Positions 1-64,000 of a DNA stretch of 64,000 nucleotides are shown here, one piece after another (the stretch's first letter is position 1; each line of letters begins with the position of its first letter). This DNA is from Alkalihalobacillus sp. FSL W8-0930 (lineage in GTDB: Bacteria > Bacillota > Bacilli > Bacillales > Bacillaceae_D). A model generated the notes under the pieces. The model worked only from the letters and a program-made list of their open reading frames with translations. It searched no databases and was not told where the DNA came from. The position numbers and the translations under genes were made by a program. The DNA lies in assembly GCA_037965595.1 (NCBI GenBank), contig CP150183.1:2852001-2916000 (forward strand), read 5' to 3'.

Positions 1-180
1 GGCGACACCCGTATAGCTTGGTACACATTCAATGAAACCGGGAAAAGGATTGTCGGTTAGAAGATTGATGAAGGTAAGAATTCTCAGATGAGTATCTGGA
101 TTAATTGTATCTGCAAATTGAACAACCATTGATGTTTCACTTAGTGAATAAATATGTGGATAAGATACATTTGTATCCAT
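1..180 (-). CDS. pxpB: 5-oxoprolinase subunit B (PxpB/KipI family), 3' part cut off by window edge
   Basis: The first 60 codons of a minus-strand gene that runs off the left edge. The ATG at 178-180 follows an AGGAATC-type ribosome site (complement of TTCCTCC at 186-192). The visible residues resemble the N-terminus of the allophanate-hydrolase-subunit-1/KipI/PxpB family: an opening YSLSETSMVVQFADTI (family pattern: G-D/E-x-A-hydrophobic-x-F), then a PFPGFIECVPSYTGV segment, very typical of the family. PxpB works with PxpC and PxpA in ATP-dependent opening of 5-oxoproline to glutamate; in B. subtilis the homologue KipI also inhibits the sporulation kinase KinA. The neighbouring pxpA/pxpC genes, if present, lie outside the window. 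Confidence 0.72.
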   Translation of the reverse strand, partial: MDTNVSYPHIYSLSETSMVVQFADTINPDTHLRILTFINLLTDNPFPGFIECVPSYTGVA

Positions 181-279
181 ATAGATTCCTCCAATTCTTT
201 ATCAGTCCTTAAAAAAGGGGTGAACGACTTCTACGTTCTGCTCAATCAATATGTACGTACTTCTTGATGCTCTATACAG

Positions 280-308
280 TTTATTTTCCCATTTATATCG
301 TTAGTCAA
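280..308 (-). promoter_or_regulatory. Candidate sigma-A promoter for pxpB
   Basis: On the minus strand a -35 TTGACT (303-308) and a -10 AATAAA (280-285) are separated by 17 bp. It lies about 100 bp upstream of the pxpB start, in the otherwise gene-free stretch 181-492. Confidence 0.4.
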
Positions 309-430
309 AACAAGAAGATGTCTCTTAAGTATATTTATTTTTAACCTTACGAAAAAATAGAATATGTTTGATCTATTTAAGCATAGCATTATTTACCTTT
401 TAACGTGTAGAAATAATAGAGATCCTATCG

Positions 431-468
431 AAAAATAGCGAACCCTCATATTACTTGAGGGTTCGCTA
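431..468 (-). terminator. Rho-independent terminator of yisL
   Basis: A perfect 13-bp stem (436-448 with 456-468) and 7-nt loop is followed on the minus strand by five U residues (431-435). It sits 25 bases past the yisL stop. Confidence 0.85.
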
Positions 469-492
469 TAACTTATCATTCAACTTTGACTC

Positions 493-876
493 TTATAGTT
501 TCAAGTAGCCTAAAGCGACAACCACTGCTGTTAGAACGATAAAAACAATCCAAACCGATCCTGTTTGTTCAGTACGCTTTGTTTTCCCCATAATGACTTC
601 CATGATTCCGATCAGCATAATCGCTAGTACACCTTTGATTAGGAAACTCCAGTTTGCTGAAGCAAAATCACCAAAATTGCTATAACTATTAAATCGAAGT
701 ACTAATAGCCCAATCCCTGATGCAAGCATAATGACATAGAGTAATCGAACAATCATGTAGACAATTTTAGATCCCTTTGGCTTTCCCCAGCGGAAGAGGA
801 AGTAAGCGACTAGAAACAAAAGAATCATGATAGCCCAAGACCCAGCATGAGATTGATAGAACATACTATAAGACAT
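493..876 (-). CDS. yisL: YisL family membrane protein (UPF0344)
   Basis: A 127-residue integral membrane protein with four hydrophobic segments (about residues 13-30, 40-60, 77-95 and 107-125). The spacing of the segments, the YMIVRLLYV stretch after a positively charged loop (KPKGSK) and the GIMEVIMGK motif near residue 90 match the YisL/UPF0344 family of Bacillus. No biochemical function is established for the family. Two ATG codons are adjacent (876 and 879); the one at 876 has the better spacing (8 nt) from the GAGGAG ribosome site. Terminator directly downstream; likely monocistronic. Confidence 0.75.
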   Translation of the reverse strand: MSYSMFYQSHAGSWAIMILLFLVAYFLFRWGKPKGSKIVYMIVRLLYVIMLASGIGLLVLRFNSYSNFGDFASANWSFLIKGVLAIMLIGIMEVIMGKTKRTEQTGSVWIVFIVLTAVVVALGYLKL

Positions 877-937
877 CATAACAACTCCTCTTTATTTTTT
901 TATATGTATGATGAGTCAGAGACTCTAACCCAAGAAA

Positions 938-971
938 CAAAAAAGCCTGTCCTACTTATTAGGAGCAGGCT
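938..971 (-). terminator. Terminator overlapping the end of ccdC
   Basis: Minus-strand hairpin AGCCTG(C)TCC / GGACAGGCT with one bulge, followed by TTTTTTG. The stem includes the ccdC stop codon (952-954), so termination begins inside the last codons of the gene. Confidence 0.75.
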
Positions 972-1473
972 CCTGATTCACAGTTATGATGGACGGGTGT
1001 TCCGGATTATGAAGTTGTTTTTCCACCCGGCGATACGAAAATAGCATGGCAATTCTCCACGGAAGGATCATCCCATAAGCTAAAAGAAAAAACATCCCTG
1101 ATAATTCTTCAGGATTAATACTTTGGCCAAGAAACGCTCGGAATGCAATACGTATGACCAATAACCCCATTAAAATAAACATAAATGCTTTTGAACGTTG
1201 TAAATAAATATGGCCATCTCTTATCTCAAACTTAGACGTTACGATAAGAAAGATTGAAAATAACATACCCACTGCAAGCGCTTCCGCTACTTGCAAAGAA
1301 TCAGGTCTAGTTGGTTCATATAAAAACATTAAGAAACCTGTAGACATAAAAATAGGTGGCAAAATTATTTTCTTTAAAGAAGCAGGCTTTTTCGCAGCTT
1401 TCATTCGCACAAGCAATGCAATTCCACCCATGGCGAATGCAAGGATAATTGGAATGAGGAGTAAGTTATCCAA
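952..1473 (-). CDS. ccdC: CcdC-like membrane protein
   Basis: A 173-residue multi-pass membrane protein (hydrophobic stretches near residues 4-22, 36-52, 64-82, 95-113 and 126-146). The motifs PPIFMSTGFLMFL, TSKFEIRDGHIYLQRS and AYGMILPWRIAML are characteristic of Bacillus CcdC/YneJ, which is encoded with the cytochrome c maturation protein CcdA in B. subtilis although its own role is unclear. Here it follows ctaB, so the context is still respiratory haem/cytochrome assembly. The start is a TTG at 1473 behind AAAGGGGA with 7-nt spacing. It lies 91 bp after ctaB with a hairpin between, so it may be partly independent. Confidence 0.8.
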   Translation of the reverse strand: MDNLLLIPIILAFAMGGIALLVRMKAAKKPASLKKIILPPIFMSTGFLMFLYEPTRPDSLQVAEALAVGMLFSIFLIVTSKFEIRDGHIYLQRSKAFMFILMGLLVIRIAFRAFLGQSINPEELSGMFFLLAYGMILPWRIAMLFSYRRVEKQLHNPEHPSIITVNQEPAPNK

Positions 1474-1529
1474 CTTGATGTCCCCTTTTCAGTAAGATTC
1501 ATCTATATGAGGTTGATGAAACATGAAAG

Positions 1530-1557
1530 CCTGTCCCGCTGCTATGAGCGGAACAGG
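1530..1557 (-). terminator. Hairpin after ctaB (terminator or attenuator)
   Basis: An 11-bp stem (1530-1540 with 1547-1557) with a 6-nt loop between ctaB and ccdC. The downstream minus-strand tract is only CUUUCAUGUUUC, so termination may be incomplete, allowing read-through into ccdC. Confidence 0.5.
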
Positions 1558-1564
1558 AAGAAAA

Positions 1565-2506
1565 TCAACCATTTACATACATTAGGATAAGCGAATACCC
1601 AATGATTAATGCAAACAGTATTGTAATATGATTAAGAGAATAAATAAACATCGCAGTTGCCCACTTATAGTCACTCATCTTTTTGTATCCAGCAATTCCA
1701 AGAATCATCCAACCAAGTGTTAAAACAAAGGCTGTAATGGCAATTGTTTTACTAAATGGGAAGAAGAGTGCAGATGAAGCAAGTAACACAATTAAGTAGA
1801 CAAGCGTTTGAATCTTAGTACGCTTGATCCCTTTAACAACAGGTAGCATTGGCACATCAGCCGCTCGGTAATCTTCAAGCTTACGGATCGCAATCGCATA
1901 AAAATGCGGCATTTGCCAGATTAGCATTAAAATGAATAATCCAATCGCTGCCGGGTGATAAATATCAGAGGATACCGCAGCCCATCCAATTAATGGTGGA
2001 ACAGCTCCAGATAAACTTCCTACCTCTGTATTATAAATCGTGCTTCGTTTTGTCCAGATCGTATAAGGTACAGTATAAAGGAATAATCCTAAAAACCCAA
2101 GTAGTGCTGCAAGCGGACTAGCAAGTGCTAGTAAAGCCGTCCCTACTACGGCAAAAGAAGAACCTAAAATGAGTCCAGCTTTCGTTGAGATAGCACCTGT
2201 AACAGTTGGACGTTTTTTGGTTCTCTCCATCTTTGCATCAATATCGCGGTCATACAGATTGTTAAAAGTACCGGCCGCACCGATAACCAGTGAGCTACCT
2301 ACTAATGCAAGAATAATAGATCCCATGTGGGTAAGAAGCGTTTCTCCATGTATAAATAAAGCAAAACAAAGTCCCGCAACCATAGCGAGTACATTTGACT
2401 TTATAATTCCAGTTTTGATGGTTTCAAAGAGAATATCCGCATAATAGGATACATTTGAAACTGAAGTTGGTTGTTCAACTGTCTTTTCTAACTTCACACT
2501 TTTCAT
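1565..2506 (-). CDS. ctaB: Protoheme IX farnesyltransferase (heme O synthase)
   Basis: A 313-residue UbiA-superfamily prenyltransferase that converts haem B to haem O by adding a farnesyl group, needed for aa3/caa3-type terminal oxidases. The first aspartate-rich motif NNLYDRDIDAKMERTKKRP is at about residues 91-109, and the second conserved loop (DYRAADVPMLPVVKG) is at about 217-231; hydrophobic segments fill the rest, consistent with a nine-helix membrane enzyme. The ATG at 2506 is chosen because GAGAGGAG lies 6 nt upstream; the frame is open 16 codons further. The usual neighbours ctaA and ctaCDEF are not in the window. Confidence 0.95.
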   Translation of the reverse strand: MKSVKLEKTVEQPTSVSNVSYYADILFETIKTGIIKSNVLAMVAGLCFALFIHGETLLTHMGSIILALVGSSLVIGAAGTFNNLYDRDIDAKMERTKKRPTVTGAISTKAGLILGSSFAVVGTALLALASPLAALLGFLGLFLYTVPYTIWTKRSTIYNTEVGSLSGAVPPLIGWAAVSSDIYHPAAIGLFILMLIWQMPHFYAIAIRKLEDYRAADVPMLPVVKGIKRTKIQTLVYLIVLLASSALFFPFSKTIAITAFVLTLGWMILGIAGYKKMSDYKWATAMFIYSLNHITILFALIIGYSLILMYVNG

Positions 2507-2811
2507 TTGGGACTCCTCTCTCAGTATAAAAGATCTGCATGTTAGCCAGATCAAGCCACTGATTTTTTCAAAAAAGAGTCTTACAGTTTACCTTAATGAC
2601 ACTTTTTTTAATCGCCTGGCTCATTTATTAAGTCTAACATAAACCCTTGCAAATAACAGATTCCAATTTTACAATCCAAAAACCTGTCATACCTTTGTGA
2701 CTACTTTTTGACAAGATTCTGCCTGTGGTTGTGAAAGTATTCACTTGCCAAATGTATTATACTCTCATTTGTAATGAATGCAAGAGTTTATGCCTCACTT
2801 CTTCGGTGATG
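2507..2811. other. Gene-free stretch between ctaB and the hydroxyacid dehydrogenase
   Basis: 305 bases with no supported gene. It must carry the ctaB promoter; a possible minus-strand pair is TTGCAA with TAATAA 16 bp apart near 2627-2654, but it is weak. Short inverted repeats GTGAA-AGTA-TTCAC and CAAATG-N11-CATTTG lie near 2730-2775. No clear terminator for the dehydrogenase gene is visible. Confidence 0.4.
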
Positions 2812-3783
2812 TTAAGACCTTGCCTCTGGATTAATTGGTGTCAGTGGATCCTTGCCAGTTAGCGCCGCTACTAGGTTATCGGCAGCTAGCTTTGCCATTT
2901 TATCTCGTGTTTCTGTTGTAGCTGAACCAATATGAGGTAGTGAAACCACATTTTTCAGCTTAAGAAGAGGATGATCAGCAGGGACTGGCTCTTCTCTAAA
3001 AACATCTAGACCCGCTGCATAAATCTCTCCATTCTCTAATGCATGAAGCAGAGCTTCTTCGTCAACCGTTTGACCTCTTGACCCATTCACAAAAACGGCA
3101 TCTTTCTTCATTAAAGAAAATTGTTCTTCTCCCATGAGGTCTCGCGTTTCCTTTGTTAGGGGTGTGAGCAGACAAACGATGTCTGATTCTTTCAGTAGGT
3201 CTTCAAGTGTACAGTACGTTGCGTTGTATGTATCTTCAGCCCATTGGTTTCTCGAACGATTGTGGTAGAGAATGTCCATATCAAAGCCTGCAGCTGCTCG
3301 TTTGGCTAAGGTTTGTCCTACTCTTCCCATCCCAATAATCCCAAGCTTTTTATGATGAACATCTAATCCAAAAAGTTCTGGCGTAACCGATGCCTTCCAC
3401 TCTCCATTTTTTACTAAGTGATCAAGTTCAACAATCCTTCTTCTTGTAGCAAGAATTAGAGACATCATCGTATCGGCTACTGTATCGTCAAGCACTTCTG
3501 GTGTATTAGTAGCGAGTACACCAAATTCATTCAAATCATTTAAGACGAGGTTGTCGTACCCTACCGTTGTATTACAAACAACAGATAGTTTAGGAGCTTT
3601 TTCAAGTAATTCACGATCCACTTTTAATCCAGAACCAAGCACTCCCTCTGCCTCTGTAAGCTCTTTCATAAAATCCGAGTAATTCTCGTCCGTTAATTTT
3701 TCATAATAGGTTACCTCACATGTCTCTTTAAGACAGGCAAGTACGTCTTCGGGAACACGACTGTATACAATAACTTTTGGCAT
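2812..3783 (-). CDS. D-2-hydroxyacid dehydrogenase (glyoxylate/hydroxypyruvate/gluconate reductase type)
   Basis: A 323-residue NAD(P)-dependent dehydrogenase of the D-isomer 2-hydroxyacid family. The Rossmann motif LGIIGMGRVGQTLAKRA begins near residue 147. The catalytic arginine is in VNGSRGQTVDEEAL, the glutamate in DVFREEPVP and the histidine in LPHIGSAT, i.e. the Arg-Glu-His triad is complete. It resembles B. subtilis YvcT (2-ketogluconate/glyoxylate reductase), but the substrate cannot be fixed from sequence. The ATG at 3783 follows GGGAGGAA; a longer frame begins six codons upstream inside the ribosome site. It stands alone between ctaB and mccB. Confidence 0.85.
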   Translation of the reverse strand: MPKVIVYSRVPEDVLACLKETCEVTYYEKLTDENYSDFMKELTEAEGVLGSGLKVDRELLEKAPKLSVVCNTTVGYDNLVLNDLNEFGVLATNTPEVLDDTVADTMMSLILATRRRIVELDHLVKNGEWKASVTPELFGLDVHHKKLGIIGMGRVGQTLAKRAAAGFDMDILYHNRSRNQWAEDTYNATYCTLEDLLKESDIVCLLTPLTKETRDLMGEEQFSLMKKDAVFVNGSRGQTVDEEALLHALENGEIYAAGLDVFREEPVPADHPLLKLKNVVSLPHIGSATTETRDKMAKLAADNLVAALTGKDPLTPINPEARS

Positions 3784-3905
3784 GATTTCAATTCCTCCCA
3801 TTATTCTTTGCTTTTAGTATAACAGAGCTTACGATTACACATGAGAGATTTAGACATTTTTTTTGGAGGAAGATTTGTATTCCTCATCCACCTTCCTCCA
3901 CAGCT

Positions 3906-5039
3906 TTAGCTCAGCGCTTTGTTTAAATCCTCAATTAAGTCAGTGGAATCTTCAAGACCAATCGATAATCGGACAAGCCCATCGGTAATGCCTAATTGAT
4001 TTCTGCGTTCGGCTGGAATTGAAGCATGCGTCATTCGTGCAGGAATCGAAACAAGACTTTCGATCGCTCCTAAACTTTCTGCTAACGTAAAATACGTTAA
4101 TGAGGCTGCTACATTTGCGGCTTTTTCTGCATTTCCGCTTTCAAATGTAATGATTCCACTGTAGCCTTTCGCTTGAGAAGTATGAATGTCGTGACCCGGA
4201 TGTGTTGGCAGTCCCGGATAATACACTTGTTGTACAGATGAATGTTGCTCTAAAAATTCGGCAACCTGTAGTGAAGTCTTTTCAATTTCCTCCATGCGTA
4301 TACCAAGTGTCCTCATACCTCGGATAAGGAGCCAGCTATCTTGCGCTCCCAACACAGCCCCAATTGAATTCTGTAAAAAAGCTATTTGTTCACTCATTTC
4401 ATGTGATGAGGTCACTGCTAAACCCGCTAACACATCGCTATGTCCACCCAGATACTTCGTTGCACTATGAATAACGACATCCGCACCAAGTGTTAATGGG
4501 TTTTGCCAATAAGGGGTGGAGAATGTATTATCTACAATTGTGTATAACGAATAGGCCTTTGATAACTGGCTAATTGCCCTGATATCCGTAATGGAAAGAA
4601 GAGGGTTGGTGGGTGTTTCTAGAAATATGGCTTTCGTTTCTGGCTTAATGGCTTTCTCAACTTCTGCTATCTTTGTGGTATCAACAAAGTCAGCTTGAAT
4701 TCCTTCTTTTTGTAACACTCGAACAAAAAGCCGATAGGTTCCACCATACACATCATTTGAAACAAGTAAGTGATCTCCTGGAGAGAAAAGCTTTAATATT
4801 GTTGTAATAGCCGCCATACCTGATGAAAAGGCAAAGCCTGCTACTCCGTCTTCCAGCTCTGCAATAAACGTTTCCAATGCTTGCCTTGTAGGGTTTGCTG
4901 TTCGTGCATATTCATATTCAAATTGTCCTACACTTTGTTGTTTAAATGTACTGGAGAGATGAATCGGAAAATTGACTCCACCAGTCTGTTTATCTTGCGG
5001 TGTACCCCCATGAATGAGTTTTGTTTTCTTCTTCATCAT
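3906..5039 (-). CDS. mccB: Cystathionine gamma-lyase / homocysteine gamma-lyase
   Basis: A 377-residue PLP enzyme of the Cys/Met metabolism family. The lysine that binds PLP is in SATKYLGGHSDVLAG (about residues 195-209); YARTANPTRQALE near 44 and the substrate-arginine region near the C-terminus (ESLVSIPARMTHASIP) are conserved. It should split cystathionine to cysteine, 2-oxobutyrate and ammonia, completing the methionine-to-cysteine route begun by MccA. It overlaps mccA by 4 nt (ATGA at 5036-5039), a classic coupled arrangement. Two consecutive ATGs exist (5039 and 5036); the second has better spacing from GAGGAGG. A cystathionine gamma-synthase role is the main alternative, disfavoured by the pairing with MccA. 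Confidence 0.88.
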   Translation of the reverse strand: MMKKKTKLIHGGTPQDKQTGGVNFPIHLSSTFKQQSVGQFEYEYARTANPTRQALETFIAELEDGVAGFAFSSGMAAITTILKLFSPGDHLLVSNDVYGGTYRLFVRVLQKEGIQADFVDTTKIAEVEKAIKPETKAIFLETPTNPLLSITDIRAISQLSKAYSLYTIVDNTFSTPYWQNPLTLGADVVIHSATKYLGGHSDVLAGLAVTSSHEMSEQIAFLQNSIGAVLGAQDSWLLIRGMRTLGIRMEEIEKTSLQVAEFLEQHSSVQQVYYPGLPTHPGHDIHTSQAKGYSGIITFESGNAEKAANVAASLTYFTLAESLGAIESLVSIPARMTHASIPAERRNQLGITDGLVRLSIGLEDSTDLIEDLNKALS

Positions 5040-5953
5040 TTTTCCTCCTCATAAATTTCTGTGCTTAAGTACCGCTCACTTCCGTCTGGAAATATCGTTA
5101 CAATTGTTTCTCCCTTCTTTGCTTTTTGGGCCTCTCTTAGGGCGGCACAAAAGGCTGCTCCAGATGAACTGCCAACGAGTAAGCCAACATTTCTTGCTAA
5201 TTGTCGGGTCATATGAAAGGCTTCACAATCTGTAATTGTATGAATGCCGTCAAAGAAGTGTGGATCTATAATAGTAGATAACTGATTCATCCCAATTCCT
5301 TCTGTTCGATGCGGACCAGGTGTTCCCCCATTTAGTATCGATCCCTCGGGTTCAACCACCACCGTTCGTATAGCAGCGTTCTTCTCCTTTAAGTACCTTG
5401 CTGTTCCAGTAAACGTTCCCCCTGTTCCAGCACCGGCGACAAACACATCGATGTTTCCTCCAAGCTGTGACCAGAGTTCCGGAGCCAGCGTTTCATAATA
5501 AGTTAATGGGTTTTGTTCATTATTAAACTGACACGGAGAATAACTATCAGGCATGTGGTCTGTCAGTTCCTTTGCATAAGCGATTGCCCCTTCAATCCCT
5601 TTTTCGTTTGGTGTGATGTGTACTGTTGCTCCAAGCGCCTGCATTAATTGCTGTTTCTCTCTACTAAACCCTTTAGGGATTACACAGTGCACCTTCACAT
5701 TCGTTCCGATCGCGGCCAGCGCAAGCGCAATCCCCGTATTCCCCGCAGTTGGTTCAATAATTGTTCCGTTGTGAGTAATGTATTTGTGCTCGATCGCATG
5801 CTTTAATAAGGACAGCCCCAGTCGATCCTTAATGCTACCTCCCGGGTTCATGTATTCAAGCTTGGCAATTACGCGAACGTCTGTAGGAATCCATTTGTGA
5901 GTTAGTTCAAAAAGTGGCGTTTCACCAATAAGGGTATGAACACTTTTGTGCAT
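5036..5953 (-). CDS. mccA: O-acetylserine-dependent cystathionine beta-synthase
   Basis: A 305-residue PLP enzyme of the cysteine synthase fold. The PLP lysine is in NPGGSIKDRLG (about residues 38-48), the phosphate-binding loop is GTGGTFTGTARYL and EPTAGNTGIALA holds the substrate loop. It condenses homocysteine with O-acetylserine (or serine) into cystathionine. The start ATG at 5953 is chosen because GAGGAGG lies about 10 nt upstream; an ATG eight codons further up has no ribosome site. In B. subtilis the order is yrrT-mtnN-mccA-mccB; here mccA-mccB form their own operon, yrrT is divergent 108 bp away and mtnN is absent. Regulation by CymR is likely by homology, not seen as a clear site. 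Confidence 0.88.
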   Translation of the reverse strand: MHKSVHTLIGETPLFELTHKWIPTDVRVIAKLEYMNPGGSIKDRLGLSLLKHAIEHKYITHNGTIIEPTAGNTGIALALAAIGTNVKVHCVIPKGFSREKQQLMQALGATVHITPNEKGIEGAIAYAKELTDHMPDSYSPCQFNNEQNPLTYYETLAPELWSQLGGNIDVFVAGAGTGGTFTGTARYLKEKNAAIRTVVVEPEGSILNGGTPGPHRTEGIGMNQLSTIIDPHFFDGIHTITDCEAFHMTRQLARNVGLLVGSSSGAAFCAALREAQKAKKGETIVTIFPDGSERYLSTEIYEEEK

Positions 5954-6061
5954 GAGCCTTGTCGCCTCCTCACTCATTTATATACAAATCCGATTGCTTT
6001 AGTTACCTTTTTCTAATGAATAACATATGGTACTAAAAACATGTGAGAGGATGCATATGCG

Positions 6062-6712
6062 TTGGAGAACGATTTTACGGAGTTATTTGATCAGTGGGCT
6101 CATACGTATGATGATACGGTTGGTGGAAGGGATGTTGAATATCGAGACATTTTTCATTTGTACGAAGAGATATTAGCTGAAGTTGTTACTCACTCTAAGG
6201 GGACAGTCCTTGAGTTTGGTGTTGGTACAGGGAATTTAAGCAACAGATTGCTTAAAAACGGATTCTCGGTAGTTGGAATAGAGCCCTCAAAAAAAATGAG
6301 AGAACAAGCACGGCGTAAGAATCCAGACTTACTTCTTTACGAGGGTGACTTTCTCCAATTCCCCTCTCTTACACAGCAAGTGGATACCATTGCTAGCACT
6401 TATGCTTTTCATCATCTTACAGATGAAGAGAAACAAAAAGCATTCGATCTTTACCATAAGACATTATCAAATGAAGGGCAGGTTGTGTTTGCTGACACCA
6501 TGTTTGAAACAGAAGAAAGCAAACAGCAAATGATTCATAAGGCAAAAGCGATGGGGTTTCATCGTTTAGCTTTCGACCTGCAAAGCGAATTTTATACGAC
6601 GCTGCCAGCACTCTCGCAAATGGCTCAATCCGCCGGTTTTACTGCCAGATTTAAGCCATTAAATTCATATGTCTGGTTAATGATCGCAAAAAAGAACGAC
6701 TCCCCCAAATAA
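6062..6712 (+). CDS. yrrT: YrrT-like SAM-dependent methyltransferase
   Basis: A 216-residue class I methyltransferase. The SAM-binding motif I is VLEFGVGTGNLS (about residues 47-58), with an acidic residue ending the next strand (VVGIEPS). Its opening residues (DFTELFDQWAHTYD) match Bacillus YrrT, which is encoded with the methionine-to-cysteine genes and is thought to act in the SAM recycling branch. The start is a TTG at 6062 behind GAGAGG; the ATG codons just upstream are in other frames. It is divergent from mccA-mccB, unlike the single operon in B. subtilis. The methyl acceptor is unknown. Confidence 0.82.
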   Translation: MENDFTELFDQWAHTYDDTVGGRDVEYRDIFHLYEEILAEVVTHSKGTVLEFGVGTGNLSNRLLKNGFSVVGIEPSKKMREQARRKNPDLLLYEGDFLQFPSLTQQVDTIASTYAFHHLTDEEKQKAFDLYHKTLSNEGQVVFADTMFETEESKQQMIHKAKAMGFHRLAFDLQSEFYTTLPALSQMAQSAGFTARFKPLNSYVWLMIAKKNDSPK

Positions 6713-6734
6713 ATTGGTTTAGAGTCGTTCTTTT
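6690..6734. terminator. Bidirectional terminator between yrrT and the amidohydrolase
   Basis: A perfect 13-bp stem (6690-6702 with 6722-6734) ends in T-rich tracts on both strands. It includes the yrrT stop codon and lies just past the convergent amidohydrolase stop at 6737. Confidence 0.85.
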
Positions 6735-6736
6735 CC

Positions 6737-7918
6737 TTATTCTTCAAATCCGATATATTCGGTGACGATAGCCAAAAACATTTTGCCGATCATATGTAAT
6801 GATTCTTCGTCAAAGTCAAAGCGCGGATGATGATGTGGAAATTGAGTAGACACATCTTCCGTCCTTCCTCCAACATGGAAGAACACACCTGGTTTTTGCT
6901 GTAGATAGTAGGCAAAGTCCTCCCCACCTAATGAAGGAGCAACAACAATCGGTACATCTTCGCCTAAATGTGTACTTGCGATCGAACGAACCATCGCTGT
7001 TTCCTCAGCGTGGTTTACCACAGCAGGGTAGCCCTTTTGATAATCAATCGTATAATCTGCGTGAGACGCTTGGCATACGCCGCTTATGATGTGGTTCATC
7101 TCTTCTTCAATAAATGTTCTGGTGTCTGGGTTATAGGTTCTCACTGTTCCTTTAATTTCAGCTGAATCCGCAATGACATTAAAGGCTGTACCTGCTTGAA
7201 ATACACCTACCGTCACAACAGCTGGGTCAATTGGATTAACGCGTCTACTTACGATCTGTTGAAGATGCGTAACTAACTGACTTCCAACAGCCACCGAGTC
7301 AACCGTTGTATGTGGCTTAGCACCGTGACCTCCTTTTCCTTGAATACGAATGGTAAACGAGTCTGCAGCAGCCATAATTGCTCCTTCTCGAATAGCCACC
7401 TTTCCTAAAGGAATGTCAGATGAGACGTGTGCCCCAAATACTTTATCAACCCCATCGAGTGCCCCTGCCTTGATCATAGACTGTGCTCCGCCCGGCAATA
7501 ATTCTTCCGCATGCTGGAATAGGAGTACCACAGTCCCCTTTAGTTGATCCTGAACCGTTGATAGTACTTTAGCGACACCTAATAGTGCGGCTGTATGACC
7601 ATCGTGACCGCATGCGTGCATAACATTTTCTACCGTTGATTTATAAGGAACATCATTTAATTCGTTAATTGGCAGGGCATCAAAGTCTGCTCTAAGCGCA
7701 ATCGTCGGGCCCTCTTTATCGCCTCGAACATATGCTAATAAACCATTTCCTCCAACATTGGTTTTCACTTCGAGTCCAAATCCTTTTAGTGTTTCGGCAA
7801 TATAAGCTGATGTTTTAGACTCTTGAAAGGATAACTCTGGATATTGATGCAAATACCTTCTCCAATCAATCACCTGTTGTTTTTCTGCTTGTAGCTTTTC
7901 AATCAAACCTTGGCTCAT
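6737..7918 (-). CDS. M20D family amidohydrolase (N-acyl-amino-acid hydrolase type)
   Basis: A 393-residue zinc amidohydrolase. The M20D metal site is visible: HACGHDGHTA (about residues 100-109), EE (137-138, within HAEELLPGGA), and a distal histidine in the FPHHHPRFDFDE segment; YLHQYPELSFQE near residue 23 is the typical N-terminal signature. Relatives hydrolyse N-acetyl or other N-acyl amino acids, hippurate or IAA conjugates. YhaA of B. subtilis is a likely relative. The ATG at 7918 follows AAGGAGAGAG. It is a single gene between a terminator and its own upstream region; the substrate is unknown. Confidence 0.85.
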   Translation of the reverse strand: MSQGLIEKLQAEKQQVIDWRRYLHQYPELSFQESKTSAYIAETLKGFGLEVKTNVGGNGLLAYVRGDKEGPTIALRADFDALPINELNDVPYKSTVENVMHACGHDGHTAALLGVAKVLSTVQDQLKGTVVLLFQHAEELLPGGAQSMIKAGALDGVDKVFGAHVSSDIPLGKVAIREGAIMAAADSFTIRIQGKGGHGAKPHTTVDSVAVGSQLVTHLQQIVSRRVNPIDPAVVTVGVFQAGTAFNVIADSAEIKGTVRTYNPDTRTFIEEEMNHIISGVCQASHADYTIDYQKGYPAVVNHAEETAMVRSIASTHLGEDVPIVVAPSLGGEDFAYYLQQKPGVFFHVGGRTEDVSTQFPHHHPRFDFDEESLHMIGKMFLAIVTEYIGFEE

Positions 7919-8089
7919 ATGCTATCTCTCTCCTTCTCTCTCTAACTCCTCCACGTATTCTTAACAGATTACAGAATACACAGAAAAATGTCCACCCTTT
8001 TAATCCTTACTTGAATGATAGGAATAGATTGTTTATAGTGAACATATTATAATGAACCAGGATAAATGTAAATAAAAGGAGGCGCATAA

Positions 8090-8248
8090 ATGGGTAGATT
8101 GGAAGACGCTGTTGATACTCGTAAACAACAATTAATTAGCAAACTTCTTAAGCATCACATTTATAAAAAAGATGGCCAACAGCTTTATGAGCTTACACTG
8201 ACAGAGGTAGAGCAGGTATACGCCACGTTAAATAAGAGGTTTTCTTAG
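8090..8248 (+). CDS. Small Fbp-like (Fur-regulated basic protein A) family protein
   Basis: A 52-residue protein with a strong AAAGGAGG ribosome site 8 nt before the ATG. Residues 11-44 (RKQQLISKLLKHHIYKKDG followed by QQLYELTLTEVEQ) match the short domain described in the Fbp family, known from iron-sparing small proteins of B. subtilis. That family assignment is from memory of the YxxxDGxxLYELxLxELE pattern. I looked for a Fur box upstream and did not find a convincing one; a TATAAT is at 8048-8053 with a poor -35. The stop codon lies at the very left end of the dispersed repeat starting at 8247, so the repeat inserted, or ended, exactly at the gene's 3' end. Confidence 0.7.
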   Translation: MGRLEDAVDTRKQQLISKLLKHHIYKKDGQQLYELTLTEVEQVYATLNKRFS

Positions 8249-8534
8249 AGGTCGAATATAATCAGCATGAACTTTGCTGAATAATGTGGATAGCAAAACA
8301 CGAACACAGCAATAAATCCGCTACAGGAGAATCCCTCGCTTTCCACGGGAACGGCCTCAGCCCCCTCCGCGGGAAAAGCGCCGCTACAGTGTCTTCACCG
8401 CGTTCTGTTCCGTAGGAGTCTCGGGTTCTCCTTCCGCTCGTCTTACTAAAATACGAAAAACACGAATGGCGAATGATTCGATCGTAGAATCATTCGCCAT
8501 TTTCTAGTTGTTTATAGTTTTGTCTCAGCCCTCT
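8247..8534 (+). repeat. Dispersed repeat copy 1 (full length) with inverted ends
   Basis: About 288 bp. The ends are imperfect inverted repeats (AGAGGTCGAATATAA at left; TTTTGTCTCAGCCCTCT at right). The core (about 8318-8440) is visibly GC-richer than its surroundings and shared with copies at 14006 and 30271 (for example CCGCTACAGGAGAATCCCTC and TCTCGGGTTCTCC, which can pair with each other). The right part holds a perfect 15-bp stem hairpin (about 8465-8501, loop GATCGTA) ending in TTTT, a ready terminator for the upstream plus-strand gene. No coding capacity is apparent. Confidence 0.85.
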
Positions 8535-8542
8535 TTATTCAT

Positions 8543-9313
8543 TTAAGCTTTTATTGCTTTTAATACGAATGTTTTTGGAATACCTTTGTCAAAAACATCA
8601 CTTGAAAGGTTAGGTTCTTCTATTAATTCGCTTATCATAAACCCAGACTGGGCAGCGGCGGTGACAATTTCTCCGAGTGTCCATTTTCTGAGTAATACCG
8701 TAGATGTTGTTTCTGTATCAAACTTTGAGAACGATACATTCTGCTCATAAAGAGTTTCATCAAAATAATCGCCTGTTACCTTATGCTTACGGATCTTGGC
8801 CGTTGTTCCCTTTGACGTAATAAGCTTTGTCGACACAGGGTGAAAGTCTCGAATTACACATTGCCCGCTCTCATCAAGTAACGAATGAATCATATTGAAA
8901 AAAGGCTTTAAATCCTTAAAATAGTGAAGGATACCCATCTCTGCAAATACAAGCTCATATGGGTGTTGATCCTCTAATTGTAAGTCAAGCACATCACCTA
9001 ATACATAGGATATGGTAACACCAGATGCTTCCGCCAGCTCCGTGGCATAACGCTTATTACCTGGAGAAAAGTCAGCAACTGTTACATCTGCCCCAAGCAG
9101 TGCTAACGGTACAGCCTTTGTGCCATTGGACCCCATTAAATTCATGATTCGTTTGCCAGCTATCTCGCCAAAATGAGGCAATAGTGTTAGTAAAAGCTTT
9201 TCTGGATTCGCTTTTATTTTCTGCGCAGCTTCAGTTGGAACGCCAAACCGCTTGACCCATGCTTGATAGGACTCATCGTTCCATGCCTGCTTATTTTGAT
9301 TATTTGTTGTCAT
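8543..9313 (-). CDS. Class I SAM-dependent methyltransferase, unknown substrate
   Basis: A 256-residue protein with a methyltransferase fold: motif I is IMNLMGSNGTKAVPLALLGA (about residues 56-75), motif II VTVADFSPGNKRYA, then YVLGDVLDLQ and VFAEMGILHYF. Motif I is unusual: the common D-x-G-x-G-x-G core reads NLMGSNG. The C-terminal half (VIRDFHPVSTKL, KHKVTGDYF, ...RKWTLGEIVTAAAQSGF) resembles uncharacterised methyltransferases of Bacillus. The ribosome site before the ATG is weak (GAAGAAGTAGT). It lies 44 bp after the acetyltransferase gene at 9358, with which it may be co-transcribed. Confidence 0.7.
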   Translation of the reverse strand: MTTNNQNKQAWNDESYQAWVKRFGVPTEAAQKIKANPEKLLLTLLPHFGEIAGKRIMNLMGSNGTKAVPLALLGADVTVADFSPGNKRYATELAEASGVTISYVLGDVLDLQLEDQHPYELVFAEMGILHYFKDLKPFFNMIHSLLDESGQCVIRDFHPVSTKLITSKGTTAKIRKHKVTGDYFDETLYEQNVSFSKFDTETTSTVLLRKWTLGEIVTAAAQSGFMISELIEEPNLSSDVFDKGIPKTFVLKAIKA

Positions 9314-9357
9314 ACTACTTCTTCAGACCACACTTTCCATCTAGATCAACGTGTTCA

Positions 9358-9933
9358 TTAGCCAACTAGATGTTTTACCATATGATAATATGGGTGACCA
9401 TATAAATCAAACTGTTCTAGCTCGGTGAATTCAAAGCGTTCATACAACCGTTTCGCTCGGTTATTCGAGTGTTCTACGTTCAATGAAAGCTTTTGATATC
9501 CCTTGTTATAGGCTTCTTCTTCAACAGCCTCTAAAAGCATCGTTCCAATCTTCTGGTTGCGAAAGTCTTCCGCTACAGCAATGGAATCAAGATAATACTC
9601 ATCCGGCTTAGCCTCTAGCTGGATTGCGGGTGCCTGAATCTTAAAAAATGCAGCAATTTCACTGCTTAACTGATGATCATAGTACACTGCATCTTCATAA
9701 TGATACACAATGGCGATGGCAGCAATTCTACCTTCTAATTCACTTAATAAAAAATTGTGGTAGCTAAATCGATTTCCCTCTTTTTCAAACAACGTTGCAA
9801 GAAATGTTAGAAACGTTTCTTTAGGTGTTTGTTGAATAAACTCAAGGTCCATCGCTTCTAGAATTGAGTACGTTAACTCGTTAATTTGTCGTATATCTTC
9901 TTCATTCTCATTCTCGGTTGCAAACCGTATCAT
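9358..9933 (-). CDS. GNAT family N-acetyltransferase
   Basis: A 191-residue acetyltransferase. The acetyl-CoA-binding motif A is DSIAVAEDFRNQKIGTMLLE (about residues 116-135), where the family's R/Q-x-x-G-x-G/A loop reads QKIGT, and motif B is LYERFEFTELEQFDLYGHPY. A preceding helical region includes a FYHNFLLS-like segment. The ATG at 9933 follows GGAGGCTTATC. The gene probably heads a two-gene unit with the methyltransferase at 8543. The substrate (small molecule or protein amine) cannot be inferred. Confidence 0.78.
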   Translation of the reverse strand: MIRFATENENEEDIRQINELTYSILEAMDLEFIQQTPKETFLTFLATLFEKEGNRFSYHNFLLSELEGRIAAIAIVYHYEDAVYYDHQLSSEIAAFFKIQAPAIQLEAKPDEYYLDSIAVAEDFRNQKIGTMLLEAVEEEAYNKGYQKLSLNVEHSNNRAKRLYERFEFTELEQFDLYGHPYYHMVKHLVG

Positions 9934-10063
9934 GATAAGCCTCCATGAAATTGTATGATTATTTTTCCCTCTCTAAGTAGAGGTATTCTTATTATTATAT
10001 GAAAAATTGCAGGGGTTGACCACTATTTGCCCTCATTAGTATACCTCTATTCGATAAAAATAA

Positions 10064-10090
10064 GACCAAGCCATATAAAATAGCTTGGTC
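10064..10090 (-). terminator. Terminator of the sortase gene
   Basis: An 8-bp stem (10064-10071 with 10083-10090) followed on the minus strand by TTATTTTTA. It lies just beyond the sortase stop at 10097. Confidence 0.75.
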
Positions 10091-10096
10091 AATTAA

Positions 10097-11095
10097 TTAA
10101 TCAGTTGAGTTAATCATTTCAGATGGTTCAGACTCCTGTCCATAGAGATCAACAGTAGTCAGGTAATATGAGTGATTTTGTTTATCTTGAGGAATGGTAA
10201 AGCTTTTCCTTTCATGTGCAGATACACTTTCCACATGTTCATACTCATCAGGACTTACTTCTTGATAGATACGATAACCAGCTACGTTCTCATCCCTAAC
10301 AGCATGCCAAGTTAGAAAAGCGCCTTGAATCTTAAGGTTCTCAGGTGCTTTTGGTGCATCAACATCGATGATCGGATCACTCTCCACCAATTCCGTGTAA
10401 ACGACTAACCTCTCATCATGCGTACCTGCTTCTCTATTAAAGAGACCAGAACATGTGATTAAATTAAGGCTTCTGGAATTGGTCTCTCCAAATATTTCTT
10501 GAATGGGAGCTTCTTTTCGATCATAGCTTTCTTTATCTTTCACCATGAAAGTAAGCTCTTCTCCCGTATCACTTACAATAATGACCTCATCACCTGGGAC
10601 AAGATTTTCCAAGTCAAAGAATATAGCTGGTCCCACCCTGCTATCAACATGACCGGCCATGACTGAGTTTCCAACCGCACCTGGATTTGTTCCGGGTTCA
10701 AACCAACCGACTCCATCTACATCTTCCGGAACGCCCATTTGACCATTTTCAAGAATACCAACATCCTCAATTTCTGCCTCTACATCGAGCGTTGGAATTC
10801 TTATCTCTACTGGTGTGACTCCTTTATCTTTTGCAAGCTGAGTCTCTTTTATCTGAGATTGAATGGCTTCTACTTCTTCTAACATGTCGGAGTCTACATA
10901 CGTAAATTCTGAATGACTTCCTGGAATCGCTAGTACCTGCTCTTCATTAGGCTTTTCCTGCATGTCTTCTCTTACTTCATCAGAGTCTGTAGATGCAACG
11001 TGATGTTGATCCATTGGAGAAGCAGAAGCCGTATGAAAAGCTACAACTGCGGAAAGTAGACAACTCATTGTTAAAAACGTAGAAAGCCATTTCAT
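10097..11095 (-). CDS. Class D/F-type sortase with C-terminal fibronectin-like domain
   Basis: A 332-residue secreted or membrane-tethered transpeptidase. An N-terminal hydrophobic segment (residues about 3-24) is followed by an acidic spacer, then the sortase domain (about 97-237) with catalytic histidine in VMAGHVDS (H149), cysteine in LNLITCSG (C215) and arginine in THDERLVVYTE (R229). The domain opens with IRIPTLDVEAEIEDVG, as in class E/F single-domain sortases. After residue 245 there is an extra module of about 85 residues (PKAPENLKIQGAFLTWHAV ... GYRIYQEVSPDEYEHV ... YYLTTVDLYGQESEPSE) with the look of a fibronectin type III domain. It lies 36 bp downstream of a probable substrate gene with an MPQTG sorting signal. 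The ATG at 11095 has GGAG at good spacing. Confidence 0.82.
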   Translation of the reverse strand: MKWLSTFLTMSCLLSAVVAFHTASASPMDQHHVASTDSDEVREDMQEKPNEEQVLAIPGSHSEFTYVDSDMLEEVEAIQSQIKETQLAKDKGVTPVEIRIPTLDVEAEIEDVGILENGQMGVPEDVDGVGWFEPGTNPGAVGNSVMAGHVDSRVGPAIFFDLENLVPGDEVIIVSDTGEELTFMVKDKESYDRKEAPIQEIFGETNSRSLNLITCSGLFNREAGTHDERLVVYTELVESDPIIDVDAPKAPENLKIQGAFLTWHAVRDENVAGYRIYQEVSPDEYEHVESVSAHERKSFTIPQDKQNHSYYLTTVDLYGQESEPSEMINSTD

Positions 11096-11131
11096 CTCCA
11101 TTCACTCCATTTATCCAAATGTTTTTTTACT

Positions 11132-12457
11132 TTACGCGTTATGATTTGCTTTACGACGGAACATGTATAATCCTCCAAGTGCTAAAGCAACGATCCCGCT
11201 TAACCAGATCATCATAGAGGATTGATCACTTGCACCACCAAATCCTGTTTGAGGCATTTCTTCAGGCATCACTTCACTACCAAATTGGTCTGGCATTTGC
11301 GCTTTAATCGCCCCACCTAACGTTTCACCAATTCCAAACATAAATGCATATCCTTCACGATACGTTTTGACACTCGCTTCATAGTCTTCTTCTACAAAAT
11401 GATCAAATGTCTTAACAACCTGTTCTTCGTGAGTCCATACTGCATCTTGTGCTGCTTCTTCAGGGAGATTTCCTTCCGTTGCAGTGGCTAAGAATGAGCC
11501 AAAGTCTTGAGAGAACGTCTTAAGATGTTCAATTGCTTTGTCTCTTGCTTCTTGATCTCCTTCAAGTGTAGCGATAGCTAGGTCACTTTGTGCATTAATA
11601 TGATCTTGTTGCCAAACGGTCTCAAATTGTTCCGCGCCTTCAGCACCGTAAATTCCTTCAATGGCTGCTTTGAAGTCAGCTGTATGTTCATCTTCAGCCC
11701 ATGTAACAAAATCAAAGTCTTCTGCTTGTGTATAACCTTTTTCAAGTTCTAGAGAAGCTAATGCAAAGTGTTCACCAGCTAGTTGATTTAATGTTGAACG
11801 TAATTCGGCGTCAGCTGACTCCACTGAACCATCAAACATATCTGGGAACTGTGCTGTAATGGCTCCAGATAAAACCTTACTAATATCAAACATCCGGTCA
11901 TACCCCTCGCGGTAGCTCGTGTATGACTCCATGTAATCTCCTGCTACGTAATGATCAAACGTAGCTTGTACATCATCTTCATGTGCGATGAGTGCTTCTT
12001 CTGCTGCTTCCTTAGGAAGATTCCCTTCTGTGGCTTCATCTAAGAAACTTGAAAATTCATCAGCAAAACCTGCAATATTCTGCTCTGCTTCTTCTTTAGC
12101 GGAGTCGTCTCCATCTTTCACTGCTTTTACATAATCATCCGTATACCCATTATGTGATTCAAAGATTCGAACAAATTCTGCCGCTCCTTCTTCTCCGTAT
12201 AAGGGTTCTAGGGCAGTACCCATGTCTTTCACGTTTTCATCTAAAGCCCATTCAACCTGTTCCCAATCTGATGATTCATCATAGGTCTTCTGCATAGATG
12301 ATGCTGCTAGAATAAAATGCTCAGAAAGTAAATGATCTAAGTCTGCTCTGAGATCTGAAGCCCCACTAAATTGATTCTCTCCTCCATCAGCGGCCTGTGC
12401 CATCGTTGGAACCATTAGTGCTGCAGTTAACGCAACAGCTGTAACCTTTTTATACAT
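11132..12457 (-). CDS. Cell-wall anchored protein with two helical repeats and MPQTG sorting signal
   Basis: A 441-residue surface protein. Residues 1-22 are a signal peptide (cut after AQA). Two homologous alpha-helical units of about 175 residues follow (about 36-208 and 219-395), sharing the segments L(S/A)xEHFxLA, (L)YGxEGAxxF, ATEGNLPxEAA, TFDHxVxxDYxxS and YREGYxxMF. The C-terminus is a classic wall-sorting signal: MPQTG at 401-405, hydrophobic helix 414-433, and RRKANHNA. The protein is strongly acidic. Similar repeats occur in Bacillus surface proteins that are often mislabelled copper amine oxidase; I see no such enzyme motifs. The conserved histidines (EHF, HED, FDH) suggest metal or haem binding, which is inference. 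It precedes the sortase gene in the same direction and probably is its substrate. Confidence 0.78.
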   Translation of the reverse strand: MYKKVTAVALTAALMVPTMAQAADGGENQFSGASDLRADLDHLLSEHFILAASSMQKTYDESSDWEQVEWALDENVKDMGTALEPLYGEEGAAEFVRIFESHNGYTDDYVKAVKDGDDSAKEEAEQNIAGFADEFSSFLDEATEGNLPKEAAEEALIAHEDDVQATFDHYVAGDYMESYTSYREGYDRMFDISKVLSGAITAQFPDMFDGSVESADAELRSTLNQLAGEHFALASLELEKGYTQAEDFDFVTWAEDEHTADFKAAIEGIYGAEGAEQFETVWQQDHINAQSDLAIATLEGDQEARDKAIEHLKTFSQDFGSFLATATEGNLPEEAAQDAVWTHEEQVVKTFDHFVEEDYEASVKTYREGYAFMFGIGETLGGAIKAQMPDQFGSEVMPEEMPQTGFGGASDQSSMMIWLSGIVALALGGLYMFRRKANHNA

Positions 12458-12601
12458 GTGTGTTCTCCCCTTTCAATTTTGTGAATCTACTAGGGTAACG
12501 AGAACCATGTCATTTTGGATCACAATTTAATGAAAAAAGTTTTAAAATTATATGCAAACGTTCTAATTAGCGCTTAACAATCAGCTCTAACTATCAAAAA
12601 T

Positions 12602-12641
12602 AAGAGGCGAAAACCCTTAATAGCAGGGTTATTCGCCTCTT
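12602..12641 (-). terminator. Terminator of the ssuE-like gene
   Basis: Stem AAGAGGCGAA(T)AACCCT / AGGGTTTTCGCCTCTT with one bulge, followed on the minus strand by ATTTTTG. It lies 55 bp past the stop at 12696. Confidence 0.82.
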
Positions 12642-12695
12642 CATATCGTTACTCATTCACTCTAGCCTAATAGCACGAACTTAAAATAACATACA

Positions 12696-13229
12696 CTACG
12701 CTTTATTTACTTCTTCATTTGCAAGACTAAGAACTCGGTCAATGCGTTCTGTAATTTCAGTAGAGATGATGAACTGGTTTTCTTCTGCTCGCTCAATGTG
12801 CGAATCTAAGACATACGCGCCGCTTAAGATGTTTGTTGCGCCAAGGGATGACAAAACTGGCTTAAGAGCGTAATCTATCGCTAGCAAATGTCCAAATGAA
12901 CCGCCTAGCACAAGTGGTAAAAGAGTTTTACCTTCAAGGCCTTTTTGAGGTAGTAAATCAAGAAATGTTTTTAGAATACCTGAATACGCAGCTTTATAAA
13001 CTGGTGTAATCACAACAACTAAAGATGCTTCTTCTACCTTTTGATTCGCTTCTTTAATCGCAACACTTGCGAAGTTTGCAGTAATCAAATCCTCCGCCGG
13101 CAACTCATGCACATAAATGGAGCTTGTTTCATGTCCTTGCTCATTAAAATATGCTTCTGACTTCTCTTGAAGTGCTTTTAGTCTAGATTGGCGACTATTT
13201 CCACCATAAATAATGGCTACTTTACCCAC
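12696..13229 (-). CDS. ssuE: NADPH-dependent FMN reductase (SsuE family)
   Basis: A flavodoxin-fold reductase of 177 residues that supplies reduced FMN to monooxygenases. The family signatures are clear: an N-terminal phosphate-binding YGGNSRQSRLKAL, then ELPAEDLITANF, TPVYKAAYSGILKTFLDLLPQ, PLVLGGSFGHLLAIDYALKP and a VLDSHI segment, all typical of SsuE. The start is probably a GTG at 13229 with GAGAGGAA 9-10 nt upstream; the frame is open eight more codons to an ATG with no ribosome site. No sulfonate genes (ssuABCD) are adjacent, so it is an orphan here and its partner oxygenase is unknown. Confidence 0.82.
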   Translation of the reverse strand: MGKVAIIYGGNSRQSRLKALQEKSEAYFNEQGHETSSIYVHELPAEDLITANFASVAIKEANQKVEEASLVVVITPVYKAAYSGILKTFLDLLPQKGLEGKTLLPLVLGGSFGHLLAIDYALKPVLSSLGATNILSGAYVLDSHIERAEENQFIISTEITERIDRVLSLANEEVNKA

Positions 13230-13319
13230 TTTAATCAATTCCTCTCTATCCATACTTATCTAAGTAATGATCTCACCTTAAGCATAACGCTCCATTTCTC
13301 TCACTTCAATCATTTCATC

Positions 13320-13904
13320 TTAGATGATTGGTTCTTTTTCCTTACCTTGATCAACTAATGCAACATTATTTGCTGCAATGTGACTCCAATCATTCTGTAA
13401 ATCATAATAGTAACAACGTACAACCGAATCGCCATTTCGGAATTCGTTTGTTGCGTCACGTTCAAAGCCCAACCATTCATATAATGCCCAAGCTTTCTCC
13501 ATTATTTCACCAGTATGCAGGTATAGGCGGCTTGCCCCTTTAGCAGCTGCTCTTTCTAAGCTTTCTCTAAGCAATACTTGAGCCACTCCTAACCCTCTGG
13601 CTTCTGGATGAACGGCCAGTAAGCGAATAACGGGATGATCAATGCTTAGTTCATCTCGATTGTAGGCCTTGTCACCGGATTCAAATATCTGGATGCTCCC
13701 AACAATCGTTGAACCGTGTTTTGCAACCAGAACCTGTTCCACATTTGGATTATCTAACGATGTTTTTATTTGATTTATATAATTTTCCCAAGCCTCAGGA
13801 CTTCTGAAAACTTCTTCGTATTGACTATAGCTATCAACTAAAAGCTGGTTCACTGTCTCTTTTTCGTGAACGAGCAGAGTACTCACTTTAACGGGTTGTT
13901 CCAT
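13320..13904 (-). CDS. GNAT family N-acetyltransferase
   Basis: A 194-residue acetyltransferase. Motif A is VIRLLAVHPEARGLGVAQVLLRESL (R-G-L-G-V-A loop for the acetyl-CoA pyrophosphate), followed by AAAKGASRLYLHTGEIMEKAWALYEWLGFER, a typical GNAT C-terminal half. The ATG at 13904 follows AAGGAGGTTTATCGT; the frame is open 61 codons upstream into repeat copy 2, but that part has no support. Single gene, substrate unknown. Confidence 0.8.
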   Translation of the reverse strand: MEQPVKVSTLLVHEKETVNQLLVDSYSQYEEVFRSPEAWENYINQIKTSLDNPNVEQVLVAKHGSTIVGSIQIFESGDKAYNRDELSIDHPVIRLLAVHPEARGLGVAQVLLRESLERAAAKGASRLYLHTGEIMEKAWALYEWLGFERDATNEFRNGDSVVRCYYYDLQNDWSHIAANNVALVDQGKEKEPII

Positions 13905-14005
13905 ACGATAAACCTCCTTCTTTTCAGCCTTTACAGTATAATCGATAACTGAGACTCTCGCTAGGTTAACAGCTTCATTTTGATTCGAAATACACATAAA
14001 AAAAC

Positions 14006-14267
14006 GAGAGCGGGACATAACTTTAAATTGACGATTAAAACACGAATATAGCGACACATCCGCTACAGGAGAATCCCTCGCACCCACAAGAACGGCTTCA
14101 GCCCCTTTAGCGTGAAAAACGCCGCTACAGTGTTTTCACCGCGTTCTGTTCCGTAGAAGTCTCGGGTTCTCCCTCCGCTCGTTCAGATAAAACCACGAAA
14201 GGCGAATGATTCTGCAATCGAATCATTCGCCTTTTTTGTATCGATTTTTAGTTATGTCCCAAGCTCT
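14006..14267 (+). repeat. Dispersed repeat copy 2 (full length)
   Basis: About 262 bp between two minus-strand genes, same orientation as the other four copies. The ends form the best inverted repeat of the family: GAGAGCGGGACATAACT at left against AGTTATGTCCCAAGCTCT at right. The core repeats the CCGCTACAGGAGAATCCCTC ... GAACGGCTTCAGCCCCTT ... TCTCGGGTTCTCC pattern. The internal hairpin AAAGGCGAATGATTC/GAATCATTCGCCTTT (about 14198-14234) is flanked by T tracts on both strands, so it can also end araM transcription from the minus strand. Confidence 0.85.
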
Positions 14268-14273
14268 TTTATT

Positions 14274-15428
14274 TTACAAATCAGGTACCCAATGCAATGT
14301 TTCATGATAATAGCGCAAGAGAGTCCAGCGATCACGAAGATGATAGGCTTTCAGTAAGCTTAGCTGAATTAACTCTTCATCGATCGGGGCCTGTTCTGGG
14401 TGCCATCCTGCTACTTTCAGGAGTTTACTCATTTCCGCTGGCTCCGGCAACTGATTAATCAGTTCAACAAGCTCATTCTTCTCTTGTGTGGGCTCTTCAA
14501 GCAAGCTTATTCTAACAATTTCTTTATAAAACTGCGTAATAATGAGCGAAGCACGCGCCACCTTTGCTCCATGAAGCAACTGTTTTTTGTTTTCTTCTAA
14601 GTAGGTCATCTCCCAATAATGTGACAGATGATGTTCGGCCCCGGACGCAGGATGGGAAGCCCCGAAGATCGACATGGCTGTACCAGAGACAAGCAATGCA
14701 TTCATTAATGCTTCGATGCCTTCAAATTCTCGATTACCAATCGCTTCAGCATGCTTTACACATGCATCGAGTGCAACCTTTGTAAGCTGGTAGACTTCCT
14801 GATTAAACGGTTCATCAGCAATCATTCTTCCTGCCTGCCAATCAGTTAGTGAGGTATACTTACCAATCATGTCTCCAAAACCCGCAGCAATTAATTCAAT
14901 TGGAGCCTGCGCCAGGATGGAAAGATCCGCGAATAAAGCAACTGGTGCTGTCGTCTGATACGTAGTTTTTACACCTTTTACAATGATTGGTGCCCCTTTT
15001 GAGTTAAACCCATCTACTGAAGGTGCCGTAGGGCAAGAAATGAATGGTTTTTCAATCTTCGCACTCACAAATCGCACCACATCATGAATCGTACCGGATC
15101 CAACCGCAACTAAGCAATCAACATGAGGGGTTACTTGAATGAGTACATCAACAATCGTTTGTTCATCCGCAATCACATCGCCATGAGCGTTAGGAAGGAG
15201 ACAATGAACAAGTGGCTTTAGACCTTTGTCCCTTAGCTTCTGCTCCAGTTCTTTGCCAGCAGCTGTAAATGTTTGCTCATCAACTACTAACAGGATCGTC
15301 ATAATTGGTTGATCTTCCACATAGTCAACAAGAGTGTTCAGTGCACCATTCGCAACAATAACGGGATTTGTTTCCTGCTCATACTCTTGTTCCTTCATGA
15401 TCTCCTCTACTCGTTCTAATAGTTTCAT
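14274..15428 (-). CDS. araM: sn-Glycerol-1-phosphate dehydrogenase
   Basis: A 384-residue metal-dependent NAD(P)H dehydrogenase of the AraM/EgsA group that makes glycerol-1-phosphate from dihydroxyacetone phosphate; in B. subtilis the product feeds heptaprenylglyceryl phosphate synthesis. Motifs include VAVGSGTIHDVVRFVS for the nucleotide, DGFNSKGAPI, AGFGDMIGKYTSLTDWQ, the metal-binding HPASGAEHHLSHYWE and LLHGAKV. It overlaps the upstream araL by 4 nt and forms an operon GH4 gene-araL-araM; in B. subtilis araL and araM sit together in the arabinose operon. Transcription probably ends in the hairpin of repeat copy 2. Confidence 0.9.
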   Translation of the reverse strand: MKLLERVEEIMKEQEYEQETNPVIVANGALNTLVDYVEDQPIMTILLVVDEQTFTAAGKELEQKLRDKGLKPLVHCLLPNAHGDVIADEQTIVDVLIQVTPHVDCLVAVGSGTIHDVVRFVSAKIEKPFISCPTAPSVDGFNSKGAPIIVKGVKTTYQTTAPVALFADLSILAQAPIELIAAGFGDMIGKYTSLTDWQAGRMIADEPFNQEVYQLTKVALDACVKHAEAIGNREFEGIEALMNALLVSGTAMSIFGASHPASGAEHHLSHYWEMTYLEENKKQLLHGAKVARASLIITQFYKEIVRISLLEEPTQEKNELVELINQLPEPAEMSKLLKVAGWHPEQAPIDEELIQLSLLKAYHLRDRWTLLRYYHETLHWVPDL

Positions 15429-16219
15429 AGCTCTCTCCTTAGTTCAGCTAGACTTTGAAACGTGTAATGTGGCTTTGATCGCTTTGAAGCCCGCTCAAGC
15501 ATGGCATCTGTTGTATTGCCCGTCATGACAAGGACCGTTCTCATTCCTTGCATATTCCCCATGGCAATATCCGTATTCAAACTATCACCAATGACCATGC
15601 ACTGTTCCGCAGTAAGTTCAATTTGTTCTAGAGCCGCTTCTACCATAAAGCAAGACGGCTTACCAATAACGAGCTCCGTTTTCTGACCTGTCGCCGATTC
15701 AATCGCTCCAATAAACCCGGCTACGTCAATAGCTGGACCATTTTCATCAGGATAGGTCTTGTCACTGTTCGTGGCAATAATTCTTGCACCCGCAGATGTT
15801 GCACGAAATGCATCATTTAGTTCTTCGTACGTTATTTCATCATGCAATGTGATGACAACAAAGTCTGCTTCCTCTGGTTGACTAGCTACGATGACATCAT
15901 GCTCTTTCATTTCGTCCTTTAACCCCTGGTTTCCAAGCGTCCACACACTAGCGAGAGGGTAGTGCTTTTTGATAAAACGAGCCGTTACTGTGGAGGAAAA
16001 GACAATGTCATTTTTCTCTACTTTAATCCCATGCTCTCTCAGCTTCATCAGACCCGTATCTCTTGAATGGTTTCCACGATTACTTAGGTATACGACTTTT
16101 CTTCCGCTATCTTGTATCGCGGAAATAGCCTCAGTACAGCCTTGAATCAGTTCTTTGCCTTGGAATACAGTTCCATCTAAATCAATTAATACACCTTTTA
16201 TGTCATCAAATAGCGACAC
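15425..16219 (-). CDS. araL: HAD-IIA sugar phosphatase AraL
   Basis: A 264-residue HAD-superfamily phosphatase with a type IIA cap. Motif I is VLIDLDGTVFQG (about residues 10-21), motif II YLSNRGNHSRD, motif III lysine in VIGKPS and motif IV VIGDSLNTDIAMGN. AraL in B. subtilis removes phosphate from sugar phosphates and limits their build-up during arabinose use. The start is a GTG behind GGAGGAGGTATC. It is 12 bp downstream of the GH4 gene and overlaps araM by 4 nt, so all three are one transcript. Confidence 0.85.
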   Translation of the reverse strand: MSLFDDIKGVLIDLDGTVFQGKELIQGCTEAISAIQDSGRKVVYLSNRGNHSRDTGLMKLREHGIKVEKNDIVFSSTVTARFIKKHYPLASVWTLGNQGLKDEMKEHDVIVASQPEEADFVVITLHDEITYEELNDAFRATSAGARIIATNSDKTYPDENGPAIDVAGFIGAIESATGQKTELVIGKPSCFMVEAALEQIELTAEQCMVIGDSLNTDIAMGNMQGMRTVLVMTGNTTDAMLERASKRSKPHYTFQSLAELRREL

Positions 16220-16231
16220 GATACCTCCTCC

Positions 16232-17734
16232 TTATGATGTGGAAGCTGGACGGTCTTTTGCTTTATCTGCTTCTTTCGCATTCTTCCTTGCTTCATCTGC
16301 ATTTTGTTTCATTTCTTCGAGTGACTTTACATGTAAACGAGCAGCTCCGTTACTCGTTTTTGTAGCAAGACGGGGCTCCACTTCTCTTCTTCGTGTCGCT
16401 TCTTCTACACTCGTCGCATATTGAGGTAACCATCTCTCTTGTGCAATCAACATATCGTCGACCATCTGCCATATTTCTGGAGGTGTACAGACTGCACCGA
16501 TTAAGGGATCCATCATAAAAGCTTGACGAAGTAACTGATCGTCTCCACTAATCGCAGCTTGAACGGCTAACCGTTGAACAGAAATGCTTACCTGACACAC
16601 TGCTGCACAGCCTAGTGGAAGCTCTCCAACCTGTGTCATATTTATTCCATTTCGGTCAACATAACCGGGGGCTTCAATCACAGCATCAGCTGGGAGATTC
16701 TCAATCGTCCCATGATTGATCGTGTTAAAGTGACCGCGGTAGAGTCTTCCCGTTTCAAGTGCTTCAAGTATATAAGATCCATGCTCTTCTCCACGTTCTT
16801 CTTCAGTAAACGAGAGAGCTGGTTCTTGCAACCAGTTAGGAAAATCCTCCATGAACCAGTTTCTTCCCTCTGTACATACTCGTAGATATCCACCCGTCTC
16901 GCCATTAATCCAGCTTCCTAGGTCAATCCAGTCTTTAATCTGATCTTCACGTTTACGATACCAGGGAACATATTCACTGAGATGGCCGTTTGATTCTGTG
17001 CTATAGTAACCAAATCGTTTCAGCATATCAATTCTAACTTTCTCTGTTTGACTGAAATCCTCGTGAGATTCAAAGGCTTCCAGTAGCTTTCCGGTTAGAT
17101 CTTCTCCTTTATGCTTAATTTGAATGTACCATGTTTGATGATTAATTCCAGCACAAACGATGTCTACTTCCTGTTTTTCTAAACCAAACACATCTGCAAT
17201 TTGTTTGTGGCCCCCTTGCACCCCATGACATAAACCAATCGTCTTGACACCGCCTACTTCGTTACACACCCAAGTTAGCATGGCCATAGGATTCGCATAG
17301 TTTAAAAGGAGACAGTCACCATGTGCCACTTCCTTGATATCCTCACAAATTGAGAGCATAACAGGAATACCTCTCTGTCCGTACATAATGCCGCCCGCAC
17401 ATAGCGTATCACCGACACATTGATCCACGCCATACTGCAATGGAATTGATATGTCAGTTTCGAAGGCTTCTAAGCCACCAACTCGAATCACATTAAATAC
17501 ATACTTTGCACCCTTTAGCGCTTCTCTACGATTTGTTGTTGATTCAATCGTGATTTTTAACTTATTTTCCGCAATATCACGTTGGCAGAGCTCTGTTACC
17601 ATATCAAGATTTTGTTGATTGATGTCTGTAAAAGCGAGTTCAATTTCGTTAAATTCGGGAACAGAAAGTAGATCTCGCACAAGCGCTCTTGTAAAACCAA
17701 TACTCCCTGCACCAATAAACGTTACCTTAAACAT
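16232..17734 (-). CDS. NAD-dependent glycoside hydrolase family 4 (probable alpha-galactosidase)
   Basis: A 500-residue GH4 enzyme, which uses NAD+ and a divalent metal in a redox-elimination mechanism. The N-terminal Rossmann motif is VTFIGAGSIGFTRALVRDLL; CHGVQGGH (about 196-203) carries the metal-binding cysteine and histidine, with GINHQTWY (about 222-229) beside it. Length and the GDTLCAGGIMYGQRGI segment fit the alpha-galactosidase side of the family rather than 6-phospho-glucosidases, and no PTS is adjacent. Alpha-glucosidase or alpha-galacturonidase activity cannot be excluded. The ATG at 17734 has AGGTGAGGTG upstream. A cre site lies 45 bp upstream (17779-17793). First gene of an operon with araL and araM. 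Confidence 0.78.
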   Translation of the reverse strand: MFKVTFIGAGSIGFTRALVRDLLSVPEFNEIELAFTDINQQNLDMVTELCQRDIAENKLKITIESTTNRREALKGAKYVFNVIRVGGLEAFETDISIPLQYGVDQCVGDTLCAGGIMYGQRGIPVMLSICEDIKEVAHGDCLLLNYANPMAMLTWVCNEVGGVKTIGLCHGVQGGHKQIADVFGLEKQEVDIVCAGINHQTWYIQIKHKGEDLTGKLLEAFESHEDFSQTEKVRIDMLKRFGYYSTESNGHLSEYVPWYRKREDQIKDWIDLGSWINGETGGYLRVCTEGRNWFMEDFPNWLQEPALSFTEEERGEEHGSYILEALETGRLYRGHFNTINHGTIENLPADAVIEAPGYVDRNGINMTQVGELPLGCAAVCQVSISVQRLAVQAAISGDDQLLRQAFMMDPLIGAVCTPPEIWQMVDDMLIAQERWLPQYATSVEEATRRREVEPRLATKTSNGAARLHVKSLEEMKQNADEARKNAKEADKAKDRPASTS

Positions 17735-17778
17735 TGTAAGCACCTCACCTTTTTACTTACATTGTCTCAACAGTATTC

Positions 17779-17793
17779 AGATAACGCTTTCAT
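17779..17793 (-). promoter_or_regulatory. CcpA catabolite-repression site (cre) before the GH4 gene
   Basis: Minus-strand ATGAAAGCGTTATCT fits the B. subtilis cre pattern WTGNAANCGNWNNCW at every fixed position. It lies between the AraC-type gene's stop and the GH4 start. Confidence 0.75.
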
Positions 17794-17804
17794 TTTTCTG
17801 ACCT

Positions 17805-18707
17805 TTATTTTGCTTGTTGTTTGAAATGCTCACTTCTTACCGCTCTGGAGTCTGTATATCTCGATTCTCTTCGATACTGTTTTGGTGTAGAGCCTGTCTG
17901 TTGTCTAAAAATCGTACTAAAGTATTGTTGGGAGTTCATACCAATGTAATGTGGAATTTCTGTAATCGTAATGTTTGTACGTTTCAATAATTCTTTTGCT
18001 TTTGTGATACGGTGATTAATTAAGTAACCGTTTACAGATGTTCCCATTGCTTTTTTGAAGATTCGATGTAAATAACCTGGGTGAAGATGAACAGCATCTG
18101 CAACGTCCTTCACTCTAATATCACGGTCGTAGTTCTGGTGCATGTATTCAATCGACTTTTGGATATAGACATGTTGTTCGGATGTATCATTTTGTTGTTT
18201 GGCGGCTAGTTCAGCCATACGTATAAAAAGTTGCCCGAGTAAGAGTTGCTCCGTGAAGACAGAATCATTTTCTTTACGGTCAAGCTCTAAGATAAGAGCG
18301 TTGAGGCACTGGAACACATCCGAAGAATCGTGAAAGAGTAAATACGACTTCGGTGTATCTGTTAACACTCGTAATGCATCGTGTTCAGAAACCAGCTGTC
18401 TAAATGATGGAAATACGGTTTGCAATTCCTCAAAATGAAACTCTATATTACTCATTCTACAGCTCTTTCCAGGTTCTACATAAAGTCTATGAGGTACGTC
18501 TCCATCGATAAAAATAAACTGACCTTTCTTCAATTTATGCGTGGTTCCGTCTACTTCAATCAAACATGAGCCTGATAAACAGTACATAATCTCAATGGCT
18601 TCATGCGAATGATTAGGCATATTAAAACCTTCCCACTCCTTGTAGTAATAAAAACGAACAACAGGATAATAATCCTGTTCAAGTAACCGGTTATGATAAA
18701 AGCTCAT
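17805..18707 (-). CDS. AraC-family transcriptional regulator
   Basis: A 300-residue regulator. Residues about 25-95 form a cupin-like sugar-binding domain (NMPNHSHEAIEIMYCLSGSC ... KKGQFIFIDGDVPHRL). The last 100 residues hold two AraC helix-turn-helix motifs (IRVKDVADAVHLHPGYLHRIFKK and ITEIPHYIGMNSQQYFSTIF, ending in FRQQTGSTPKQYRR). It probably activates the surrounding glycosidase genes in response to a plant oligosaccharide. The ATG at 18707 follows AGGAGGGG. It is 20 bp downstream of the ArsR-type regulator gene and co-transcribed with it. Confidence 0.85.
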   Translation of the reverse strand: MSFYHNRLLEQDYYPVVRFYYYKEWEGFNMPNHSHEAIEIMYCLSGSCLIEVDGTTHKLKKGQFIFIDGDVPHRLYVEPGKSCRMSNIEFHFEELQTVFPSFRQLVSEHDALRVLTDTPKSYLLFHDSSDVFQCLNALILELDRKENDSVFTEQLLLGQLFIRMAELAAKQQNDTSEQHVYIQKSIEYMHQNYDRDIRVKDVADAVHLHPGYLHRIFKKAMGTSVNGYLINHRITKAKELLKRTNITITEIPHYIGMNSQQYFSTIFRQQTGSTPKQYRRESRYTDSRAVRSEHFKQQAK

Positions 18708-18727
18708 GAATAACACCCCTCCTTTTT

Positions 18728-19636
18728 CTACTCGCGATAATAAAGCCTGAAATCGATATCCTGGTTGTAGTTACCAAAAGAAGAACCAAACAGCGTCACA
18801 CCGCCAACACAAGTTGTACAATCTTGATTACCTATACGAAACAGCCAAAATGGTCGGTGGATGTCCACATCTGATATGGTTACATCTGATATCTTTCGTC
18901 CATCAATATATGTTCCATTTTGTTTGATCCGTATCACTTTTAACAACCCATACTGGTTTACCGTTCTTGGCCACCACTCAGGTGTAAATTTTCCAATACG
19001 CTCTCCAAAATCTCCCGGACTCCTCCATGTACCAATTTCCAGCCCATTTAAAGAGAAGGTAATGTCCGATGGCCAATTTTCATTTGTTGAAGGTGCTTCT
19101 GATGAAAGTTCAAGCGAAATCTCAAGTTCTTCCACTTTTTTGGATTGATCAAGAAAGTTAGCCAGCTTGTATTCAACAAACCCCCGATAAAACCAAAGGA
19201 TTTTGGCATTCACTCTTTCGGTATCCATAAAGAAACGCGGGTCATCAAATTCTCCGATAATCGCTTGCTCCGTAGCAAGTCCGCATGTAGGCTCTACATG
19301 AAAGTCTGAATAATGGCCAACTGAAACGGTACTTTCAACATAGGGACGTTGTTTATTAAGCATATTCGGAAAAATAATTTCCAGTTTCTCTACCTTCAAG
19401 CGGCACATCTTTTGTTTGCCAGCCTTCCCAGATATCATATCCGTCTGCAAAAGATGTGCTGCCTCTAGCTTCTTCACATGCTTTGTCATGATTGCACTGC
19501 TGACTTGATGAGCATCGGCTAACTCTTTAATATTCATCGGTTTTTCTCCTACATGTTGCAGAATGCTTAACCGAATTTCACTTGCCAACGCTTCATAAAC
19601 AGGTAATGACTCTTTTGACCAGCTAAGTGCTTTCAT
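18728..19636 (-). CDS. ArsR-type winged-helix regulator with large C-terminal domain
   Basis: A 302-residue protein. Residues about 10-85 are a winged helix (YEALASEIRLSILQHV, MNIKELADAHQVSSAIMTKHVKKLEAAHLL), as in ArsR/HTH_20 proteins. The remaining 210 residues are beta-rich and hydrophilic, with the segments EISLELSSEAP, ITFSLNGLEIGTWRSPGDFGER and a terminal DFRLYYRE; this part looks like a ligand-binding jelly-roll and I do not know a named family for it. Its position before an AraC-type regulator and beside GH51/GH42 genes suggests control of arabinose/galactose-polymer use. A promoter and a cre site lie just upstream (19670-19715). Confidence 0.7.
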   Translation of the reverse strand: MKALSWSKESLPVYEALASEIRLSILQHVGEKPMNIKELADAHQVSSAIMTKHVKKLEAAHLLQTDMISGKAGKQKMCRLKVEKLEIIFPNMLNKQRPYVESTVSVGHYSDFHVEPTCGLATEQAIIGEFDDPRFFMDTERVNAKILWFYRGFVEYKLANFLDQSKKVEELEISLELSSEAPSTNENWPSDITFSLNGLEIGTWRSPGDFGERIGKFTPEWWPRTVNQYGLLKVIRIKQNGTYIDGRKISDVTISDVDIHRPFWLFRIGNQDCTTCVGGVTLFGSSFGNYNQDIDFRLYYRE

Positions 19637-19669
19637 ACTGCTTCACCTGCATTCTTGTCTCTTACACTT

Positions 19670-19684
19670 TGTTTTCGTTTTCAT
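19670..19684 (-). promoter_or_regulatory. cre site before the ArsR-type regulator
   Basis: Minus-strand ATGAAAACGAAAACA fits WTGNAANCGNWNNCW fully. It lies just downstream of the -10 box, about at the expected transcription start, where CcpA binding would block transcription. Confidence 0.7.
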
Positions 19685-19686
19685 AC

Positions 19687-19715
19687 AGTATAGCGGGAAC
19701 AATTCCAAGACGCAA
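19687..19715 (-). promoter_or_regulatory. Sigma-A promoter of the regulator pair
   Basis: On the minus strand TTGCGT (19710-19715) and TATACT (19687-19692) are 17 bp apart. Confidence 0.6.
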
Positions 19716-19718
19716 TGG

Positions 19719-19742
19719 AAAAGAGACAGGTTTGCACCTATC

Positions 19743-19744
<2 letters not shown>
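19719..19744 (-). terminator. Terminator overlapping the abfA stop codon
   Basis: A 9-bp stem (19723-19731 with 19736-19744, one G-U pair), loop of 4, followed by UUUU on the minus strand. The stop codon of abfA (19743-19745) is in the stem. Confidence 0.65.
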
Positions 19745-21335
<1,591 letters not shown>

Positions 21336-21422
21336 CATTATGTTTCTTTAAATTGAATTATAGACAGTGACCATTTATCCGTCAACGTTTATTTACTTAC
21401 ATCTTTTACTCGAATACACAAA

Positions 21423-21449
21423 GTCGAGCGCTCTACTAGAACGCTCGAC
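21423..21449 (-). terminator. Hairpin after the GH42 gene
   Basis: An 8-bp stem GTCGAGCG/CGCTCGAC with a loop of 11 follows the GH42 stop; the minus-strand tail is TTTGTGT, a weak U tract. Confidence 0.55.
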
Positions 21450-21460
21450 ATATGAACATG

Positions 21461-23545
21461 TTAATTCACTTCCACTGATCCTTTAACGAGCTTTAATGTA
21501 CGTACATCATATGAAGAAAGTGTTAACTCATTTGAAACGGTTCCATTACCTTCGATTTCAAGTAACTCAAACGATTCTGGAATTGTCACGATTTGAGTTT
21601 CCTCGGTAAAATTCATGATAAACAAGTAGGAGGTTTCGCCGTCTGTCCGTGATTGCAAGCTCACCCCTTCAGGTAACTCGACACCAATTGGATTTGCAAG
21701 CTGATGGTCCTTTGCTAGCTTCTCATAAAATGCATCTAGAAACCCGGTTTCTGTTCTTGCTGATATGTGGTATGCCTGACCTTTTTTATAGGTGTTCACC
21801 GTTAAGGCGGGTGTTCCACTATAAAAATCCTGCTCGTACTCAGCTAGAACCGTAGCCGACGTTGGCTCAACAATTTCACAGAAATCACTTACTTGATAAG
21901 ACTGACCGTCCCAGGTAACGGATTGTTGATCTGCCTTGTACAAGCTATCAATCTCGTTCACCCTTAGACCGAGCACTGAAAACAATGGATTCGGATCACT
22001 CTCGATGTAGCATAAATCGTTGGCATCCACGATCCCCGACATATACGTACTTACATACGTACCTCCCGACTCAACAAAGGAATCAATCGCTTGAGCCGTT
22101 TCTCTTTTTAACATATAAAGCATTGGAGCCACGACAATGTCATAAGAGCTTAAATCGTAATGTGCTGGAATCACATCAACCGGAATTCCTTTTTTCCAAA
22201 AAGCTTGATAATGCTCTTCGCATGTTTTTACGTAATCAAGATGCTTTTTTGCAAACCCTTGAGCTTCATACAATGCCCAGCGGTTCTCCCAATCATAAAT
22301 AATGGCTACCTTTGCATCAACTGAGGCTCCAGCCACTTCTTTAAGAGAAGTCAATCTGCTACCGAGCTCGGCCGCTTCCTTAAACACTCTTGTATTCTCA
22401 TTCCCATAGTGATCAACAACTGCACCATGCAGCTTCTCCGAGGAGCCTCGTGATTTTCTCCATTGGAAATACATGACCGAGTCTGAGCCATGAGCGACCG
22501 CTTGTAAGGAAGAAAGAAGATTCATACCAGGACGCTTTAATTTATTTGTAATCTGCCAGTTAACAAGGCTTGGTGTACTTTCTAATAATAGAAACGGCTT
22601 TCCGCCTTTTAATGAACGATACAGATCATGGACAAAGGCTGTATTTGCTGCAAGCTGCCACGTCTTTTCCCACTCGTTATGCCAAGCTGGATAAGCGTCC
22701 CACGTAATTACATCTACGTAATCAGCAAAGCGACTATAATCAAGTCCTTCAAACGGTCCCATATGAGGATTCTCACCCATAAAGTTTGTTGAAACCGCAA
22801 TCGTTGGTGTGATTTCTTTTAGAGGCTTAATTTCGTTTCGGTAAAAATCAACCGTTTGATGCGTGACAAATCGCTTCCAATCAAGGGTAAGCCCGTGTAT
22901 CTGATTTTCACCGATTGAAGATGGAGATTCAATTTGATCCCAATCTGTAAAGGTATGACTCCAAAACGTTGCCCACCATGCATGATTTAAGTTCTCTAGC
23001 TGATGATCATATTTGTTTTTAAGCCAATCTCTGAATGCCTCTTGGCACAAATCACAATGGCATTCTCCGCTGTATTCATTTGATACATGCCACATGATTA
23101 AGGCTGGATGGTCCTTATACCGTTCAGCAAGCTTCTCATTTATCGCGGCTGTTTTTTCTCGATAAATGGGTGATGTAAAGCAATGGTTATGCCTTTGCCC
23201 ATGGAGCTGCTTCTGTCTTTTTTCATTGACTCTTAATACTTCTGGATACTTCTTAGAGAGCCAGGCAGGTCGTGCACCACTCGGCGTAGATAACAGAACA
23301 TGCCCTCCAATAGAAGCCATATTATCCATCACATCATCTAACCAACCAAACGTGTATGATCCTTCTTCTGCTTCTAGCGCTGCCCAGCCAAAAATATTTA
23401 CAGAAACTGCATTGACATTAGCTAGTTTCATTAATTCAACATCTTTTTGAAGAACCTCCGGATATGCCTGCCACTGATCGGGATTATAATCCCCCCCATA
23501 CAGTAATCCATTAACACTAGGGTGAATCGTTGAAAAACGTTTCAA
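21461..23545 (-). CDS. Beta-galactosidase, GH42
   Basis: A 694-residue GH42 enzyme. The opening LLYGGDYNPDQWQ, the acid/base glutamate in WHVSNEYSGECHC (about residues 151-163) and the nucleophile in PFLLLESTPSLVNWQ (about residues 306-320) are conserved. The ECHCDLC cysteines with C at the earlier CF segment fit the zinc cluster of many GH42 enzymes. No signal peptide, so it acts on imported galacto-oligosaccharides, for example from galactan (GanA-like). The start is a TTG at 23545 with AAGGAG 10 nt upstream. It is 28 bp after the SDR gene, in one transcript from a cre-controlled promoter. Confidence 0.9.
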   Translation of the reverse strand: MKRFSTIHPSVNGLLYGGDYNPDQWQAYPEVLQKDVELMKLANVNAVSVNIFGWAALEAEEGSYTFGWLDDVMDNMASIGGHVLLSTPSGARPAWLSKKYPEVLRVNEKRQKQLHGQRHNHCFTSPIYREKTAAINEKLAERYKDHPALIMWHVSNEYSGECHCDLCQEAFRDWLKNKYDHQLENLNHAWWATFWSHTFTDWDQIESPSSIGENQIHGLTLDWKRFVTHQTVDFYRNEIKPLKEITPTIAVSTNFMGENPHMGPFEGLDYSRFADYVDVITWDAYPAWHNEWEKTWQLAANTAFVHDLYRSLKGGKPFLLLESTPSLVNWQITNKLKRPGMNLLSSLQAVAHGSDSVMYFQWRKSRGSSEKLHGAVVDHYGNENTRVFKEAAELGSRLTSLKEVAGASVDAKVAIIYDWENRWALYEAQGFAKKHLDYVKTCEEHYQAFWKKGIPVDVIPAHYDLSSYDIVVAPMLYMLKRETAQAIDSFVESGGTYVSTYMSGIVDANDLCYIESDPNPLFSVLGLRVNEIDSLYKADQQSVTWDGQSYQVSDFCEIVEPTSATVLAEYEQDFYSGTPALTVNTYKKGQAYHISARTETGFLDAFYEKLAKDHQLANPIGVELPEGVSLQSRTDGETSYLFIMNFTEETQIVTIPESFELLEIEGNGTVSNELTLSSYDVRTLKLVKGSVEVN

Positions 23546-23573
23546 AAAAACCCACTCCTTCTTTTGTAGTTGG

Positions 23574-24338
23574 TTAATAAAGTCTTACTGACAAACCACC
23601 ATCAATTTGAATGCATTCACCTGTAATTTGTCGTGATTCTTCTTTTGCAAGAAATAATGCTAGCTCTGCAATGTCCTTAGGTTCTGCCACTTGGTTAGTC
23701 GCATGAAGTGCTCGCACAGTTGAATCTGTCAACGGATTCTGACTTTCTGTTAGCCATCTTTGATAATGTGGTGTATCTGTAAAACCAGGACAAATCGCAT
23801 TTACCCTAATCCCTTTTTCACCTAAGCTTAACGCCATACTCCTGGTCATCGCATTTACTCCGCCTTTAGCTGCTGCATATAATTCTGCGTCAGGCAAAGT
23901 CTGCATGGCATGGTTGGACGATATATTGATAATGCTAGCACTTGTTCGATTACGCATAAGAGGCACAGCATATTTTGAGCAAAGATAGGTTCCACGTAGA
24001 TCAATATTGAGCACGGAGTTCCAGTCTTCAATCGTTGCTCTATCGATCGGCTTAAACAATGTAATCCCAGCATTGTTAACTAAAACGTCTACAAACCCAA
24101 ACGATCGTTTCACCCATTGAAATAACTCAATGATGCTTTGTTCCTGCTCAACATCTGTCTGATAAAAATAGGCTTCATGTCCTGCTTCTCTAAGTTTTTT
24201 TTCTGCATCGGTCCCTTCTTGTTTATCTTTTGTAGCAAGTATGACAATGGCTCCAGCTTCAGCAAATAATTGAGCAATTGCTTGACCAATCCCTTTGCCG
24301 GCTCCTGTAACAACAGCTAGCTTGGTATGTAGCTCCAC
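23574..24338 (-). CDS. Short-chain dehydrogenase/reductase
   Basis: A 254-residue SDR oxidoreductase. The cofactor motif is VVTGAGKGIGQAIA (T-G-x3-G-x-G), NNAG is present, and the catalytic Ser-Tyr-Lys set is in ISSNHA and YAAAKGG. The C-terminal GECIQIDGGLSVRLY is typical. It precedes the GH42 gene in the same transcript, so a sugar or sugar-acid substrate (galactose or arabinose) is plausible but not shown. The start is a GTG at 24338 behind AGGAGA. Confidence 0.8.
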   Translation of the reverse strand: MELHTKLAVVTGAGKGIGQAIAQLFAEAGAIVILATKDKQEGTDAEKKLREAGHEAYFYQTDVEQEQSIIELFQWVKRSFGFVDVLVNNAGITLFKPIDRATIEDWNSVLNIDLRGTYLCSKYAVPLMRNRTSASIINISSNHAMQTLPDAELYAAAKGGVNAMTRSMALSLGEKGIRVNAICPGFTDTPHYQRWLTESQNPLTDSTVRALHATNQVAEPKDIAELALFLAKEESRQITGECIQIDGGLSVRLY

Positions 24339-24355
24339 TCAGCAACATCTCCTAT

Positions 24356-24370
24356 TGATAACGCTTTCAT
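24356..24370 (-). promoter_or_regulatory. cre site before the SDR-GH42 operon
   Basis: Minus-strand ATGAAAGCGTTATCA fits WTGNAANCGNWNNCW fully. It lies just downstream of the -10 box. Confidence 0.75.
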
Positions 24371-24378
24371 ATTTTCAT

Positions 24379-24406
24379 ACTATAGGAGCGCCCGAATGTA
24401 AGTCAA
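24379..24406 (-). promoter_or_regulatory. Sigma-A promoter of the SDR-GH42 operon
   Basis: On the minus strand TTGACT (24401-24406) and TATAGT (24379-24384) are 16 bp apart. Confidence 0.65.
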
Positions 24407-24475
24407 GTATTTATTTAAGTTAGTTTAATAAATCGTCTTTTTATTTATACTTACCCTTCTTCTTTAAGAAAAAAC

Positions 24476-24504
24476 TTGATCTTTCACTCATCTCCATGTA
24501 GAAT
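24476..24504 (+). promoter_or_regulatory. Promoter of tRNA-Ala
   Basis: TTGATC (24476-24481) and TAGAAT (24499-24504) are 17 bp apart, 31 bp upstream of the tRNA. Confidence 0.65.
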
Positions 24505-24535
24505 AGTTTTTGACCGATACATACTATTTTATAAT

Positions 24536-24608
24536 GGGGTCATAGCTCAGCTGGGAGAGCGCCACGCTGGCAGCGTGGAGGTCAGGGGTTCGAGCCCCCT
24601 TGGCTCCA
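24536..24608 (+). tRNA. trnA-Ala: tRNA-Ala (anticodon GGC)
   Basis: A 73-base cloverleaf. The acceptor arms GGGGTCA and TGGCTCC pair (G3-U70 identity pair of alanine tRNA present), the D arm GCTCAGCTGGGAGAGC and the T arm with GGTTCGAGCCCC are standard, and the anticodon loop in CGCTGGCAGCG gives GGC. The 3' CCA is not encoded (the sequence continues TCTACT). It is a single tRNA with its own promoter and terminator. Confidence 0.97.
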
Positions 24609-24614
24609 TCTACT

Positions 24615-24642
24615 AAAAACCTTGAGAAATCAAGGTTTTTTT
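24615..24642 (+). terminator. Terminator of tRNA-Ala
   Basis: An 11-bp stem (24615-24625 with 24630-24640), GAAA loop, then a run of T residues. Confidence 0.9.
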
Positions 24643-24746
24643 GTTTTGAACATGTTTAATTTAATACTCTCTTTACGTTTCAACCCTTGTTCCACTTCCT
24701 ATATCATAGTAACATTGAACTAGATTTAACTATTTGGAGGAATTTG

Positions 24747-25214
24747 ATGAAATACACATGGATAGGTTTTGGAATCATTGGTTGCTTATTATTAGCTGCC
24801 TGTAATGGAACATCTGGAGCGCCAGATCAGGTAGGTGCTGACGCAAGTGAAGTAGAAGAAACACAGGTAGTTGAGACAGTAACAGAGGAAAAGCAGACAG
24901 AGGATTCAACGGACATTGAGGATGTAGCGTCAGTGGAAACCGAAGAAGACAAGAGTGAAGAGAATGAAGTCACCTTTTCGGTTAATGAACTTGAGGCTGT
25001 CTTTTACATAGGAATGAATTATACAACGTATCTTGATGAAGTGACGGGTGTGTTTGAGATCGAACAAACATACACGGACGAAGACTCAACTGATATGCTC
25101 GATGTGTTTAAAGCCTATGATGGATACCTAGGCATTCTTTATTCACCTGAGGAAGGAATTAAACAATTTCTTCATTTTGATGATACAAATGAAGCGAACT
25201 CTTATTTCAATTAA
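24747..25214 (+). CDS. Small acidic lipoprotein, unknown function
   Basis: A 155-residue protein with a lipoprotein signal peptide: lysine at 2, hydrophobic core, lipobox LAAC with the lipidated cysteine at 19. Residues about 25-80 are a low-complexity acidic linker rich in Glu, Asp, Thr and Val; residues about 82-155 form a small folded part (NELEAVFYIGMNYTTYLDEV ... DAYDGYLGILY-like segments). I do not recognise the family. The ATG at 24747 follows TTTGGAGG; a longer frame upstream lacks a ribosome site. Single gene with its own terminator. Confidence 0.75.
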   Translation: MKYTWIGFGIIGCLLLAACNGTSGAPDQVGADASEVEETQVVETVTEEKQTEDSTDIEDVASVETEEDKSEENEVTFSVNELEAVFYIGMNYTTYLDEVTGVFEIEQTYTDEDSTDMLDVFKAYDGYLGILYSPEEGIKQFLHFDDTNEANSYFN

Positions 25215-25222
25215 TAGTGAAA

Positions 25223-25264
25223 GGCCGACACCTAAATCCATACAGGGTGCCGGTCTTATTTTTA
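25223..25264 (+). terminator. Terminator of the lipoprotein gene
   Basis: Stem between 25223-25233 and 25245-25255 with one mismatch, followed by TTATTTTTA. It overlaps the end of the convergent gene at 25262. Confidence 0.6.
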
Positions 25265-25474
25265 TCCATTAGAACGCTTTAATTCAAAGTCTCCCACTGT
25301 CTCATTTTCCTTTTTAAGCTGGCCTGCGTTTACCATTTCGTCAATGATTTCGTACACTTCAAATGATTCTATTCGTCTAGATTCAATGATTCTCTCCGCT
25401 ACACCGACTTTTGTTGTGACCCCTTCTTCAATTAGTGATTGGATATCTTCTTCAATCTTTACTTTGTCAGCCAT
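25262..25474 (-). CDS. Small acidic protein, unknown
   Basis: A 70-residue protein of helical character, rich in Glu, Ile and Val (KVKIEEDIQSLIEEGV, RIIESRRIESFEVYEIIDEM). The repeated amphipathic helices look like a small DNA- or protein-binding bundle, but I do not recognise a family. The ATG at 25474 is preferred over a GTG one codon upstream because GGGAGGG lies about 8 nt away. Convergent with the lipoprotein gene. Confidence 0.6.
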   Translation of the reverse strand: MADKVKIEEDIQSLIEEGVTTKVGVAERIIESRRIESFEVYEIIDEMVNAGQLKKENETVGDFELKRSNG

Positions 25475-25552
25475 CACACATTCCCTCCCGTTTTTTTACT
25501 TTATCATTACCCGTTTAAACGCATAAAAAACGCAAATAGTATGCAGTCTTAT

Positions 25553-25577
25553 GTTTTGTCTTCAAGTAGTAGGGTAT
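25553..25577 (+). promoter_or_regulatory. Candidate sigma-B promoter
   Basis: GTTTTG (25553-25558) and GGGTAT (25572-25577) with 13-bp spacing match the general-stress sigma-B pattern (GTTTAA-N13-15-GGGWAW), 35 bp upstream of the small membrane gene at 25612. Confidence 0.5.
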
Positions 25578-25611
25578 AGACCACTAAACATAACTACATA
25601 GGAGGCACACC

Positions 25612-25845
25612 TTGACCATAACAAGTAATCGACTATTAGATGGGTTTATCGCCGGGTTGTTTGTTGCATTTGCATTGACGATAAAAGACCTCATCCTTTA
25701 TCAAACGGTTAATGGATTACTGACCCTTTATGTGTCCGCTTCCATTTCTCTAATCGTCATGATTGTCCTTCCGTTTATACGAACAAGACCGCCAAGATAC
25801 CGTCGTAGCTTACGAAATGAATGGCAAAACGAAACAAATACCTGA
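25612..25845 (+). CDS. Small membrane protein, unknown
   Basis: A 77-residue protein with two predicted membrane helices (about 10-28 and 36-56) and a positively charged C-terminal tail (RTRPPRYRRSLRNEW), suggesting a cytoplasmic tail. The start is a TTG behind AGGAGG. The candidate sigma-B promoter upstream would make it a stress gene. I do not recognise the family. Confidence 0.6.
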   Translation: MTITSNRLLDGFIAGLFVAFALTIKDLILYQTVNGLLTLYVSASISLIVMIVLPFIRTRPPRYRRSLRNEWQNETNT

Positions 25846-25874
25846 GCCCCATTTTCTGTGGACTCAGGTATTTG
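25835..25874. terminator. Bidirectional terminator between two small membrane genes
   Basis: A perfect 12-bp stem (25835-25846 with 25863-25874) covers the last codons of the plus-strand gene and faces the minus-strand gene ending at 25879. Confidence 0.75.
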
Positions 25875-25878
25875 TCTT

Positions 25879-26037
25879 TTAAAAGAATAGATCTAAGAGA
25901 TACCAGAAAACGGCACCAGTCAGTCCAGCTATGACCGATGTGATGACTGTGGCCGCATTTATCGTTCGGTATTTCACTACGTCTAAAATGATCCAGCCTA
26001 AAAAGATGGCTACCCCAAAGATGATTGCTGTATTCAT
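25879..26037 (-). CDS. Very small membrane protein, unknown
   Basis: A 52-residue frame (56 residues from the ATG at 26049) with two hydrophobic helices: MNTAIIFGVAIFLGWIIL and TVITSVIAGLTGAVFWYLL. Only a weak GGGGAA precedes the ATG at 26037. Support is the good hydrophobic profile, correct position before a bidirectional terminator and no overlap with other genes. Family not recognised. Confidence 0.5.
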   Translation of the reverse strand: MNTAIIFGVAIFLGWIILDVVKYRTINAATVITSVIAGLTGAVFWYLLDLFF

Positions 26038-26095
26038 TGCGTTCCCCATTCTGCTTTTTCGTCAGTTTACCAGTTAGGGACACACAAAACAATTG

Positions 26096-26512
26096 TTAAG
26101 GGAGTAGAAGAGACTCTACTTCTTTTAACAGATTCTGTGCAGTGGGTATATATTTCTCGTCGACTTCTCCGTCCTTGTTTGTTGGTTCAGAGAATTGGTT
26201 CACTACGCCACTCACCTGTAGCGGCACTGACCCACTTGTTGCATAATCGTCAAGATCCTCTTGATATTCGTGAGCGAGAATAAATGGGGTGTCTAACGTA
26301 ACAGTGGTCCCTCGTTCTCCTACCTCTCCATACCTTGTATGAAATGGTATTCGCAACACTGTGTACCCGCTATTCTGGTCAATCGTATAATCAAAATATC
26401 CATGGTCATAATCCCAGTTACTTCCGATCGTATACCCTTTTGGCTTGAGTTGTTCTTCAAGAAAACCTAATTTATACGTCTCTCCTATAATGGCAGATTG
26501 CAATGGAATCAA
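26096..26512 (-). CDS. yugN: YugN-like family protein
   Basis: A 138-residue soluble protein with the segments QLKPKGYTIGSNWDYDHGYFDY and RIPF, TPFILAHEYQ, NQFSEP characteristic of the YugN-like family, which lies near pgi in B. subtilis. No function is known. The start is a TTG at 26512 behind AAAGGAG. It has the same place relative to pgi and yugJ here, supporting the name. Confidence 0.8.
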   Translation of the reverse strand: MIPLQSAIIGETYKLGFLEEQLKPKGYTIGSNWDYDHGYFDYTIDQNSGYTVLRIPFHTRYGEVGERGTTVTLDTPFILAHEYQEDLDDYATSGSVPLQVSGVVNQFSEPTNKDGEVDEKYIPTAQNLLKEVESLLLP

Positions 26513-26619
26513 AATAGTCCGCTCCTTTTTTTACGTTTGGCTATAGTATCTCTAAAAAGGAGTCATTTATGTGATGAGGAATTGAAAGAAGAGAATGATT
26601 AATAAGAATGCTATGTAGA

Positions 26620-26639
26620 AGAGAGTAGCTTTACTCTCT
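26620..26639 (-). terminator. Short hairpin after the 52-codon gene
   Basis: A perfect 8-bp stem AGAGAGTA/TACTCTCT with a 4-nt loop, 19 bp beyond the stop at 26658; the U tract is poor. Confidence 0.4.
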
Positions 26640-26657
26640 ATAAGCTAAGTTCAGTCA

Positions 26658-26816
26658 TTATTTTACGAGTAATTGGTCTCGCGAGCATATACCTTCTAAA
26701 AAACGAATATCTTCTCGGATACACGCTTTTAGTACAACACAGCTTGTATGATGGTATTCTGATCTTAGCTTTTTTAACTCACTAGTGAACATAGTAAGAT
26801 CATGTTGTTTAATCAT
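26658..26816 (-). CDS. Possible 52-residue cysteine-containing protein
   Basis: An ATG frame preceded by GGGAGTGGGACATA. The product has helical character (TSELKKLRSEYHHTSCVVLK, RFLEGICSRDQLLVK) with three cysteines (near residues 26, 32 and 44). It fills an otherwise gene-free stretch (26513-26975). Family not recognised; a hairpin follows. Moderate chance of being a true gene. Confidence 0.45.
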   Translation of the reverse strand: MIKQHDLTMFTSELKKLRSEYHHTSCVVLKACIREDIRFLEGICSRDQLLVK

Positions 26817-26975
26817 TATGTCCCACTCCCACTTTTAGTTACCGTTGATATCACTATTCCCCGATTTCATTTTCTTACACATGTTTTTTACGTAATCCAC
26901 ACAAATTAGATTGTGCGATTTAATTGGTGTACACTAGTCTTAATCAATACTTTATGAAGAAGGGGTTACACCAAG

Positions 26976-27134
26976 ATGTTTAAGAATGCTGAAGGACTCG
27001 GAATCGTTGTAGGACTAGTCGTGGGGATGCTCATAGGTATTTTCACAGATAATATTGCACTTGGAATTGGCATAGGTATTGCCATTGGAGTAGTCGGAAC
27101 CGTATTATTTTCAAGAAATAAGGACAAGGATTAA
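26976..27134 (+). CDS. Glycine-rich small membrane protein
   Basis: A 52-residue protein almost wholly hydrophobic, with two helices (GIVVGLVVGMLIGIF and GIGIGIAIGVVGTVLF) in glycine-zipper pattern (G-x3-G) and a basic end (SRNKDKD). A GAAGGGG lies about 10 nt before the ATG. It is followed by a strong bidirectional terminator shared with pgi. Such zipper peptides can oligomerise in membranes; function unknown. Confidence 0.65.
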   Translation: MFKNAEGLGIVVGLVVGMLIGIFTDNIALGIGIGIAIGVVGTVLFSRNKDKD

Positions 27135-27148
27135 TAGAACAATTAAAT

Positions 27149-27187
27149 AAAAACGACAAGCTACGTAAACCGCAGCTTGTCGTTTTT
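27149..27187. terminator. Bidirectional terminator between the small membrane gene and pgi
   Basis: A perfect 14-bp stem (27149-27162 with 27174-27187) rich in A at one side and T at the other, effective in both directions. Confidence 0.9.
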
Positions 27188-27197
27188 TAGATTAGTC

Positions 27198-28544
27198 TTA
27201 AAGACGTTTTTCTAGTTCTTCTTTTTCTTTCTCATATCCTTTTTTACCAAGGAGTGCAAACATGTTGCGTTTGTAATCTTCAACTCCTGGCTGGTTAAAT
27301 GGATTTACTCCTAATAGATAGCCGCTAATTCCACACGCTTTCTCGAAGAAATAAACAAGGTATCCAAAATGATATTCATTTAACTCAGGGATATTCACTA
27401 CAAGGTTAGGCACGCCACCATCTGTGTGAGCAAGCATCGTTCCTTGGAATGCTTTTTTATTAACAAAGTCCATCGTTTGACCTGAGATATAATTTAGGCC
27501 ATCAAGATCTGTTTCGGCTTTCTCGATAACGATTTCCTCGCGTACTGATTGTACATTTAGAATTGTTTCAAAAATGTTGCGACGACCATCTTGAACGTAT
27601 TGACCCATGGAATGTAGATCTGTTGAGAAGTCAACAGATGCCGGGAACAATCCTTTTTGGTCTTTTCCTTCACTTTCACCAAATAGCTGCTTCCACCATT
27701 CAGATACAAAGTGTAGAGCCGGCTCGTAGTTTACAAAAAGCTCTGTTGTTTTTCCTTTGTTATAAAGAAGGTTACGAATGGCTGCGTATTGATACGCCTC
27801 GTTCTCTTCTAGGTTCGGGTTGCTATAAGCTGTTCTTGCTGCAGCAGCACCCTCCATCATGGACTGAATGTTTAATCCGCTTACGGCAATTGGTAAGAGT
27901 CCAACAGCTGTTAAAACAGAGAAACGTCCACCGACATCATCTGGGATTACGAATGACTCGTAGCCTTCTTCAGTCGCTAATGTTTTAAGTGCACCTCGTT
28001 TGCTATCTGTTGTTGCATAGATGCGTTTGCGTGCTTCTGTTTTTCCGTATTTTTGTTCAAGGAACTCACGGAAAATACGGAAGGCGATAGCCGGCTCTGT
28101 TGTTGTTCCAGATTTTGAAATAACGTTAACAGAAACATCTTTGTCACCAAGGACATCAAACAAGTCTTTTACATAAGTAGAGCTAATGTTTTGACCAACA
28201 AAAAAGATTTGTGGAGTTTTACGATCTTCTGAAGAGAGCGTATTGTAGAAGCTATGCGTCAGTGCCTCAATCGCTGCGCGTGCTCCTAAGTAAGAACCAC
28301 CAATTCCAACTACAAGTAGAACGTCAGAGTCTTGACGAATTTTCTCAGCTGCTTTTTCAATTCGAGCAAACTCTTCTTTGTCGTAGTTAACAGGTAGATC
28401 AATCCACCCTAAATAATCGTTTCCTACACCTGTTCCATTATGTAAGGAATGATGTGCTGCCTCAACGGCTGGGGCTAAATTCTTAACTTCTTGTTCATCA
28501 AAGAAAGATAATGCTTGTGAATACTGAAATGATACGTTCTCCAT
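27198..28544 (-). CDS. pgi: Glucose-6-phosphate isomerase
   Basis: A 448-residue isomerase of glycolysis, interconverting glucose-6-phosphate and fructose-6-phosphate. The signatures [52 protein letters not shown] and, near the C-terminus, [14 protein letters not shown] with its catalytic lysine region are complete, and the length is normal for Gram-positive enzymes. The ATG at 28544 follows GGGAGG. It is followed by yugN-side genes and preceded by yugJ, as in B. subtilis. Confidence 0.97.
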
Positions 28545-28662
28545 TTTTGAAGAACCTCCCTTACAAACTAATATGTACCTATCATTACTTTACCGAACAC
28601 CAGTATAAAAGACAAGAACAACAATTGGTAGAAACGGCGGGAATAGGTTCCCGCCATCGTTT

Positions 28663-29823
28663 CTACAATGCGTCTGTTAAGATTTTAGCTGTTTTTTCTT
28701 TGTCGAGTACTCTGTAACGACCAAATTCACCATTTGCTGCTGCAATACCCGCCATACGATCAACCTGAGATTCATCAATGTCGTAGTCAGCCAAACGGTT
28801 AGGAGCGCCTAAGCTTGTCCAGAATTCACTAAGCTTTTGAATTCCTTCTTCGGCAACTTCCTGATCGGTTTTCCCTTCAGGATCTACACCAAATACTCGT
28901 GTTGCAAGCTGAACGTGAGGTTTTGGATTATCATCAATGCTGTTACGTAACCAATGAGGGAAGATAATAGCCAATCCACCTGCATGAGGAATATCAGATA
29001 CAGCAGAAACGGCATGCTCAATATTATGAGAACCCCAGTCTCCTCTTGCTCCCATTTGAGTCACTCCATTAAGAGCCATTGTTCCACAATAAAGAATCGT
29101 TCCACGGTGCTCTAAATTGTCTAAGTCATCTAGAAGTTTTGGAGCTGTTTCGATGACTGTTGTTAAAATAGATTCACAAATGCGATCTTGAAGCGGCGTA
29201 TTATCCACACGGTTAAAATAAGCTTCAAGTACATGGCTCATCATATCAACCATACCGTACACCGTTTGGTCTCTCGGAACAGACACTGTGTTTTTAGGAT
29301 CTAGGATCGAGAATGTTGGGAACGAGTAAGGACTACCCCACCCAATTTTCTCATTTGTATCCCAGTTTGTAATAACAGATCCTGCGTTCATCTCAGAGCC
29401 TGTTGCAGCTAGTGTTAAAATACTTCCAAAAGGAAGGGCACCTGTAGCTGTCTCTTTCTTAGTGATAATATCCCAGATATCTCCATCGAACTTCGCGCCA
29501 ACTGCGATTGCTTTTGTTGCGTCAATAACACTACCACCGCCTACAGCAAGAATGAAGTCAATATCATTCTCTAGGCAAAGCTCGATGCCACGACGTACTG
29601 TCTTTAAGCGAGGATTGGGTTCAATTCCTGCAAGCTCTGTTACCGTTGCTCCTGCTTTTTCAAGCTGGGCAATGGTTTTATCATATAAACCATTCTTCTT
29701 CACGCTCCCGCCACCATACACAAGCAGAATCTTTGCGTCCTTTGGTAGGTGAGAAGCAAGCTCGTCTGTTTGGTCAATGCCATAAATTAATTTTGTTGGA
29801 TTATAAAACGTAAATGTTTCCAT
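28663..29823 (-). CDS. yugJ: Iron-containing alcohol (butanol) dehydrogenase YugJ/YugK type
   Basis: A 386-residue member of the group III iron-containing alcohol dehydrogenases, NAD(P)H-dependent. The nucleotide loop is [15 protein letters not shown] (about residues 95-109); the metal ligands are in [11 protein letters not shown] and [21 protein letters not shown]. subtilis has two adjacent paralogues (yugJ and yugK) here; only one is present. The ATG at 29823 follows AAGGAGG. Likely role is disposal of reducing power by reducing aldehydes; the physiological substrate is unknown. Confidence 0.88.
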
Positions 29824-30028
29824 GAATGATTGCCTCCTTCTTTCTACAGATAATCCTAATCAGTTCTTTTACGTATGTAAAGAAACTTGCTCCAAGCATA
29901 GTGTGACCCACCATTTTGAGAAGTACTCATGCGGATGCATAATTTTATCCTTACTATCTCAACCTAACACAGAAGCACACCCTCACATCGACGGTTGTGC
30001 AAATCCTACAACAACGGAGGTGATTGAT

Positions 30029-30256
30029 GTGAGTGGCATTCAACGTACTGCTCTTGTACTAGCTATTATTGGAGCAATCAACTGGGGACTTATTGGTTTT
30101 TTCCGATTTGACTTAGTCGCTGCCCTATTTGGCGGTCAAGCAGCTGGCTTTTCAAGAGTGATCTATGCACTTGTTGGCTTAGCCGGGCTATATTGTATTT
30201 CTATTTTATTTAAGCCCGACGCAGAAATTGAACGAATTCCTGAAACAGAACGTTAA
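30029..30256 (+). CDS. yuzA: YuzA-like DUF378 membrane protein
   Basis: A 75-residue protein with two membrane helices (TALVLAIIGAINWGLIGFF and VIYALVGLAGLYCISILF), matching the DUF378 pattern (INWGLIGFFRFDLVAALFGG). The start is a GTG at 30029 with GGAGGTGATTGAT directly upstream; a longer frame back to 29822 lacks support. It lies between yugJ and yugI as in B. subtilis. Function unknown. Confidence 0.8.
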   Translation: MSGIQRTALVLAIIGAINWGLIGFFRFDLVAALFGGQAAGFSRVIYALVGLAGLYCISILFKPDAEIERIPETER

Positions 30257-30270
30257 TGGATACATGGATG

Positions 30271-30540
30271 AGGGTGGAACATAACGTTAATGTGGGTGGC
30301 AAAACACGAATATAGCAATAAATCCGCTTCAGGAGAATCCCTCGCTTTCCACGGGAACGGCCTCAGCCCCTTTCGCGGATAAAGCGCCGCTACAGTGTCT
30401 TCACCGCGTTCTGTTCCGTAGGAGTCTCGGGTTCTCCTTCCGCTCGTCTTAATATATAATCCGAAAACACAAATGGCGAATGATTCGATCGTAGAATCAT
30501 TCGCCGTTTTTTAATTGGTTTTTAGTTTTGTCTCAACCCT
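30271..30540 (+). repeat. Dispersed repeat copy 3 (full length)
   Basis: About 270 bp between yuzA (plus) and yugI (minus), same orientation as the others. Ends: AGGGTGGAACATAAC and TTTTGTCTCAACCCT, imperfect inverted repeats. The core is nearly identical to copy 1 (for example CTTCACCGCGTTCTGTTCCG) and the hairpin GGCGAATGATTC/GAATCATTCGCC is at about 30474-30505. Confidence 0.85.
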
Positions 30541-30555
30541 ATTTTTATCGGCATC

Positions 30556-30588
30556 AAAAAAAAGCCCCTGCGTTTAACCGCAGAAGCT
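30556..30588 (-). terminator. Terminator of yugI
   Basis: A 10-bp stem with two G-U pairs (30563-30572 with 30579-30588) followed on the minus strand by eight U residues. Confidence 0.88.
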
Positions 30589-30604
30589 CTTTGTAGATTA
30601 AAGC

Positions 30605-31033
30605 TTATTTTTTTGCACGTTTGTTAAGATCAGCTTGGATCTCGTTAGATTGCTTTAACCATTCTTTAAGCTTGTCTTCAAGTGTGTTGAAGCCTTGTTG
30701 CTTTTGTTGCTGTTGTTGTGGCTTACGAGATCCGCCACCAAAGTTACCGCCACCGCCGCTTGGACGTGGTTTGCTCGCTGGACGAGCTGGTGCTTCTTGT
30801 GTCGCACGGATTGATAAAGAAATTTTTCCAGAGTTCTCATCAACAGAGATAACTTTAACTTTCACTTCATCTCCAACTGTAAGAACATCATTGATGTCCT
30901 TAACAAAACCGTGAGCCACCTCCGAAATGTGTACTAATCCTTGTTTTTGCTCGTCAATTGCAACGAAAGCACCAAAAGGCTTAATACCTGTGATTTTTCC
31001 TTCGATGATACTTCCTACTTCATAATTAGCCAT
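30605..31033 (-). CDS. yugI: S1 RNA-binding general stress protein (YugI/GSP13)
   Basis: A 142-residue protein. Residues about 4-75 are an S1 domain (YEVGSIIEGKITGIKPFGAF ... GLVHISEVAHGFVKD ... VKVKVISVDENSGKISLSI). The middle is a low-complexity Pro/Gly/Gln-rich linker (residues about 80-115) and the end is a charged helix (LEDKLKEWLKQSNEIQADL). It matches B. subtilis YugI/GSP13, a ribosome-associated stress protein. The ATG at 31033 has GGGAG at proper spacing; an ATG two codons up is too close. Promoter at 31069-31097. Confidence 0.88.
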   Translation of the reverse strand: MANYEVGSIIEGKITGIKPFGAFVAIDEQKQGLVHISEVAHGFVKDINDVLTVGDEVKVKVISVDENSGKISLSIRATQEAPARPASKPRPSGGGGNFGGGSRKPQQQQQKQQGFNTLEDKLKEWLKQSNEIQADLNKRAKK

Positions 31034-31068
31034 GCACATACATCTCCCAACTATTTTTTAACCTTTTG

Positions 31069-31097
31069 ATTTTAACATAGGTTTTGAATTTATGCAA
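31069..31097 (-). promoter_or_regulatory. Sigma-A promoter of yugI
   Basis: On the minus strand TTGCAT (31092-31097) and TAAAAT (31069-31074) are 17 bp apart, 36 bp upstream of the start codon. Confidence 0.7.
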
Positions 31098-31163
31098 AAA
31101 ACGATTCAATAAGCTCCAATTGAATATTCGCCTTTTTCATCGTATAAACGCAACGGTTCGTCG

Positions 31164-32324
31164 TTAAACCTTTAAATCCTTCTCCAGTCGACCTTTTCTT
31201 AGAAAAACTTTCTCTGGAGTAAGCTTCAAATCGCGCTCTAGCTGTCCAATTTTATAGCCTTGATGTTTCTCAAGTAATGTAATGACCTGACCAGCTTTAC
31301 CCACTCGACCTGTTCTTCCTGCTCTGTGCAAATATGAATCTGCCTCAGCCGGTGCATCTAATTGAATGATATGTGTAACATCTTCTACATCAAGCCCACG
31401 TGCAGCTAGATCAGTTGCCACTAAAATGTGCAGATCACCTTGCCTAAATTCCCTTAACACATTCTCTCGCTCTTGTTTTGTATGGTCTGAAGACAATGCT
31501 GCCGCTTTGATTCCTCTGTACTTTAGCTTCTCTGTTGTTTCTGCCAAACGTTCTAATTGGTTCACAAAAACAATTCCTTTTTCAATCTCTTCTGCATGAA
31601 CCAATTTGCGAACTGTATCAATTTTGTCCCTGGCTTCACATTCAAGATACATATGAGTCACATTCTCATTATTCACAAGTTCACCTGAAGCTTCGATCTG
31701 AACTGTAAACGGGGCAAATAAAGCTGTTTTCTCTGTAAGATTCTCTGGTATCGTCGCTGACACAAATAAAAACTGCTTATCTCGTCCGATACGTTTAGAG
31801 ATTTCAGATACCGCGTCCCACGAGGACTTCTCAGCAAGCATACGATCCGCTTCGTCTACCGTAACAGTTGCTACATCGTTTACTTTCAGCTTTTTCATTT
31901 GCATAAGCTCAAGCAAACGACCAGGAGTACCTACTACTAAATGCGGTTTTTGTTTTTTTAGCTTTTCGATTTGACGGTTCACGTTCGCTCCGCCAATAAA
32001 AGCGCCTATATCAAACGGCTCGTCCCCTATAAGCTGCTTTGCTACCCCAACAATTTGCATAGCAAGTTCTTGAGTAGGTGCGAGAATAATACCCTGGATC
32101 GCCTTTTTTGATGGGTCGAGCTTACTTAAAATAGGCAGGAGATAGGCCATTGTTTTGCCCGTGCCCGTCTGTGAGCGAGCAATCAAACTTTGACCATCCA
32201 TGGCCTCAGGAATCATTTTCTCCTGAATATCTGTAGGTTCAGTGATGTTCATGTCCTTTAATGACTGTTGCAAAAAATCAGGCAAATCCTGAAAGGTAAA
32301 ACGTGTACTCATTTTCGTTGCCAC
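31164..32324 (-). CDS. DEAD-box ATP-dependent RNA helicase (YfmL-like)
   Basis: A 386-residue RNA helicase. Motifs in order: Q motif EPTDIQEKMIPEA, I ARSQTGTGKT, Ia APTQELA, GG, Ib TPGRLLEL, II VDEADRM, III SAT, IV region GIVFVNQLERLAE, V TDLAARGLDVEDV and VI HRAGRTGRVGKAG. IGGANVNRQIEKLKKQKPHLVVGTPGR resembles B. subtilis YfmL, a helicase that helps 50S ribosome assembly, rather than CshA/CshB. The start is uncertain: a GTG at 32324 and an ATG four codons later both lack a strong ribosome site. It begins 12 bp after thiM, so it may depend on thiM translation or transcription. Confidence 0.88.
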   Translation of the reverse strand: MATKMSTRFTFQDLPDFLQQSLKDMNITEPTDIQEKMIPEAMDGQSLIARSQTGTGKTMAYLLPILSKLDPSKKAIQGIILAPTQELAMQIVGVAKQLIGDEPFDIGAFIGGANVNRQIEKLKKQKPHLVVGTPGRLLELMQMKKLKVNDVATVTVDEADRMLAEKSSWDAVSEISKRIGRDKQFLFVSATIPENLTEKTALFAPFTVQIEASGELVNNENVTHMYLECEARDKIDTVRKLVHAEEIEKGIVFVNQLERLAETTEKLKYRGIKAAALSSDHTKQERENVLREFRQGDLHILVATDLAARGLDVEDVTHIIQLDAPAEADSYLHRAGRTGRVGKAGQVITLLEKHQGYKIGQLERDLKLTPEKVFLRKGRLEKDLKV

Positions 32325-32336
32325 ACTTTCGTTTAT

Positions 32337-33125
32337 CTATTTTTTCGTTTCAATTCGTTGTAAGTTTAAAGCCTCTTCGCCTGATACTAATCCTAATTGA
32401 TCAATAAAGGTTTGTCCAAATGAACCATAGCCATCTTCACTAGCTCTATCAAACGCTTTCTCTGCAGCCACACCATAATAAGAAACAGCATGTGCACAAG
32501 CTTTTGTATAGTCAGATTTGTCTGCCGTTGCAGCAAAAGCAGCTACTACTCCGCCAAGTAAGCATCCGGTCCCAACTACCTTGGTTAACCATTGATGGCC
32601 ATTTGAGACCATGAATGTTTCTGTTCCGTCCGTAATAACGTCCACTTCTCCTGTTAACACGGCTATACATGAGAAAGAGGTTGCGACTTGTTTAGCAATC
32701 GCTTCCTTATCACCATCTGACGAACCATCGACACCTTTCACTACACCTTCCGCCCCAACAAGAGCCGAAAGCTCTCCAGCATTTCCTCTGACTATTGTCA
32801 CATCAACTTCTGTTAAGATTCGTTGACAAATTTCTGTGCGATAGGGTGTTGCACCTGCTCCCACTGGATCAAGAACTACAGGCTTCCCAGCTTGATTCGC
32901 TGCTTTCCCTGCTATGATCATCGCATCGATTAGTTCGTTTGACGGTGTACCGATATTCAATAATAAAGCTCCGGCCACCCGCGCCATATCTCCTACTTCT
33001 TCCTTCGCATACGCCATAACAGGAGATGCACCTAAAGCGAGAAGCCCATTTGCTGTATATGTTGTCACAACCATATTGGTCATGCAATGAATCAGTGGAT
33101 TATCTTGTTTCACTTTTTGAAGCAT
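32337..33125 (-). CDS. thiM: Hydroxyethylthiazole kinase
   Basis: A 262-residue kinase that phosphorylates 4-methyl-5-(2-hydroxyethyl)thiazole for thiamine salvage. The conserved parts are PLIHCMTNMVVTTYTANGLLALGASPVMAY (N-terminal substrate site), KPVVLDPVGAGATPYR, VRGNAGELSAL and VVGTGCLLGGVVAAF with the catalytic cysteine. The ATG at 33125 follows GGGAGTTG. Neither thiE nor thiD is adjacent and I see no TPP riboswitch in the 88 bp upstream. The helicase gene follows closely. Confidence 0.93.
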   Translation of the reverse strand: MLQKVKQDNPLIHCMTNMVVTTYTANGLLALGASPVMAYAKEEVGDMARVAGALLLNIGTPSNELIDAMIIAGKAANQAGKPVVLDPVGAGATPYRTEICQRILTEVDVTIVRGNAGELSALVGAEGVVKGVDGSSDGDKEAIAKQVATSFSCIAVLTGEVDVITDGTETFMVSNGHQWLTKVVGTGCLLGGVVAAFAATADKSDYTKACAHAVSYYGVAAEKAFDRASEDGYGSFGQTFIDQLGLVSGEEALNLQRIETKK

Positions 33126-33178
33126 ATTTAATCAACTCCCTACTTCTATCGTATCCGTTTCTACACATGAAGAAACCA

Positions 33179-33199
33179 CTTATTGGCTCAGCCAATAAG
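33179..33199. terminator. Hairpin between alaT and thiM
   Basis: A perfect 9-bp stem CTTATTGGC/GCCAATAAG with a 3-nt loop 15 bp after the alaT stop. There is no long U tract, so it may be a weak terminator or an RNA end-protecting hairpin. Confidence 0.45.
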
Positions 33200-33213
33200 C
33201 AGCTTCATACGTC

Positions 33214-34395
33214 TTATGCATATTTTGTTAAAAAACGACCCATTCTAGTCATTGCTTCTTGTAACTGCTCCATAGATGTAGCATAAGAGCATCGGATATA
33301 TCCTTCTCCACCTTCACCAAATACATGGCCAGGCACAACGGCTACCCGTTCTTCAAGAAGCAGCTTCTCTGCAAACTCTTCTGAAGTGAATCCTGTATTC
33401 TGAATAGAAGGGAACGCATAAAATGCGCCTCCTGGCGAATGACAAGACAGACCAATTTCAGCGAATGTCTTCACTAGATAGTTTCTTCTTTGGCGATAAG
33501 AATTACGCATTTGTTCTACATCTTCCATCCCATTTTCCAGCGCTTCAATGGCTCCATATTGAGCCATTGTTGGTGCACACATTAATGTATACTGATGAAT
33601 TTTAAGCATTGCAGCAAGAATATCCGGCGGTGCCATAACAAACCCTAATCTCCATCCAGTCATCGCAAATGATTTTGAAAAACCAGAAATCAAAATGGTT
33701 CGGTCCTTCATCCCATCGAGCTCTGCAATACTTACGTGTGGTTCATCATAAGATAGCTCGGCATAGATCTCATCAGAAAAGACGAGTAGGTTATGCTCCT
33801 CACAAAGCTTCGCGATTTGCTTTAAGTCTTCTCGACCTATTGTTGAGCCAGTTGGATTGTTCGGAAAACAAATCATTAAAGCCTTTGTTCTCGGTGTGAT
33901 TGCTTGTTTGATTTGCTCAGGTGTCACTTTAAACTGATCTTCAATGCCTGTCCTGATAGGAACAGGGACACCACCAGCCATAGACACAAGTGAACGATAA
34001 GAAACAAAGGTAGGTTCAACAATAATGACCTCATCACCAGGATTTAAAATCGCACGCATACCAATATCAATGGCTTCACTAGCTCCTACTGTCACCAACA
34101 CTTCGGTATCTGGGTCGTAGGAAACAGAGAAACGTGTTTCCATATAATCACAAATAGCACGGCGCAGCTTAGGAACGCCAGCATTTGCAGAATAAGACGT
34201 GAATCCTCTTTCAAGTGATGAGATGCTCGCTTCTCGTATTTTCCACGGTGTGGTAAAGTCAGGTTCACCTACACCAAGAGAAACCACGTTCTCCATTGTT
34301 GATGCTAAGTCAAAGAAACGACGAATGCCTGACGGTGGAATTTCCTGTACTCGATCTGATAACCTAGAAGTTCGGTTTAAGCTGATTGGACTCAT
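33214..34395 (-). CDS. alaT: Alanine aminotransferase AlaT (PLP class I)
   Basis: A 393-residue fold-type I aminotransferase. The PLP lysine is in SGFSKSFAMTGWRLGF (about residues 234-249), the PLP-binding tyrosine/asparagine region in FPNNPTGSTIG and SDEIYAELSYD, and the carboxylate-binding arginine in YIRCSYATS. It is directly downstream of an Lrp-type regulator and overlaps it by 4 nt, the arrangement of the B. subtilis alaR-alaT operon. Function: pyruvate-alanine transamination; aspartate activity is possible. Confidence 0.87.
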   Translation of the reverse strand: MSPISLNRTSRLSDRVQEIPPSGIRRFFDLASTMENVVSLGVGEPDFTTPWKIREASISSLERGFTSYSANAGVPKLRRAICDYMETRFSVSYDPDTEVLVTVGASEAIDIGMRAILNPGDEVIIVEPTFVSYRSLVSMAGGVPVPIRTGIEDQFKVTPEQIKQAITPRTKALMICFPNNPTGSTIGREDLKQIAKLCEEHNLLVFSDEIYAELSYDEPHVSIAELDGMKDRTILISGFSKSFAMTGWRLGFVMAPPDILAAMLKIHQYTLMCAPTMAQYGAIEALENGMEDVEQMRNSYRQRRNYLVKTFAEIGLSCHSPGGAFYAFPSIQNTGFTSEEFAEKLLLEERVAVVPGHVFGEGGEGYIRCSYATSMEQLQEAMTRMGRFLTKYA

Positions 34396-34886
34396 GGAGA
34401 CACCACCATACGGCGATCTTGATCAGGTTCAGCAAATACAACTCCATCATGCTTATACTTTTTCAATTGGAAATGTGTTGTTGTGGAAATGACTGAATCG
34501 ATTGTTGAAAGCTTCTCTGAAACAAAACGAGCACTTTCAGACATCGTTTTGCTTTCAATGACAACTGACAAGTCATACGCGCCAGACATCAAATACAATG
34601 CCTGAACTTCTGGGAAGCGGTAAATTCGTTCAGCTACTTCATCAAAACCAACCCCACGTTTTGGTGTGACTTTCACATCTATAACGGCTGTTACACCTTC
34701 TTGGTTGCGGACTTTAGTCCAGTCAATAACAGCTGAATAACTAAGAATAATTCGTTCCTTTTCCAGTTGAAGGAGATATTGCTTTACTTCTTCTTCTGTG
34801 GCCTCTACCATCTTAGCTAAGATTGGTATTTCTACTCGGCCATTTGATTCGATAATTTGAAGGATTTCAATTGCTTTTTGATCCAT
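34392..34886 (-). CDS. alaR: Lrp/AsnC-family regulator AlaR
   Basis: A 164-residue Lrp-family regulator: winged helix in residues about 1-55 (AIEILQIIESNGRVEIPILAK, EEEVKQYLLQLEKERII) and the alpha/beta ligand-binding RAM domain after residue 65 (VTAVIDVKVTPKRGVGFDEVAERIY, YLMSGAYDLSVVIES). It is first in an operon with alaT and by homology activates it in response to alanine. The ATG at 34886 follows GGGGACATCATA. A possible promoter (TATGAT with a weak -35) lies about 50 bp upstream. Confidence 0.87.
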   Translation of the reverse strand: MDQKAIEILQIIESNGRVEIPILAKMVEATEEEVKQYLLQLEKERIILSYSAVIDWTKVRNQEGVTAVIDVKVTPKRGVGFDEVAERIYRFPEVQALYLMSGAYDLSVVIESKTMSESARFVSEKLSTIDSVISTTTHFQLKKYKHDGVVFAEPDQDRRMVVSP

Positions 34887-34999
34887 TATGATGTCCCCTT
34901 CCCACCCAAGGATGTAATCTCTATATTTCGTCTATCATAACATAGTGGACACATTTGCCGAACATTCTTTTTTACCATTCTTTTCGTTCTTTTATCACA

Positions 35000-35620
35000 A
35001 TGGAGGTGTTACCCATCGAGAAGACATCTAAGTCTAAAAATAAAACAGCACTAGTCATTATTGATATGATTAACGCAATGGATTTTGAAGATGCAGATCA
35101 ATTGTATGAACACGCGCTCCCTTGCGCAAAACAGATTGCAGATTTAAAAAGAAGAACAAAAGATGCAGGGATTCCCACAATTTATGTGAATGATAATTAT
35201 GGAAGATGGCAATCCGACTTTAAAGAAATTGTAGGGTTTATTATAGATGAGGATAAAAAAGGAAGGCCCATCACTGAACTACTCAAACCTGCTGATGAAG
35301 ATTATTTTGTACTGAAGCCTAAATTCTCAGGTTTCTTTGCGACTCCACTTCATTTACTACTTGAGCATCTTATGGTGGAGACAGTGATTTTAACAGGGGT
35401 TGCCGGAAATATGTGCGTGCATTTCACAGCGAATGATGCATACATGCGTGACTACAAGATCTATGTTCCTGAGGATTGCACAGCCTCTAACACAACATCT
35501 GCTAACGAAGAAGCCATGCATCTAATCCGAGATGTACTTAAAAGCAGCATTACCCCGTCCTCGCGTCTAACGTTTAAAGGAAATACTACAGACGACATTG
35601 TTGAAGAGGATGAATCATAA
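35000..35620 (+). CDS. Isochorismatase-family cysteine hydrolase
   Basis: About 206 residues with the isochorismatase-like fold. The catalytic triad is visible: aspartate in ALVIIDMINAMDF, lysine in YFVLKPKFSGFFATPL and cysteine in ILTGVAGNMCVHFTANDA, with the following cis-peptide region (VAGNMC). Relatives include nicotinamidases, ureidoacrylate hydrolases and isochorismatases; the substrate is unknown. The start is unclear: the ATG at 35000 has no ribosome site, because the only strong one (GGAGG at 35002-35006) lies just behind it, pointing at an ATC codon (35015). Stand-alone gene. Confidence 0.75.
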   Translation: MEVLPIEKTSKSKNKTALVIIDMINAMDFEDADQLYEHALPCAKQIADLKRRTKDAGIPTIYVNDNYGRWQSDFKEIVGFIIDEDKKGRPITELLKPADEDYFVLKPKFSGFFATPLHLLLEHLMVETVILTGVAGNMCVHFTANDAYMRDYKIYVPEDCTASNTTSANEEAMHLIRDVLKSSITPSSRLTFKGNTTDDIVEEDES

Positions 35621-35761
35621 AACACAAAAAACAGGAATATAAGAACGAATCCGCTATAGGAGAAGCCCTCCGCTCGTTTTATTAAAAATACAAATGGCGA
35701 ATGATTCAATAGTTGAATCATTCGCCATTTTCTTATTGATTTTAGTTATGTCCTGGTCTCT
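35618..35761 (+). repeat. Dispersed repeat copy 4, internally deleted
   Basis: About 144 bp. It has the left part (AACACAAAAAACAGGAATATAAGAA ... reduced to CCGCTATAGGAGAAG), then jumps to CCTCCGCTCGTTTTATTAA and keeps the right half with the hairpin GGCGAATGATTC/GAATCATTCGCC (about 35695-35727) and the end TTAGTTATGTCCTGGTCTC. About 120 bp of the core present in the full copies is missing, and the left inverted end is not recognisable. Confidence 0.8.
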
Positions 35762-35764
35762 TTT

Positions 35765-36235
35765 TTAATAAATCTCCCGTAACGTGGCTTTATCTTGACT
35801 CAACCAATACTTCATTAATTTTTTCGCACCTACCAGATCATGCAGCTTCGCTTGGCCACATTGCTTTTCCGTTGCAGCTGGCACTTCATCAATCTCGATT
35901 GAATACTTCATTGTCTCTTCTAACACATCAATAATGTCATCAACTGTCGGAGTTCCGTGCATAATAAGGTAAAAGCCTGTTTGGCAACCCATTGGTGATA
36001 AATCGACTACATCAAAATGGTTATGTGGTTCAGCAAAACGACGAATGTTTAAAGCAAGCAAATGCTCCATTGTATGGATCACGTCTGGCTTCATTGCTCC
36101 TTTATTCGGCTGTATAAAACGAATGTCAAACTTCCGAACCTCTCCGTCTGATCCAACCTTAATCGTTCCGCATGGACGTACGAAAGGGGCGCTTACGATG
36201 GTATGGTCTAATTCAAAGCTTTCTACTGTTGGCAA
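35765..36235 (-). CDS. luxS: S-ribosylhomocysteine lyase (autoinducer-2 synthase)
   Basis: A 156-residue metalloenzyme splitting S-ribosylhomocysteine into homocysteine and DPD, the AI-2 precursor. The metal site HTMEH (about residues 54-58) and the cysteine in KQCGQA (about residue 126) are intact, with [20 protein letters not shown] as the catalytic region. The start is a TTG at 36235, which gives the usual [12 protein letters not shown] opening and has AAAGGAG 8 nt upstream; a GTG three codons up is inside the ribosome site. Links with mccA-mccB in the same window through homocysteine. Confidence 0.95.
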
Positions 36236-36289
36236 GCTACTCACTCCTTTAGCATTATTTGATCAGTATATCTGGAATCCACTTGAATG

Positions 36290-36706
36290 TCACTTGCCTT
36301 GTTTAAGGAAGTTCTGCTCTTTTACTGGAATAGAATTCTTTTCTGCAAAGTCTTGAATGTCTTCTATGTATGTAACTGGTTTAAACCGATGAAGCTTTAA
36401 TCGTATGCTGTTTGTTATTTGGACTAATACAATCGTTTGGCGTTCATTTTTGATAAGAAGGATTTGTTTAATTGAAGCGGCCTGCACCTTCCTTTGAAAC
36501 AGTTTTAAGCCAAGCACATAACACGAAAAGATAAGCCATTCTTCTTCAATTTTTAGTGTGTATGAAGAAAACAGCACCAAAACAAATACTACAGCTAGGA
36601 TAAGAAATACAATTCGGAGTGCAGTATCTTGATAGAATGCATAGGTTAACGATAAGAGTAAGAGGACAATCCATAAGAATTTTGGTTCCTTGGCTTTGTA
36701 AAGCAT
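36290..36706 (-). CDS. Membrane protein with PH-like C-terminus, unknown
   Basis: A 138-residue protein with two close membrane helices (about 10-27 and 29-46) and a soluble beta-rich part (TLKIEEEWLIFSCYVLGLKL ... IVLVQITNSIRLKLHRFKPV). The arrangement resembles bacterial PH-like membrane proteins of Bacillus, but I do not recognise a named family. The ATG at 36706 follows GGAAGGGG. Single gene upstream of luxS, same direction. Confidence 0.6.
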   Translation of the reverse strand: MLYKAKEPKFLWIVLLLLSLTYAFYQDTALRIVFLILAVVFVLVLFSSYTLKIEEEWLIFSCYVLGLKLFQRKVQAASIKQILLIKNERQTIVLVQITNSIRLKLHRFKPVTYIEDIQDFAEKNSIPVKEQNFLKQGK

Positions 36707-36826
36707 AATACCCCTTCCTTTCTAAATGATTTTCCGCTTTTTATTATACAGGAGTTTAGACTAAGAGAAAGAAGGGGATTTAATTCAAAGAATTCATCTA
36801 AACTTTAATCATTGAGGATGATGTAT

Positions 36827-37651
36827 ATGCGCAAAAGAGAAAAGACATTTTCAAAGCAGCTTATCACTAAGCTAAAGACCGACCCTATCCCGGATTGGTC
36901 GGCAACACTTGCCTATTACTTTATGCTATCTATTTTTCCACTGATCATTTTTCTGCTGGCTATTATTCCATTCTTTAATTTAGATTCAAATGTTATTGAA
37001 GGGTTTATCGGCGATTATTTGCCTGAGGAGATTGGTTCATTATTCTCAGAAACCATTATTGAAACGGTAAACGAGCCATCTGGTGGCTTATTATCATTTG
37101 GTATCCTAGCAACCATCTGGTCTGCCTCAAATGGATTAAATGCCTTAATCCGTGCGATCAACCGCTCGTATGATTTAGAAGAAACACGTAACTTTGTGAA
37201 GATGCGCCTTTTATCCATCCTTTTAACGATCGGAATGATTGTGACCATTGTGATTACACTAATCATGCCTGTGTTTGGTAATGTCATTATCAACTTCTTA
37301 GAAACGTATTTAGCGATGCCAAACTCAACGGCTAGTTTGTTAAATTTCTTACGTTACCCAATAGGGATCATCTTCATGATTTTACTTGTTACTTTAATCT
37401 ATTGGATTGCTCCAAATGTGCGTTTGAAAGTAAAAGATGTATTGATTGGAGCTATTGTTGCCACAATTGGTTGGCAGCTTGTCTCGTTTTTCTTCTCATT
37501 GTATATCAGTAACTTCGCCAATTACTCTGCCACATATGGCAGTCTTGGTGGTGTGATTATCCTGATGCTTTGGTTCTTCATCACAGGCATTATGCTCGTT
37601 CTGGGTGGCCAAATCAACGCCGTCATTTATCAACGAAAACGATTTGTGTAA
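36827..37651 (+). CDS. YihY/BrkB family membrane protein
   Basis: A 274-residue protein with six predicted helices. The family signatures are LAYYFMLSIFPLIIFLLAI near the start, SASNGLNALIRAINRSYD around residue 100 and a final GSLGGVIILMLWFFITGIMLVLGGQINA. Often labelled ribonuclease BN in old annotations, an activity that is not supported for this family; it is probably a transporter. Start ATG at 36827 follows GAGGATGATGTAT; TTG and ATG codons upstream in frame are inside the ribosome site. Confidence 0.85.
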   Translation: MRKREKTFSKQLITKLKTDPIPDWSATLAYYFMLSIFPLIIFLLAIIPFFNLDSNVIEGFIGDYLPEEIGSLFSETIIETVNEPSGGLLSFGILATIWSASNGLNALIRAINRSYDLEETRNFVKMRLLSILLTIGMIVTIVITLIMPVFGNVIINFLETYLAMPNSTASLLNFLRYPIGIIFMILLVTLIYWIAPNVRLKVKDVLIGAIVATIGWQLVSFFFSLYISNFANYSATYGSLGGVIILMLWFFITGIMLVLGGQINAVIYQRKRFV

Positions 37652-37737
37652 GATTTTTTTAAGATGATGTATAGGACGCGCTTAATTAGGTAACGATGGT
37701 AGCAGGTCTTAACCTAGACAAAAGGAGTTGTCCATAC

Positions 37738-38010
37738 ATGAACAAATCAGAACTTATTCAAGCTGTAGCTGAACGTTCGGAGCTAACAAAGAAGGATGCA
37801 GGCTCAGCTATACAAGCGGCTTTTGACATTATTTCTGAAACACTTGAAAAAGGAGAAACCGTCCAATTAATTGGTTTCGGAAACTTTGAAGTAAGAGAAC
37901 GTGCTGCACGTAAAGGACGTAATCCGCAAACGGGTGAAGAAATTAGCATTGCCGCAACAAAAACTCCAGCATTTAAAGCAGGAAAACAATTAAAAGATGC
38001 AGTGAAGTAA
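37738..38010 (+). CDS. hup: DNA-binding protein HU
   Basis: A 90-residue histone-like protein. The DNA-binding arm with [20 protein letters not shown] and [14 protein letters not shown] is typical of bacterial HU; helices 1-2 are [22 protein letters not shown] bends and compacts DNA as a dimer. The ATG at 37738 has AAAGGAG 10 nt upstream; an upstream in-frame ATG has no ribosome site. Strong terminator downstream. Confidence 0.93.
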
Positions 38011-38024
38011 GTCATGTAAAAACA

Positions 38025-38059
38025 AAAAGGCCAATGGACTCCATGTCCATTGGCCTTTT
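38025..38059. terminator. Bidirectional terminator between HU and leucyl aminopeptidase
   Basis: A perfect 15-bp stem (38025-38039 with 38045-38059), 5-nt loop and T/A tails on both sides. Confidence 0.9.
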
Positions 38060-38064
38060 GTCTG

Positions 38065-39552
38065 TTATGAGTGAGAAACAACTAGACGTGTTAACGTACG
38101 AGCCATTGCCCCTGTTGCCCCGGCTGGTCCGTTCGCTGTTGCTTTGTCCTGCCATGCAGTACCTGCAATATCTAAATGAACCCATGGTGTATTCTCAACA
38201 AATTCACCGATGAATAATCCTGCAGTGATACTTCCGCCTGCACGTCCTGGCGCGTTATTTAAGTCTGCCACGTTACTGGTTGCTAGCATCTTCTTATATG
38301 GCTTATGGTTAGGTAATTGCCAGATCCACTCACCCGCTGCCTCAGAAGCTGCGGTAACCTTTTTCATCCACGCATCATTATTTGTAATAGCACCTGTTGT
38401 ATAATCACCAAGCGCAACAATGACCGCTCCTGTTAAGGTTGCAACGTCAACAAGGTAATCTACCCCAAGCTGGCGTGCATAAGCCACAGCATCGGCCAAG
38501 ATCAAACGACCTTCCGCATCTGTATTACGGATTTCAATCGTTTTCCCTGTCATTGCACGAACCACATCACCTGGTTTCAATGAAGAACCATTGATTAGAT
38601 TTTCAGCTGAAGGAATAACCGCAACAACATTTACATTCGGCTTAAGTTGTCCAATGGATTCCATTGCGCCAAGTACTGCACCTGCGCCACCCATGTCCAT
38701 CTTCATCTCATGCATACCTGCTGCTGGCTTTAGTGAAATCCCACCTGCATCAAAGGTAATTCCTTTTCCAACGAGACCAATTGCGTTCTCCCATTTATCT
38801 GTTCCTTGATACGTTAACACGATGAGCTTGGCAGGTTGATCACTTCCTGCTGTTACTGCAAGTAGTGCCCCCATTCCAAGACGCTTCATATCTTCCTCTT
38901 CAAGTACTTCAAGCTTAAAGCCATATTTGTCAGCAAGCTGCTCTGCTTCACCTGCAAGATCAGTTGGTGTTAACAGGTTCGCAGGCGTATTCACAAGCGT
39001 TCTCGTATAGTTCGCTCCTGTTGCGTACGCATTTCCTTGTTTGGCAGCCTCAACAAGCTGAACCTCTGATTCTGTGTAGAACGTAATCGATTCAAGCTGT
39101 TTATCAGGCTTATTTGACTTTTCTTTATAATCAACGACTTCATATGTACTTAATGCTAAACCTTCACCAAAAAGGAAAGCCAATTCTTCAGTAGAAAGTG
39201 AATCGTTAGTAAACGCGTCAAGGCTAATAGCTAGATTTGTTACACGATCAGCTTTTACTTTTTTTCCAATCTTACCAGCAAGCTCTCGAATGTCTTCTTG
39301 AGTTAAGTCATCCTTAGATCCTAGACCAAGTGTCAGAATGGTAGGTGTATTTGCTTGCCCAAATGTAAAAAAGGAGCGTAGCTCACCTTTATCTGTAGAA
39401 AGCAATCCCTGCTTCTTTAGTTCGTCTAATTGTCCATTAATGATCGAATTTACTGCGGCCGCTCCTGAATCAAGATGACCGTTTTTTGACAGACCCACAA
39501 CTAGCACGTCATGTGTCGTTTCCTTTGAAAACTGTCCCGCTTGTGTATACAA
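38065..39552 (-). CDS. pepA: Leucyl aminopeptidase (M17)
   Basis: A 495-residue cytosolic zinc/manganese aminopeptidase. The metal-binding signature NTDAEGRLILADA (about residues 344-356) and the catalytic lysine/aspartate region VGKGITFDAGGISLKP (about residues 263-278) are intact; MKMDMGGAGAVLG is also conserved. N-terminal macro-like domain covers about residues 1-170. The start is a TTG at 39552 with GAGGAGG 7 nt upstream. Corresponds to yuiE of B. subtilis by context (next to yuiD). Probably single transcript. Confidence 0.93.
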   Translation of the reverse strand: MYTQAGQFSKETTHDVLVVGLSKNGHLDSGAAAVNSIINGQLDELKKQGLLSTDKGELRSFFTFGQANTPTILTLGLGSKDDLTQEDIRELAGKIGKKVKADRVTNLAISLDAFTNDSLSTEELAFLFGEGLALSTYEVVDYKEKSNKPDKQLESITFYTESEVQLVEAAKQGNAYATGANYTRTLVNTPANLLTPTDLAGEAEQLADKYGFKLEVLEEEDMKRLGMGALLAVTAGSDQPAKLIVLTYQGTDKWENAIGLVGKGITFDAGGISLKPAAGMHEMKMDMGGAGAVLGAMESIGQLKPNVNVVAVIPSAENLINGSSLKPGDVVRAMTGKTIEIRNTDAEGRLILADAVAYARQLGVDYLVDVATLTGAVIVALGDYTTGAITNNDAWMKKVTAASEAAGEWIWQLPNHKPYKKMLATSNVADLNNAPGRAGGSITAGLFIGEFVENTPWVHLDIAGTAWQDKATANGPAGATGAMARTLTRLVVSHS

Positions 39553-39708
39553 ACAAATCCCTCCTCATTATTACACTAGTATAACATATTTTGCCGAAAA
39601 ACAGCTTAAATGTATGATGACTATCTTTTTTATCTGTAGGTTGACTATGATATAATAACGGTATTCGCTACGTGAGTTTGTTTCGTTGGAAAGGACGTTA
39701 TTGATAAT

Positions 39709-40176
39709 ATGGAGATCTTTTTGAACTATCCTTTGTGGTCTGCACTTATTGCGATCATTACGGCTCAATTTATTAAAATTCCGCTTGCCTTTATTGCAAC
39801 TAGAAAACTCAATTTCGAGCTCTTCACAAGTACTGGAGGAATGCCTAGCTCTCACTCCGCCGCAGTGACTGCCTTATCGACTGCCGTGGCCATTGAGCTT
39901 GGACTTGATTCACCCGTATTTGCTGCAACAGCCATCCTCGGAATTATTGTTATGTTTGATGCAACAGGAGTAAGACGTCATGCGGGATATCATGCTACTG
40001 TCTTAAATCAACTGGTCGCTGACTTTAACAAACTAGTTGATGAAGTAAAAACCTGGCCTAAAAAAGAAGACTCAGACAAACTGAAAGAGCTTCTAGGTCA
40101 TCAGCCCATCGAAGTGTTCTTCGGTGCCTTGCTTGGGATTTTCTTAACATTAGGTTTGTATAACTGGATTTTTTAA
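39709..40176 (+). CDS. yuiD: YuiD-like divergent PAP2 family protein
   Basis: A 155-residue membrane protein of the DUF212 family. The phosphatase-like motif GGMPSSHSA (about residues 43-51) and the RRHAGYH segment (about residues 89-95) correspond to parts of PAP2 phosphatase motifs. Hydrophobic segments at about 9-28, 52-68, 71-87 and 135-152. B. subtilis YuiD has the same neighbours. Function unproved; a lipid phosphatase is plausible. A TATAAT lies about 20 bp upstream, ribosome site GGAAAGGA rather distant. Confidence 0.8.
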   Translation: MEIFLNYPLWSALIAIITAQFIKIPLAFIATRKLNFELFTSTGGMPSSHSAAVTALSTAVAIELGLDSPVFAATAILGIIVMFDATGVRRHAGYHATVLNQLVADFNKLVDEVKTWPKKEDSDKLKELLGHQPIEVFFGALLGIFLTLGLYNWIF

Positions 40177-40200
40177 GTCACACTCATTCCAATGAATAAA

Positions 40201-40234
40201 GCAGATGATTCATTCGCAGAATCATTTGCTTTTG
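40201..40234 (+). terminator. Hairpin after yuiD, similar to the repeat hairpin
   Basis: An 11-bp stem GCAGATGATTC/GAATCATTTGC with a 7-nt loop, then TTTT. The arms resemble the GGCGAATGATTC hairpin of the dispersed repeat, so it may be an eroded remnant. Confidence 0.6.
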
Positions 40235-40246
40235 GTGTCTATAACT

Positions 40247-40289
40247 AAAAAACTGCCTTTGTCATCAACTAGATGACAAAGGCAGTTTT
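40247..40289. terminator. Bidirectional terminator between yuiD and yuiC
   Basis: A perfect 18-bp stem (40247-40264 region with 40272-40289) with a 5-nt loop; A and T tails make it work both ways, chiefly for yuiC. Confidence 0.85.
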
Positions 40290-40317
40290 AAGACGTAATA
40301 AGCTAGTCTCTATTTTA

Positions 40318-41037
40318 TTATGGATCAATTTGTTCCCTGAATACCTGTACCGCTTCATCCTCATTCATCGCGTCGAGCTCTTCTTGACTTAACGAGCCTG
40401 AGCCCTCTTCAACAATAAAGACATCAAGATCTTTTTTGCCCCATCGCTCGTACACATCATCCACCGTTTGGTAATACAGATCAATTTTGTTTCCTTTGAT
40501 CGCAGAGCCCGTGTCTGCTACCACACCATATCCATATCCCGGAATATATAAAACGGTTCCTATTGGAAAAACGGATGTATCTGCAGCAATGGTTGAAAAA
40601 ACATCTCGCGTGACGGGTACACCTGAATATGTAATACCGTACGCTGTATCACCAGGAACTTTACCTGTTGATTCGTACCCTGCTGTATAGCCAGTTGCTT
40701 CAACGTGATGCGTTGGATACTTAGACCAATCTTCTGATTCATCAAGATCCTTCTCGCCCTGCACGTGTGCCTCTACCCTCTCTGATAGCGTTGCATGTGC
40801 AGTCTCATAGCGAGGGATTGTCTTCTCTTGTAAAAACACCTGTTTGTGTTGATACTCACTTGCTTTGTGGGTTACGTCTTTCGCCTTCATAACCTCTGAT
40901 TGAAACCACGTGTTCACCTGACTCGCTTCTACTCCTGATACAGTTGTGAAGGTTGCCCATATGGCACAAACGAGCATAATGCTCATCACGATTCGAATGG
41001 TATTCATTCCTGTATGACGCCGTTTTGGCCTATTCAA
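40318..41037 (-). CDS. yuiC: YuiC-like 3D-domain protein (cell-wall lytic)
   Basis: A 239-residue exported protein: basic N-terminus and a membrane helix (about 13-33), a hydrophilic linker, then a 3D domain (about 105-215) with [56 protein letters not shown]; the three conserved aspartates of the MltA-like double-psi barrel are there. The family cleaves peptidoglycan glycan strands, and B. subtilis YuiC is a stationary-phase member. The start is a TTG at 41037 behind GAGAGGAG. Same context as in B. subtilis. Confidence 0.87.
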
Positions 41038-41109
41038 GAATATTCACTCCTCTCACAAAACAGCTTCTCCAAAATATAGAAGAAGTATTCATGAGAGAGA
41101 GTGGAGCCA

Positions 41110-41427
41110 TTAGAACATTTGGTAGCCTCTAACACGTAACATTTTAATCACAATACCAGCTACAATGGAACCAACCATTCCAAACGTTAAGACGAGATGG
41201 TCGACTACTTTTAAGTTAATTAACGCACTTCCTAAGTTTTGTAGCTCAAGAATCGGTTGTGTTAAGTAACTTCCAAACGGACTTTGATTGACAATAATAA
41301 GAACAACGAGTGGATAGATAAACGCCATCAACCACGTTGAACGAAGCAACATATTTAACAAGAAACCGATTCCAAAAAACATGACTAAAAAGATCAGCAT
41401 AGAAATTACTAGCTGGGGTATATTCAT
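41110..41427 (-). CDS. yuiB: YuiB-like membrane protein
   Basis: A 105-residue protein with three membrane helices (about 5-28, 33-48 and 76-95). Sequence and place (between yuiC and yumB) match B. subtilis YuiB, of unknown function. The ATG at 41427 has AAGGAG about 10 nt upstream. The small gene yuiA, which follows yuiB in B. subtilis, is not seen; repeat copy 5 lies in that place. Confidence 0.75.
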   Translation of the reverse strand: MNIPQLVISMLIFLVMFFGIGFLLNMLLRSTWLMAFIYPLVVLIIVNQSPFGSYLTQPILELQNLGSALINLKVVDHLVLTFGMVGSIVAGIVIKMLRVRGYQMF

Positions 41428-41510
41428 TCATTCCTCACTCCTTGTCTGCTTCTATAGTTTACATAAATGAATGAAACACCGTCAATCCAATGTTTAAAGA
41501 AACATTGAAA

Positions 41511-41676
41511 GAGGATGAGACATAACAATGATGTGGATAGCTAAAAATGAACATAGTACAATATCCGCTACAGGAGAATCCTTCGCTTGTTTTAATAAAA
41601 TCACGAATGGCGAATGATTCGATTGTAGAATCACTCGCCATTTTCGTGTTGATCTTTAGTTATGTCCCAGGCTCTC
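41511..41676 (+). repeat. Dispersed repeat copy 5, internally deleted
   Basis: About 166 bp between yumB and yuiB. Left end GAGGATGAGACATAAC and right end GTTATGTCCCAGGCTCTC form a good inverted repeat. The core is reduced: CCGCTACAGGAGAATCCTTCGCT is followed at once by TGTTTTAATAAAATCACG and the hairpin GGCGAATGATTC/GAATCACTCGCC (about 41609-41640). The deletion end point differs from copy 4, so the two losses were separate. Confidence 0.8.
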
Positions 41677-41694
41677 ATTAAACATAATTACTTA

Positions 41695-42897
41695 TTAAAA
41701 TGGCTTCTTCCCTTTTTTAAGGGTAAGGCCCACTCCACCTAGCATAAACAGGTAGCGGTTATCAATCATTTTTTTCATGAAGTTAGCTGTTCCGCCGTAT
41801 AACTTACGGGAGCCTACTGCACCAATTGCTTCTTTTCCTCCAAGTGATGCAACCGTTCCTTTAATGTCCGGCTTAAAGGTTTTAAGTTGTCCACCACCAT
41901 TTACTAATGATTGAAGATTACTTGCACATACTTCAGCCATCTGCATTGCAATTTGAGCAGTTGGTGGATACGGACGATTGATCTCTTCATTAATGATTAG
42001 TGCACAGTCACCAATAATAAAGATATTATCATGCCCTGGTGCACGAAGATCAGGTTCAACTTTAATACGCCCACGCATGTTGTCAAAACCAGAGCGTTCA
42101 ATGATTGAGCTTCCACGAACTCCTGTAGCCCAAACTACTGTAGATGCTTTAATCTCTTCGCCTTCACCAACAACCACTCCAGAAGCTGTAACTTCCTTGA
42201 TAGGTGTATTGATTTTGAATTCAACTCCACGGCTTTCAAGTAAATTCATTGCATATTCAACGAGTTCAGGATCAAATCCTGGAAGAGCTGTTGGAGCGGC
42301 TTCTACAACATACAGCTTCACTTTATCACGCGCAATATCATATTGTTTACAAAGCTCAGGTACACGTTCAGATAACTCTCCAATAAACTCAATGCCTGTG
42401 AATCCAGCTCCCGCTACAACAAACGTTAAGAGACCTTCTTCTTTTTCCGCTTGATTGTTGTATTTTGCAAAACAGTTATCAATGTGATCTTTAATTTGTC
42501 TTGCACCGTTCACTGTCCACTTACTATAAGCATGTTCCTTTACGCCAGGAACACCAAACGTTTCTGCTTCTGCACCGAGTCCTACTACAAGGTAGTCATA
42601 GTCTAACTCGCCATCCTTTAAAAGAACTTTTTTGTCTTCAGTTTTAATTTCAACCACTTCGTCTTGTACAAAGTTCACTTTGCGGAAGTCTACTACACTA
42701 TTGATTGGCATTCTTGTTCGCTCCGGCTGCATCGTTCCAGCTGCAGGTTCATGTAACCAAGTTGTTTGATAGTGGTAGTCATGCTTGTTTACTAGTGTAA
42801 TTTTTGCTTCATTGTCTCCCATTTTTTTTTGGAGTCTTGTTGCAGTAATCATTCCACCGTACCCAGCACCAAGAATAACAATATGTGGCTTATTCAC
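41695..42897 (-). CDS. yumB: Type II NADH dehydrogenase (YumB)
   Basis: A 400-residue FAD-dependent, non-proton-pumping NADH:quinone oxidoreductase. The FAD-binding motif [13 protein letters not shown] is at the N-terminus, the NADH-binding one is [16 protein letters not shown] (about residues 163-178) and IFIIGDCA begins the second FAD contact. The [12 protein letters not shown] segment and the C-terminal membrane-contact part with LGGKEAIGA are typical NDH-2. The start is a GTG at 42897. A near-Rex operator lies upstream. Neighbours yuiB and yumC match B. subtilis. Confidence 0.9.
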
Positions 42898-42936
42898 AGT
42901 ATCACGTCCATTGATATATTTTTTGTCAGTCTAAAC

Positions 42937-42956
42937 TTTGTGATCCATTTCACGAA
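42937..42956. promoter_or_regulatory. Candidate Rex operator before yumB
   Basis: Minus-strand TTCGTGAAATGGATCACAAA fits the Rex pattern WWTGTGA-N6-TCACAWW with one mismatch. Rex senses the NADH/NAD ratio and controls NADH dehydrogenase genes in related bacteria. Confidence 0.45.
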
Positions 42957-43122
42957 CTTGTATACAGACATACTTTCGTCTAAAAATAGACACAAATTAT
43001 CTACATCCTATGATATGTGTTTTCTCTAGACTTTTCAACATTTTTCGTGCGATTTATGAAAGATCTTCTGACATTCGAATGCCCTCTTTCTTATCGTATA
43101 AAAAAGATGATTAAAATATGAA

Positions 43123-43137
43123 TGAAAAAGATTCTCA
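43123..43137. promoter_or_regulatory. Candidate Fur box before yumC
   Basis: TGAAAAAGATTCTCA matches the 7-1-7 Fur pattern TGATAAT-N-ATTATCA at 11 of 14 positions and lies just upstream of the yumC -35 box. Confidence 0.4.
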
Positions 43138-43141
43138 TTCT

Positions 43142-43170
43142 TTGTTTTTCCTAGGAAGTAAAGCTATAAT
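43142..43170 (+). promoter_or_regulatory. Sigma-A promoter of yumC
   Basis: TTGTTT (43142-43147) and TATAAT (43165-43170), spacing 17 bp. Confidence 0.8.
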
Positions 43171-43206
43171 GGGTAAGGCAGATATTAATTCGGAGGTGTC
43201 CATAGT

Positions 43207-44199
43207 ATGTCAGAGCAAGAAGAGTTATATGACATTACCATTATCGGAGGAGGGCCAACTGGTTTATTCGCTGCCTTTTACGCGGGAATGCGAAAAGCAA
43301 AGGTGAAAATCATAGAAAGCATGCCACAGCTCGGCGGACAGCTTTCAGCTCTTTATCCTGAAAAATATATATACGACGTAGCAGGGTTTCCTAAGGTAAA
43401 GGCTCAGGATCTTGTGGAACAGTTAACCATTCAGGCGCAGCAATTTAACCCTGATATTGTTCTTGAACAAGCTGTTAAACATCTTACGAAACAGGAAGAT
43501 GAGACTTTTATCATTGAAACAGATAAAGAAACTCATTATTCTAAAGCGATAATCATTACTGCTGGTGCTGGTGCATTCCAACCCCGTCGCCTTCAATTAG
43601 AAGGAGCAGAAGCGTACGAATCGACTAATCTTCATTACTTCATTAAAGACCTTAACGCATTTGCAGGCAAACGAGTGGTTGTGTTAGGTGGAGGAGATTC
43701 CGCGCTTGACTGGTCACTTATGCTTGAGCCACTTGCTAAGGAAGTGACGATCGTGCACCGTCGAGATAAATTCCGTGCTCATGAGCATAGCGTACAGCTC
43801 CTTGAAGAGTCGAAAGTGAATGTGATGACTCCATATGAGATTACTGGATTAAACGGTGAGAATGGAGTCATTACGCAGGTAGAATTAAGTGAGGTAAAAG
43901 GTGAAGATAAACAAACCATTGATGTTGACGCACTAATCGTAAACTACGGATTCGTTTCCTCACTAGGACCAATCAAAGAATGGGGTCTTGAAATTGAAAA
44001 GAACTCCATCGTTGTGAATTCCAAGATGGAAACAAATATCAAAGGTATCTACGGAGCTGGAGACATTTGTACGTATGATGGCAAAGTCAAATTAATTGCT
44101 ACTGGTTTTGGTGAAGCACCTACAGCCGTTAATAATGCGAAAGCATATATTGATCCAAAAGCCCGTCTACATCCGGGACATAGTACAAGTTTATTTTAA
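43207..44199 (+). CDS. yumC: Ferredoxin/flavodoxin-NADP reductase type 2 (YumC)
   Basis: A 330-residue FAD enzyme of the thioredoxin-reductase-like FNR group. FAD motif [21 protein letters not shown] motif [15 protein letters not shown] (about residues 157-171), then [29 protein letters not shown]. The redox-active CxxC of thioredoxin reductases is absent, as expected for this type. It passes electrons from NADPH to ferredoxin or flavodoxin. The ATG at 43207 follows GGAGGTG. A strong promoter and a Fur-like box lie upstream. Confidence 0.93.
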
Positions 44200-44214
44200 G
44201 TAGTATTTAACATT

Positions 44215-44254
44215 AAAAGCCTGACGCGTTGATAGATCAACGCGTCAGGCTTTT
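44215..44254. terminator. Bidirectional terminator between yumC and the mtl operon
   Basis: A perfect 18-bp stem (44215-44232 with 44237-44254), 4-nt loop, A and T tails on both sides. Confidence 0.92.
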
Positions 44255-44256
44255 CT

Positions 44257-45378
44257 TTATAGTAATGCTTTAATTAATGGGTGATTTTCCTCAAGACCTG
44301 TAACTTGTAATAACGTTTCTTTTTTGCCTTTTTCTTTTAAGAGCTTTTGAAGCTCCTGGCTTTCTGAGTCATCAGCGACATCAAAATGTAAGGCTGCCTT
44401 TATTGCCTCGATTAGAGTGGTTGGCATGTCACCTTGCTCTATTAGCATTCTAGCTGGCTTCACTAAACGATCGTTAAATCCTAATTTTCGAATCGGTCCT
44501 CTACCTACTCGCACAATATCATCGGACAAGTACGGATTCTCAAAACGATTAATAATTTTTAAGATGTACGCTTCATGCTCTGATTGATCAAACCCGTATT
44601 CATTAACAAGCACCAGCTTTGTTTCATTTAATCCATCAACCACTTTTTGCTTAACCTCTTTATCATCCATTGCTTCTTTAATCGTCGTAAGACCTTTCTG
44701 ATAGCCAAAGTAAGCGGCTAATGCGTGCCCTGTATTTACTGTGAATAATTTGCGCTCAATGAACGGAATTAAATCATCAACATATGTTACTCCTTCAATT
44801 GAGGCATTATGGCCTTTAAGGGTTGTCTTTTCAACCACCCATTCAAAAAATGGCTCAACTGAAACAGCCAATAAATCTTCATTTTTCTGATTCGGGACAA
44901 TTCGATCAACTGCCGCATCAGCAAATCCCGTTTTTTCAAGAATTGTAGCCCACTCTGATTCAGATAATAGATCCTTTGTGTATTCCGCTAAAGTGGAGGT
45001 TGCGCGAATGGCATTTTCACATGCGATTACATCGACAGGACCCGCATCAGGAGAACGCTGCGTTAGACCCTTTGCGAGAACAGGTGCGATAAATTTCAAG
45101 ATTGTTGGTCCAACTGCGGTTGTAATTAGATCAGCCGTTGCAATTTCATCTAGTAAAGCGGCTTCGTCTTCATTACTGTTCAATCCACGAACACCTGTAA
45201 TATGCTCCTTGCCACCTTCCTCACTAGCAAGTGTAACCGTATATTCGTTACGTGCATTCAATTCATTAATAATAGCTTCATTTACATCGGCAAAAATGAC
45301 TTCATAACCTGCTCTATTTAAAAGGGCGCCGATAAAACCGCGCCCAATATTTCCTGCTCCAAAATGAACAGCCTTCAT
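44257..45378 (-). CDS. mtlD: Mannitol-1-phosphate 5-dehydrogenase
   Basis: A 373-residue NAD-dependent dehydrogenase of the polyol long-chain family, oxidising mannitol-1-phosphate to fructose-6-phosphate. The Rossmann motif is FGAGNIGRGFIGALL (residues 5-19) and the catalytic lysine region is KLFTVNTGHALAAYFGY. Last gene of the operon mtlA-mtlR-mtlF-mtlD, sharing one base with mtlF, and followed directly by the bidirectional terminator. Confidence 0.95.
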   Translation of the reverse strand: MKAVHFGAGNIGRGFIGALLNRAGYEVIFADVNEAIINELNARNEYTVTLASEEGGKEHITGVRGLNSNEDEAALLDEIATADLITTAVGPTILKFIAPVLAKGLTQRSPDAGPVDVIACENAIRATSTLAEYTKDLLSESEWATILEKTGFADAAVDRIVPNQKNEDLLAVSVEPFFEWVVEKTTLKGHNASIEGVTYVDDLIPFIERKLFTVNTGHALAAYFGYQKGLTTIKEAMDDKEVKQKVVDGLNETKLVLVNEYGFDQSEHEAYILKIINRFENPYLSDDIVRVGRGPIRKLGFNDRLVKPARMLIEQGDMPTTLIEAIKAALHFDVADDSESQELQKLLKEKGKKETLLQVTGLEENHPLIKALL

Positions 45379-45815
45379 TATTCATTCACCTCTGAGAAAA
45401 ACGACAATACTTCTTCAGAAGACTTAGACTCTAACAGCTTCTCAACATTTTCTTCTTCAGAACATGCAATCGCAATTTTAGAAAGAATGTCTAAGTGCTC
45501 ATTTCCTTTACCAGCAATACCAATGACAATGCGAACGTCATTGCCATCCCAGTCAATTGGATTGTTATATAAAAGAATTGAAATTCCAGATTCCTTTACT
45601 TCTCCTTTAGCCTCTTCTGTTCCATGAGGGATTGCAAGCATGTTCCCCATAAATGTAGAAGTTAACTCTTCACGTTCGTGCATTTTTGCTACGTACTCAC
45701 TCGTTACGTATCCACGATCAGCCAGAAGTGTACCTGCTTCCTCAATTGCTTCCTCTTTCGTTTTTGCTTGTGCGCCTACTACAATATTGTCTTGTTTCAG
45801 AATTGAATTTGTCAT
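45378..45815 (-). CDS. mtlF: Mannitol PTS component EIIA
   Basis: A 145-residue phosphotransferase subunit. The phosphorylated histidine is in MLAIPHGTEEAK (about residue 64). It takes phosphate from HPr and hands it to the EIIB domains of MtlA, and, in many bacilli, to the regulator MtlR. It overlaps mtlR by 4 nt and mtlD by 1 nt. Start ATG at 45815 has AAGGAGTG within the mtlR end. Confidence 0.95.
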   Translation of the reverse strand: MTNSILKQDNIVVGAQAKTKEEAIEEAGTLLADRGYVTSEYVAKMHEREELTSTFMGNMLAIPHGTEEAKGEVKESGISILLYNNPIDWDGNDVRIVIGIAGKGNEHLDILSKIAIACSEEENVEKLLESKSSEEVLSFFSEVNE

Positions 45816-47911
45816 GGTTTAAGCACTCCTTTTTGTACTAGCTTTTGTATATATTCAAAACAATGTTGACTAAGCAGCTTCTTAATCTCCCCCGCATCTC
45901 CATTTTGCATCAATTGCATGTGCTCTTCACTTGAGATAAGCATCACACTTAAGCTACTAAGTAAATCAAGCAGCTGCTGATTTGCATGACTTGGGGCGAG
46001 CATTAAGATGACTCTTTTTACAACAATAGGCTTATCACCCATTGATGCAAGTGGCTCTTCTGCATCTAGTCGAATCATTGTAAAGACCGGCTTTAACACG
46101 TGCTCTGTTCGCGTATGAAATAACGCTAAATGTGTGTCAGGTATGCCAAGCCCACCCAACCGCTCCCTTTGCAGGAGAGCCTCAAAAACGGGTACTGCAT
46201 CTGCAAGGCTTCCAGACTGCTCGAGCTCCGTACAAAGATGTGCAAGAGCTTCGTCCATTACTTTACCCGGATTCAATGAAAATGAATCTAAAATCTGCGT
46301 AATATCAGTACTTAACATCGCTAACTCTTCAAAAAAAGTAGCTGAGATCTGTTTCGTTTCCACTCGTTTTTGCTTAAGCGCAGAACGACTCACAATCGGT
46401 CGTTTTTGCCCGATGAGTTGAATTTGTTTTCGGATTTGTTCCGTTTCTTCCTTTGATAAGAATGGCTTCACTAAAAAATATGGTTCATTTTGTGGCAGGG
46501 GAATCGTTGAAATGATTAAATCATAAAATCGTGCTTCCTGTTTATTAAAATCAAATAAAGACACTTGATCAATCTGTTCGATTTCAGGAAATTCCTTCTC
46601 TAATCGACTGGCTAAAAGCTTGGAGGAGCCAATTCCGCTAGAGCAAATAACAATGGCTTTAAGCGGTGTATGCTGATTCTGACGTTCAATCGCTGACCCA
46701 AAATGCATTACCAGGAACCCAATCTCTTCTTCCGGTATGGATAAAGGATCAAATACGTTCTTAGATACATTCTTAACCGCTTCATAAAGGGATGCATCGT
46801 TTTGTTTAATCCGCTCAAGTAAAGGGTTATGAATTTTCATTCCATGATTCATTCGGTATAACGCCGGTTCTAGATGTGAGATGAGCCCTGGATATAAGGA
46901 TTCATCGTCGAACACGACATTCAACTTACTTTCCATTTGTTTAATCATTCGATCCGCATAATAGGAAAGCTCCGCATACTCCTCGTTGTTAAAAAGATGA
47001 TATTCACGTTGAATCTTTGCTCCACGTAGATGCATCACAATGTAACCAATTTCTTCTTCAGGAATCGTAATTGAAAATAGATTTTCCAATGAGTGAGCCA
47101 ACTCGTTTGCTAAACGATACACATTTTCTTGTTGGAGGGCATGTAATTGATTCGCATCCATTTGCACGTTTTCACCCTGTTGAATTCGTTCAATGGCGAG
47201 AGCAAGGTGAACAATGAGACCAATATAAGACACATCAGCCATTTGTCCATTTGAGTGGGTACGAAGATCCTCAACAGCCGCTTGCACCAGTTGAATCTTT
47301 TTCATATCAACAATACCGAGCAAGCGATCTGAAATGGACTCAGATAGTGCATGATCACTAGACTCAGTCTGAAATGATTGATAAAAAGAGCTTTCACTTA
47401 CGTTTTCAGTGATTAAACTACTTAAACTCCTTCGAATGTCAGTCTCTGATCCCCCTACTTCTACTCCATAGCCCCTGCGTCTGATTAATGTTAAATGAAA
47501 TGAAGAGAGCCATTCTTCGACTTTCGTCAAATCATGGCTGACTGTTGCAACTGTTACATTCAGTTCATCGGCAAGCGTAAATAATTTGATTGGTTCCTGC
47601 TTTTCTAGAAGAGCAACAAGTAAAAGCAGCTGTCGTTCCTCAGGTGTATAATCACTTGGCTCCATAGAAGATAAATCAGCTTTTAATTGCTGAATGTTCT
47701 GATCATCACCAAGCAAATAAAAACCTTTTTTTGTTGTGTCTTTTTCTAACGAGAGTTTGTACTGATTTAAAATACCGCCGAGTCCCTTCAGATCACGTTG
47801 AACGGTTCTCGTACTTACATCGAGGAAGGCGGCTAGTTCATGCAGATCATGTGGACTTTTTTCATTAAACAAAAGCTTTAACAATTGCCTTTCTCTAGCC
47901 GGGATATACAT
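45812..47911 (-). CDS. mtlR: Mannitol operon activator MtlR (PRD regulator)
   Basis: A 699-residue regulator. Order of domains: DeoR/HTH at 1-60 (ERQLLKLLFNEKSPHDLHELAAFLDVSTRTVQRDL), second HTH near 100-150, PRD1 about 190-290, PRD2 about 305-405 (with ...EEEIGYIVMHLRGAKIQ and EEEIGFLVMHFGSAIERQ), an EIIB-Gat-like domain about 415-505 (CSSGIGSSKLL with its cysteine) and an EIIA-Mtl-like domain after about 540 (LGIPDTHLALFHTRTEHV). Activity is set by phosphorylation through HPr and EII proteins. The ATG at 47911 follows GAGGAGG. Confidence 0.93.
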   Translation of the reverse strand: MYIPARERQLLKLLFNEKSPHDLHELAAFLDVSTRTVQRDLKGLGGILNQYKLSLEKDTTKKGFYLLGDDQNIQQLKADLSSMEPSDYTPEERQLLLLVALLEKQEPIKLFTLADELNVTVATVSHDLTKVEEWLSSFHLTLIRRRGYGVEVGGSETDIRRSLSSLITENVSESSFYQSFQTESSDHALSESISDRLLGIVDMKKIQLVQAAVEDLRTHSNGQMADVSYIGLIVHLALAIERIQQGENVQMDANQLHALQQENVYRLANELAHSLENLFSITIPEEEIGYIVMHLRGAKIQREYHLFNNEEYAELSYYADRMIKQMESKLNVVFDDESLYPGLISHLEPALYRMNHGMKIHNPLLERIKQNDASLYEAVKNVSKNVFDPLSIPEEEIGFLVMHFGSAIERQNQHTPLKAIVICSSGIGSSKLLASRLEKEFPEIEQIDQVSLFDFNKQEARFYDLIISTIPLPQNEPYFLVKPFLSKEETEQIRKQIQLIGQKRPIVSRSALKQKRVETKQISATFFEELAMLSTDITQILDSFSLNPGKVMDEALAHLCTELEQSGSLADAVPVFEALLQRERLGGLGIPDTHLALFHTRTEHVLKPVFTMIRLDAEEPLASMGDKPIVVKRVILMLAPSHANQQLLDLLSSLSVMLISSEEHMQLMQNGDAGEIKKLLSQHCFEYIQKLVQKGVLKP

Positions 47912-47938
47912 GACTACTAGCCTCCTCTCTTTGCATTT

Positions 47939-49711
47939 TTATTTTAAGCGATCAATTAACTCATCATACTTAGGGCTATTCATAAAGTTTTCAACAGAGA
48001 TATGCTCAGCATTAGGCTGCTTAGTCTTTGCTCGTTCTGTTAAATCCTTATGAGTGACAACGACATCCGCATCATCTGGAATGTTTGAAATGGACGTGTT
48101 TGAAACAGCCACATCAAGATTTGCTTTCTTTACTTTATTTTTAAGGATAGAAGCACCCATTGCACTTGATCCCATTCCTGCATCACATGCGAAGATGATC
48201 TTTTGAATATCCTCTTTTGCTTTTTGACCAGTACTCACTTCTGATGTCTCTGCTGTTTCACCATGACTATTCTTTAGCTCTTCAATGATTTCATTGTAGC
48301 GTGGACTATTCATGAAATTATCAACGGAAACGTGGATTGCGTCGCCTTTTTTAGTCTTTGCACGATCTGTTAAGTCTTTGTGAGTAATGACTAGATCTGC
48401 ATCATCCGGTATGTTTGAGATTGACGTATTTGTTACTTCAGTATCAAGATTTGCTTTCTTCACTCGGTCACGCATGATCGAAGCACCCATCGCACTTGAT
48501 CCCATTCCTGCATCACATGCAAAAACAATTTTGTTTACATGAGCGTAAGAGTTAGTATGTCCTTCTGTTGCTTCAGAAGCTGTTAGAGAAGAAGAAACAC
48601 TGCTCTTTTTGCCTTTCATTGCTTCCATTTTTCCTGTTGCTTCGGCAATGTCGTCTTCGCCTTTGCGATCGAGTTTAAGAATTAGAGATGCGATAGCGAA
48701 TGATACGGCTGTGGCTGCGAGTACACCTAGAAGAACGCTAAGTCTGTCACCAGGATATGCTAATGCGAAGATTGGGATAATACTACCTGGCGATGCAGGA
48801 CTTACAAGACCTACATTTAACAAATCAAAAACGAATACACCCGTCATACCACCAAAAATGACAGCTAAGAACATAAGTGGTTTCATTAGAACATAAGGGA
48901 AATAGATTTCATGAATCCCTCCGAAGAAGTGAATCACACCAGCTCCGTAAGACGATGCTTTTGAAGCACCTTTACCAAAGATCATAAATGCGAGTAGTAC
49001 ACCAAAACCAGGACCTGGGTTAGCTTCAAGCAAGTAGAAAATTGACTTCCCGGTCTCTCTAACTTGTTCAATAGAGATTGGTGTGAGAATTCCATGGTTA
49101 ATGGCATTATTTAAGAACATAACTTTAGCAGGTTCGATGAAGATACTTGCTAAAGGAAGTAAGTTACGCTCAATGATTGCTTGCGCTCCTAGTCCCATTA
49201 CTGTTGTTAAACCTGAAACAAGTGGTGCAACAGCTAACGATCCGAAACATGCTAAAATTGCAGCTAAAATACCTGCTGAAAAGTTATTAACAAGCATTTC
49301 AAATCCTTGTCTTACTTTTCCATCAAGCGCTTGGTCAACCTTTTTAATTAAATACCCACCTAGTGGACCCATGATCATTGCTCCAATAAACATTGGAACA
49401 TCTGTTGCAGCGATAACCCCCATTGCTGCGGTTGCACCAACAACCCCACCTCGGAAATCGTGAATCATTCGACCACCAGTAAAAGCTATTAGCAGTGGTA
49501 GAAGATAAGTGATCATTGGGCCTACCATTGTATTTAAAAATGAAATGGACTCGGCCTGCGAGCTGCCTTCACCATAATAGGAAATGACCCCTGCACTAAT
49601 CGCAGTAATAATCCCCCATGCAATAAATGCACCGATATTCGGCATAATCATGCTACTAAGATTACTACCGAACTTTTGAACCTTTGAACGAATGCTGGTC
49701 TTTTCTGCCAT
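47939..49711 (-). CDS. mtlA: Mannitol PTS permease EIICB with duplicated EIIB domain
   Basis: A 590-residue membrane transporter. The EIIC part (about 1-345) has the mannitol signatures MIMPNIGAFIAWG, GGRMIHDFRGGVVG, HEIYFPYVLMKP and GGIHEIYFPY. It is followed not by one but by two EIIB domains: residues 394-480 and 504-590, each 87 long and with the phosphorylatable cysteine in FACDAGMGSSAMGA (C399 and C509). They share most residues and are joined by a 23-residue hydrophilic linker. The normal Bacillus protein has one. Start is ATG at 49711 (or 49714); GGAGGAACA upstream. Confidence 0.95.
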   Translation of the reverse strand: MAEKTSIRSKVQKFGSNLSSMIMPNIGAFIAWGIITAISAGVISYYGEGSSQAESISFLNTMVGPMITYLLPLLIAFTGGRMIHDFRGGVVGATAAMGVIAATDVPMFIGAMIMGPLGGYLIKKVDQALDGKVRQGFEMLVNNFSAGILAAILACFGSLAVAPLVSGLTTVMGLGAQAIIERNLLPLASIFIEPAKVMFLNNAINHGILTPISIEQVRETGKSIFYLLEANPGPGFGVLLAFMIFGKGASKASSYGAGVIHFFGGIHEIYFPYVLMKPLMFLAVIFGGMTGVFVFDLLNVGLVSPASPGSIIPIFALAYPGDRLSVLLGVLAATAVSFAIASLILKLDRKGEDDIAEATGKMEAMKGKKSSVSSSLTASEATEGHTNSYAHVNKIVFACDAGMGSSAMGASIMRDRVKKANLDTEVTNTSISNIPDDADLVITHKDLTDRAKTKKGDAIHVSVDNFMNSPRYNEIIEELKNSHGETAETSEVSTGQKAKEDIQKIIFACDAGMGSSAMGASILKNKVKKANLDVAVSNTSISNIPDDADVVVTHKDLTERAKTKQPNAEHISVENFMNSPKYDELIDRLK

Positions 49712-49763
49712 CATTGTTCCTCCTTTTTCTATATAAAAATGAATAAATGCGATTCTTACATTT

Positions 49764-49820
49764 AGTTTAATCGCTTGAAAACGCTTCATTCAACCAATTG
49801 TTCACACAAATTCGTCACAA
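49764..49820 (-). promoter_or_regulatory. mtl operon control region: promoter, near-cre and MtlR-like operator
   Basis: On the minus strand TTGAAT (49788-49793) and TAAACT (49764-49769) are 18 bp apart. TGAAAACGCTTCA (49776-49788), a cre lacking one central base, lies in the spacer. TTGTGACGAATTTGTGTGAA (49801-49820, minus strand) resembles the MtlR site TTGNCACA-N4-TGTGNCAA at most positions and sits right upstream of the -35. Confidence 0.5.
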
Positions 49821-49901
49821 TTAGGTGCGACAACATTTAATAAGTCATAAATTATGTACCTTTCATACGTTTCCCTATCATTCTTGAAACAAACATCAAA
49901 A

Positions 49902-49933
49902 AGACCATTTAACAACAAACTGTTAAATGGTCT
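49902..49933 (-). terminator. Terminator of yutM
   Basis: A perfect 13-bp stem (49902-49914 with 49921-49933), then TTTTTG on the minus strand. Confidence 0.88.
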
Positions 49934-49956
49934 CGATTTATATCATTACATATGAA

Positions 49957-50310
49957 TTAGCAATCGCCTGGTGTTCCAGCATTTGTAGCTGTTCTGAATG
50001 ATGTACCGCAACCACATGATGCAATGGCATTTGGATTATCAATAGTGAATCCTCCACCCATCATGTTTTGTTTATAATCAATAACCAAACCTTTAATGAC
50101 CGGTGCGCTTTCTTCATCAACCAAAACGGACAATCCGTTAATTTCGAACTTTTGATCTTCAGGAGCCTGTTCATTATCAAAGCCCATGCCATAGGAAAGA
50201 CCGCTACATCCGCCACCTTTTACGCCTACGCGTAGCATCAACGAATGGTCTTCTTCGGCTTTCATCATCTCTTTAATATGCCCAACCGCTGCATCTGTTA
50301 ATGTAATCAT
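49957..50310 (-). CDS. yutM: HesB/IscA-type iron-sulfur scaffold protein
   Basis: A 117-residue A-type Fe-S carrier. The three cysteines are in VKGGGCSGLSYGM (one) and IASCGCGTSF (two), the standard C-x(n)-CGC set. It shuttles Fe-S clusters to apoproteins. The ATG at 50310 has AGGAGGATGACC upstream; an ATG two codons earlier lies in the ribosome site. Upstream, in the same direction, is the Spo0E-like gene; another Fe-S protein, NfuA-like YutI, is at 57625. Confidence 0.92.
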   Translation of the reverse strand: MITLTDAAVGHIKEMMKAEEDHSLMLRVGVKGGGCSGLSYGMGFDNEQAPEDQKFEINGLSVLVDEESAPVIKGLVIDYKQNMMGGGFTIDNPNAIASCGCGTSFRTATNAGTPGDC

Positions 50311-50365
50311 GGTCATCCTCCTATCGTTTTCTCTTCATTTATTATAGTACGATAGATACACAATC

Positions 50366-50548
50366 TCAACCAACTGAACTCTTCTGGGCCATCTTGGTAA
50401 AATAACAGGTGTGCAACTTATCTAATTCTTGACTAAAATGGAGGACCTCGGGATGGTTAAGACCAAATTCTTCAGCTGCTTCAAGCATCTTTTGCCTCAT
50501 ACGTTCTATTCGTTCTTCAAACGAATCGCTCTGACAAACCCTACACAA
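50366..50548 (-). CDS. Spo0E-like aspartyl-phosphate phosphatase
   Basis: A 60-residue helical hairpin protein. The family motif SQELD (in VLHFSQELDKL, about residues 40-44) that dephosphorylates Spo0A~P, and the first helix RIERMRQKMLEAAEEFGLNHPE, are clear. It would restrain sporulation entry. Two N-terminal cysteines (MCRVC) are unusual for this family. The start is a TTG at 50548 behind GAGGGG. Confidence 0.8.
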   Translation of the reverse strand: MCRVCQSDSFEERIERMRQKMLEAAEEFGLNHPEVLHFSQELDKLHTCYFTKMAQKSSVG

Positions 50549-50700
50549 TATGATCCCCTCTTTTCATTAGGCCATTAAAGTGATAACGAATTACACCTAT
50601 TCTACTAAAATATACCTATTAGTGCAATTTAATTTACAAAAAATCATGACTGAATCTAAACTTACCATTACTTAAAATTCACTCCATATAAGCACAAACC

Positions 50701-50729
50701 TTTAAATCATAGAACGTGGGTAGTATAAT
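50701..50729 (+). promoter_or_regulatory. Sigma-A promoter of mqnE
   Basis: TTTAAA (50701-50706) and TATAAT (50724-50729), spacing 17 bp. It gives a leader of about 85 bases. Confidence 0.65.
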
Positions 50730-50736
50730 AGTTAGA

Positions 50737-50796
50737 GATTACACATTTTCATGTTTAGTATATAGATTGTAATCCAGCTGACAGCTATACCTGTCA
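50737..50796 (+). promoter_or_regulatory. Structured 5' leader of mqnE
   Basis: GATTACA (50737-50743), at about the transcription start, pairs with TGTAATC (50768-50774); next comes a second hairpin TGACAG-CTATAC-CTGTCA (50779-50796), ending 10 bases before the ribosome site AGCAGGAG. A regulatory leader is possible; no known riboswitch is recognised. Confidence 0.35.
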
Positions 50797-50820
50797 ACTA
50801 GAGAGCAGGAGATGAATTGG

Positions 50821-51915
50821 ATGAGTATATTGTTAACTGATACAAAGCTTGAAGGTATCAAAGAGAAGGTCTTGCACGGCGAACGTTTAACAATTGAGGA
50901 TGGTCTATATTTATATGAAACACCTGATCTACTTGGAGTCGCACAGCTTGCAAACCAAGTGAATCTAAAGAAAAACGGAGATAATGTCTACTTTATTCAA
51001 AACATGTACATTAATCCAACAAACGTATGTGAAGCTTCTTGTAGCTTCTGCGGATTTAAGCGTAAGCCTGGACAGGAAGGCGCTTATACAATGGATTCAG
51101 AAGCTCTTCTAAACTATGTTGGCGAACGTTGGAACGAAAACATTCGCGAGTTTCATATTGTTGGTGGGCATAATGTCGAGGTAGGATTTGAATACTATCT
51201 TGATACGATTCGCACATTGAAAAAGCATTATCCTTCCGCAACAGTTAAAGCTTACACTGGAGCTGAGATTGAATTCTTTTCTCGTATTTCTGGTCTTAGC
51301 ATGAAGGGTGTGCTGGAGGAGTTAATCAAAGCAGGTCTTGATACACTTCCTGGTGGTGGAGCAGAGATCTTAACTGAAAACTACCGTGCGAAGATGAGCC
51401 CTGATAAAGCGTCTACCGATCAATGGCTTGAAGCCCATGAGATCGCACATTCGTTAGGATTACGTACACATGCAACGATGCTATATGGTTCGATTGAATC
51501 AACGGAAGAACGCTTGATTCATATGGATCGTGTTCGTCAATTGCAGGATCGTACTAATGGGTTTATGGTATTCATTCCACTCGCGATGCAGCCTCGTAGT
51601 GTGAAAGCAAGCTTAAAACGCAGAACATCTGCATTTGATGACATGCGCACACTTGCTATCAGCCGTCTAATGCTTGATAACTTTGATCATATCAAAGCAT
51701 ACTGGATCAACATTGGTGTTCAATTAACACAAATGGCGCTGACATTTGGTTCTAGTGATATTCACGGAACATTAATTGAAGAACGCATTTCCCACTCTGT
51801 TGGTGCATTGACTTCATCAGGTATTACGCGCGATGAATTAATCCACTTAATTAAGAGTGCGAACAAAACACCAATCGAGCGTGACACGTTCTATAATGTG
51901 ATTAAGACTTACTAA
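50821..51915 (+). CDS. mqnE: Aminodeoxyfutalosine synthase (radical SAM)
   Basis: A 364-residue radical-SAM enzyme that joins 3-[(1-carboxyvinyl)oxy]benzoate with SAM to give 6-amino-6-deoxyfutalosine in the futalosine menaquinone pathway. The cluster cysteines are in CEASCSFCGF (C-x3-C-x2-C, residues about 71-78). The EFHIVGGHNV and GGGAEILTENYR segments are typical of MqnE/MqnC. The start at 50821 is chosen because GGAG is 9 nt upstream; an ATG three codons earlier overlaps the ribosome site. No other mqn gene is in the window. The pathway distinguishes this organism from B. subtilis. Confidence 0.9.
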   Translation: MSILLTDTKLEGIKEKVLHGERLTIEDGLYLYETPDLLGVAQLANQVNLKKNGDNVYFIQNMYINPTNVCEASCSFCGFKRKPGQEGAYTMDSEALLNYVGERWNENIREFHIVGGHNVEVGFEYYLDTIRTLKKHYPSATVKAYTGAEIEFFSRISGLSMKGVLEELIKAGLDTLPGGGAEILTENYRAKMSPDKASTDQWLEAHEIAHSLGLRTHATMLYGSIESTEERLIHMDRVRQLQDRTNGFMVFIPLAMQPRSVKASLKRRTSAFDDMRTLAISRLMLDNFDHIKAYWINIGVQLTQMALTFGSSDIHGTLIEERISHSVGALTSSGITRDELIHLIKSANKTPIERDTFYNVIKTY

Positions 51916-51920
51916 GAGAA

Positions 51921-51951
51921 AAAGCGCAGTGGCTGACGGCCATTGCGCTTT
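51921..51951. terminator. Bidirectional terminator between mqnE and dapF
   Basis: A 13-bp stem (51921-51933 with 51939-51951, one G-U), 5-nt loop, T-rich tails on both sides. Confidence 0.85.
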
Positions 51952-51954
51952 CTT

Positions 51955-52806
51955 TTATTTTAAAATCCATTCGCCTTCAAAAATGGTTTCAGCTGCCCCA
52001 TTCATTAAGACGTCTCCATTATCTAACCAGGTAATAAATAAATCTCCACCTAATAAGTGCACAGTTACTTGTTTATTTCGAGATGAGTGGCCGTTTAAGA
52101 CAGAAGCGACAACTGCTGCACACGCTCCAGTTCCACATGCTTGCGTAATCCCTGTACCACGTTCCCAGACTCTGAAGTGAAGCTCATCTTCGTTTAATAC
52201 TTGTACATACTCAACATTTACCCACTCCGGAAAACGCTCATGCTTTTCAAGTGATGGTCCTACCTGCATTAAGGGAATGGTATGAATGTCCTCTGTAAAA
52301 ATAACGGCATGAGGATTTCCCATCGATACCGCTGTGACATCTACACTTAACTCGCCAAGATCAATCGTTTCACTAATCACTTGATCAACAGCCGCCCCAA
52401 TCATTGGAATCTCAGATCGACTCAGTCTCGGTTTGCCCATATTTACCGTCACGGTTGGGACTTGATTGTTCTCATCTGGATGAACGGTTGCTTCAACCAG
52501 CCCACCTTTTGTTTCAATAGTAAATACCGTTTCGTCAACATACCCATGCTCATATGCAAACTTTGCCACACAACGTAACCCATTCCCACAGTTCATGGCT
52601 TCAGACCCATCATTGTTAAATACACGCATACTCACCTTTGCAACATCTGAGGGACCAATTAAAATCATGCCATCAGACCCAATGCCCCGGTTCTTATCAG
52701 CCAATTGAATGGCAAGCTTAGGCATTGCTTCTTCTTTAATAGACTCTTTGAACAAATCGATATAAATATAGCTGTTACCTAAACCATGCATTTTCGTAAA
52801 TTTCAT
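51955..52806 (-). CDS. dapF: Diaminopimelate epimerase
   Basis: A 283-residue PLP-independent epimerase converting LL- to meso-diaminopimelate for lysine and cell wall. The two catalytic cysteines are in MNCGNGLRC and [22 protein letters not shown] opens the first half-domain. The ATG at 52806 follows GGGAGGACC and overlaps the preceding small gene by 4 nt. Confidence 0.95.
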
Positions 52807-53054
52807 GATGTACGGTCCTCCCTAAGTGCTTGGTTTGTCCAAAGATAATCTTCATCTGCCTCAAGGATAATTAACCGTCCGTGACAGCAAGGTAAATTCA
52901 GTTGCTTTTTAATTCCTTCTTTTGCTTCTTCTAATTCTTTTACTTTCATATGTGTGAGCACTTGATCCTCTCCACAAAATGGACATTCGTGCAGATAAAT
53001 ATCCTGGTACTGCTTTTCATAGGGCCATGAATGAGAAAACGGAATAACTGGCAT
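52803..53054 (-). CDS. Small cysteine-rich (CPFC) protein, unknown
   Basis: An 83-residue protein with a possible zinc site: CPFC at residues about 22-25 and CCHG at about 53-56. Other recognisable parts are [22 protein letters not shown] and [11 protein letters not shown]. The ATG at 53054 has GGGAGGTCACAGT directly upstream; the frame is open 47 codons further without support. It overlaps dapF by 4 nt, hence translational coupling. I do not recognise the family. Confidence 0.7.
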
Positions 53055-53112
53055 ACTGTGACCTCCCGGTGGATTCGTAAAAAAACCTCTAGTATTCACT
53101 AGAAGTCGCAAG

Positions 53113-53349
53113 TTAGAACATTGGGTTCTCTTCAAGAAATACATATATATTTGTAACGAGCTCATCGGCTGTTTCACCGGAGACGTACTCGCCATTCACA
53201 AGAGCAAATGGCTCCATCGCACAGGCCCCACAATGACTTAAGCACCCGTAATCAACAATATCTAAATTAGGATCTTTTTCAAGCTGTTCCATCGCACTTT
53301 GTGAGACACTTGCTAAATTGCTGAAACAGAACTCTATGATTGGTCTCAT
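53113..53349 (-). CDS. yuzB: YuzB family protein (DUF1450)
   Basis: A 78-residue protein with the thioredoxin-like, cysteine-bearing pattern of Yuz[10 protein letters not shown] at the start and [21 protein letters not shown] in the middle (four cysteines). It resembles 2Fe-2S ferredoxin-like folds; function unknown. It is divergent from the TetR-NDH frame, as yuzB and yutJ are neighbours in B. subtilis. The ATG follows GAGGTGAAGAC. Confidence 0.87.
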
Positions 53350-53431
53350 GTCTTCACCTCAAATTTCTACCTATAGACTACCTTTTAAGAAAAAAGAAGT
53401 CAACGACAAGAAACTAATGTCGAAATCAACC

Positions 53432-53460
53432 TTGTTTTCTCAAGAAATGGTCGGTATAAT
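53432..53460 (+). promoter_or_regulatory. Sigma-A promoter of the TetR-NDH gene
   Basis: TTGTTT (53432-53437) and TATAAT (53455-53460), spacing 17 bp. Confidence 0.85.
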
Positions 53461-53464
53461 TTAA

Positions 53465-53482
53465 AAATGACCGGGGTCATTT
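53465..53482. promoter_or_regulatory. Palindromic operator, probably of the TetR-like domain
   Basis: AAATGACC-GG-GGTCATTT, a perfect 18-bp inverted repeat placed over the transcription start between the -10 box and the ribosome site. TetR-type proteins commonly repress their own gene from such a site. Confidence 0.7.
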
Positions 53483-53496
53483 AAGGAGAGAATAAA

Positions 53497-55134
53497 GTGA
53501 AACAAGTTAAAAAGGTAGAAACCAAAGAGAAAATTGAAAACGCTGCAATTGCTCTTTTTAGAGAAAAAGGGTTTGATCGTACAACCGTTCAGGAGATTAC
53601 ATCAGCTGCCCATGTAGCAAAAGGAACCTTTTTTAACTACTTTCCGACAAAAGATTCCATAATGCACTCCCTTGCTAAAGAACGTTTAACAAGTGTGATG
53701 AAGCATATCCAACAATACCCTAGAAATCAATTACAGCTGTCAAACCGCATTCATTCCTATTTATATTTTATTCTTGATGAGTATGACCAACATCCTACGT
53801 TAACGATTCAAATGTGGAAATTTGTTGTGGACAATGAGGATCTACTCTTATCTCATTGGCGTGACATGCTTTTTGAAGCACTAAACAAGCAAGAGCTTAT
53901 CCCTGGAACGGACATTGAGCTTTGGGCACATATTATCCACTCTCATGTATCGTACGGAATTCAATTGTATGCGAAAGAACCGACACGGATCCGATTATTA
54001 ACCCGCGTAATGGCATTGGTCGAAGCAAGCTTATCTGCTGTTATGGCGAAAAGGAGTAAACCTCATATGGAAAAACTAGTTATACTTGGAGCTGGGTATG
54101 GCGGTATGCGTGTTATGCAACGCCTTCTGCCTAATGACCTGCCTGACCATGTTGAAATTACCTTGATTGACCGCTTGCCGTATCACTGCTTAAAAACAGA
54201 ATACTATGCTCTTGCTGCAGGAACAGCTGCAGACCATCATCTGCGTGTAGCCTTTCCAGAAGACTCTCGCTTAAAAGTGAAATATGCAAATATCGAATCT
54301 GTTGAACTTGAGGATAAAACCATTGTTCTTGATAGCGGAGAATCCGTTCCATTTGATAAATTGATCATCGGTCTCGGATGCGAGGACAAGTACCACGGTG
54401 TTCCTGGCGCAAAGGAAAATGCCTATAGCATTCAAACAATGGAAGCCACTCGCAAAACCTATGAAGCCCTAAACAACGTCCGCCCTGAAGGCGTCGTATC
54501 CATTGTCGGAGGTGGATTGAGCGGAGTCGAGCTAGCCAGTGAGCTTCGTGAAAGCCGACCAGACCTTACAATTAAGCTTTTTGACCGCGGCGAAATGATC
54601 CTATCCTCCTTCCCTAAAAAGCTTAGTACCTACGTACAAGGCTGGTTCGAGGATCACGGGGTAGAGATCGTAAACAAATCAAACATCACCAAAGTAGAGC
54701 CAAATGCCATCTATAATCACGATGAACGAATTGATGTTGATGCCGTCATTTGGACAGCAGGAATTCAGCCTGTCAAAGTGGTTCGCGAATTGGACGTCGC
54801 TTTTGACTCCTCTGGACGTGTCGAACTAACACCACAACACTTCCTCCCTGGAAACGAAGACGTTTTCGTAGTAGGTGACTGTGCGAGCCTGCCTCATGCA
54901 CCAAGTGCTCAACTCGCAGAAGGGCAGGCCGAGCAAATCGTTCAAATCCTAAAGGCTCAATGGAACAACGAAACCTTACCAGCAGAGCTACCAAAAATAA
55001 AATTAAAAGGAGTCCTTGGCTCCCTAGGCAAAAAGCACGGCTTCGGCCTAATGGGCGAACGCACATTGCTCGGACGAGTACCGCGCGTCCTTAAAAGTGG
55101 TGTGCTTTGGATGTACAAGTATCACTCCGGTTGA
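53497..55134 (+). CDS. yutJ: TetR-type regulator fused in frame to type II NADH dehydrogenase (YutJ)
   Basis: One 545-codon frame holds two complete proteins. Residues 1-190 are a TetR repressor: HTH with IENAAIALFREKGFDRTTVQEITSAA and GTFFNYFPTKDSIMHSL, then an all-helical ligand domain. Residues 191-545 are an NDH-2/YutJ enzyme of normal length: FAD motif [15 protein letters not shown] motif VSIVGGGLSGVELASEL, VFVVGDCASL. An internal ATG (54067) has its own ribosome site AAAAGGAG 10 nt upstream, so the enzyme can also be made alone. A shift of one base would place a TAA (at about 54057) right before it, so a frameshift from an ordinary two-gene operon is possible. Start GTG behind AAGGAGAG. 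Confidence 0.85.
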   Translation: MKQVKKVETKEKIENAAIALFREKGFDRTTVQEITSAAHVAKGTFFNYFPTKDSIMHSLAKERLTSVMKHIQQYPRNQLQLSNRIHSYLYFILDEYDQHPTLTIQMWKFVVDNEDLLLSHWRDMLFEALNKQELIPGTDIELWAHIIHSHVSYGIQLYAKEPTRIRLLTRVMALVEASLSAVMAKRSKPHMEKLVILGAGYGGMRVMQRLLPNDLPDHVEITLIDRLPYHCLKTEYYALAAGTAADHHLRVAFPEDSRLKVKYANIESVELEDKTIVLDSGESVPFDKLIIGLGCEDKYHGVPGAKENAYSIQTMEATRKTYEALNNVRPEGVVSIVGGGLSGVELASELRESRPDLTIKLFDRGEMILSSFPKKLSTYVQGWFEDHGVEIVNKSNITKVEPNAIYNHDERIDVDAVIWTAGIQPVKVVRELDVAFDSSGRVELTPQHFLPGNEDVFVVGDCASLPHAPSAQLAEGQAEQIVQILKAQWNNETLPAELPKIKLKGVLGSLGKKHGFGLMGERTLLGRVPRVLKSGVLWMYKYHSG

Positions 55135-55144
55135 TGATTGATAT

Positions 55145-55177
55145 GAGTAGTAGACAGTGTCTACTACTCTTTTTTTG
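55145..55177 (+). terminator. Terminator of the TetR-NDH gene
   Basis: Near-perfect inverted repeat GAGTAGTAGACA / TGTCTACTACTC (55145-55169) followed by a run of eight T residues. Confidence 0.9.
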
Positions 55178-55210
55178 TGGAGATGGAGGTGAGTTAGTGC
55201 GCGGGCGGGG

Positions 55211-55326
55211 TTTCTTGGTTAGGTGCTGATGATTCTTCTTGCTGTGCTCCCGAACGTTCTTGGTATCCCACTCTAGCCTCTTGCTATCGGAGCTCGCTTC
55301 TTGGTAATTCTGCTTTCTTGAGGTTA
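55211..55326. repeat. Left part of the 20-21-bp phased CTTG array
   Basis: CTTG cores begin at 55214, 55238, 55259, 55280, 55300 and 55317. Units here are near copies of units at 56877-56960 beyond the IS (for example the shared GTGCTCCCGAACGTTCTTGG and GGAGCTCGCTTCTTGGTAA). Not coding as far as I can see. Confidence 0.8.
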
Positions 55327-55395
55327 GTCTAAAAAGTGGACACGTTAATTTGATTCTTTGTACACTAAATCTAATCTGACAAAGGACGTGTTCCG

Positions 55396-55686
55396 ATGAC
55401 GAAAAAGTATTCCCTTGATTATCGTGAGTATGTGGCGAAGTTAATCATCGAAGAAGGTAAAAAGGCGAGCGACATGGCGTATGAATTGGAAGTTCATGTG
55501 TCCTCCATCCACCGCTGGGTTCAAGATTATAAGAAGAAACAAGAAAAGCCAAATTCAGGTGATTATTTGACGCCGTCCGAAGTGGAAAAGTTAAAAAAGC
55601 ATCATGAAAAGGAAATGCTCTCTCTTCGAGAGGAGAACGAGATCTTAAAAAAGGCCATGCACATCTTCACGCAAAAGCCCAAATAA
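55396..55686 (+). CDS. IS3 transposase OrfA (helix-turn-helix part)
   Basis: A 96-residue protein with a helix-turn-helix (YSLDYREYVAKLIIEEGKKASDMAYELEVHVSSIHRWV) and a leucine-zipper-like helix (LSLREENEILKKAM), as in OrfA of IS3 elements. Near its end a slippery heptamer A-AAA-AAG (55647-55653, in phase with TTA-AAA-AAG) allows a -1 shift into the transposase frame, which stays open from that point. The usual product of the shift is the OrfAB transposase. Confidence 0.93.
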   Translation: MTKKYSLDYREYVAKLIIEEGKKASDMAYELEVHVSSIHRWVQDYKKKQEKPNSGDYLTPSEVEKLKKHHEKEMLSLREENEILKKAMHIFTQKPK

Positions 55687-55697
55687 AATTTCATTTC

Positions 55698-56585
55698 ATG
55701 GATGCTCATCAAGATGAACATTCCATTGTGAAGATGTGTTCAGTCCTTCAAGTCTCGACCAGTGGATTCTACAAGTGGAAAGCCAAGCTACGTGGTGGGA
55801 AAACAGAGAGTGAAAAACGTAAAGCGAACTTAAAAAAGAAGATTAGTCAGTCGTTCCATGAGAGCTTGGCCACGTACGGAAGTCCTCGTGTCCATCAGGA
55901 TTTAATCGAATGGGGCTATGTGATTTCGCAGAAAACGGTGGCGCGATATATGCAAGAAATGAAGGTCAGCGCAAAACCTAAAGCTAGATATGTCGTCACA
56001 ACGGATTCTACGCACACTCTACATGTGTATCCCAATCTGCTGAAGCGAGTGTTTGAAGCTGCGTACCCAAATGCCATATGGGTAACAGATATTACGTATG
56101 TCCGGACTTTAGAGGGCTGGTTATACGTCGCATCCATTATGGACCTGTTTTCCCGAAAAATTGTGGGCTTGAATATGAGTAACTCTATGGGAAAAGACCT
56201 TGTGTTACACGCTCTTGAGCGTGCGATAGCGACTAGACGCCCCCCGGAGGGGCTTATCCATCACTCTGATCGAGGATCTCAATATTGTTCGAACGAGTAC
56301 ATTGAGGTACTGACTCAAGCGAAAGCCACCATAAGCATGAGCCGAAAAGGCGATCCTTATGACAATGCGTGTATTGAATCGTTTCACGCAACCATTAAAA
56401 GAGAACTTATTTATCGCTTTCGATTTCAAACAAGAAACGAGGCGATGAAATCTATTCATCATTATATTTATAGTCGATACAATGAAACGAGAAGGCATTC
56501 CACTTTGAACTATCAATCCCCGAACCAATTTGAGAGAACCTATGCCAAAAGGATTAATCATGACTCGCAAAAAACAATTAGTTAG
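55698..56585 (+). CDS. IS3 transposase OrfB (DDE integrase core)
   Basis: A 295-residue catalytic half, in the -1 frame relative to OrfA. The rve integrase core has the DDE triad: D in WVTDITYV, D in HHSDRGSQY and E in NACIESFHATIK; the C-terminal YNETRRHSTLNYQSP is the typical IS3 ending. An N-terminal HTH_21 segment (TYGSPRVHQDLIEWGYVISQKTV) is present. Full length, no stop; likely functional. The OrfAB fusion would start in the frame at 55653. Confidence 0.95.
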   Translation: MDAHQDEHSIVKMCSVLQVSTSGFYKWKAKLRGGKTESEKRKANLKKKISQSFHESLATYGSPRVHQDLIEWGYVISQKTVARYMQEMKVSAKPKARYVVTTDSTHTLHVYPNLLKRVFEAAYPNAIWVTDITYVRTLEGWLYVASIMDLFSRKIVGLNMSNSMGKDLVLHALERAIATRRPPEGLIHHSDRGSQYCSNEYIEVLTQAKATISMSRKGDPYDNACIESFHATIKRELIYRFRFQTRNEAMKSIHHYIYSRYNETRRHSTLNYQSPNQFERTYAKRINHDSQKTIS

Positions 56586-56698
56586 ACAAAAGTAAGTTAT
56601 CCCCCGACTTTTAGATAAGATCTCATCTGTCGAGGTAGAGCCAGTAATGTAGGCTTTGAGAGAAATCACTCTTACTTTTTAGTGTCCACTTTCTTGAC

Positions 56699-57100
56699 AG
56701 AAGACCATTCTTCCTTGATAAGAAGGGGCTTTTCTTGTTGTAGAGTCCTCTGCTCTTGCTATTTTCTGCGTTCCTCTTAGTAACGCTCTCTCCTTCTTGC
56801 TAAATTTTAAAAAGGTCTTGGTGTTCCTCTCAAAGTTCTTGCTATTACGCCGGTTCTTGCTTGGGTGCCGGTTATTCTTGCTGTGCTCCCGAACGTTCTT
56901 GGTATCCCACACTGGCCTCTTGCGACCGGAGCTCGCTTCTTGGTAACTCTGCTTTTCTCCTTGGTATCAGGGGGCTTTTCTTGTTGCCCAGTCCTCTGCT
57001 CTTGCTATTTTCTACGTTCCTCTTGGTAACGCTCCCTCCTTCTTTTTAAATGTTCAAAAGGTCTTAGTGTTCCTCCCAAAGTTCTTGCTAACACGCCCTA
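56699..57100. repeat. Right part of the 20-21-bp phased CTTG array, with 246-bp higher-order repeat
   Basis: CTTG (or a one-base variant) begins at 56714, 56734, 56755, 56776, 56796, 56817, 56838, 56856, 56877, 56898, 56919, 56939, 56960, 56980, 57001, 57022, 57042, 57063 and 57084: nearly every interval is 20 or 21, mean about 20.6. Read on the minus strand the units are A-[CG]-CAAGA-R plus about 13 variable bases. The block 56714-56838 repeats at 56960-57084, exactly 246 bp (12 units) later. No gene is supported; a minus-strand frame of 77 codons (56679-56912) only mirrors the period. Confidence 0.85.
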
Positions 57101-57136
57101 TGCTCACAAACGTCCTTTCAATCCCCTCCTCCCACA

Positions 57137-57165
57137 CAAAAAAGCCACGATCTACATCGCGGCTT
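57137..57165 (-). terminator. Terminator overlapping the yuzD stop codon
   Basis: A 10-bp stem (57142-57151 with 57156-57165, one G-U), loop of four that contains part of the yuzD stop codon, and a U run on the minus strand. Confidence 0.75.
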
Positions 57166-57466
57166 CGACTTTGGCTGAGACTGATTTTAAATTGGGGTTT
57201 CCTTCTGCAATGACCTCACCGTTTAATACAAGGAGAGGGTAGAAGTATTCGTCGTTTAAGATCGCTTCTGAAAAGGATTGGTGCTCTTCGTTATCAGTGG
57301 GTTGTTCAATGTCTACGTAGTGAACGTCTAGGTCTGCATTCGGGAATTTGCGGTTGAGTGCGGCCTCTAGCCATTCTTTTGTTTCAATGGCGCTCGGTAA
57401 GTGTACGCAGCTTGCGCACTTTTGTACTGCTCCATATATCGTTAGTTGAATTCCGATCGTTCTCAC
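57152..57466 (-). CDS. yuzD: YuzD family protein (DUF1462, thioredoxin-like)
   Basis: A 104-residue protein with the pattern IYGAVQKCASCVHLPSAIETKEWLEAAL (CASC at about 18-21) and EYFYPLLVLNGEVIAEGNP, known for YuzD, with a glutaredoxin-like fold. Its role is unknown; the context (divergent from the Fe-S protein YutI) suggests Fe-S or redox work. The start is a GTG at 57466 behind AGGAGAGGAA. Confidence 0.85.
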   Translation of the reverse strand: MRTIGIQLTIYGAVQKCASCVHLPSAIETKEWLEAALNRKFPNADLDVHYVDIEQPTDNEEHQSFSEAILNDEYFYPLLVLNGEVIAEGNPNLKSVSAKVEAAM

Positions 57467-57624
57467 TTCCTCTCCTATAAAGCGTACCGAATAATGTGAA
57501 AAGATTCAATTAAATAATTTCCACCATTTCACTTAGAATGAGAACTTTTCTCGAAAAAAACGTCAAGATCATGGATTTTTTCTGCTATGACGATTATAAT
57601 AGGGTCAGAAAGGAGTGTTGACCC

Positions 57625-57864
57625 ATGGAAACAAGTACTGATATGTTAGAAGAAGTACAAGAAGTATTGGAGAAGCTTCGTCCTTTTTTACTTCGTGACG
57701 GTGGAGATGTTGAGTTAGTAGGTATTGAAGACGGGATTGTTCGTGTTCGTCTACTAGGCGCTTGCGGTTCTTGCCCAAGTTCAACGATTACACTTAAGGC
57801 GGGTATCGAACGCGCGCTTCTTGAGGAAGTACCTGGAGTAAAAGAGCTAGAGCAAGTATTTTAA
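57625..57864 (+). CDS. yutI: NifU-like Fe-S carrier (NFU domain)
   Basis: A 79-residue NFU-domain protein: [20 protein letters not shown] at the start and the cluster-binding CGSCPSS (C-x2-C, about residues 52-58). It carries Fe-S clusters to client enzymes. The ATG at 57625 follows AAAGGAGTG. Divergent from yuzD, the same order as in B. subtilis; it has a strong terminator. Confidence 0.93.
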
Positions 57865-57872
57865 TAAAGATG

Positions 57873-57905
57873 AAACGCCTGGTCTGAGGACCAGGCGTTT
57901 TTTTA
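57873..57905. terminator. Bidirectional terminator after yutI
   Basis: A perfect 12-bp stem (57873-57884 with 57889-57900), TGAG loop, seven T residues. Confidence 0.92.
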
Positions 57906-58133
57906 CATCATAAATTGGTCAAACATTTGCTCTGCTGCTTCGTAGCTTGCAAAGATGGCATCATCTTCTTCAATGGAATGGTAATAATCATATAGAAGCA
58001 ATGATAAGACAGATGGATCCATTGGATCTCGTGCAATCGTCGCCTCCTGAATGGTTGCAACAGTTGGTGTGTGAGGGTTTCTATAAATGATATAGACAGA
58101 TTGACCTTCATAAAGGTTATTAACGTTTAACAA
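57903..58133 (-). CDS. SplA-like small regulator
   Basis: A 76-residue protein whose core GQSVYIIYRNPHTPTVATIQEA and acidic C-terminal part (LLYDYYHSIEEDDAIFASYEAAEQMF) resemble SplA, the regulator of spore photoproduct lyase in B. subtilis, as I recall it. No splB is adjacent; thrB lies upstream. The start at a TTG (58133) has GGAGG 9 nt upstream, while an ATG two codons earlier is too close. Name moderately sure, function inferred from the family. Confidence 0.55.
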   Translation of the reverse strand: MLNVNNLYEGQSVYIIYRNPHTPTVATIQEATIARDPMDPSVLSLLLYDYYHSIEEDDAIFASYEAAEQMFDQFMM

Positions 58134-58206
58134 TCTCATCCACCTCCAGCCTATTTACGTTCAGCCGTAGTGTATGTGATGTTTCTGTCAATTATTCCTT
58201 TTTTGT

Positions 58207-59112
58207 CTAATTTTCTATGATTAGTTGAACGCCGTCCTTAGATGGCTTTAGTACATCGACTTCAATACCCTTAAATGCTTTTGTTAAAGTCTGAGCTACT
58301 TGGGCACCCATTCCTTCTTTTGTGATACAAAGAATGGTTGGACCCGCTCCGCTTAAGGCGGCTCCGTAGATATCCTCCTGGGTTTCGGCAAATGTAATGA
58401 CCTCATCCATGAGTGGAATCAACTGTTTTCGGTAAGGTTGATGGTATAGATCACGAGCCATCATTTCACCAACAAGTTCCCAATCCCCTGTGAGTGCTGC
58501 GGCTGTTAGTACATTTCCAACACTACCTGCTTGAACAGCGTCCGAAAAGTTGAGTGCCGCTGGAAGTACGCCGCGAGCGGTTTTTGTGAGGACTTCTTCA
58601 GTTGGAATAAGAAATACTAAGTCAATTTCAGGTACTCCAGCTTGAACGACCCTGGTCCAGTCTTGATGATGGGTTCCAATAACTAAGCCACCATACAAAG
58701 AGGCTGCTACGTTATCAGGGTGGCCCTCCCAAAGGCTTGCAAAACGAGTTTTTTGCTCTGGTGTCACCTCTTCATCGGAGAAGTAACAAGCGAGCTCAAT
58801 GCCAGCGACAATGGCCGCTGCACTGCTACCTAGTCCTCGTGCCAGCGGAATATTGCTAGTCATTTTTACATGACAAGGCGGAAGACTGCTGTTTAATTGT
58901 TCAGCCGTCTGCTTCGCTACTTTGCACACTAAATTATCTACACCCGTAGGAATTCCCTTTAAATCCTTTGAATCCGATGAGAAATTCCACTCGGCGGCAC
59001 GTGTGACCTCAAGTTCAAGGTAACGACTAACAGCGAGCCCAATGGAATCAAAGCCTGGTCCCAGGTTAGCTGTGCTCCCTGGGACCTTTATTTGAAACGA
59101 TTGTGTGCTCAT
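58207..59112 (-). CDS. thrB: Homoserine kinase
   Basis: A 301-residue GHMP kinase for the threonine pathway. The ATP motif is PLARGLGSSAAAIVAGIE (about residues 88-105); VPGSTANLGPGFDSIGLA at the start and AALSGAGPTILCI near the C-terminus are standard. It overlaps thrC by one base in a TAATG junction and closes the hom-thrC-thrB operon. Confidence 0.97.
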   Translation of the reverse strand: MSTQSFQIKVPGSTANLGPGFDSIGLAVSRYLELEVTRAAEWNFSSDSKDLKGIPTGVDNLVCKVAKQTAEQLNSSLPPCHVKMTSNIPLARGLGSSAAAIVAGIELACYFSDEEVTPEQKTRFASLWEGHPDNVAASLYGGLVIGTHHQDWTRVVQAGVPEIDLVFLIPTEEVLTKTARGVLPAALNFSDAVQAGSVGNVLTAAALTGDWELVGEMMARDLYHQPYRKQLIPLMDEVITFAETQEDIYGAALSGAGPTILCITKEGMGAQVAQTLTKAFKGIEVDVLKPSKDGVQLIIEN

Positions 59113-60176
59113 TATTGAGTCACACCTTGTTTTAAATGAGCAAGGAATGCGTCTTTTTCATTCGGTAAAAGGGTAGGCTTTACTTTCACACTGTCGATGG
59201 CCGTTGCAGGGTCCTTAAGACCGTTTCCTGTTAATACACAAACAACTTTAGATCCTTGCTTAATTTCGCCGGAATCGATTTGTTTTTTCAGTCCTGCTAG
59301 TGAAGCGGCTGAGGCGGGTTCACAAAAGACACCTTCTTTTGTAGCAAGCGTCTGGTAGGCTTCAATGATTTCTTCATCTGTCACAAAATCAATTTTACCG
59401 TTTGATTCCTCTACTGCATTAACTGCTTTATCCCAGCTTGCTGGATTCCCAATCCGAATGGCTGTAGCAATGGTTTCCGGATCTTCAATTACTTCGTTAC
59501 GAACGATCGCTGCTGCACCTTCTGCTTCAAAGCCTCTCATTTGTGGAAGTCCTGTTCCTTTTGCTTCGTGGTATTCTTTAAAGCCTTTCCAGTATGCTGT
59601 GATATTGCCTGCATTCCCAACTGGAATACATAACACATCTGGCGCTTGTCCGAGTGCATCACACACTTCAAAGGCTGCTGTTTTTTGCCCTTCAATGCGG
59701 TAAGGATTCACAGAGTTTACAAGGGTAATTGGCTCTACCTCACTGATTGAACGAACGATATCAAGCGCGTGATCAAAGTTTCCTTGAATTTCAAGAACTT
59801 CAGCCCCATACATAACAGCTTGAGCGAGCTTACCAAGCGCAATTTTGCCCTCTGGGATAACAACGATACAACGCAGTCCTGCACGAGCACCATATGCCGC
59901 TGCAGCAGCAGATGTATTACCGGTAGAAGCACAGATAATAGCTTTACTGCCCTCTTCTTTTGCTTTAGCTACTGCCATAACCATTCCTCTGTCTTTAAAC
60001 GAGCCCGTTGGATTGGCACCCTCGTATTTTACGTGAATGTCTACTCCCCACTCTTTGGATAATCGCTCAAGTGGAACAAGCGGTGTATTTCCCTCTGACA
60101 ATGAAAGTGCAGGAGTTTCCTCCGATACCTGTAAAAATTCTGCGTATTCTTTAATAAGACCATTCCATTTACTCAT
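59112..60176 (-). CDS. thrC: Threonine synthase
   Basis: A 354-residue PLP enzyme converting phosphohomoserine to threonine. The PLP lysine is in [13 protein letters not shown] (about residues 54-66) and the phosphate loop in [31 protein letters not shown] is conserved. The middle gene of hom-thrC-thrB, three bases after hom. Confidence 0.97.
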
Positions 60177-60179
60177 CTC

Positions 60180-61475
60180 TTAATTTCCCCCTTCAACGCA
60201 ATAGCTACTTTCAACTGATTCGACAACCTCTACGTTCTTCAATCGTTCAATTAATCCATCAAATGTCTGCTTACTTGTTTTATGTGTAACAACAATAATT
60301 TCAGCTAGTTCTTCGCCTTCAACTGGTAACTGAAGAAGTTTTTCAAAGCTAACATCAAATTCAGCGAACAATGCTGTGATGGCCGAGAATGTCCCTGTCT
60401 GGTCTAATACTCTCAAGCGAATAAAGTATTGTGAGCCGATTTCACTTGCTTCTTTTAATTTCTTTTCGTTCATTGGAGCAAGTACACTCTTTCCGTTTAC
60501 CCCAAGTCTCATGTTTTTCATCACAGTGACTAGATCGGATACCACTGCTGTTGCAGTTGGCAAGGAGCCAGCACCCGGTCCATAAAACATGGTTTCTCCT
60601 ACTGCTTCACCGTGAATGTACACGGCGTTGTACTCATTGTGTACAGATGAAAGCGGGTGTTCGTTTGGTAAAAGTGTTGGACGCACACTGACATCAATCT
60701 TCCCGTCCGTTCGGTCAGCAATACCAATTAATTTCATTGTGTACCCTAGTCTTTCTGCATAGTGCAGATCAGTATCAGAAATATTACTTATTCCTTCTAC
60801 AGACACATCGTTTAAACTGACAGGAGCTGAGAACCCAAGCGTAGCGAGGATCGCCATTTTTCTTGCGGCATCCAGCCCTTCAACATCTGATGTTGGATCA
60901 CTCTCTGCAAATCCTAGATCCTGCGCTTGTTTTAATACGTCTTCATACGAACTACCTTCTGTACTCATTTTCGTTAATATATAGTTTGTTGTTCCATTCA
61001 CAATACCCATTATCTTTTTTATACGATCAGCAGACAATCCGTCTGATAAACTACGTAGAATAGGAATTCCACCGGCTACACTGGCTTCATAATAAAGATC
61101 ACATTGATTTTCAACCGCTGTTTTCAGTAACTGTGCACCATGGATCGCCATTAAATCCTTATTGGCTGTGACGACATGTTTTTTTTGTTTAAGTGCATCT
61201 AAGAGCCATTCCTTTGTTTGCTCGACTCCTCCAATCACTTCCACAACTATATCAATCTCTTGATCTTGAATGACATCGTAAGGATCTTCCGTTAAAAGCG
61301 AGTCCTGGATTAAGCTCTCGCGAAATTTCTGTTTGTCTCGAACGACAACCTTTTTAATTTCAACAGGACAGCCTACTTGATGCTGTAATTCCTTTTGGTG
61401 GCGAGTAATAATGGATGCCACCCCTGTTCCTACTGTTCCTAGACCAAGAAGCCCTACTTTTACTGACTCTGCCAC
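60180..61475 (-). CDS. hom: Homoserine dehydrogenase
   Basis: A 431-residue enzyme. NAD(P) motif GLLGLGTVGTGVASI near the start, catalytic EASVAGGIPILRSL (about residues 199-212) and NGTTNYILTKM, then a C-terminal ACT domain (QYFIRLRVLDQTGTFSAITALFAEFDVSFEKL) that responds to threonine. Start is GTG at 61475 with GGGAG 8 nt upstream; the frame is open five codons further. First gene of hom-thrC-thrB; promoter at 61530-61558. No T-box leader is seen. Confidence 0.96.
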   Translation of the reverse strand: MAESVKVGLLGLGTVGTGVASIITRHQKELQHQVGCPVEIKKVVVRDKQKFRESLIQDSLLTEDPYDVIQDQEIDIVVEVIGGVEQTKEWLLDALKQKKHVVTANKDLMAIHGAQLLKTAVENQCDLYYEASVAGGIPILRSLSDGLSADRIKKIMGIVNGTTNYILTKMSTEGSSYEDVLKQAQDLGFAESDPTSDVEGLDAARKMAILATLGFSAPVSLNDVSVEGISNISDTDLHYAERLGYTMKLIGIADRTDGKIDVSVRPTLLPNEHPLSSVHNEYNAVYIHGEAVGETMFYGPGAGSLPTATAVVSDLVTVMKNMRLGVNGKSVLAPMNEKKLKEASEIGSQYFIRLRVLDQTGTFSAITALFAEFDVSFEKLLQLPVEGEELAEIIVVTHKTSKQTFDGLIERLKNVEVVESVESSYCVEGGN

Positions 61476-61529
61476 ATCTCCCACTCCCAACTATCTCTTC
61501 GAAAATACAAATGTTTATCTATAAAGGAC

Positions 61530-61558
61530 ATTATAGACCTGATCGTAGCGTAAAACAA
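61530..61558 (-). promoter_or_regulatory. Sigma-A promoter of hom-thrC-thrB
   Basis: On the minus strand TTGTTT (61553-61558) and TATAAT (61530-61535) with 17 bp between them, 55 bp before the start codon. Confidence 0.8.
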
Positions 61559-61596
61559 GAACCTTCTGAAAGTTTACAAGAGATTAAAATCCACCT

Positions 61597-61637
61597 AAAA
61601 AAATAAAAACCGTTCCTAAAGGAATGGAAGCGGTTTT
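61597..61637 (-). terminator. Terminator of yutH
   Basis: Hairpin AAAACCG...TTCC / GGAA-CGGTTTT with an internal bulge (61606-61637), followed on the minus strand by TATTTTTTT. Confidence 0.72.
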
Positions 61638-61643
61638 GAATCG

Positions 61644-62678
61644 TTATAACCAATCAACTCTCGGAAAACCAGTTGGCGTATTAGGCATCGGACGTACATC
61701 TGCAAATCGGTGAAGAAAAATCTCATTATCTTTCTCTTGTTCGATTAACTGTAAAAAGGTTTGACCAAGTTTTTGTTGATCGATTGGTATTTGACAGCGG
61801 TAATAATCCTCGACCAGTTCAAAATAATGAACGGGATATAACAACCGGGCAAACATGAGCCTCCAGCTTGTAGAAGAAAGTGATTGATATCTTTGGTATC
61901 CCTCTAGAAAGTCTGTTGCTTGAGACCACTGATTCGAGCGCGACAGCTGACTTCGTCGTCCTCTAAGCCACTCAGCAAGATCTCTCGCAGGATGATCAAA
62001 TACAAAAGCCGTAGGGGGCTTGATCATGACTCCATTCCCTGCTAGTTGAATCCATGCTCGCTCTGAAAATCTCCTGTGGCAAAGCGTACCTTCTATTGTT
62101 TCGCTTCCTGCTCCGTCCAGTGTTGTATCTGTTACATATTGAATGGCATTTTCCGATAGGCCCATAAAGTATGGATAGGTTGTTAAAAAGGTTTCGTCCA
62201 CAACGGTTCTTGGTCCCTGCATATACAATTCTTCATACCAGTTCTCAAGCTGCTCAAGTCTGGTTGTCCAGATGGCTCCCCATTGTCCAAACAGTTCCTG
62301 CTGTCTGACTCTCGGCTGAATTTGCCTTCCAAAATGATGCCAAGAAGCCAAGTGTTCTCCTATACCCCTCTCATCCGTTGGCAGAGGTTGGGCACGCACA
62401 TGATTCGGCAATGGCAATTGGCAGAGATACATTTCTGAGCCTTCAATTAAGCTGACATTAGCTCCTTGCACGGTTTGAACTAATTCCGGAACAGATACAT
62501 CTCCTGCCTCTCTCAGAAAAGAGATAAATGTGAGCATATCTGCTTCATTTGAAGCACTCTCATCTTTTGGGAACAAAATGTAGGGAACGCCTCCCGCTTC
62601 AAAGCATTCATACCCATCTAACTTAAATCGTTTTTCACTATACAACCGATAACTGTCGTAAATGTTCCGTTCAAACAT
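61644..62678 (-). CDS. yutH: Spore coat protein YutH (CotS-like kinase fold)
   Basis: A 344-residue protein of the CotS/YutH spore coat group, with a kinase-like fold that is usually inactive. Recognisable parts are RYLYSEKRFKLDGYECFEAGGVPYILFPK-like N-lobe (residues 10-40), the HHFGRQIQPR segment, GTLCHRRFSERAWIQL and FVFDHPARDLAEWLR near the middle. Its place between hom and yutG matches B. subtilis. The ATG at 62678 follows GGAGGAGG. Confidence 0.82.
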   Translation of the reverse strand: MFERNIYDSYRLYSEKRFKLDGYECFEAGGVPYILFPKDESASNEADMLTFISFLREAGDVSVPELVQTVQGANVSLIEGSEMYLCQLPLPNHVRAQPLPTDERGIGEHLASWHHFGRQIQPRVRQQELFGQWGAIWTTRLEQLENWYEELYMQGPRTVVDETFLTTYPYFMGLSENAIQYVTDTTLDGAGSETIEGTLCHRRFSERAWIQLAGNGVMIKPPTAFVFDHPARDLAEWLRGRRSQLSRSNQWSQATDFLEGYQRYQSLSSTSWRLMFARLLYPVHYFELVEDYYRCQIPIDQQKLGQTFLQLIEQEKDNEIFLHRFADVRPMPNTPTGFPRVDWL

Positions 62679-62794
62679 CGTTTTCCTCCTCCAGAGGTTT
62701 TGTCATTATACATAGTCTATGACCCAGTTGGATAAAATGTGTGCAGAAATCCAACACTAGAAAACACAATGATGGATCGTAAGGAGAGGACGTT

Positions 62795-63331
62795 ATGAGA
62801 ACCGTTTGTTCACAAAAAGAATTGTCAGATAAGGCAAGAGATTGGCTTACATTTAGAGGAGTCACTATAGATGACATGGCTGAGCTTGTTCACTTTTTAC
62901 AGAAGGCTTATCATCCGAACCTGTCAATGGAGCTATGCAAGGAAAATGTTGAACGTGTTCTATCAAAGCGAGAAGTTCAAAATGCAATCATTACAGGCAT
63001 TCAGTTAGATATTTTAACGGAGAAAAAGCTGCTCGAAGCTCCCTTGCAAGGCATTCTAGAACGGGATGAAGGCTTATATGGAATTGACGAGGTGATCGCT
63101 TTATCCATTGTGAATGTGTACGGTTCCATCGGTTTTACAAACTATGGATATGTCGACAAGCTAAAGCCTGGCATTCTAAAAAAATTAAACGAGAAAAAAG
63201 AAGGCGTTTGTCACACCTTCTTAGATGATATTGTAGGAGCCATTGCAGCAGCTGCATCCAGTCGTCTTGCACATCGAATGGAGGAAGAACCTACTATTCA
63301 AATGTCCACTGAGAAAGAGCTTGAAGTGTAA
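62795..63331 (+). CDS. yutG: Phosphatidylglycerophosphatase A family protein (YutG)
   Basis: A 178-residue protein of the PgpA family. The conserved parts are VTIDDMAELVHFLQKAYHPNL near the start, GIQLDILTEKKLLEAPLQ, GLYGIDEVIALSIVNVYGSIGFTNYGYVDK and FLDDIVGAIAAAASSRLAH at the end. In B. subtilis YutG is a putative PgpA of no certain function. It converges with yutF and the two coding ends overlap by 38 bp. The ATG follows AAGGAGAGG. Confidence 0.8.
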   Translation: MRTVCSQKELSDKARDWLTFRGVTIDDMAELVHFLQKAYHPNLSMELCKENVERVLSKREVQNAIITGIQLDILTEKKLLEAPLQGILERDEGLYGIDEVIALSIVNVYGSIGFTNYGYVDKLKPGILKKLNEKKEGVCHTFLDDIVGAIAAAASSRLAHRMEEEPTIQMSTEKELEV

Positions 63332-64000
63332 TCGTTGGTTTCACTGGCAAATGAGGCAGATCAGCTTCCGTTGTGACACCCGAGAGAACAAGCATTGTAT
63401 CCATGCCCGCGTTCATTCCAGCCATAATGTCTGTACGGTAGTTATCACCAACCATCACTGTTTCATTTGCAGATGTCCCTAACAATCGAAGAGCTTGTGT
63501 GATGATGAGCGTTTCTGGCTTCCCAACAAACATCGGCTTCGTTCCTGATGCTGTTGCAATTGCTGCTACAATCGAACCATTACCCGGAACTAGCCCTTCC
63601 TCCGTTGGTAATGCATGATCTTGGTTTGTTGCAATAAATGTAGCTCCTTGCTGGATGAGTAGAGACGCTTGTTTAATTTTTTGATAGGTTACTTCACGAT
63701 CTAACCCAACGACGACAAAATCAACGTTCTTATCTGCTTCAACAAGACCCTCATGATGGCATGCCTCTCGGAGCCCCGCTTCCCCAATTACGTACACACG
63801 AGCCTCTTGTTTCTGCTCCCGAATGTAAGAAGCCGTGGCCATAGCCGATGTGTACAGATGTTTGGGTGTTGCGGGAATGGCTAGTGAATGCAGGTGTGCA
63901 GCTGCCATTTCCGGAGTTTTTGTTGAATTATTCGTCACAAATAAATACGGAAGCTCTCTTCGTTTCAGCTCTTTTACAAAATCGATGGCTTCTGGAATCA
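63294..64000 (-). CDS. yutF: HAD-IIA phosphatase YutF, 5' end beyond window
   Basis: The last 235 codons of a HAD-IIA phosphatase (NagD/YutF type); the gene runs off the right edge, so motif I (DxDGT) is not visible. Motif II is in LFVTNNSTKTPE, the cap domain follows, motif III lysine in MFVGKPETLI and motif IV in VMVGDNYRTDIMAGM. Probable sugar- or nucleotide-phosphate phosphatase. Its coding end overlaps the end of convergent yutG by 38 bp. A shorter start at GTG 63938 is not real, since the frame stays open to the edge. Confidence 0.85.
   Translation of the reverse strand, partial: IPEAIDFVKELKRRELPYLFVTNNSTKTPEMAAAHLHSLAIPATPKHLYTSAMATASYIREQKQEARVYVIGEAGLREACHHEGLVEADKNVDFVVVGLDREVTYQKIKQASLLIQQGATFIATNQDHALPTEEGLVPGNGSIVAAIATASGTKPMFVGKPETLIITQALRLLGTSANETVMVGDNYRTDIMAGMNAGMDTMLVLSGVTTEADLPHLPVKPTITLQALSQWTFE

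Follow-up and report, generated by a model that had tools for sequence, protein, structure and literature searches.

The window analysed here is the whole 64-kb stretch (64,000 nucleotides) taken from the source genome, termed G000; all positions are those of the whole window and refer to the + strand unless stated otherwise. The presence of a repeat array at 55212-57097 was confirmed. The array fills the gap between two convergent genes, encoding an NADH dehydrogenase-like (NDH) and a DUF1462 protein, is flanked by two terminator-like hairpins and is split by an IS3-type insertion sequence (IS). The locus contains the following features:

54067-55134, + strand: NADH dehydrogenase-like gene (Pyr_redox_2, Pfam PF07992), 3' end towards the array
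55145-55177, + strand: terminator-like hairpin and T-run 3' of the NDH gene, left border of the array; perfect 12-bp inverted repeat, Ts seen by eye
55212-55318, + strand: left part of the array, with five TCTTG cores at 55213, 55237, 55258, 55279 and 55299
55315-55318 (left) and 56708-56711 (right), + strand: TTCT, 4-bp target duplication of the IS; junctions by eye
55319-56707, + strand: IS3-type insertion sequence, ends determined; HTH_Tnp_1 and rve domains
55396-55686 and 55698-56585, + strand: orfA and orfB of the IS3-type element
56712-57097, + strand: right part of the array, with 19 core slots at 56713-57083 in 20- or 21-bp steps and one 18-bp step
56712-56851, + strand: copy 1 of a 246-bp super-repeat; copy 2 is 56958-57097, 87% identity over 140 bp
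56872-56955, + strand: match to the left part (55233-55316) inside the right part, 93% identity over 84 bp
57138-57163, - strand: probable terminator-like hairpin and T-run 3' of DUF1462, right border of the array; by eye
57152-57466, - strand: DUF1462 gene (Pfam PF07315), 3' end towards the array and convergent with NDH; match in five of five genomes of the genus

An earlier note on this DNA had described a CAAGA core, the complement of TCTTG, recurring every 20-21 bp. The + strand of the window indeed contains 12 TCTTG pairs 20 or 21 bp apart, while 300 dinucleotide shuffles of the window have 0.34 such pairs on average and never more than 2. Without the array no such pair is left on the + strand, and the - strand of the window has a single one, 21 bp apart. 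The 19 units counted in the right part were recovered as 14 exact TCTTG cores and five variants, namely CCTTG at 56713 and 56959, TCTTA at 56775 and 57062 and TCTTT at 57041. The spacing, which had been called strict, holds for most steps but is broken by one 18-bp (56837 to 56855) and one 24-bp step (55213 to 55237), and of the six units placed left of the IS only five are cores, while the sixth at 55316, 17 bp past the previous core, is the insertion-sequence junction. The block returning after 246 bp and the left-part units matching the right part had both been read correctly. The proposed 12-unit super-repeat is a real 246-bp tandem, but a local one; the usual unit in G000 and the related genome G001 has 232-234 bp with 12 cores. 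Tandem Repeats Finder (TRF) at score 30 gave no row in 55211-57100. The five window proteins scanned with Pfam were NDH, DUF1462, NifU-like and IS proteins, with no rep, par or cas-type protein among them.

Distribution and genomic placement

The window array is a member of a dispersed family of non-coding arrays present in all five Alkalicoccobacillus genomes, three of which (G000, G001 and G004) are assigned to the genus by their genus label only. The core of the family is YCTTG-N-T, repeated every 20 or 21 bp. A pattern of three such cores has 61 matches in 18 clusters in G000, in comparison to 3 for the reversed pattern. Among 41 genomes of the taxonomic family, match numbers are 61, 56, 207, 512 and 1053 for those of the own genus and 0-3 for the other 36, except for G045 (6) and G023 (22), whose matches represent different units (TCTTGTCC... 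and TCTTGCTCACATCC...). With a stricter pattern, six of 397 genomes of the order matched, namely the three of the own genus in that set, G188 (1 match), G074 (26) and G267 (98). The latter two have, among the matches listed, exact 21-bp TCTTGCTACAC units; in 400 kb at TRF score 100, each of the two has a single 21-bp array within an open frame, and G267 has one intergenic 39-bp repeat as well. In 400 kb from G010, G018, G021, G028 and G031 no such array was found. Most stretches of G000, G001, G002 and G004 were picked around TCTTG arrays. In random stretches, the 20/21-bp signal appeared in G004 (41 and 62 bp) and in G000 (40 bp), and those of G002 had none. The autocorrelation in relatives suggested by the earlier note was run and is positive within the genus.

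A wider search for a 20-21 bp spacing pattern matched at least 120 stretches, and 26 places were inspected. Among the matches listed, arrays with other letters occur in Gracilibacillus, Fictibacillus, Sporosarcina, Oceanobacillus, Halobacillus, Pontibacillus, some Bacteroidota and other MAGs. Several of the inspected places turned out to be something else, such as 10-bp repeats or coding frames. For this reason, and because the pattern itself demanded 20-21 bp, a wider class across taxa is a lead only. Eight loci with such arrays (L103, L111, L112, L099, L118, L125, L080 and L089) belong to Gracilibacillus, Fictibacillus, Sporosarcina, Marinilabiliaceae, Flammeovirgaceae and Thermoanaerobaculia.

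Placement relative to genes, taken as long open frames without annotation, was determined for the arrays called in stretches of G000, G002 and G004. The array finder, seeded from the core, called 79 arrays on real and 10 on reversed sequence; the 79 rows include L050:4249, whose core is a different one, and two entries for L215:3887-4117, one per strand. Three arrays without a flanking frame were left out, and 76 have one on both sides. Of these, 39 lie between convergent gene ends, compared with 19 of 161 control gaps (p = 3e-10), and 7 lie in divergent gaps, compared with 43 of 161 (p = 0.002). A terminator-like hairpin stands between gene and array at 66 of 102 facing gene ends and at 6 of 43 gene starts. 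With the same loose criteria, such hairpins are also present within 39 of 75 arrays.

The orthologous NDH/DUF1462 gap contains an array in all five species. The orientation of these arrays to the genes is constant and their unit content is very different, with a super-period of 246 bp in G000, about 62 bp in G003 (by eye) and, by hairpin spacing, 314 bp in G002 and 316 bp in G004. Of 15 G001 loci examined, 12 can be aligned to a G000 stretch in which an array occupies the matching place, and L295, L304 and L306 have no partner among the G000 stretches compared.

By local GC skew, 17 of 19 G000 arrays (two of these with skew near zero) have TCTTG on the strand opposite to the leading one; by chromosome half, this holds for 16 of 18 clusters. 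Replication polarity was dropped as a general rule because it is weak in G004 (19/30) and G002 (17/27). As a separate observation, 15 of the 18 TCTTG clusters of G000 lie at most 0.7 Mb from the contig ends, where the origin presumably lies according to GC skew (p = 5e-5). On contig C1 of G004, among the matches listed, TCTTG is mostly on the - strand between 471 and 1746 kb (exceptions near 497, 956 and 1520 kb) and always on the + strand between 1832 and 2715 kb; GC skew in the array stretches fetched is negative throughout despite this strand switch.

Array anatomy, conservation and related repeats

When any step of 16-26 bp is admitted, 1141 of 1256 steps measure 20 or 21 bp. The two lengths alternate (707 unlike versus 347 like neighbours) and their units differ in consensus, YCTTGGTAWCR... 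for 20 bp and TCTTGSTN...TTC for 21 bp, and the underlying period is therefore often 41 bp. The periodicity of core distances remains sharp over a range of at least 164 bp, with a best period of 20.55 bp, in agreement with the two-turn phasing that the earlier note had proposed; weaker off-phase distances occur, e.g. 14, 27, 35, 47, 55, 88 and 132 bp. The orientation of the cores is uniform within each array. When arrays are split at 30-bp gaps, 25 of 48 pieces (G000, 15 of 26; G001, 10 of 22) have the 232-234 bp of a 12-core module. The step order 21,21,20,21,20,21,21,20,21,21 is found whole in 3 of 15 module-size pieces of G000, 8 of 10 of G001, 1 of 4 of G004 and 0 of 15 of G002, and several other such pieces have part of it or a 22-bp variant; the pieces of G002 follow an order of their own. 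The full 11-step word (12 cores) is present in six G001 and two G000 copies, and ten of its steps in one G004 copy. Among 36 distinct mixed spacing words, 18 are balanced, compared with 5.3 expected at random order; these words are not independent because they overlap and partly descend by copying.

Some modules carry a tail motif. An AAAATGnnCATTTT hairpin with TTCCTTA has 39 matches in four of the 41 family genomes, all of the own genus, and none in G003 or the 36 others; in G000, G002 and G004 it is located between tandem modules. The inverted repeat stands at module ends with variable middle bases in L048, L050, L051, L187 and L188, and L056 has an altered stem (AAACGT/ACGTTT). Read on the other strand, the motif resembles a ribosome-binding site with ATG, and two frames read by eye are short.

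Conservation was determined between G000 and G001, the two closest species, on those five of 12 orthologous pairs that are colinear and equal in copy number; the L056/L301 pair was excluded because its copy number differs. In these five pairs, 2 of 135 sites differ at core positions 1-3 and 13 of 225 at positions 1-4 and 6, compared with 140 of 559 in the spacers and 701 of 5626 in the flanks (core versus spacer, p = 4e-11). Conservation is lower than at positions 1-3 for position 4 (7/45), position 6 (4/45) and the two edge positions 0 and 5 (19/90 together). When the comparison was extended to 13 arrays, whose tandem copies may not be aligned in register, 57/870 core and 444/1553 spacer sites differed. 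Of 40 orthologous core-to-core intervals, 39 are identical in length. Whole arrays diverge by 22.6% in comparison to 10.4% for other non-coding DNA. Gap events per substitution are 0.063 in arrays versus 0.125 in other non-coding DNA, and per 100 aligned bases 1.43 versus 1.30; of the eight gap events inside the five colinear arrays, six are +1/-1 pairs within 9 bp and may be alignment effects. The preservation of core and spacing but not of their surroundings suggests that a repeating protein may recognise the double helix. In this respect the earlier idea of a landing strip is supported, since spacers diverge while core and spacing are conserved.

Arrays of the same period with other cores are present in the same genomes. 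We considered intergenic tandem repeats with a score of at least 100 in the G000, G002 and G004 stretches that the array finder did not assign to TCTTG arrays and that lie outside frames of 120 residues or longer. Thirteen of these 14 strong repeats have a period of 20, 40, 41, 81, 82, 120 or 123 bp; the lone exception has 108 bp, and weaker intergenic repeats (score 50-99) have mixed periods. The number of independent families is below 13 (by eye at least eight), because the L222 unit holds TCTTG and some repeats share a core. No such strong intergenic repeat was found in 400 kb of the five other genomes (G010, G018, G021, G028 and G031). Examples in G000 are L043:4379-4562 (82 bp), L043:5652-5840 (40 bp), L043:18812-18997 (81 bp), L053:991-1181 (41 bp), L056:1844-1923 (41 bp) and L057:14845-15068 (120 bp). 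In 17 other-core arrays the oscillation of GC content is strongest with a period of about 10 bp, half the repeat length (mean power 12.7 versus 4.2-9.2 at the remaining harmonics), while in 64 TCTTG arrays the 10.25-bp harmonic is not above the others. We made no use of the helical GC harmonic because it is the highest of six in the former set and not in the latter.

The IS of the window, searched by its left end with one mismatch allowed, has four copies in G000 and none in G001. Three of the four are flanked left and right by array cores; next to the fourth, an array is present on one side, and the opposite side has two degenerate YAAG sites at a distance of 21 bp. As judged by eye, the distance between the start of the 4-bp duplications (CCAG, CGCG, TTCT and CCAC) and a YAAG core is 1-2 nt. 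Five matches to the transposase were found in G000 (window 55319-56707; L042, L043/L044, L054 and L360), four with 96-100% and one with 69% identity, and all lie in or beside 20/21- or 39/40-bp arrays; array bases called in the G000 stretches amount to 6,714 of 3.885 Mb. The 69% match has one stop and lies inside a 39/40-bp array with another core. In G001, G002 and G003 no transposase match was found. G004 has four distant homologues (28-33%), one inside a TCTTG array, one with a 20-bp array about 470 bp past the end of its frame and two without an array.

What the arrays may be

With known REP/BIME elements, whose associated transposase is RAYT, the arrays share that they are dispersed, short, intergenic, non-coding and near gene ends (39/76 convergent, 7/76 divergent). 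While REPs are palindromes, the array core is not palindromic, folding is not above that of shuffles, an inverted repeat occurs only in the tail motif of some modules, and the defining feature of the arrays is the two-turn spacing. Plasmid iterons and ParR-bound centromere repeats are direct repeats about two turns apart that are bound cooperatively. The arrays are direct repeats of comparable spacing (best period 20.55 bp) and may work in a similar mode, but they exist in many chromosomal copies at gene ends, and at the window locus no initiator or partition gene is adjacent. CRISPR loci consist of identical repeats of about 23-47 bp that are separated by unique spacers of comparable size. 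The arrays resemble them in the alternation of short conserved and variable segments, but the core has 5-7 bp and the unit 20-21 bp, and the variable parts recur across loci. Some arrays of relatives are near-perfect tandems of 41, 61 or 82 bp like minisatellites or VNTRs, whereas the window array gave no TRF row and conservation is confined to core and spacing. KOPS, SRS and Chi are replication-oriented motifs, which the strand preference in G000 (17/19 arrays) resembles; this preference is weak in G004 (19/30) and G002 (17/27), and the array motif sits in arrays. The definitions of REP-type elements, CRISPR and minisatellites do not apply to the arrays, and no description of them was found in the open-access literature. 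Insertion of specific IS elements into REP sequences is described in one study (PMC1525189).

The evolutionary behaviour of the arrays might be that of neutral or selfish minisatellite-like DNA, which would arise by slippage or unequal recombination, spread as copies, keep its 20/21 pattern by descent and persist at gene ends as the least harmful places. The super-period varying among species in the NDH/DUF1462 gap (246, about 62, 314 and 316 bp), the faster divergence of arrays (22.6% versus 10.4%) with gaps per base not rarer, and the tolerance of insertion sequences are in line with this. Yet neutral decay should strike core and spacer alike, while 2/135 core and 140/559 spacer sites differ; 39 of 40 intervals are unchanged in length, and repeats with unrelated cores have the same period. 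We consider a neutral or selfish origin unlikely. Even less probable is a mobile repeat of the REP/BIME or miniature-transposon type, in which a transposase would move the 12-core module, in some copies together with the AAAATGnnCATTTT hairpin. The 232-234 bp size of 25 of 48 pieces in G000 and G001 and the hairpin with TTCCTTA in four of 41 family genomes, all of the own genus (39 matches), speak for such an element, whereas the core is not palindromic and 12 of 15 G001 loci share the array place with G000, so that recent movement looks rare.

Transcripts of the arrays could also offer UCUUG or CAAGA sites to an RNA-binding protein, in the manner of sponge RNAs. Arrays adjoin gene 3' ends with one core orientation per array, and terminator-like hairpins lie within 39 of 75 arrays (loose scan), so that the arrays may be transcribed. 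Against this RNA-level function, to which we give a small chance, a terminator-like hairpin precedes the array at 66 of the 102 gene ends that face one. RNA structure is unsupported in the 34 arrays folded: median z-scores on the two strands are -0.10 and -0.18, and 6/34 and 4/34 arrays fall below -2. Repetitive coding sequence with a 7-residue period, as relic or in current use, had been considered in the earlier note, and a 77-residue frame with SKN repeats does exist on the - strand (56679-56912). This frame runs into the insertion sequence, 20-bp steps alternate with 21-bp steps and break the frame, any of six frames is open in just 20 of 79 arrays, and orthologous gaps differ in unit content; the coding explanation is rejected and its remaining probability is negligible. 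Intrinsically curved DNA, likewise proposed earlier, would be in line with the fact that any sequence repeated every two turns sums its bends. The wedge model (the shuffles of each array drawn with one seed) gave 0.313 deg/bp for arrays in comparison to 0.326 for shuffles, 0.371 for other intergenic DNA and 0.334 for genes. Curvature is unsupported by these values and very improbable as an explanation.

With somewhat better than even confidence, we propose that the arrays are one-face, two-turn docking strips at gene ends for a putative cooperative DNA-binding protein. The conservation of motif and spacing while the letters between them change suggests such strips. The YCTTG-N-T site would recur at two-turn intervals along the same helix face, commonly 12 times, and each core might be bound by one unit of the protein. 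Copies of the protein could stack on this face into a regular rod- or coil-shaped nucleoprotein structure, which would span about 230 bp or multiples of this length. The role of the docking strip is probably architectural: located between transcription units, it might serve chromosome architecture or insulation as bracing, as a topological spacer or as a segregation-type site. IS3-type elements would use the strips as landing places. Our confidence in the anatomy of the arrays is higher than in this docking mechanism. Points that weigh against the mechanism are the off-phase core distances, the 18- and 24-bp steps of the window array, gap events that per base are about as common in arrays as in other non-coding DNA, the weaker conservation of core positions 4 and 6 and of the edges, the lack of a raised 10.25-bp GC harmonic in TCTTG arrays, the dependence among the spacing words and the 10 arrays called on reversed sequence. 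Taken together, the interpretation of the earlier note is partly supported; it had not foreseen the genus-wide dispersal, the 12-core modules, the convergent gene ends, the other core families of the same period and the IS3-type insertions.

More tentatively, we speculate that the docking strips belong to a general class of phased strips that is defined by the two-turn spacing and not by the letters, and that would scaffold a regular nucleoprotein coil at gene ends for chromosome architecture, with 12 sites in the usual module and similar to the complex on a plasmid centromere. This extension builds on several unrelated cores that share a 20/41-bp period in one genome, and on one IS family that enters arrays with two different cores.

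If the docking-strip explanation is true, ordinary bacteria would contain a dispersed nucleoprotein element that can be read from sequence alone, whose number of sites is defined and whose helical phase is maintained by selection. The content of the space between convergent genes and the spacing of bacterial chromatin there would become directly testable by protein capture with array fragments. Tandem intergenic DNA that is usually dismissed as minisatellite could then be constrained in core and spacing alone.
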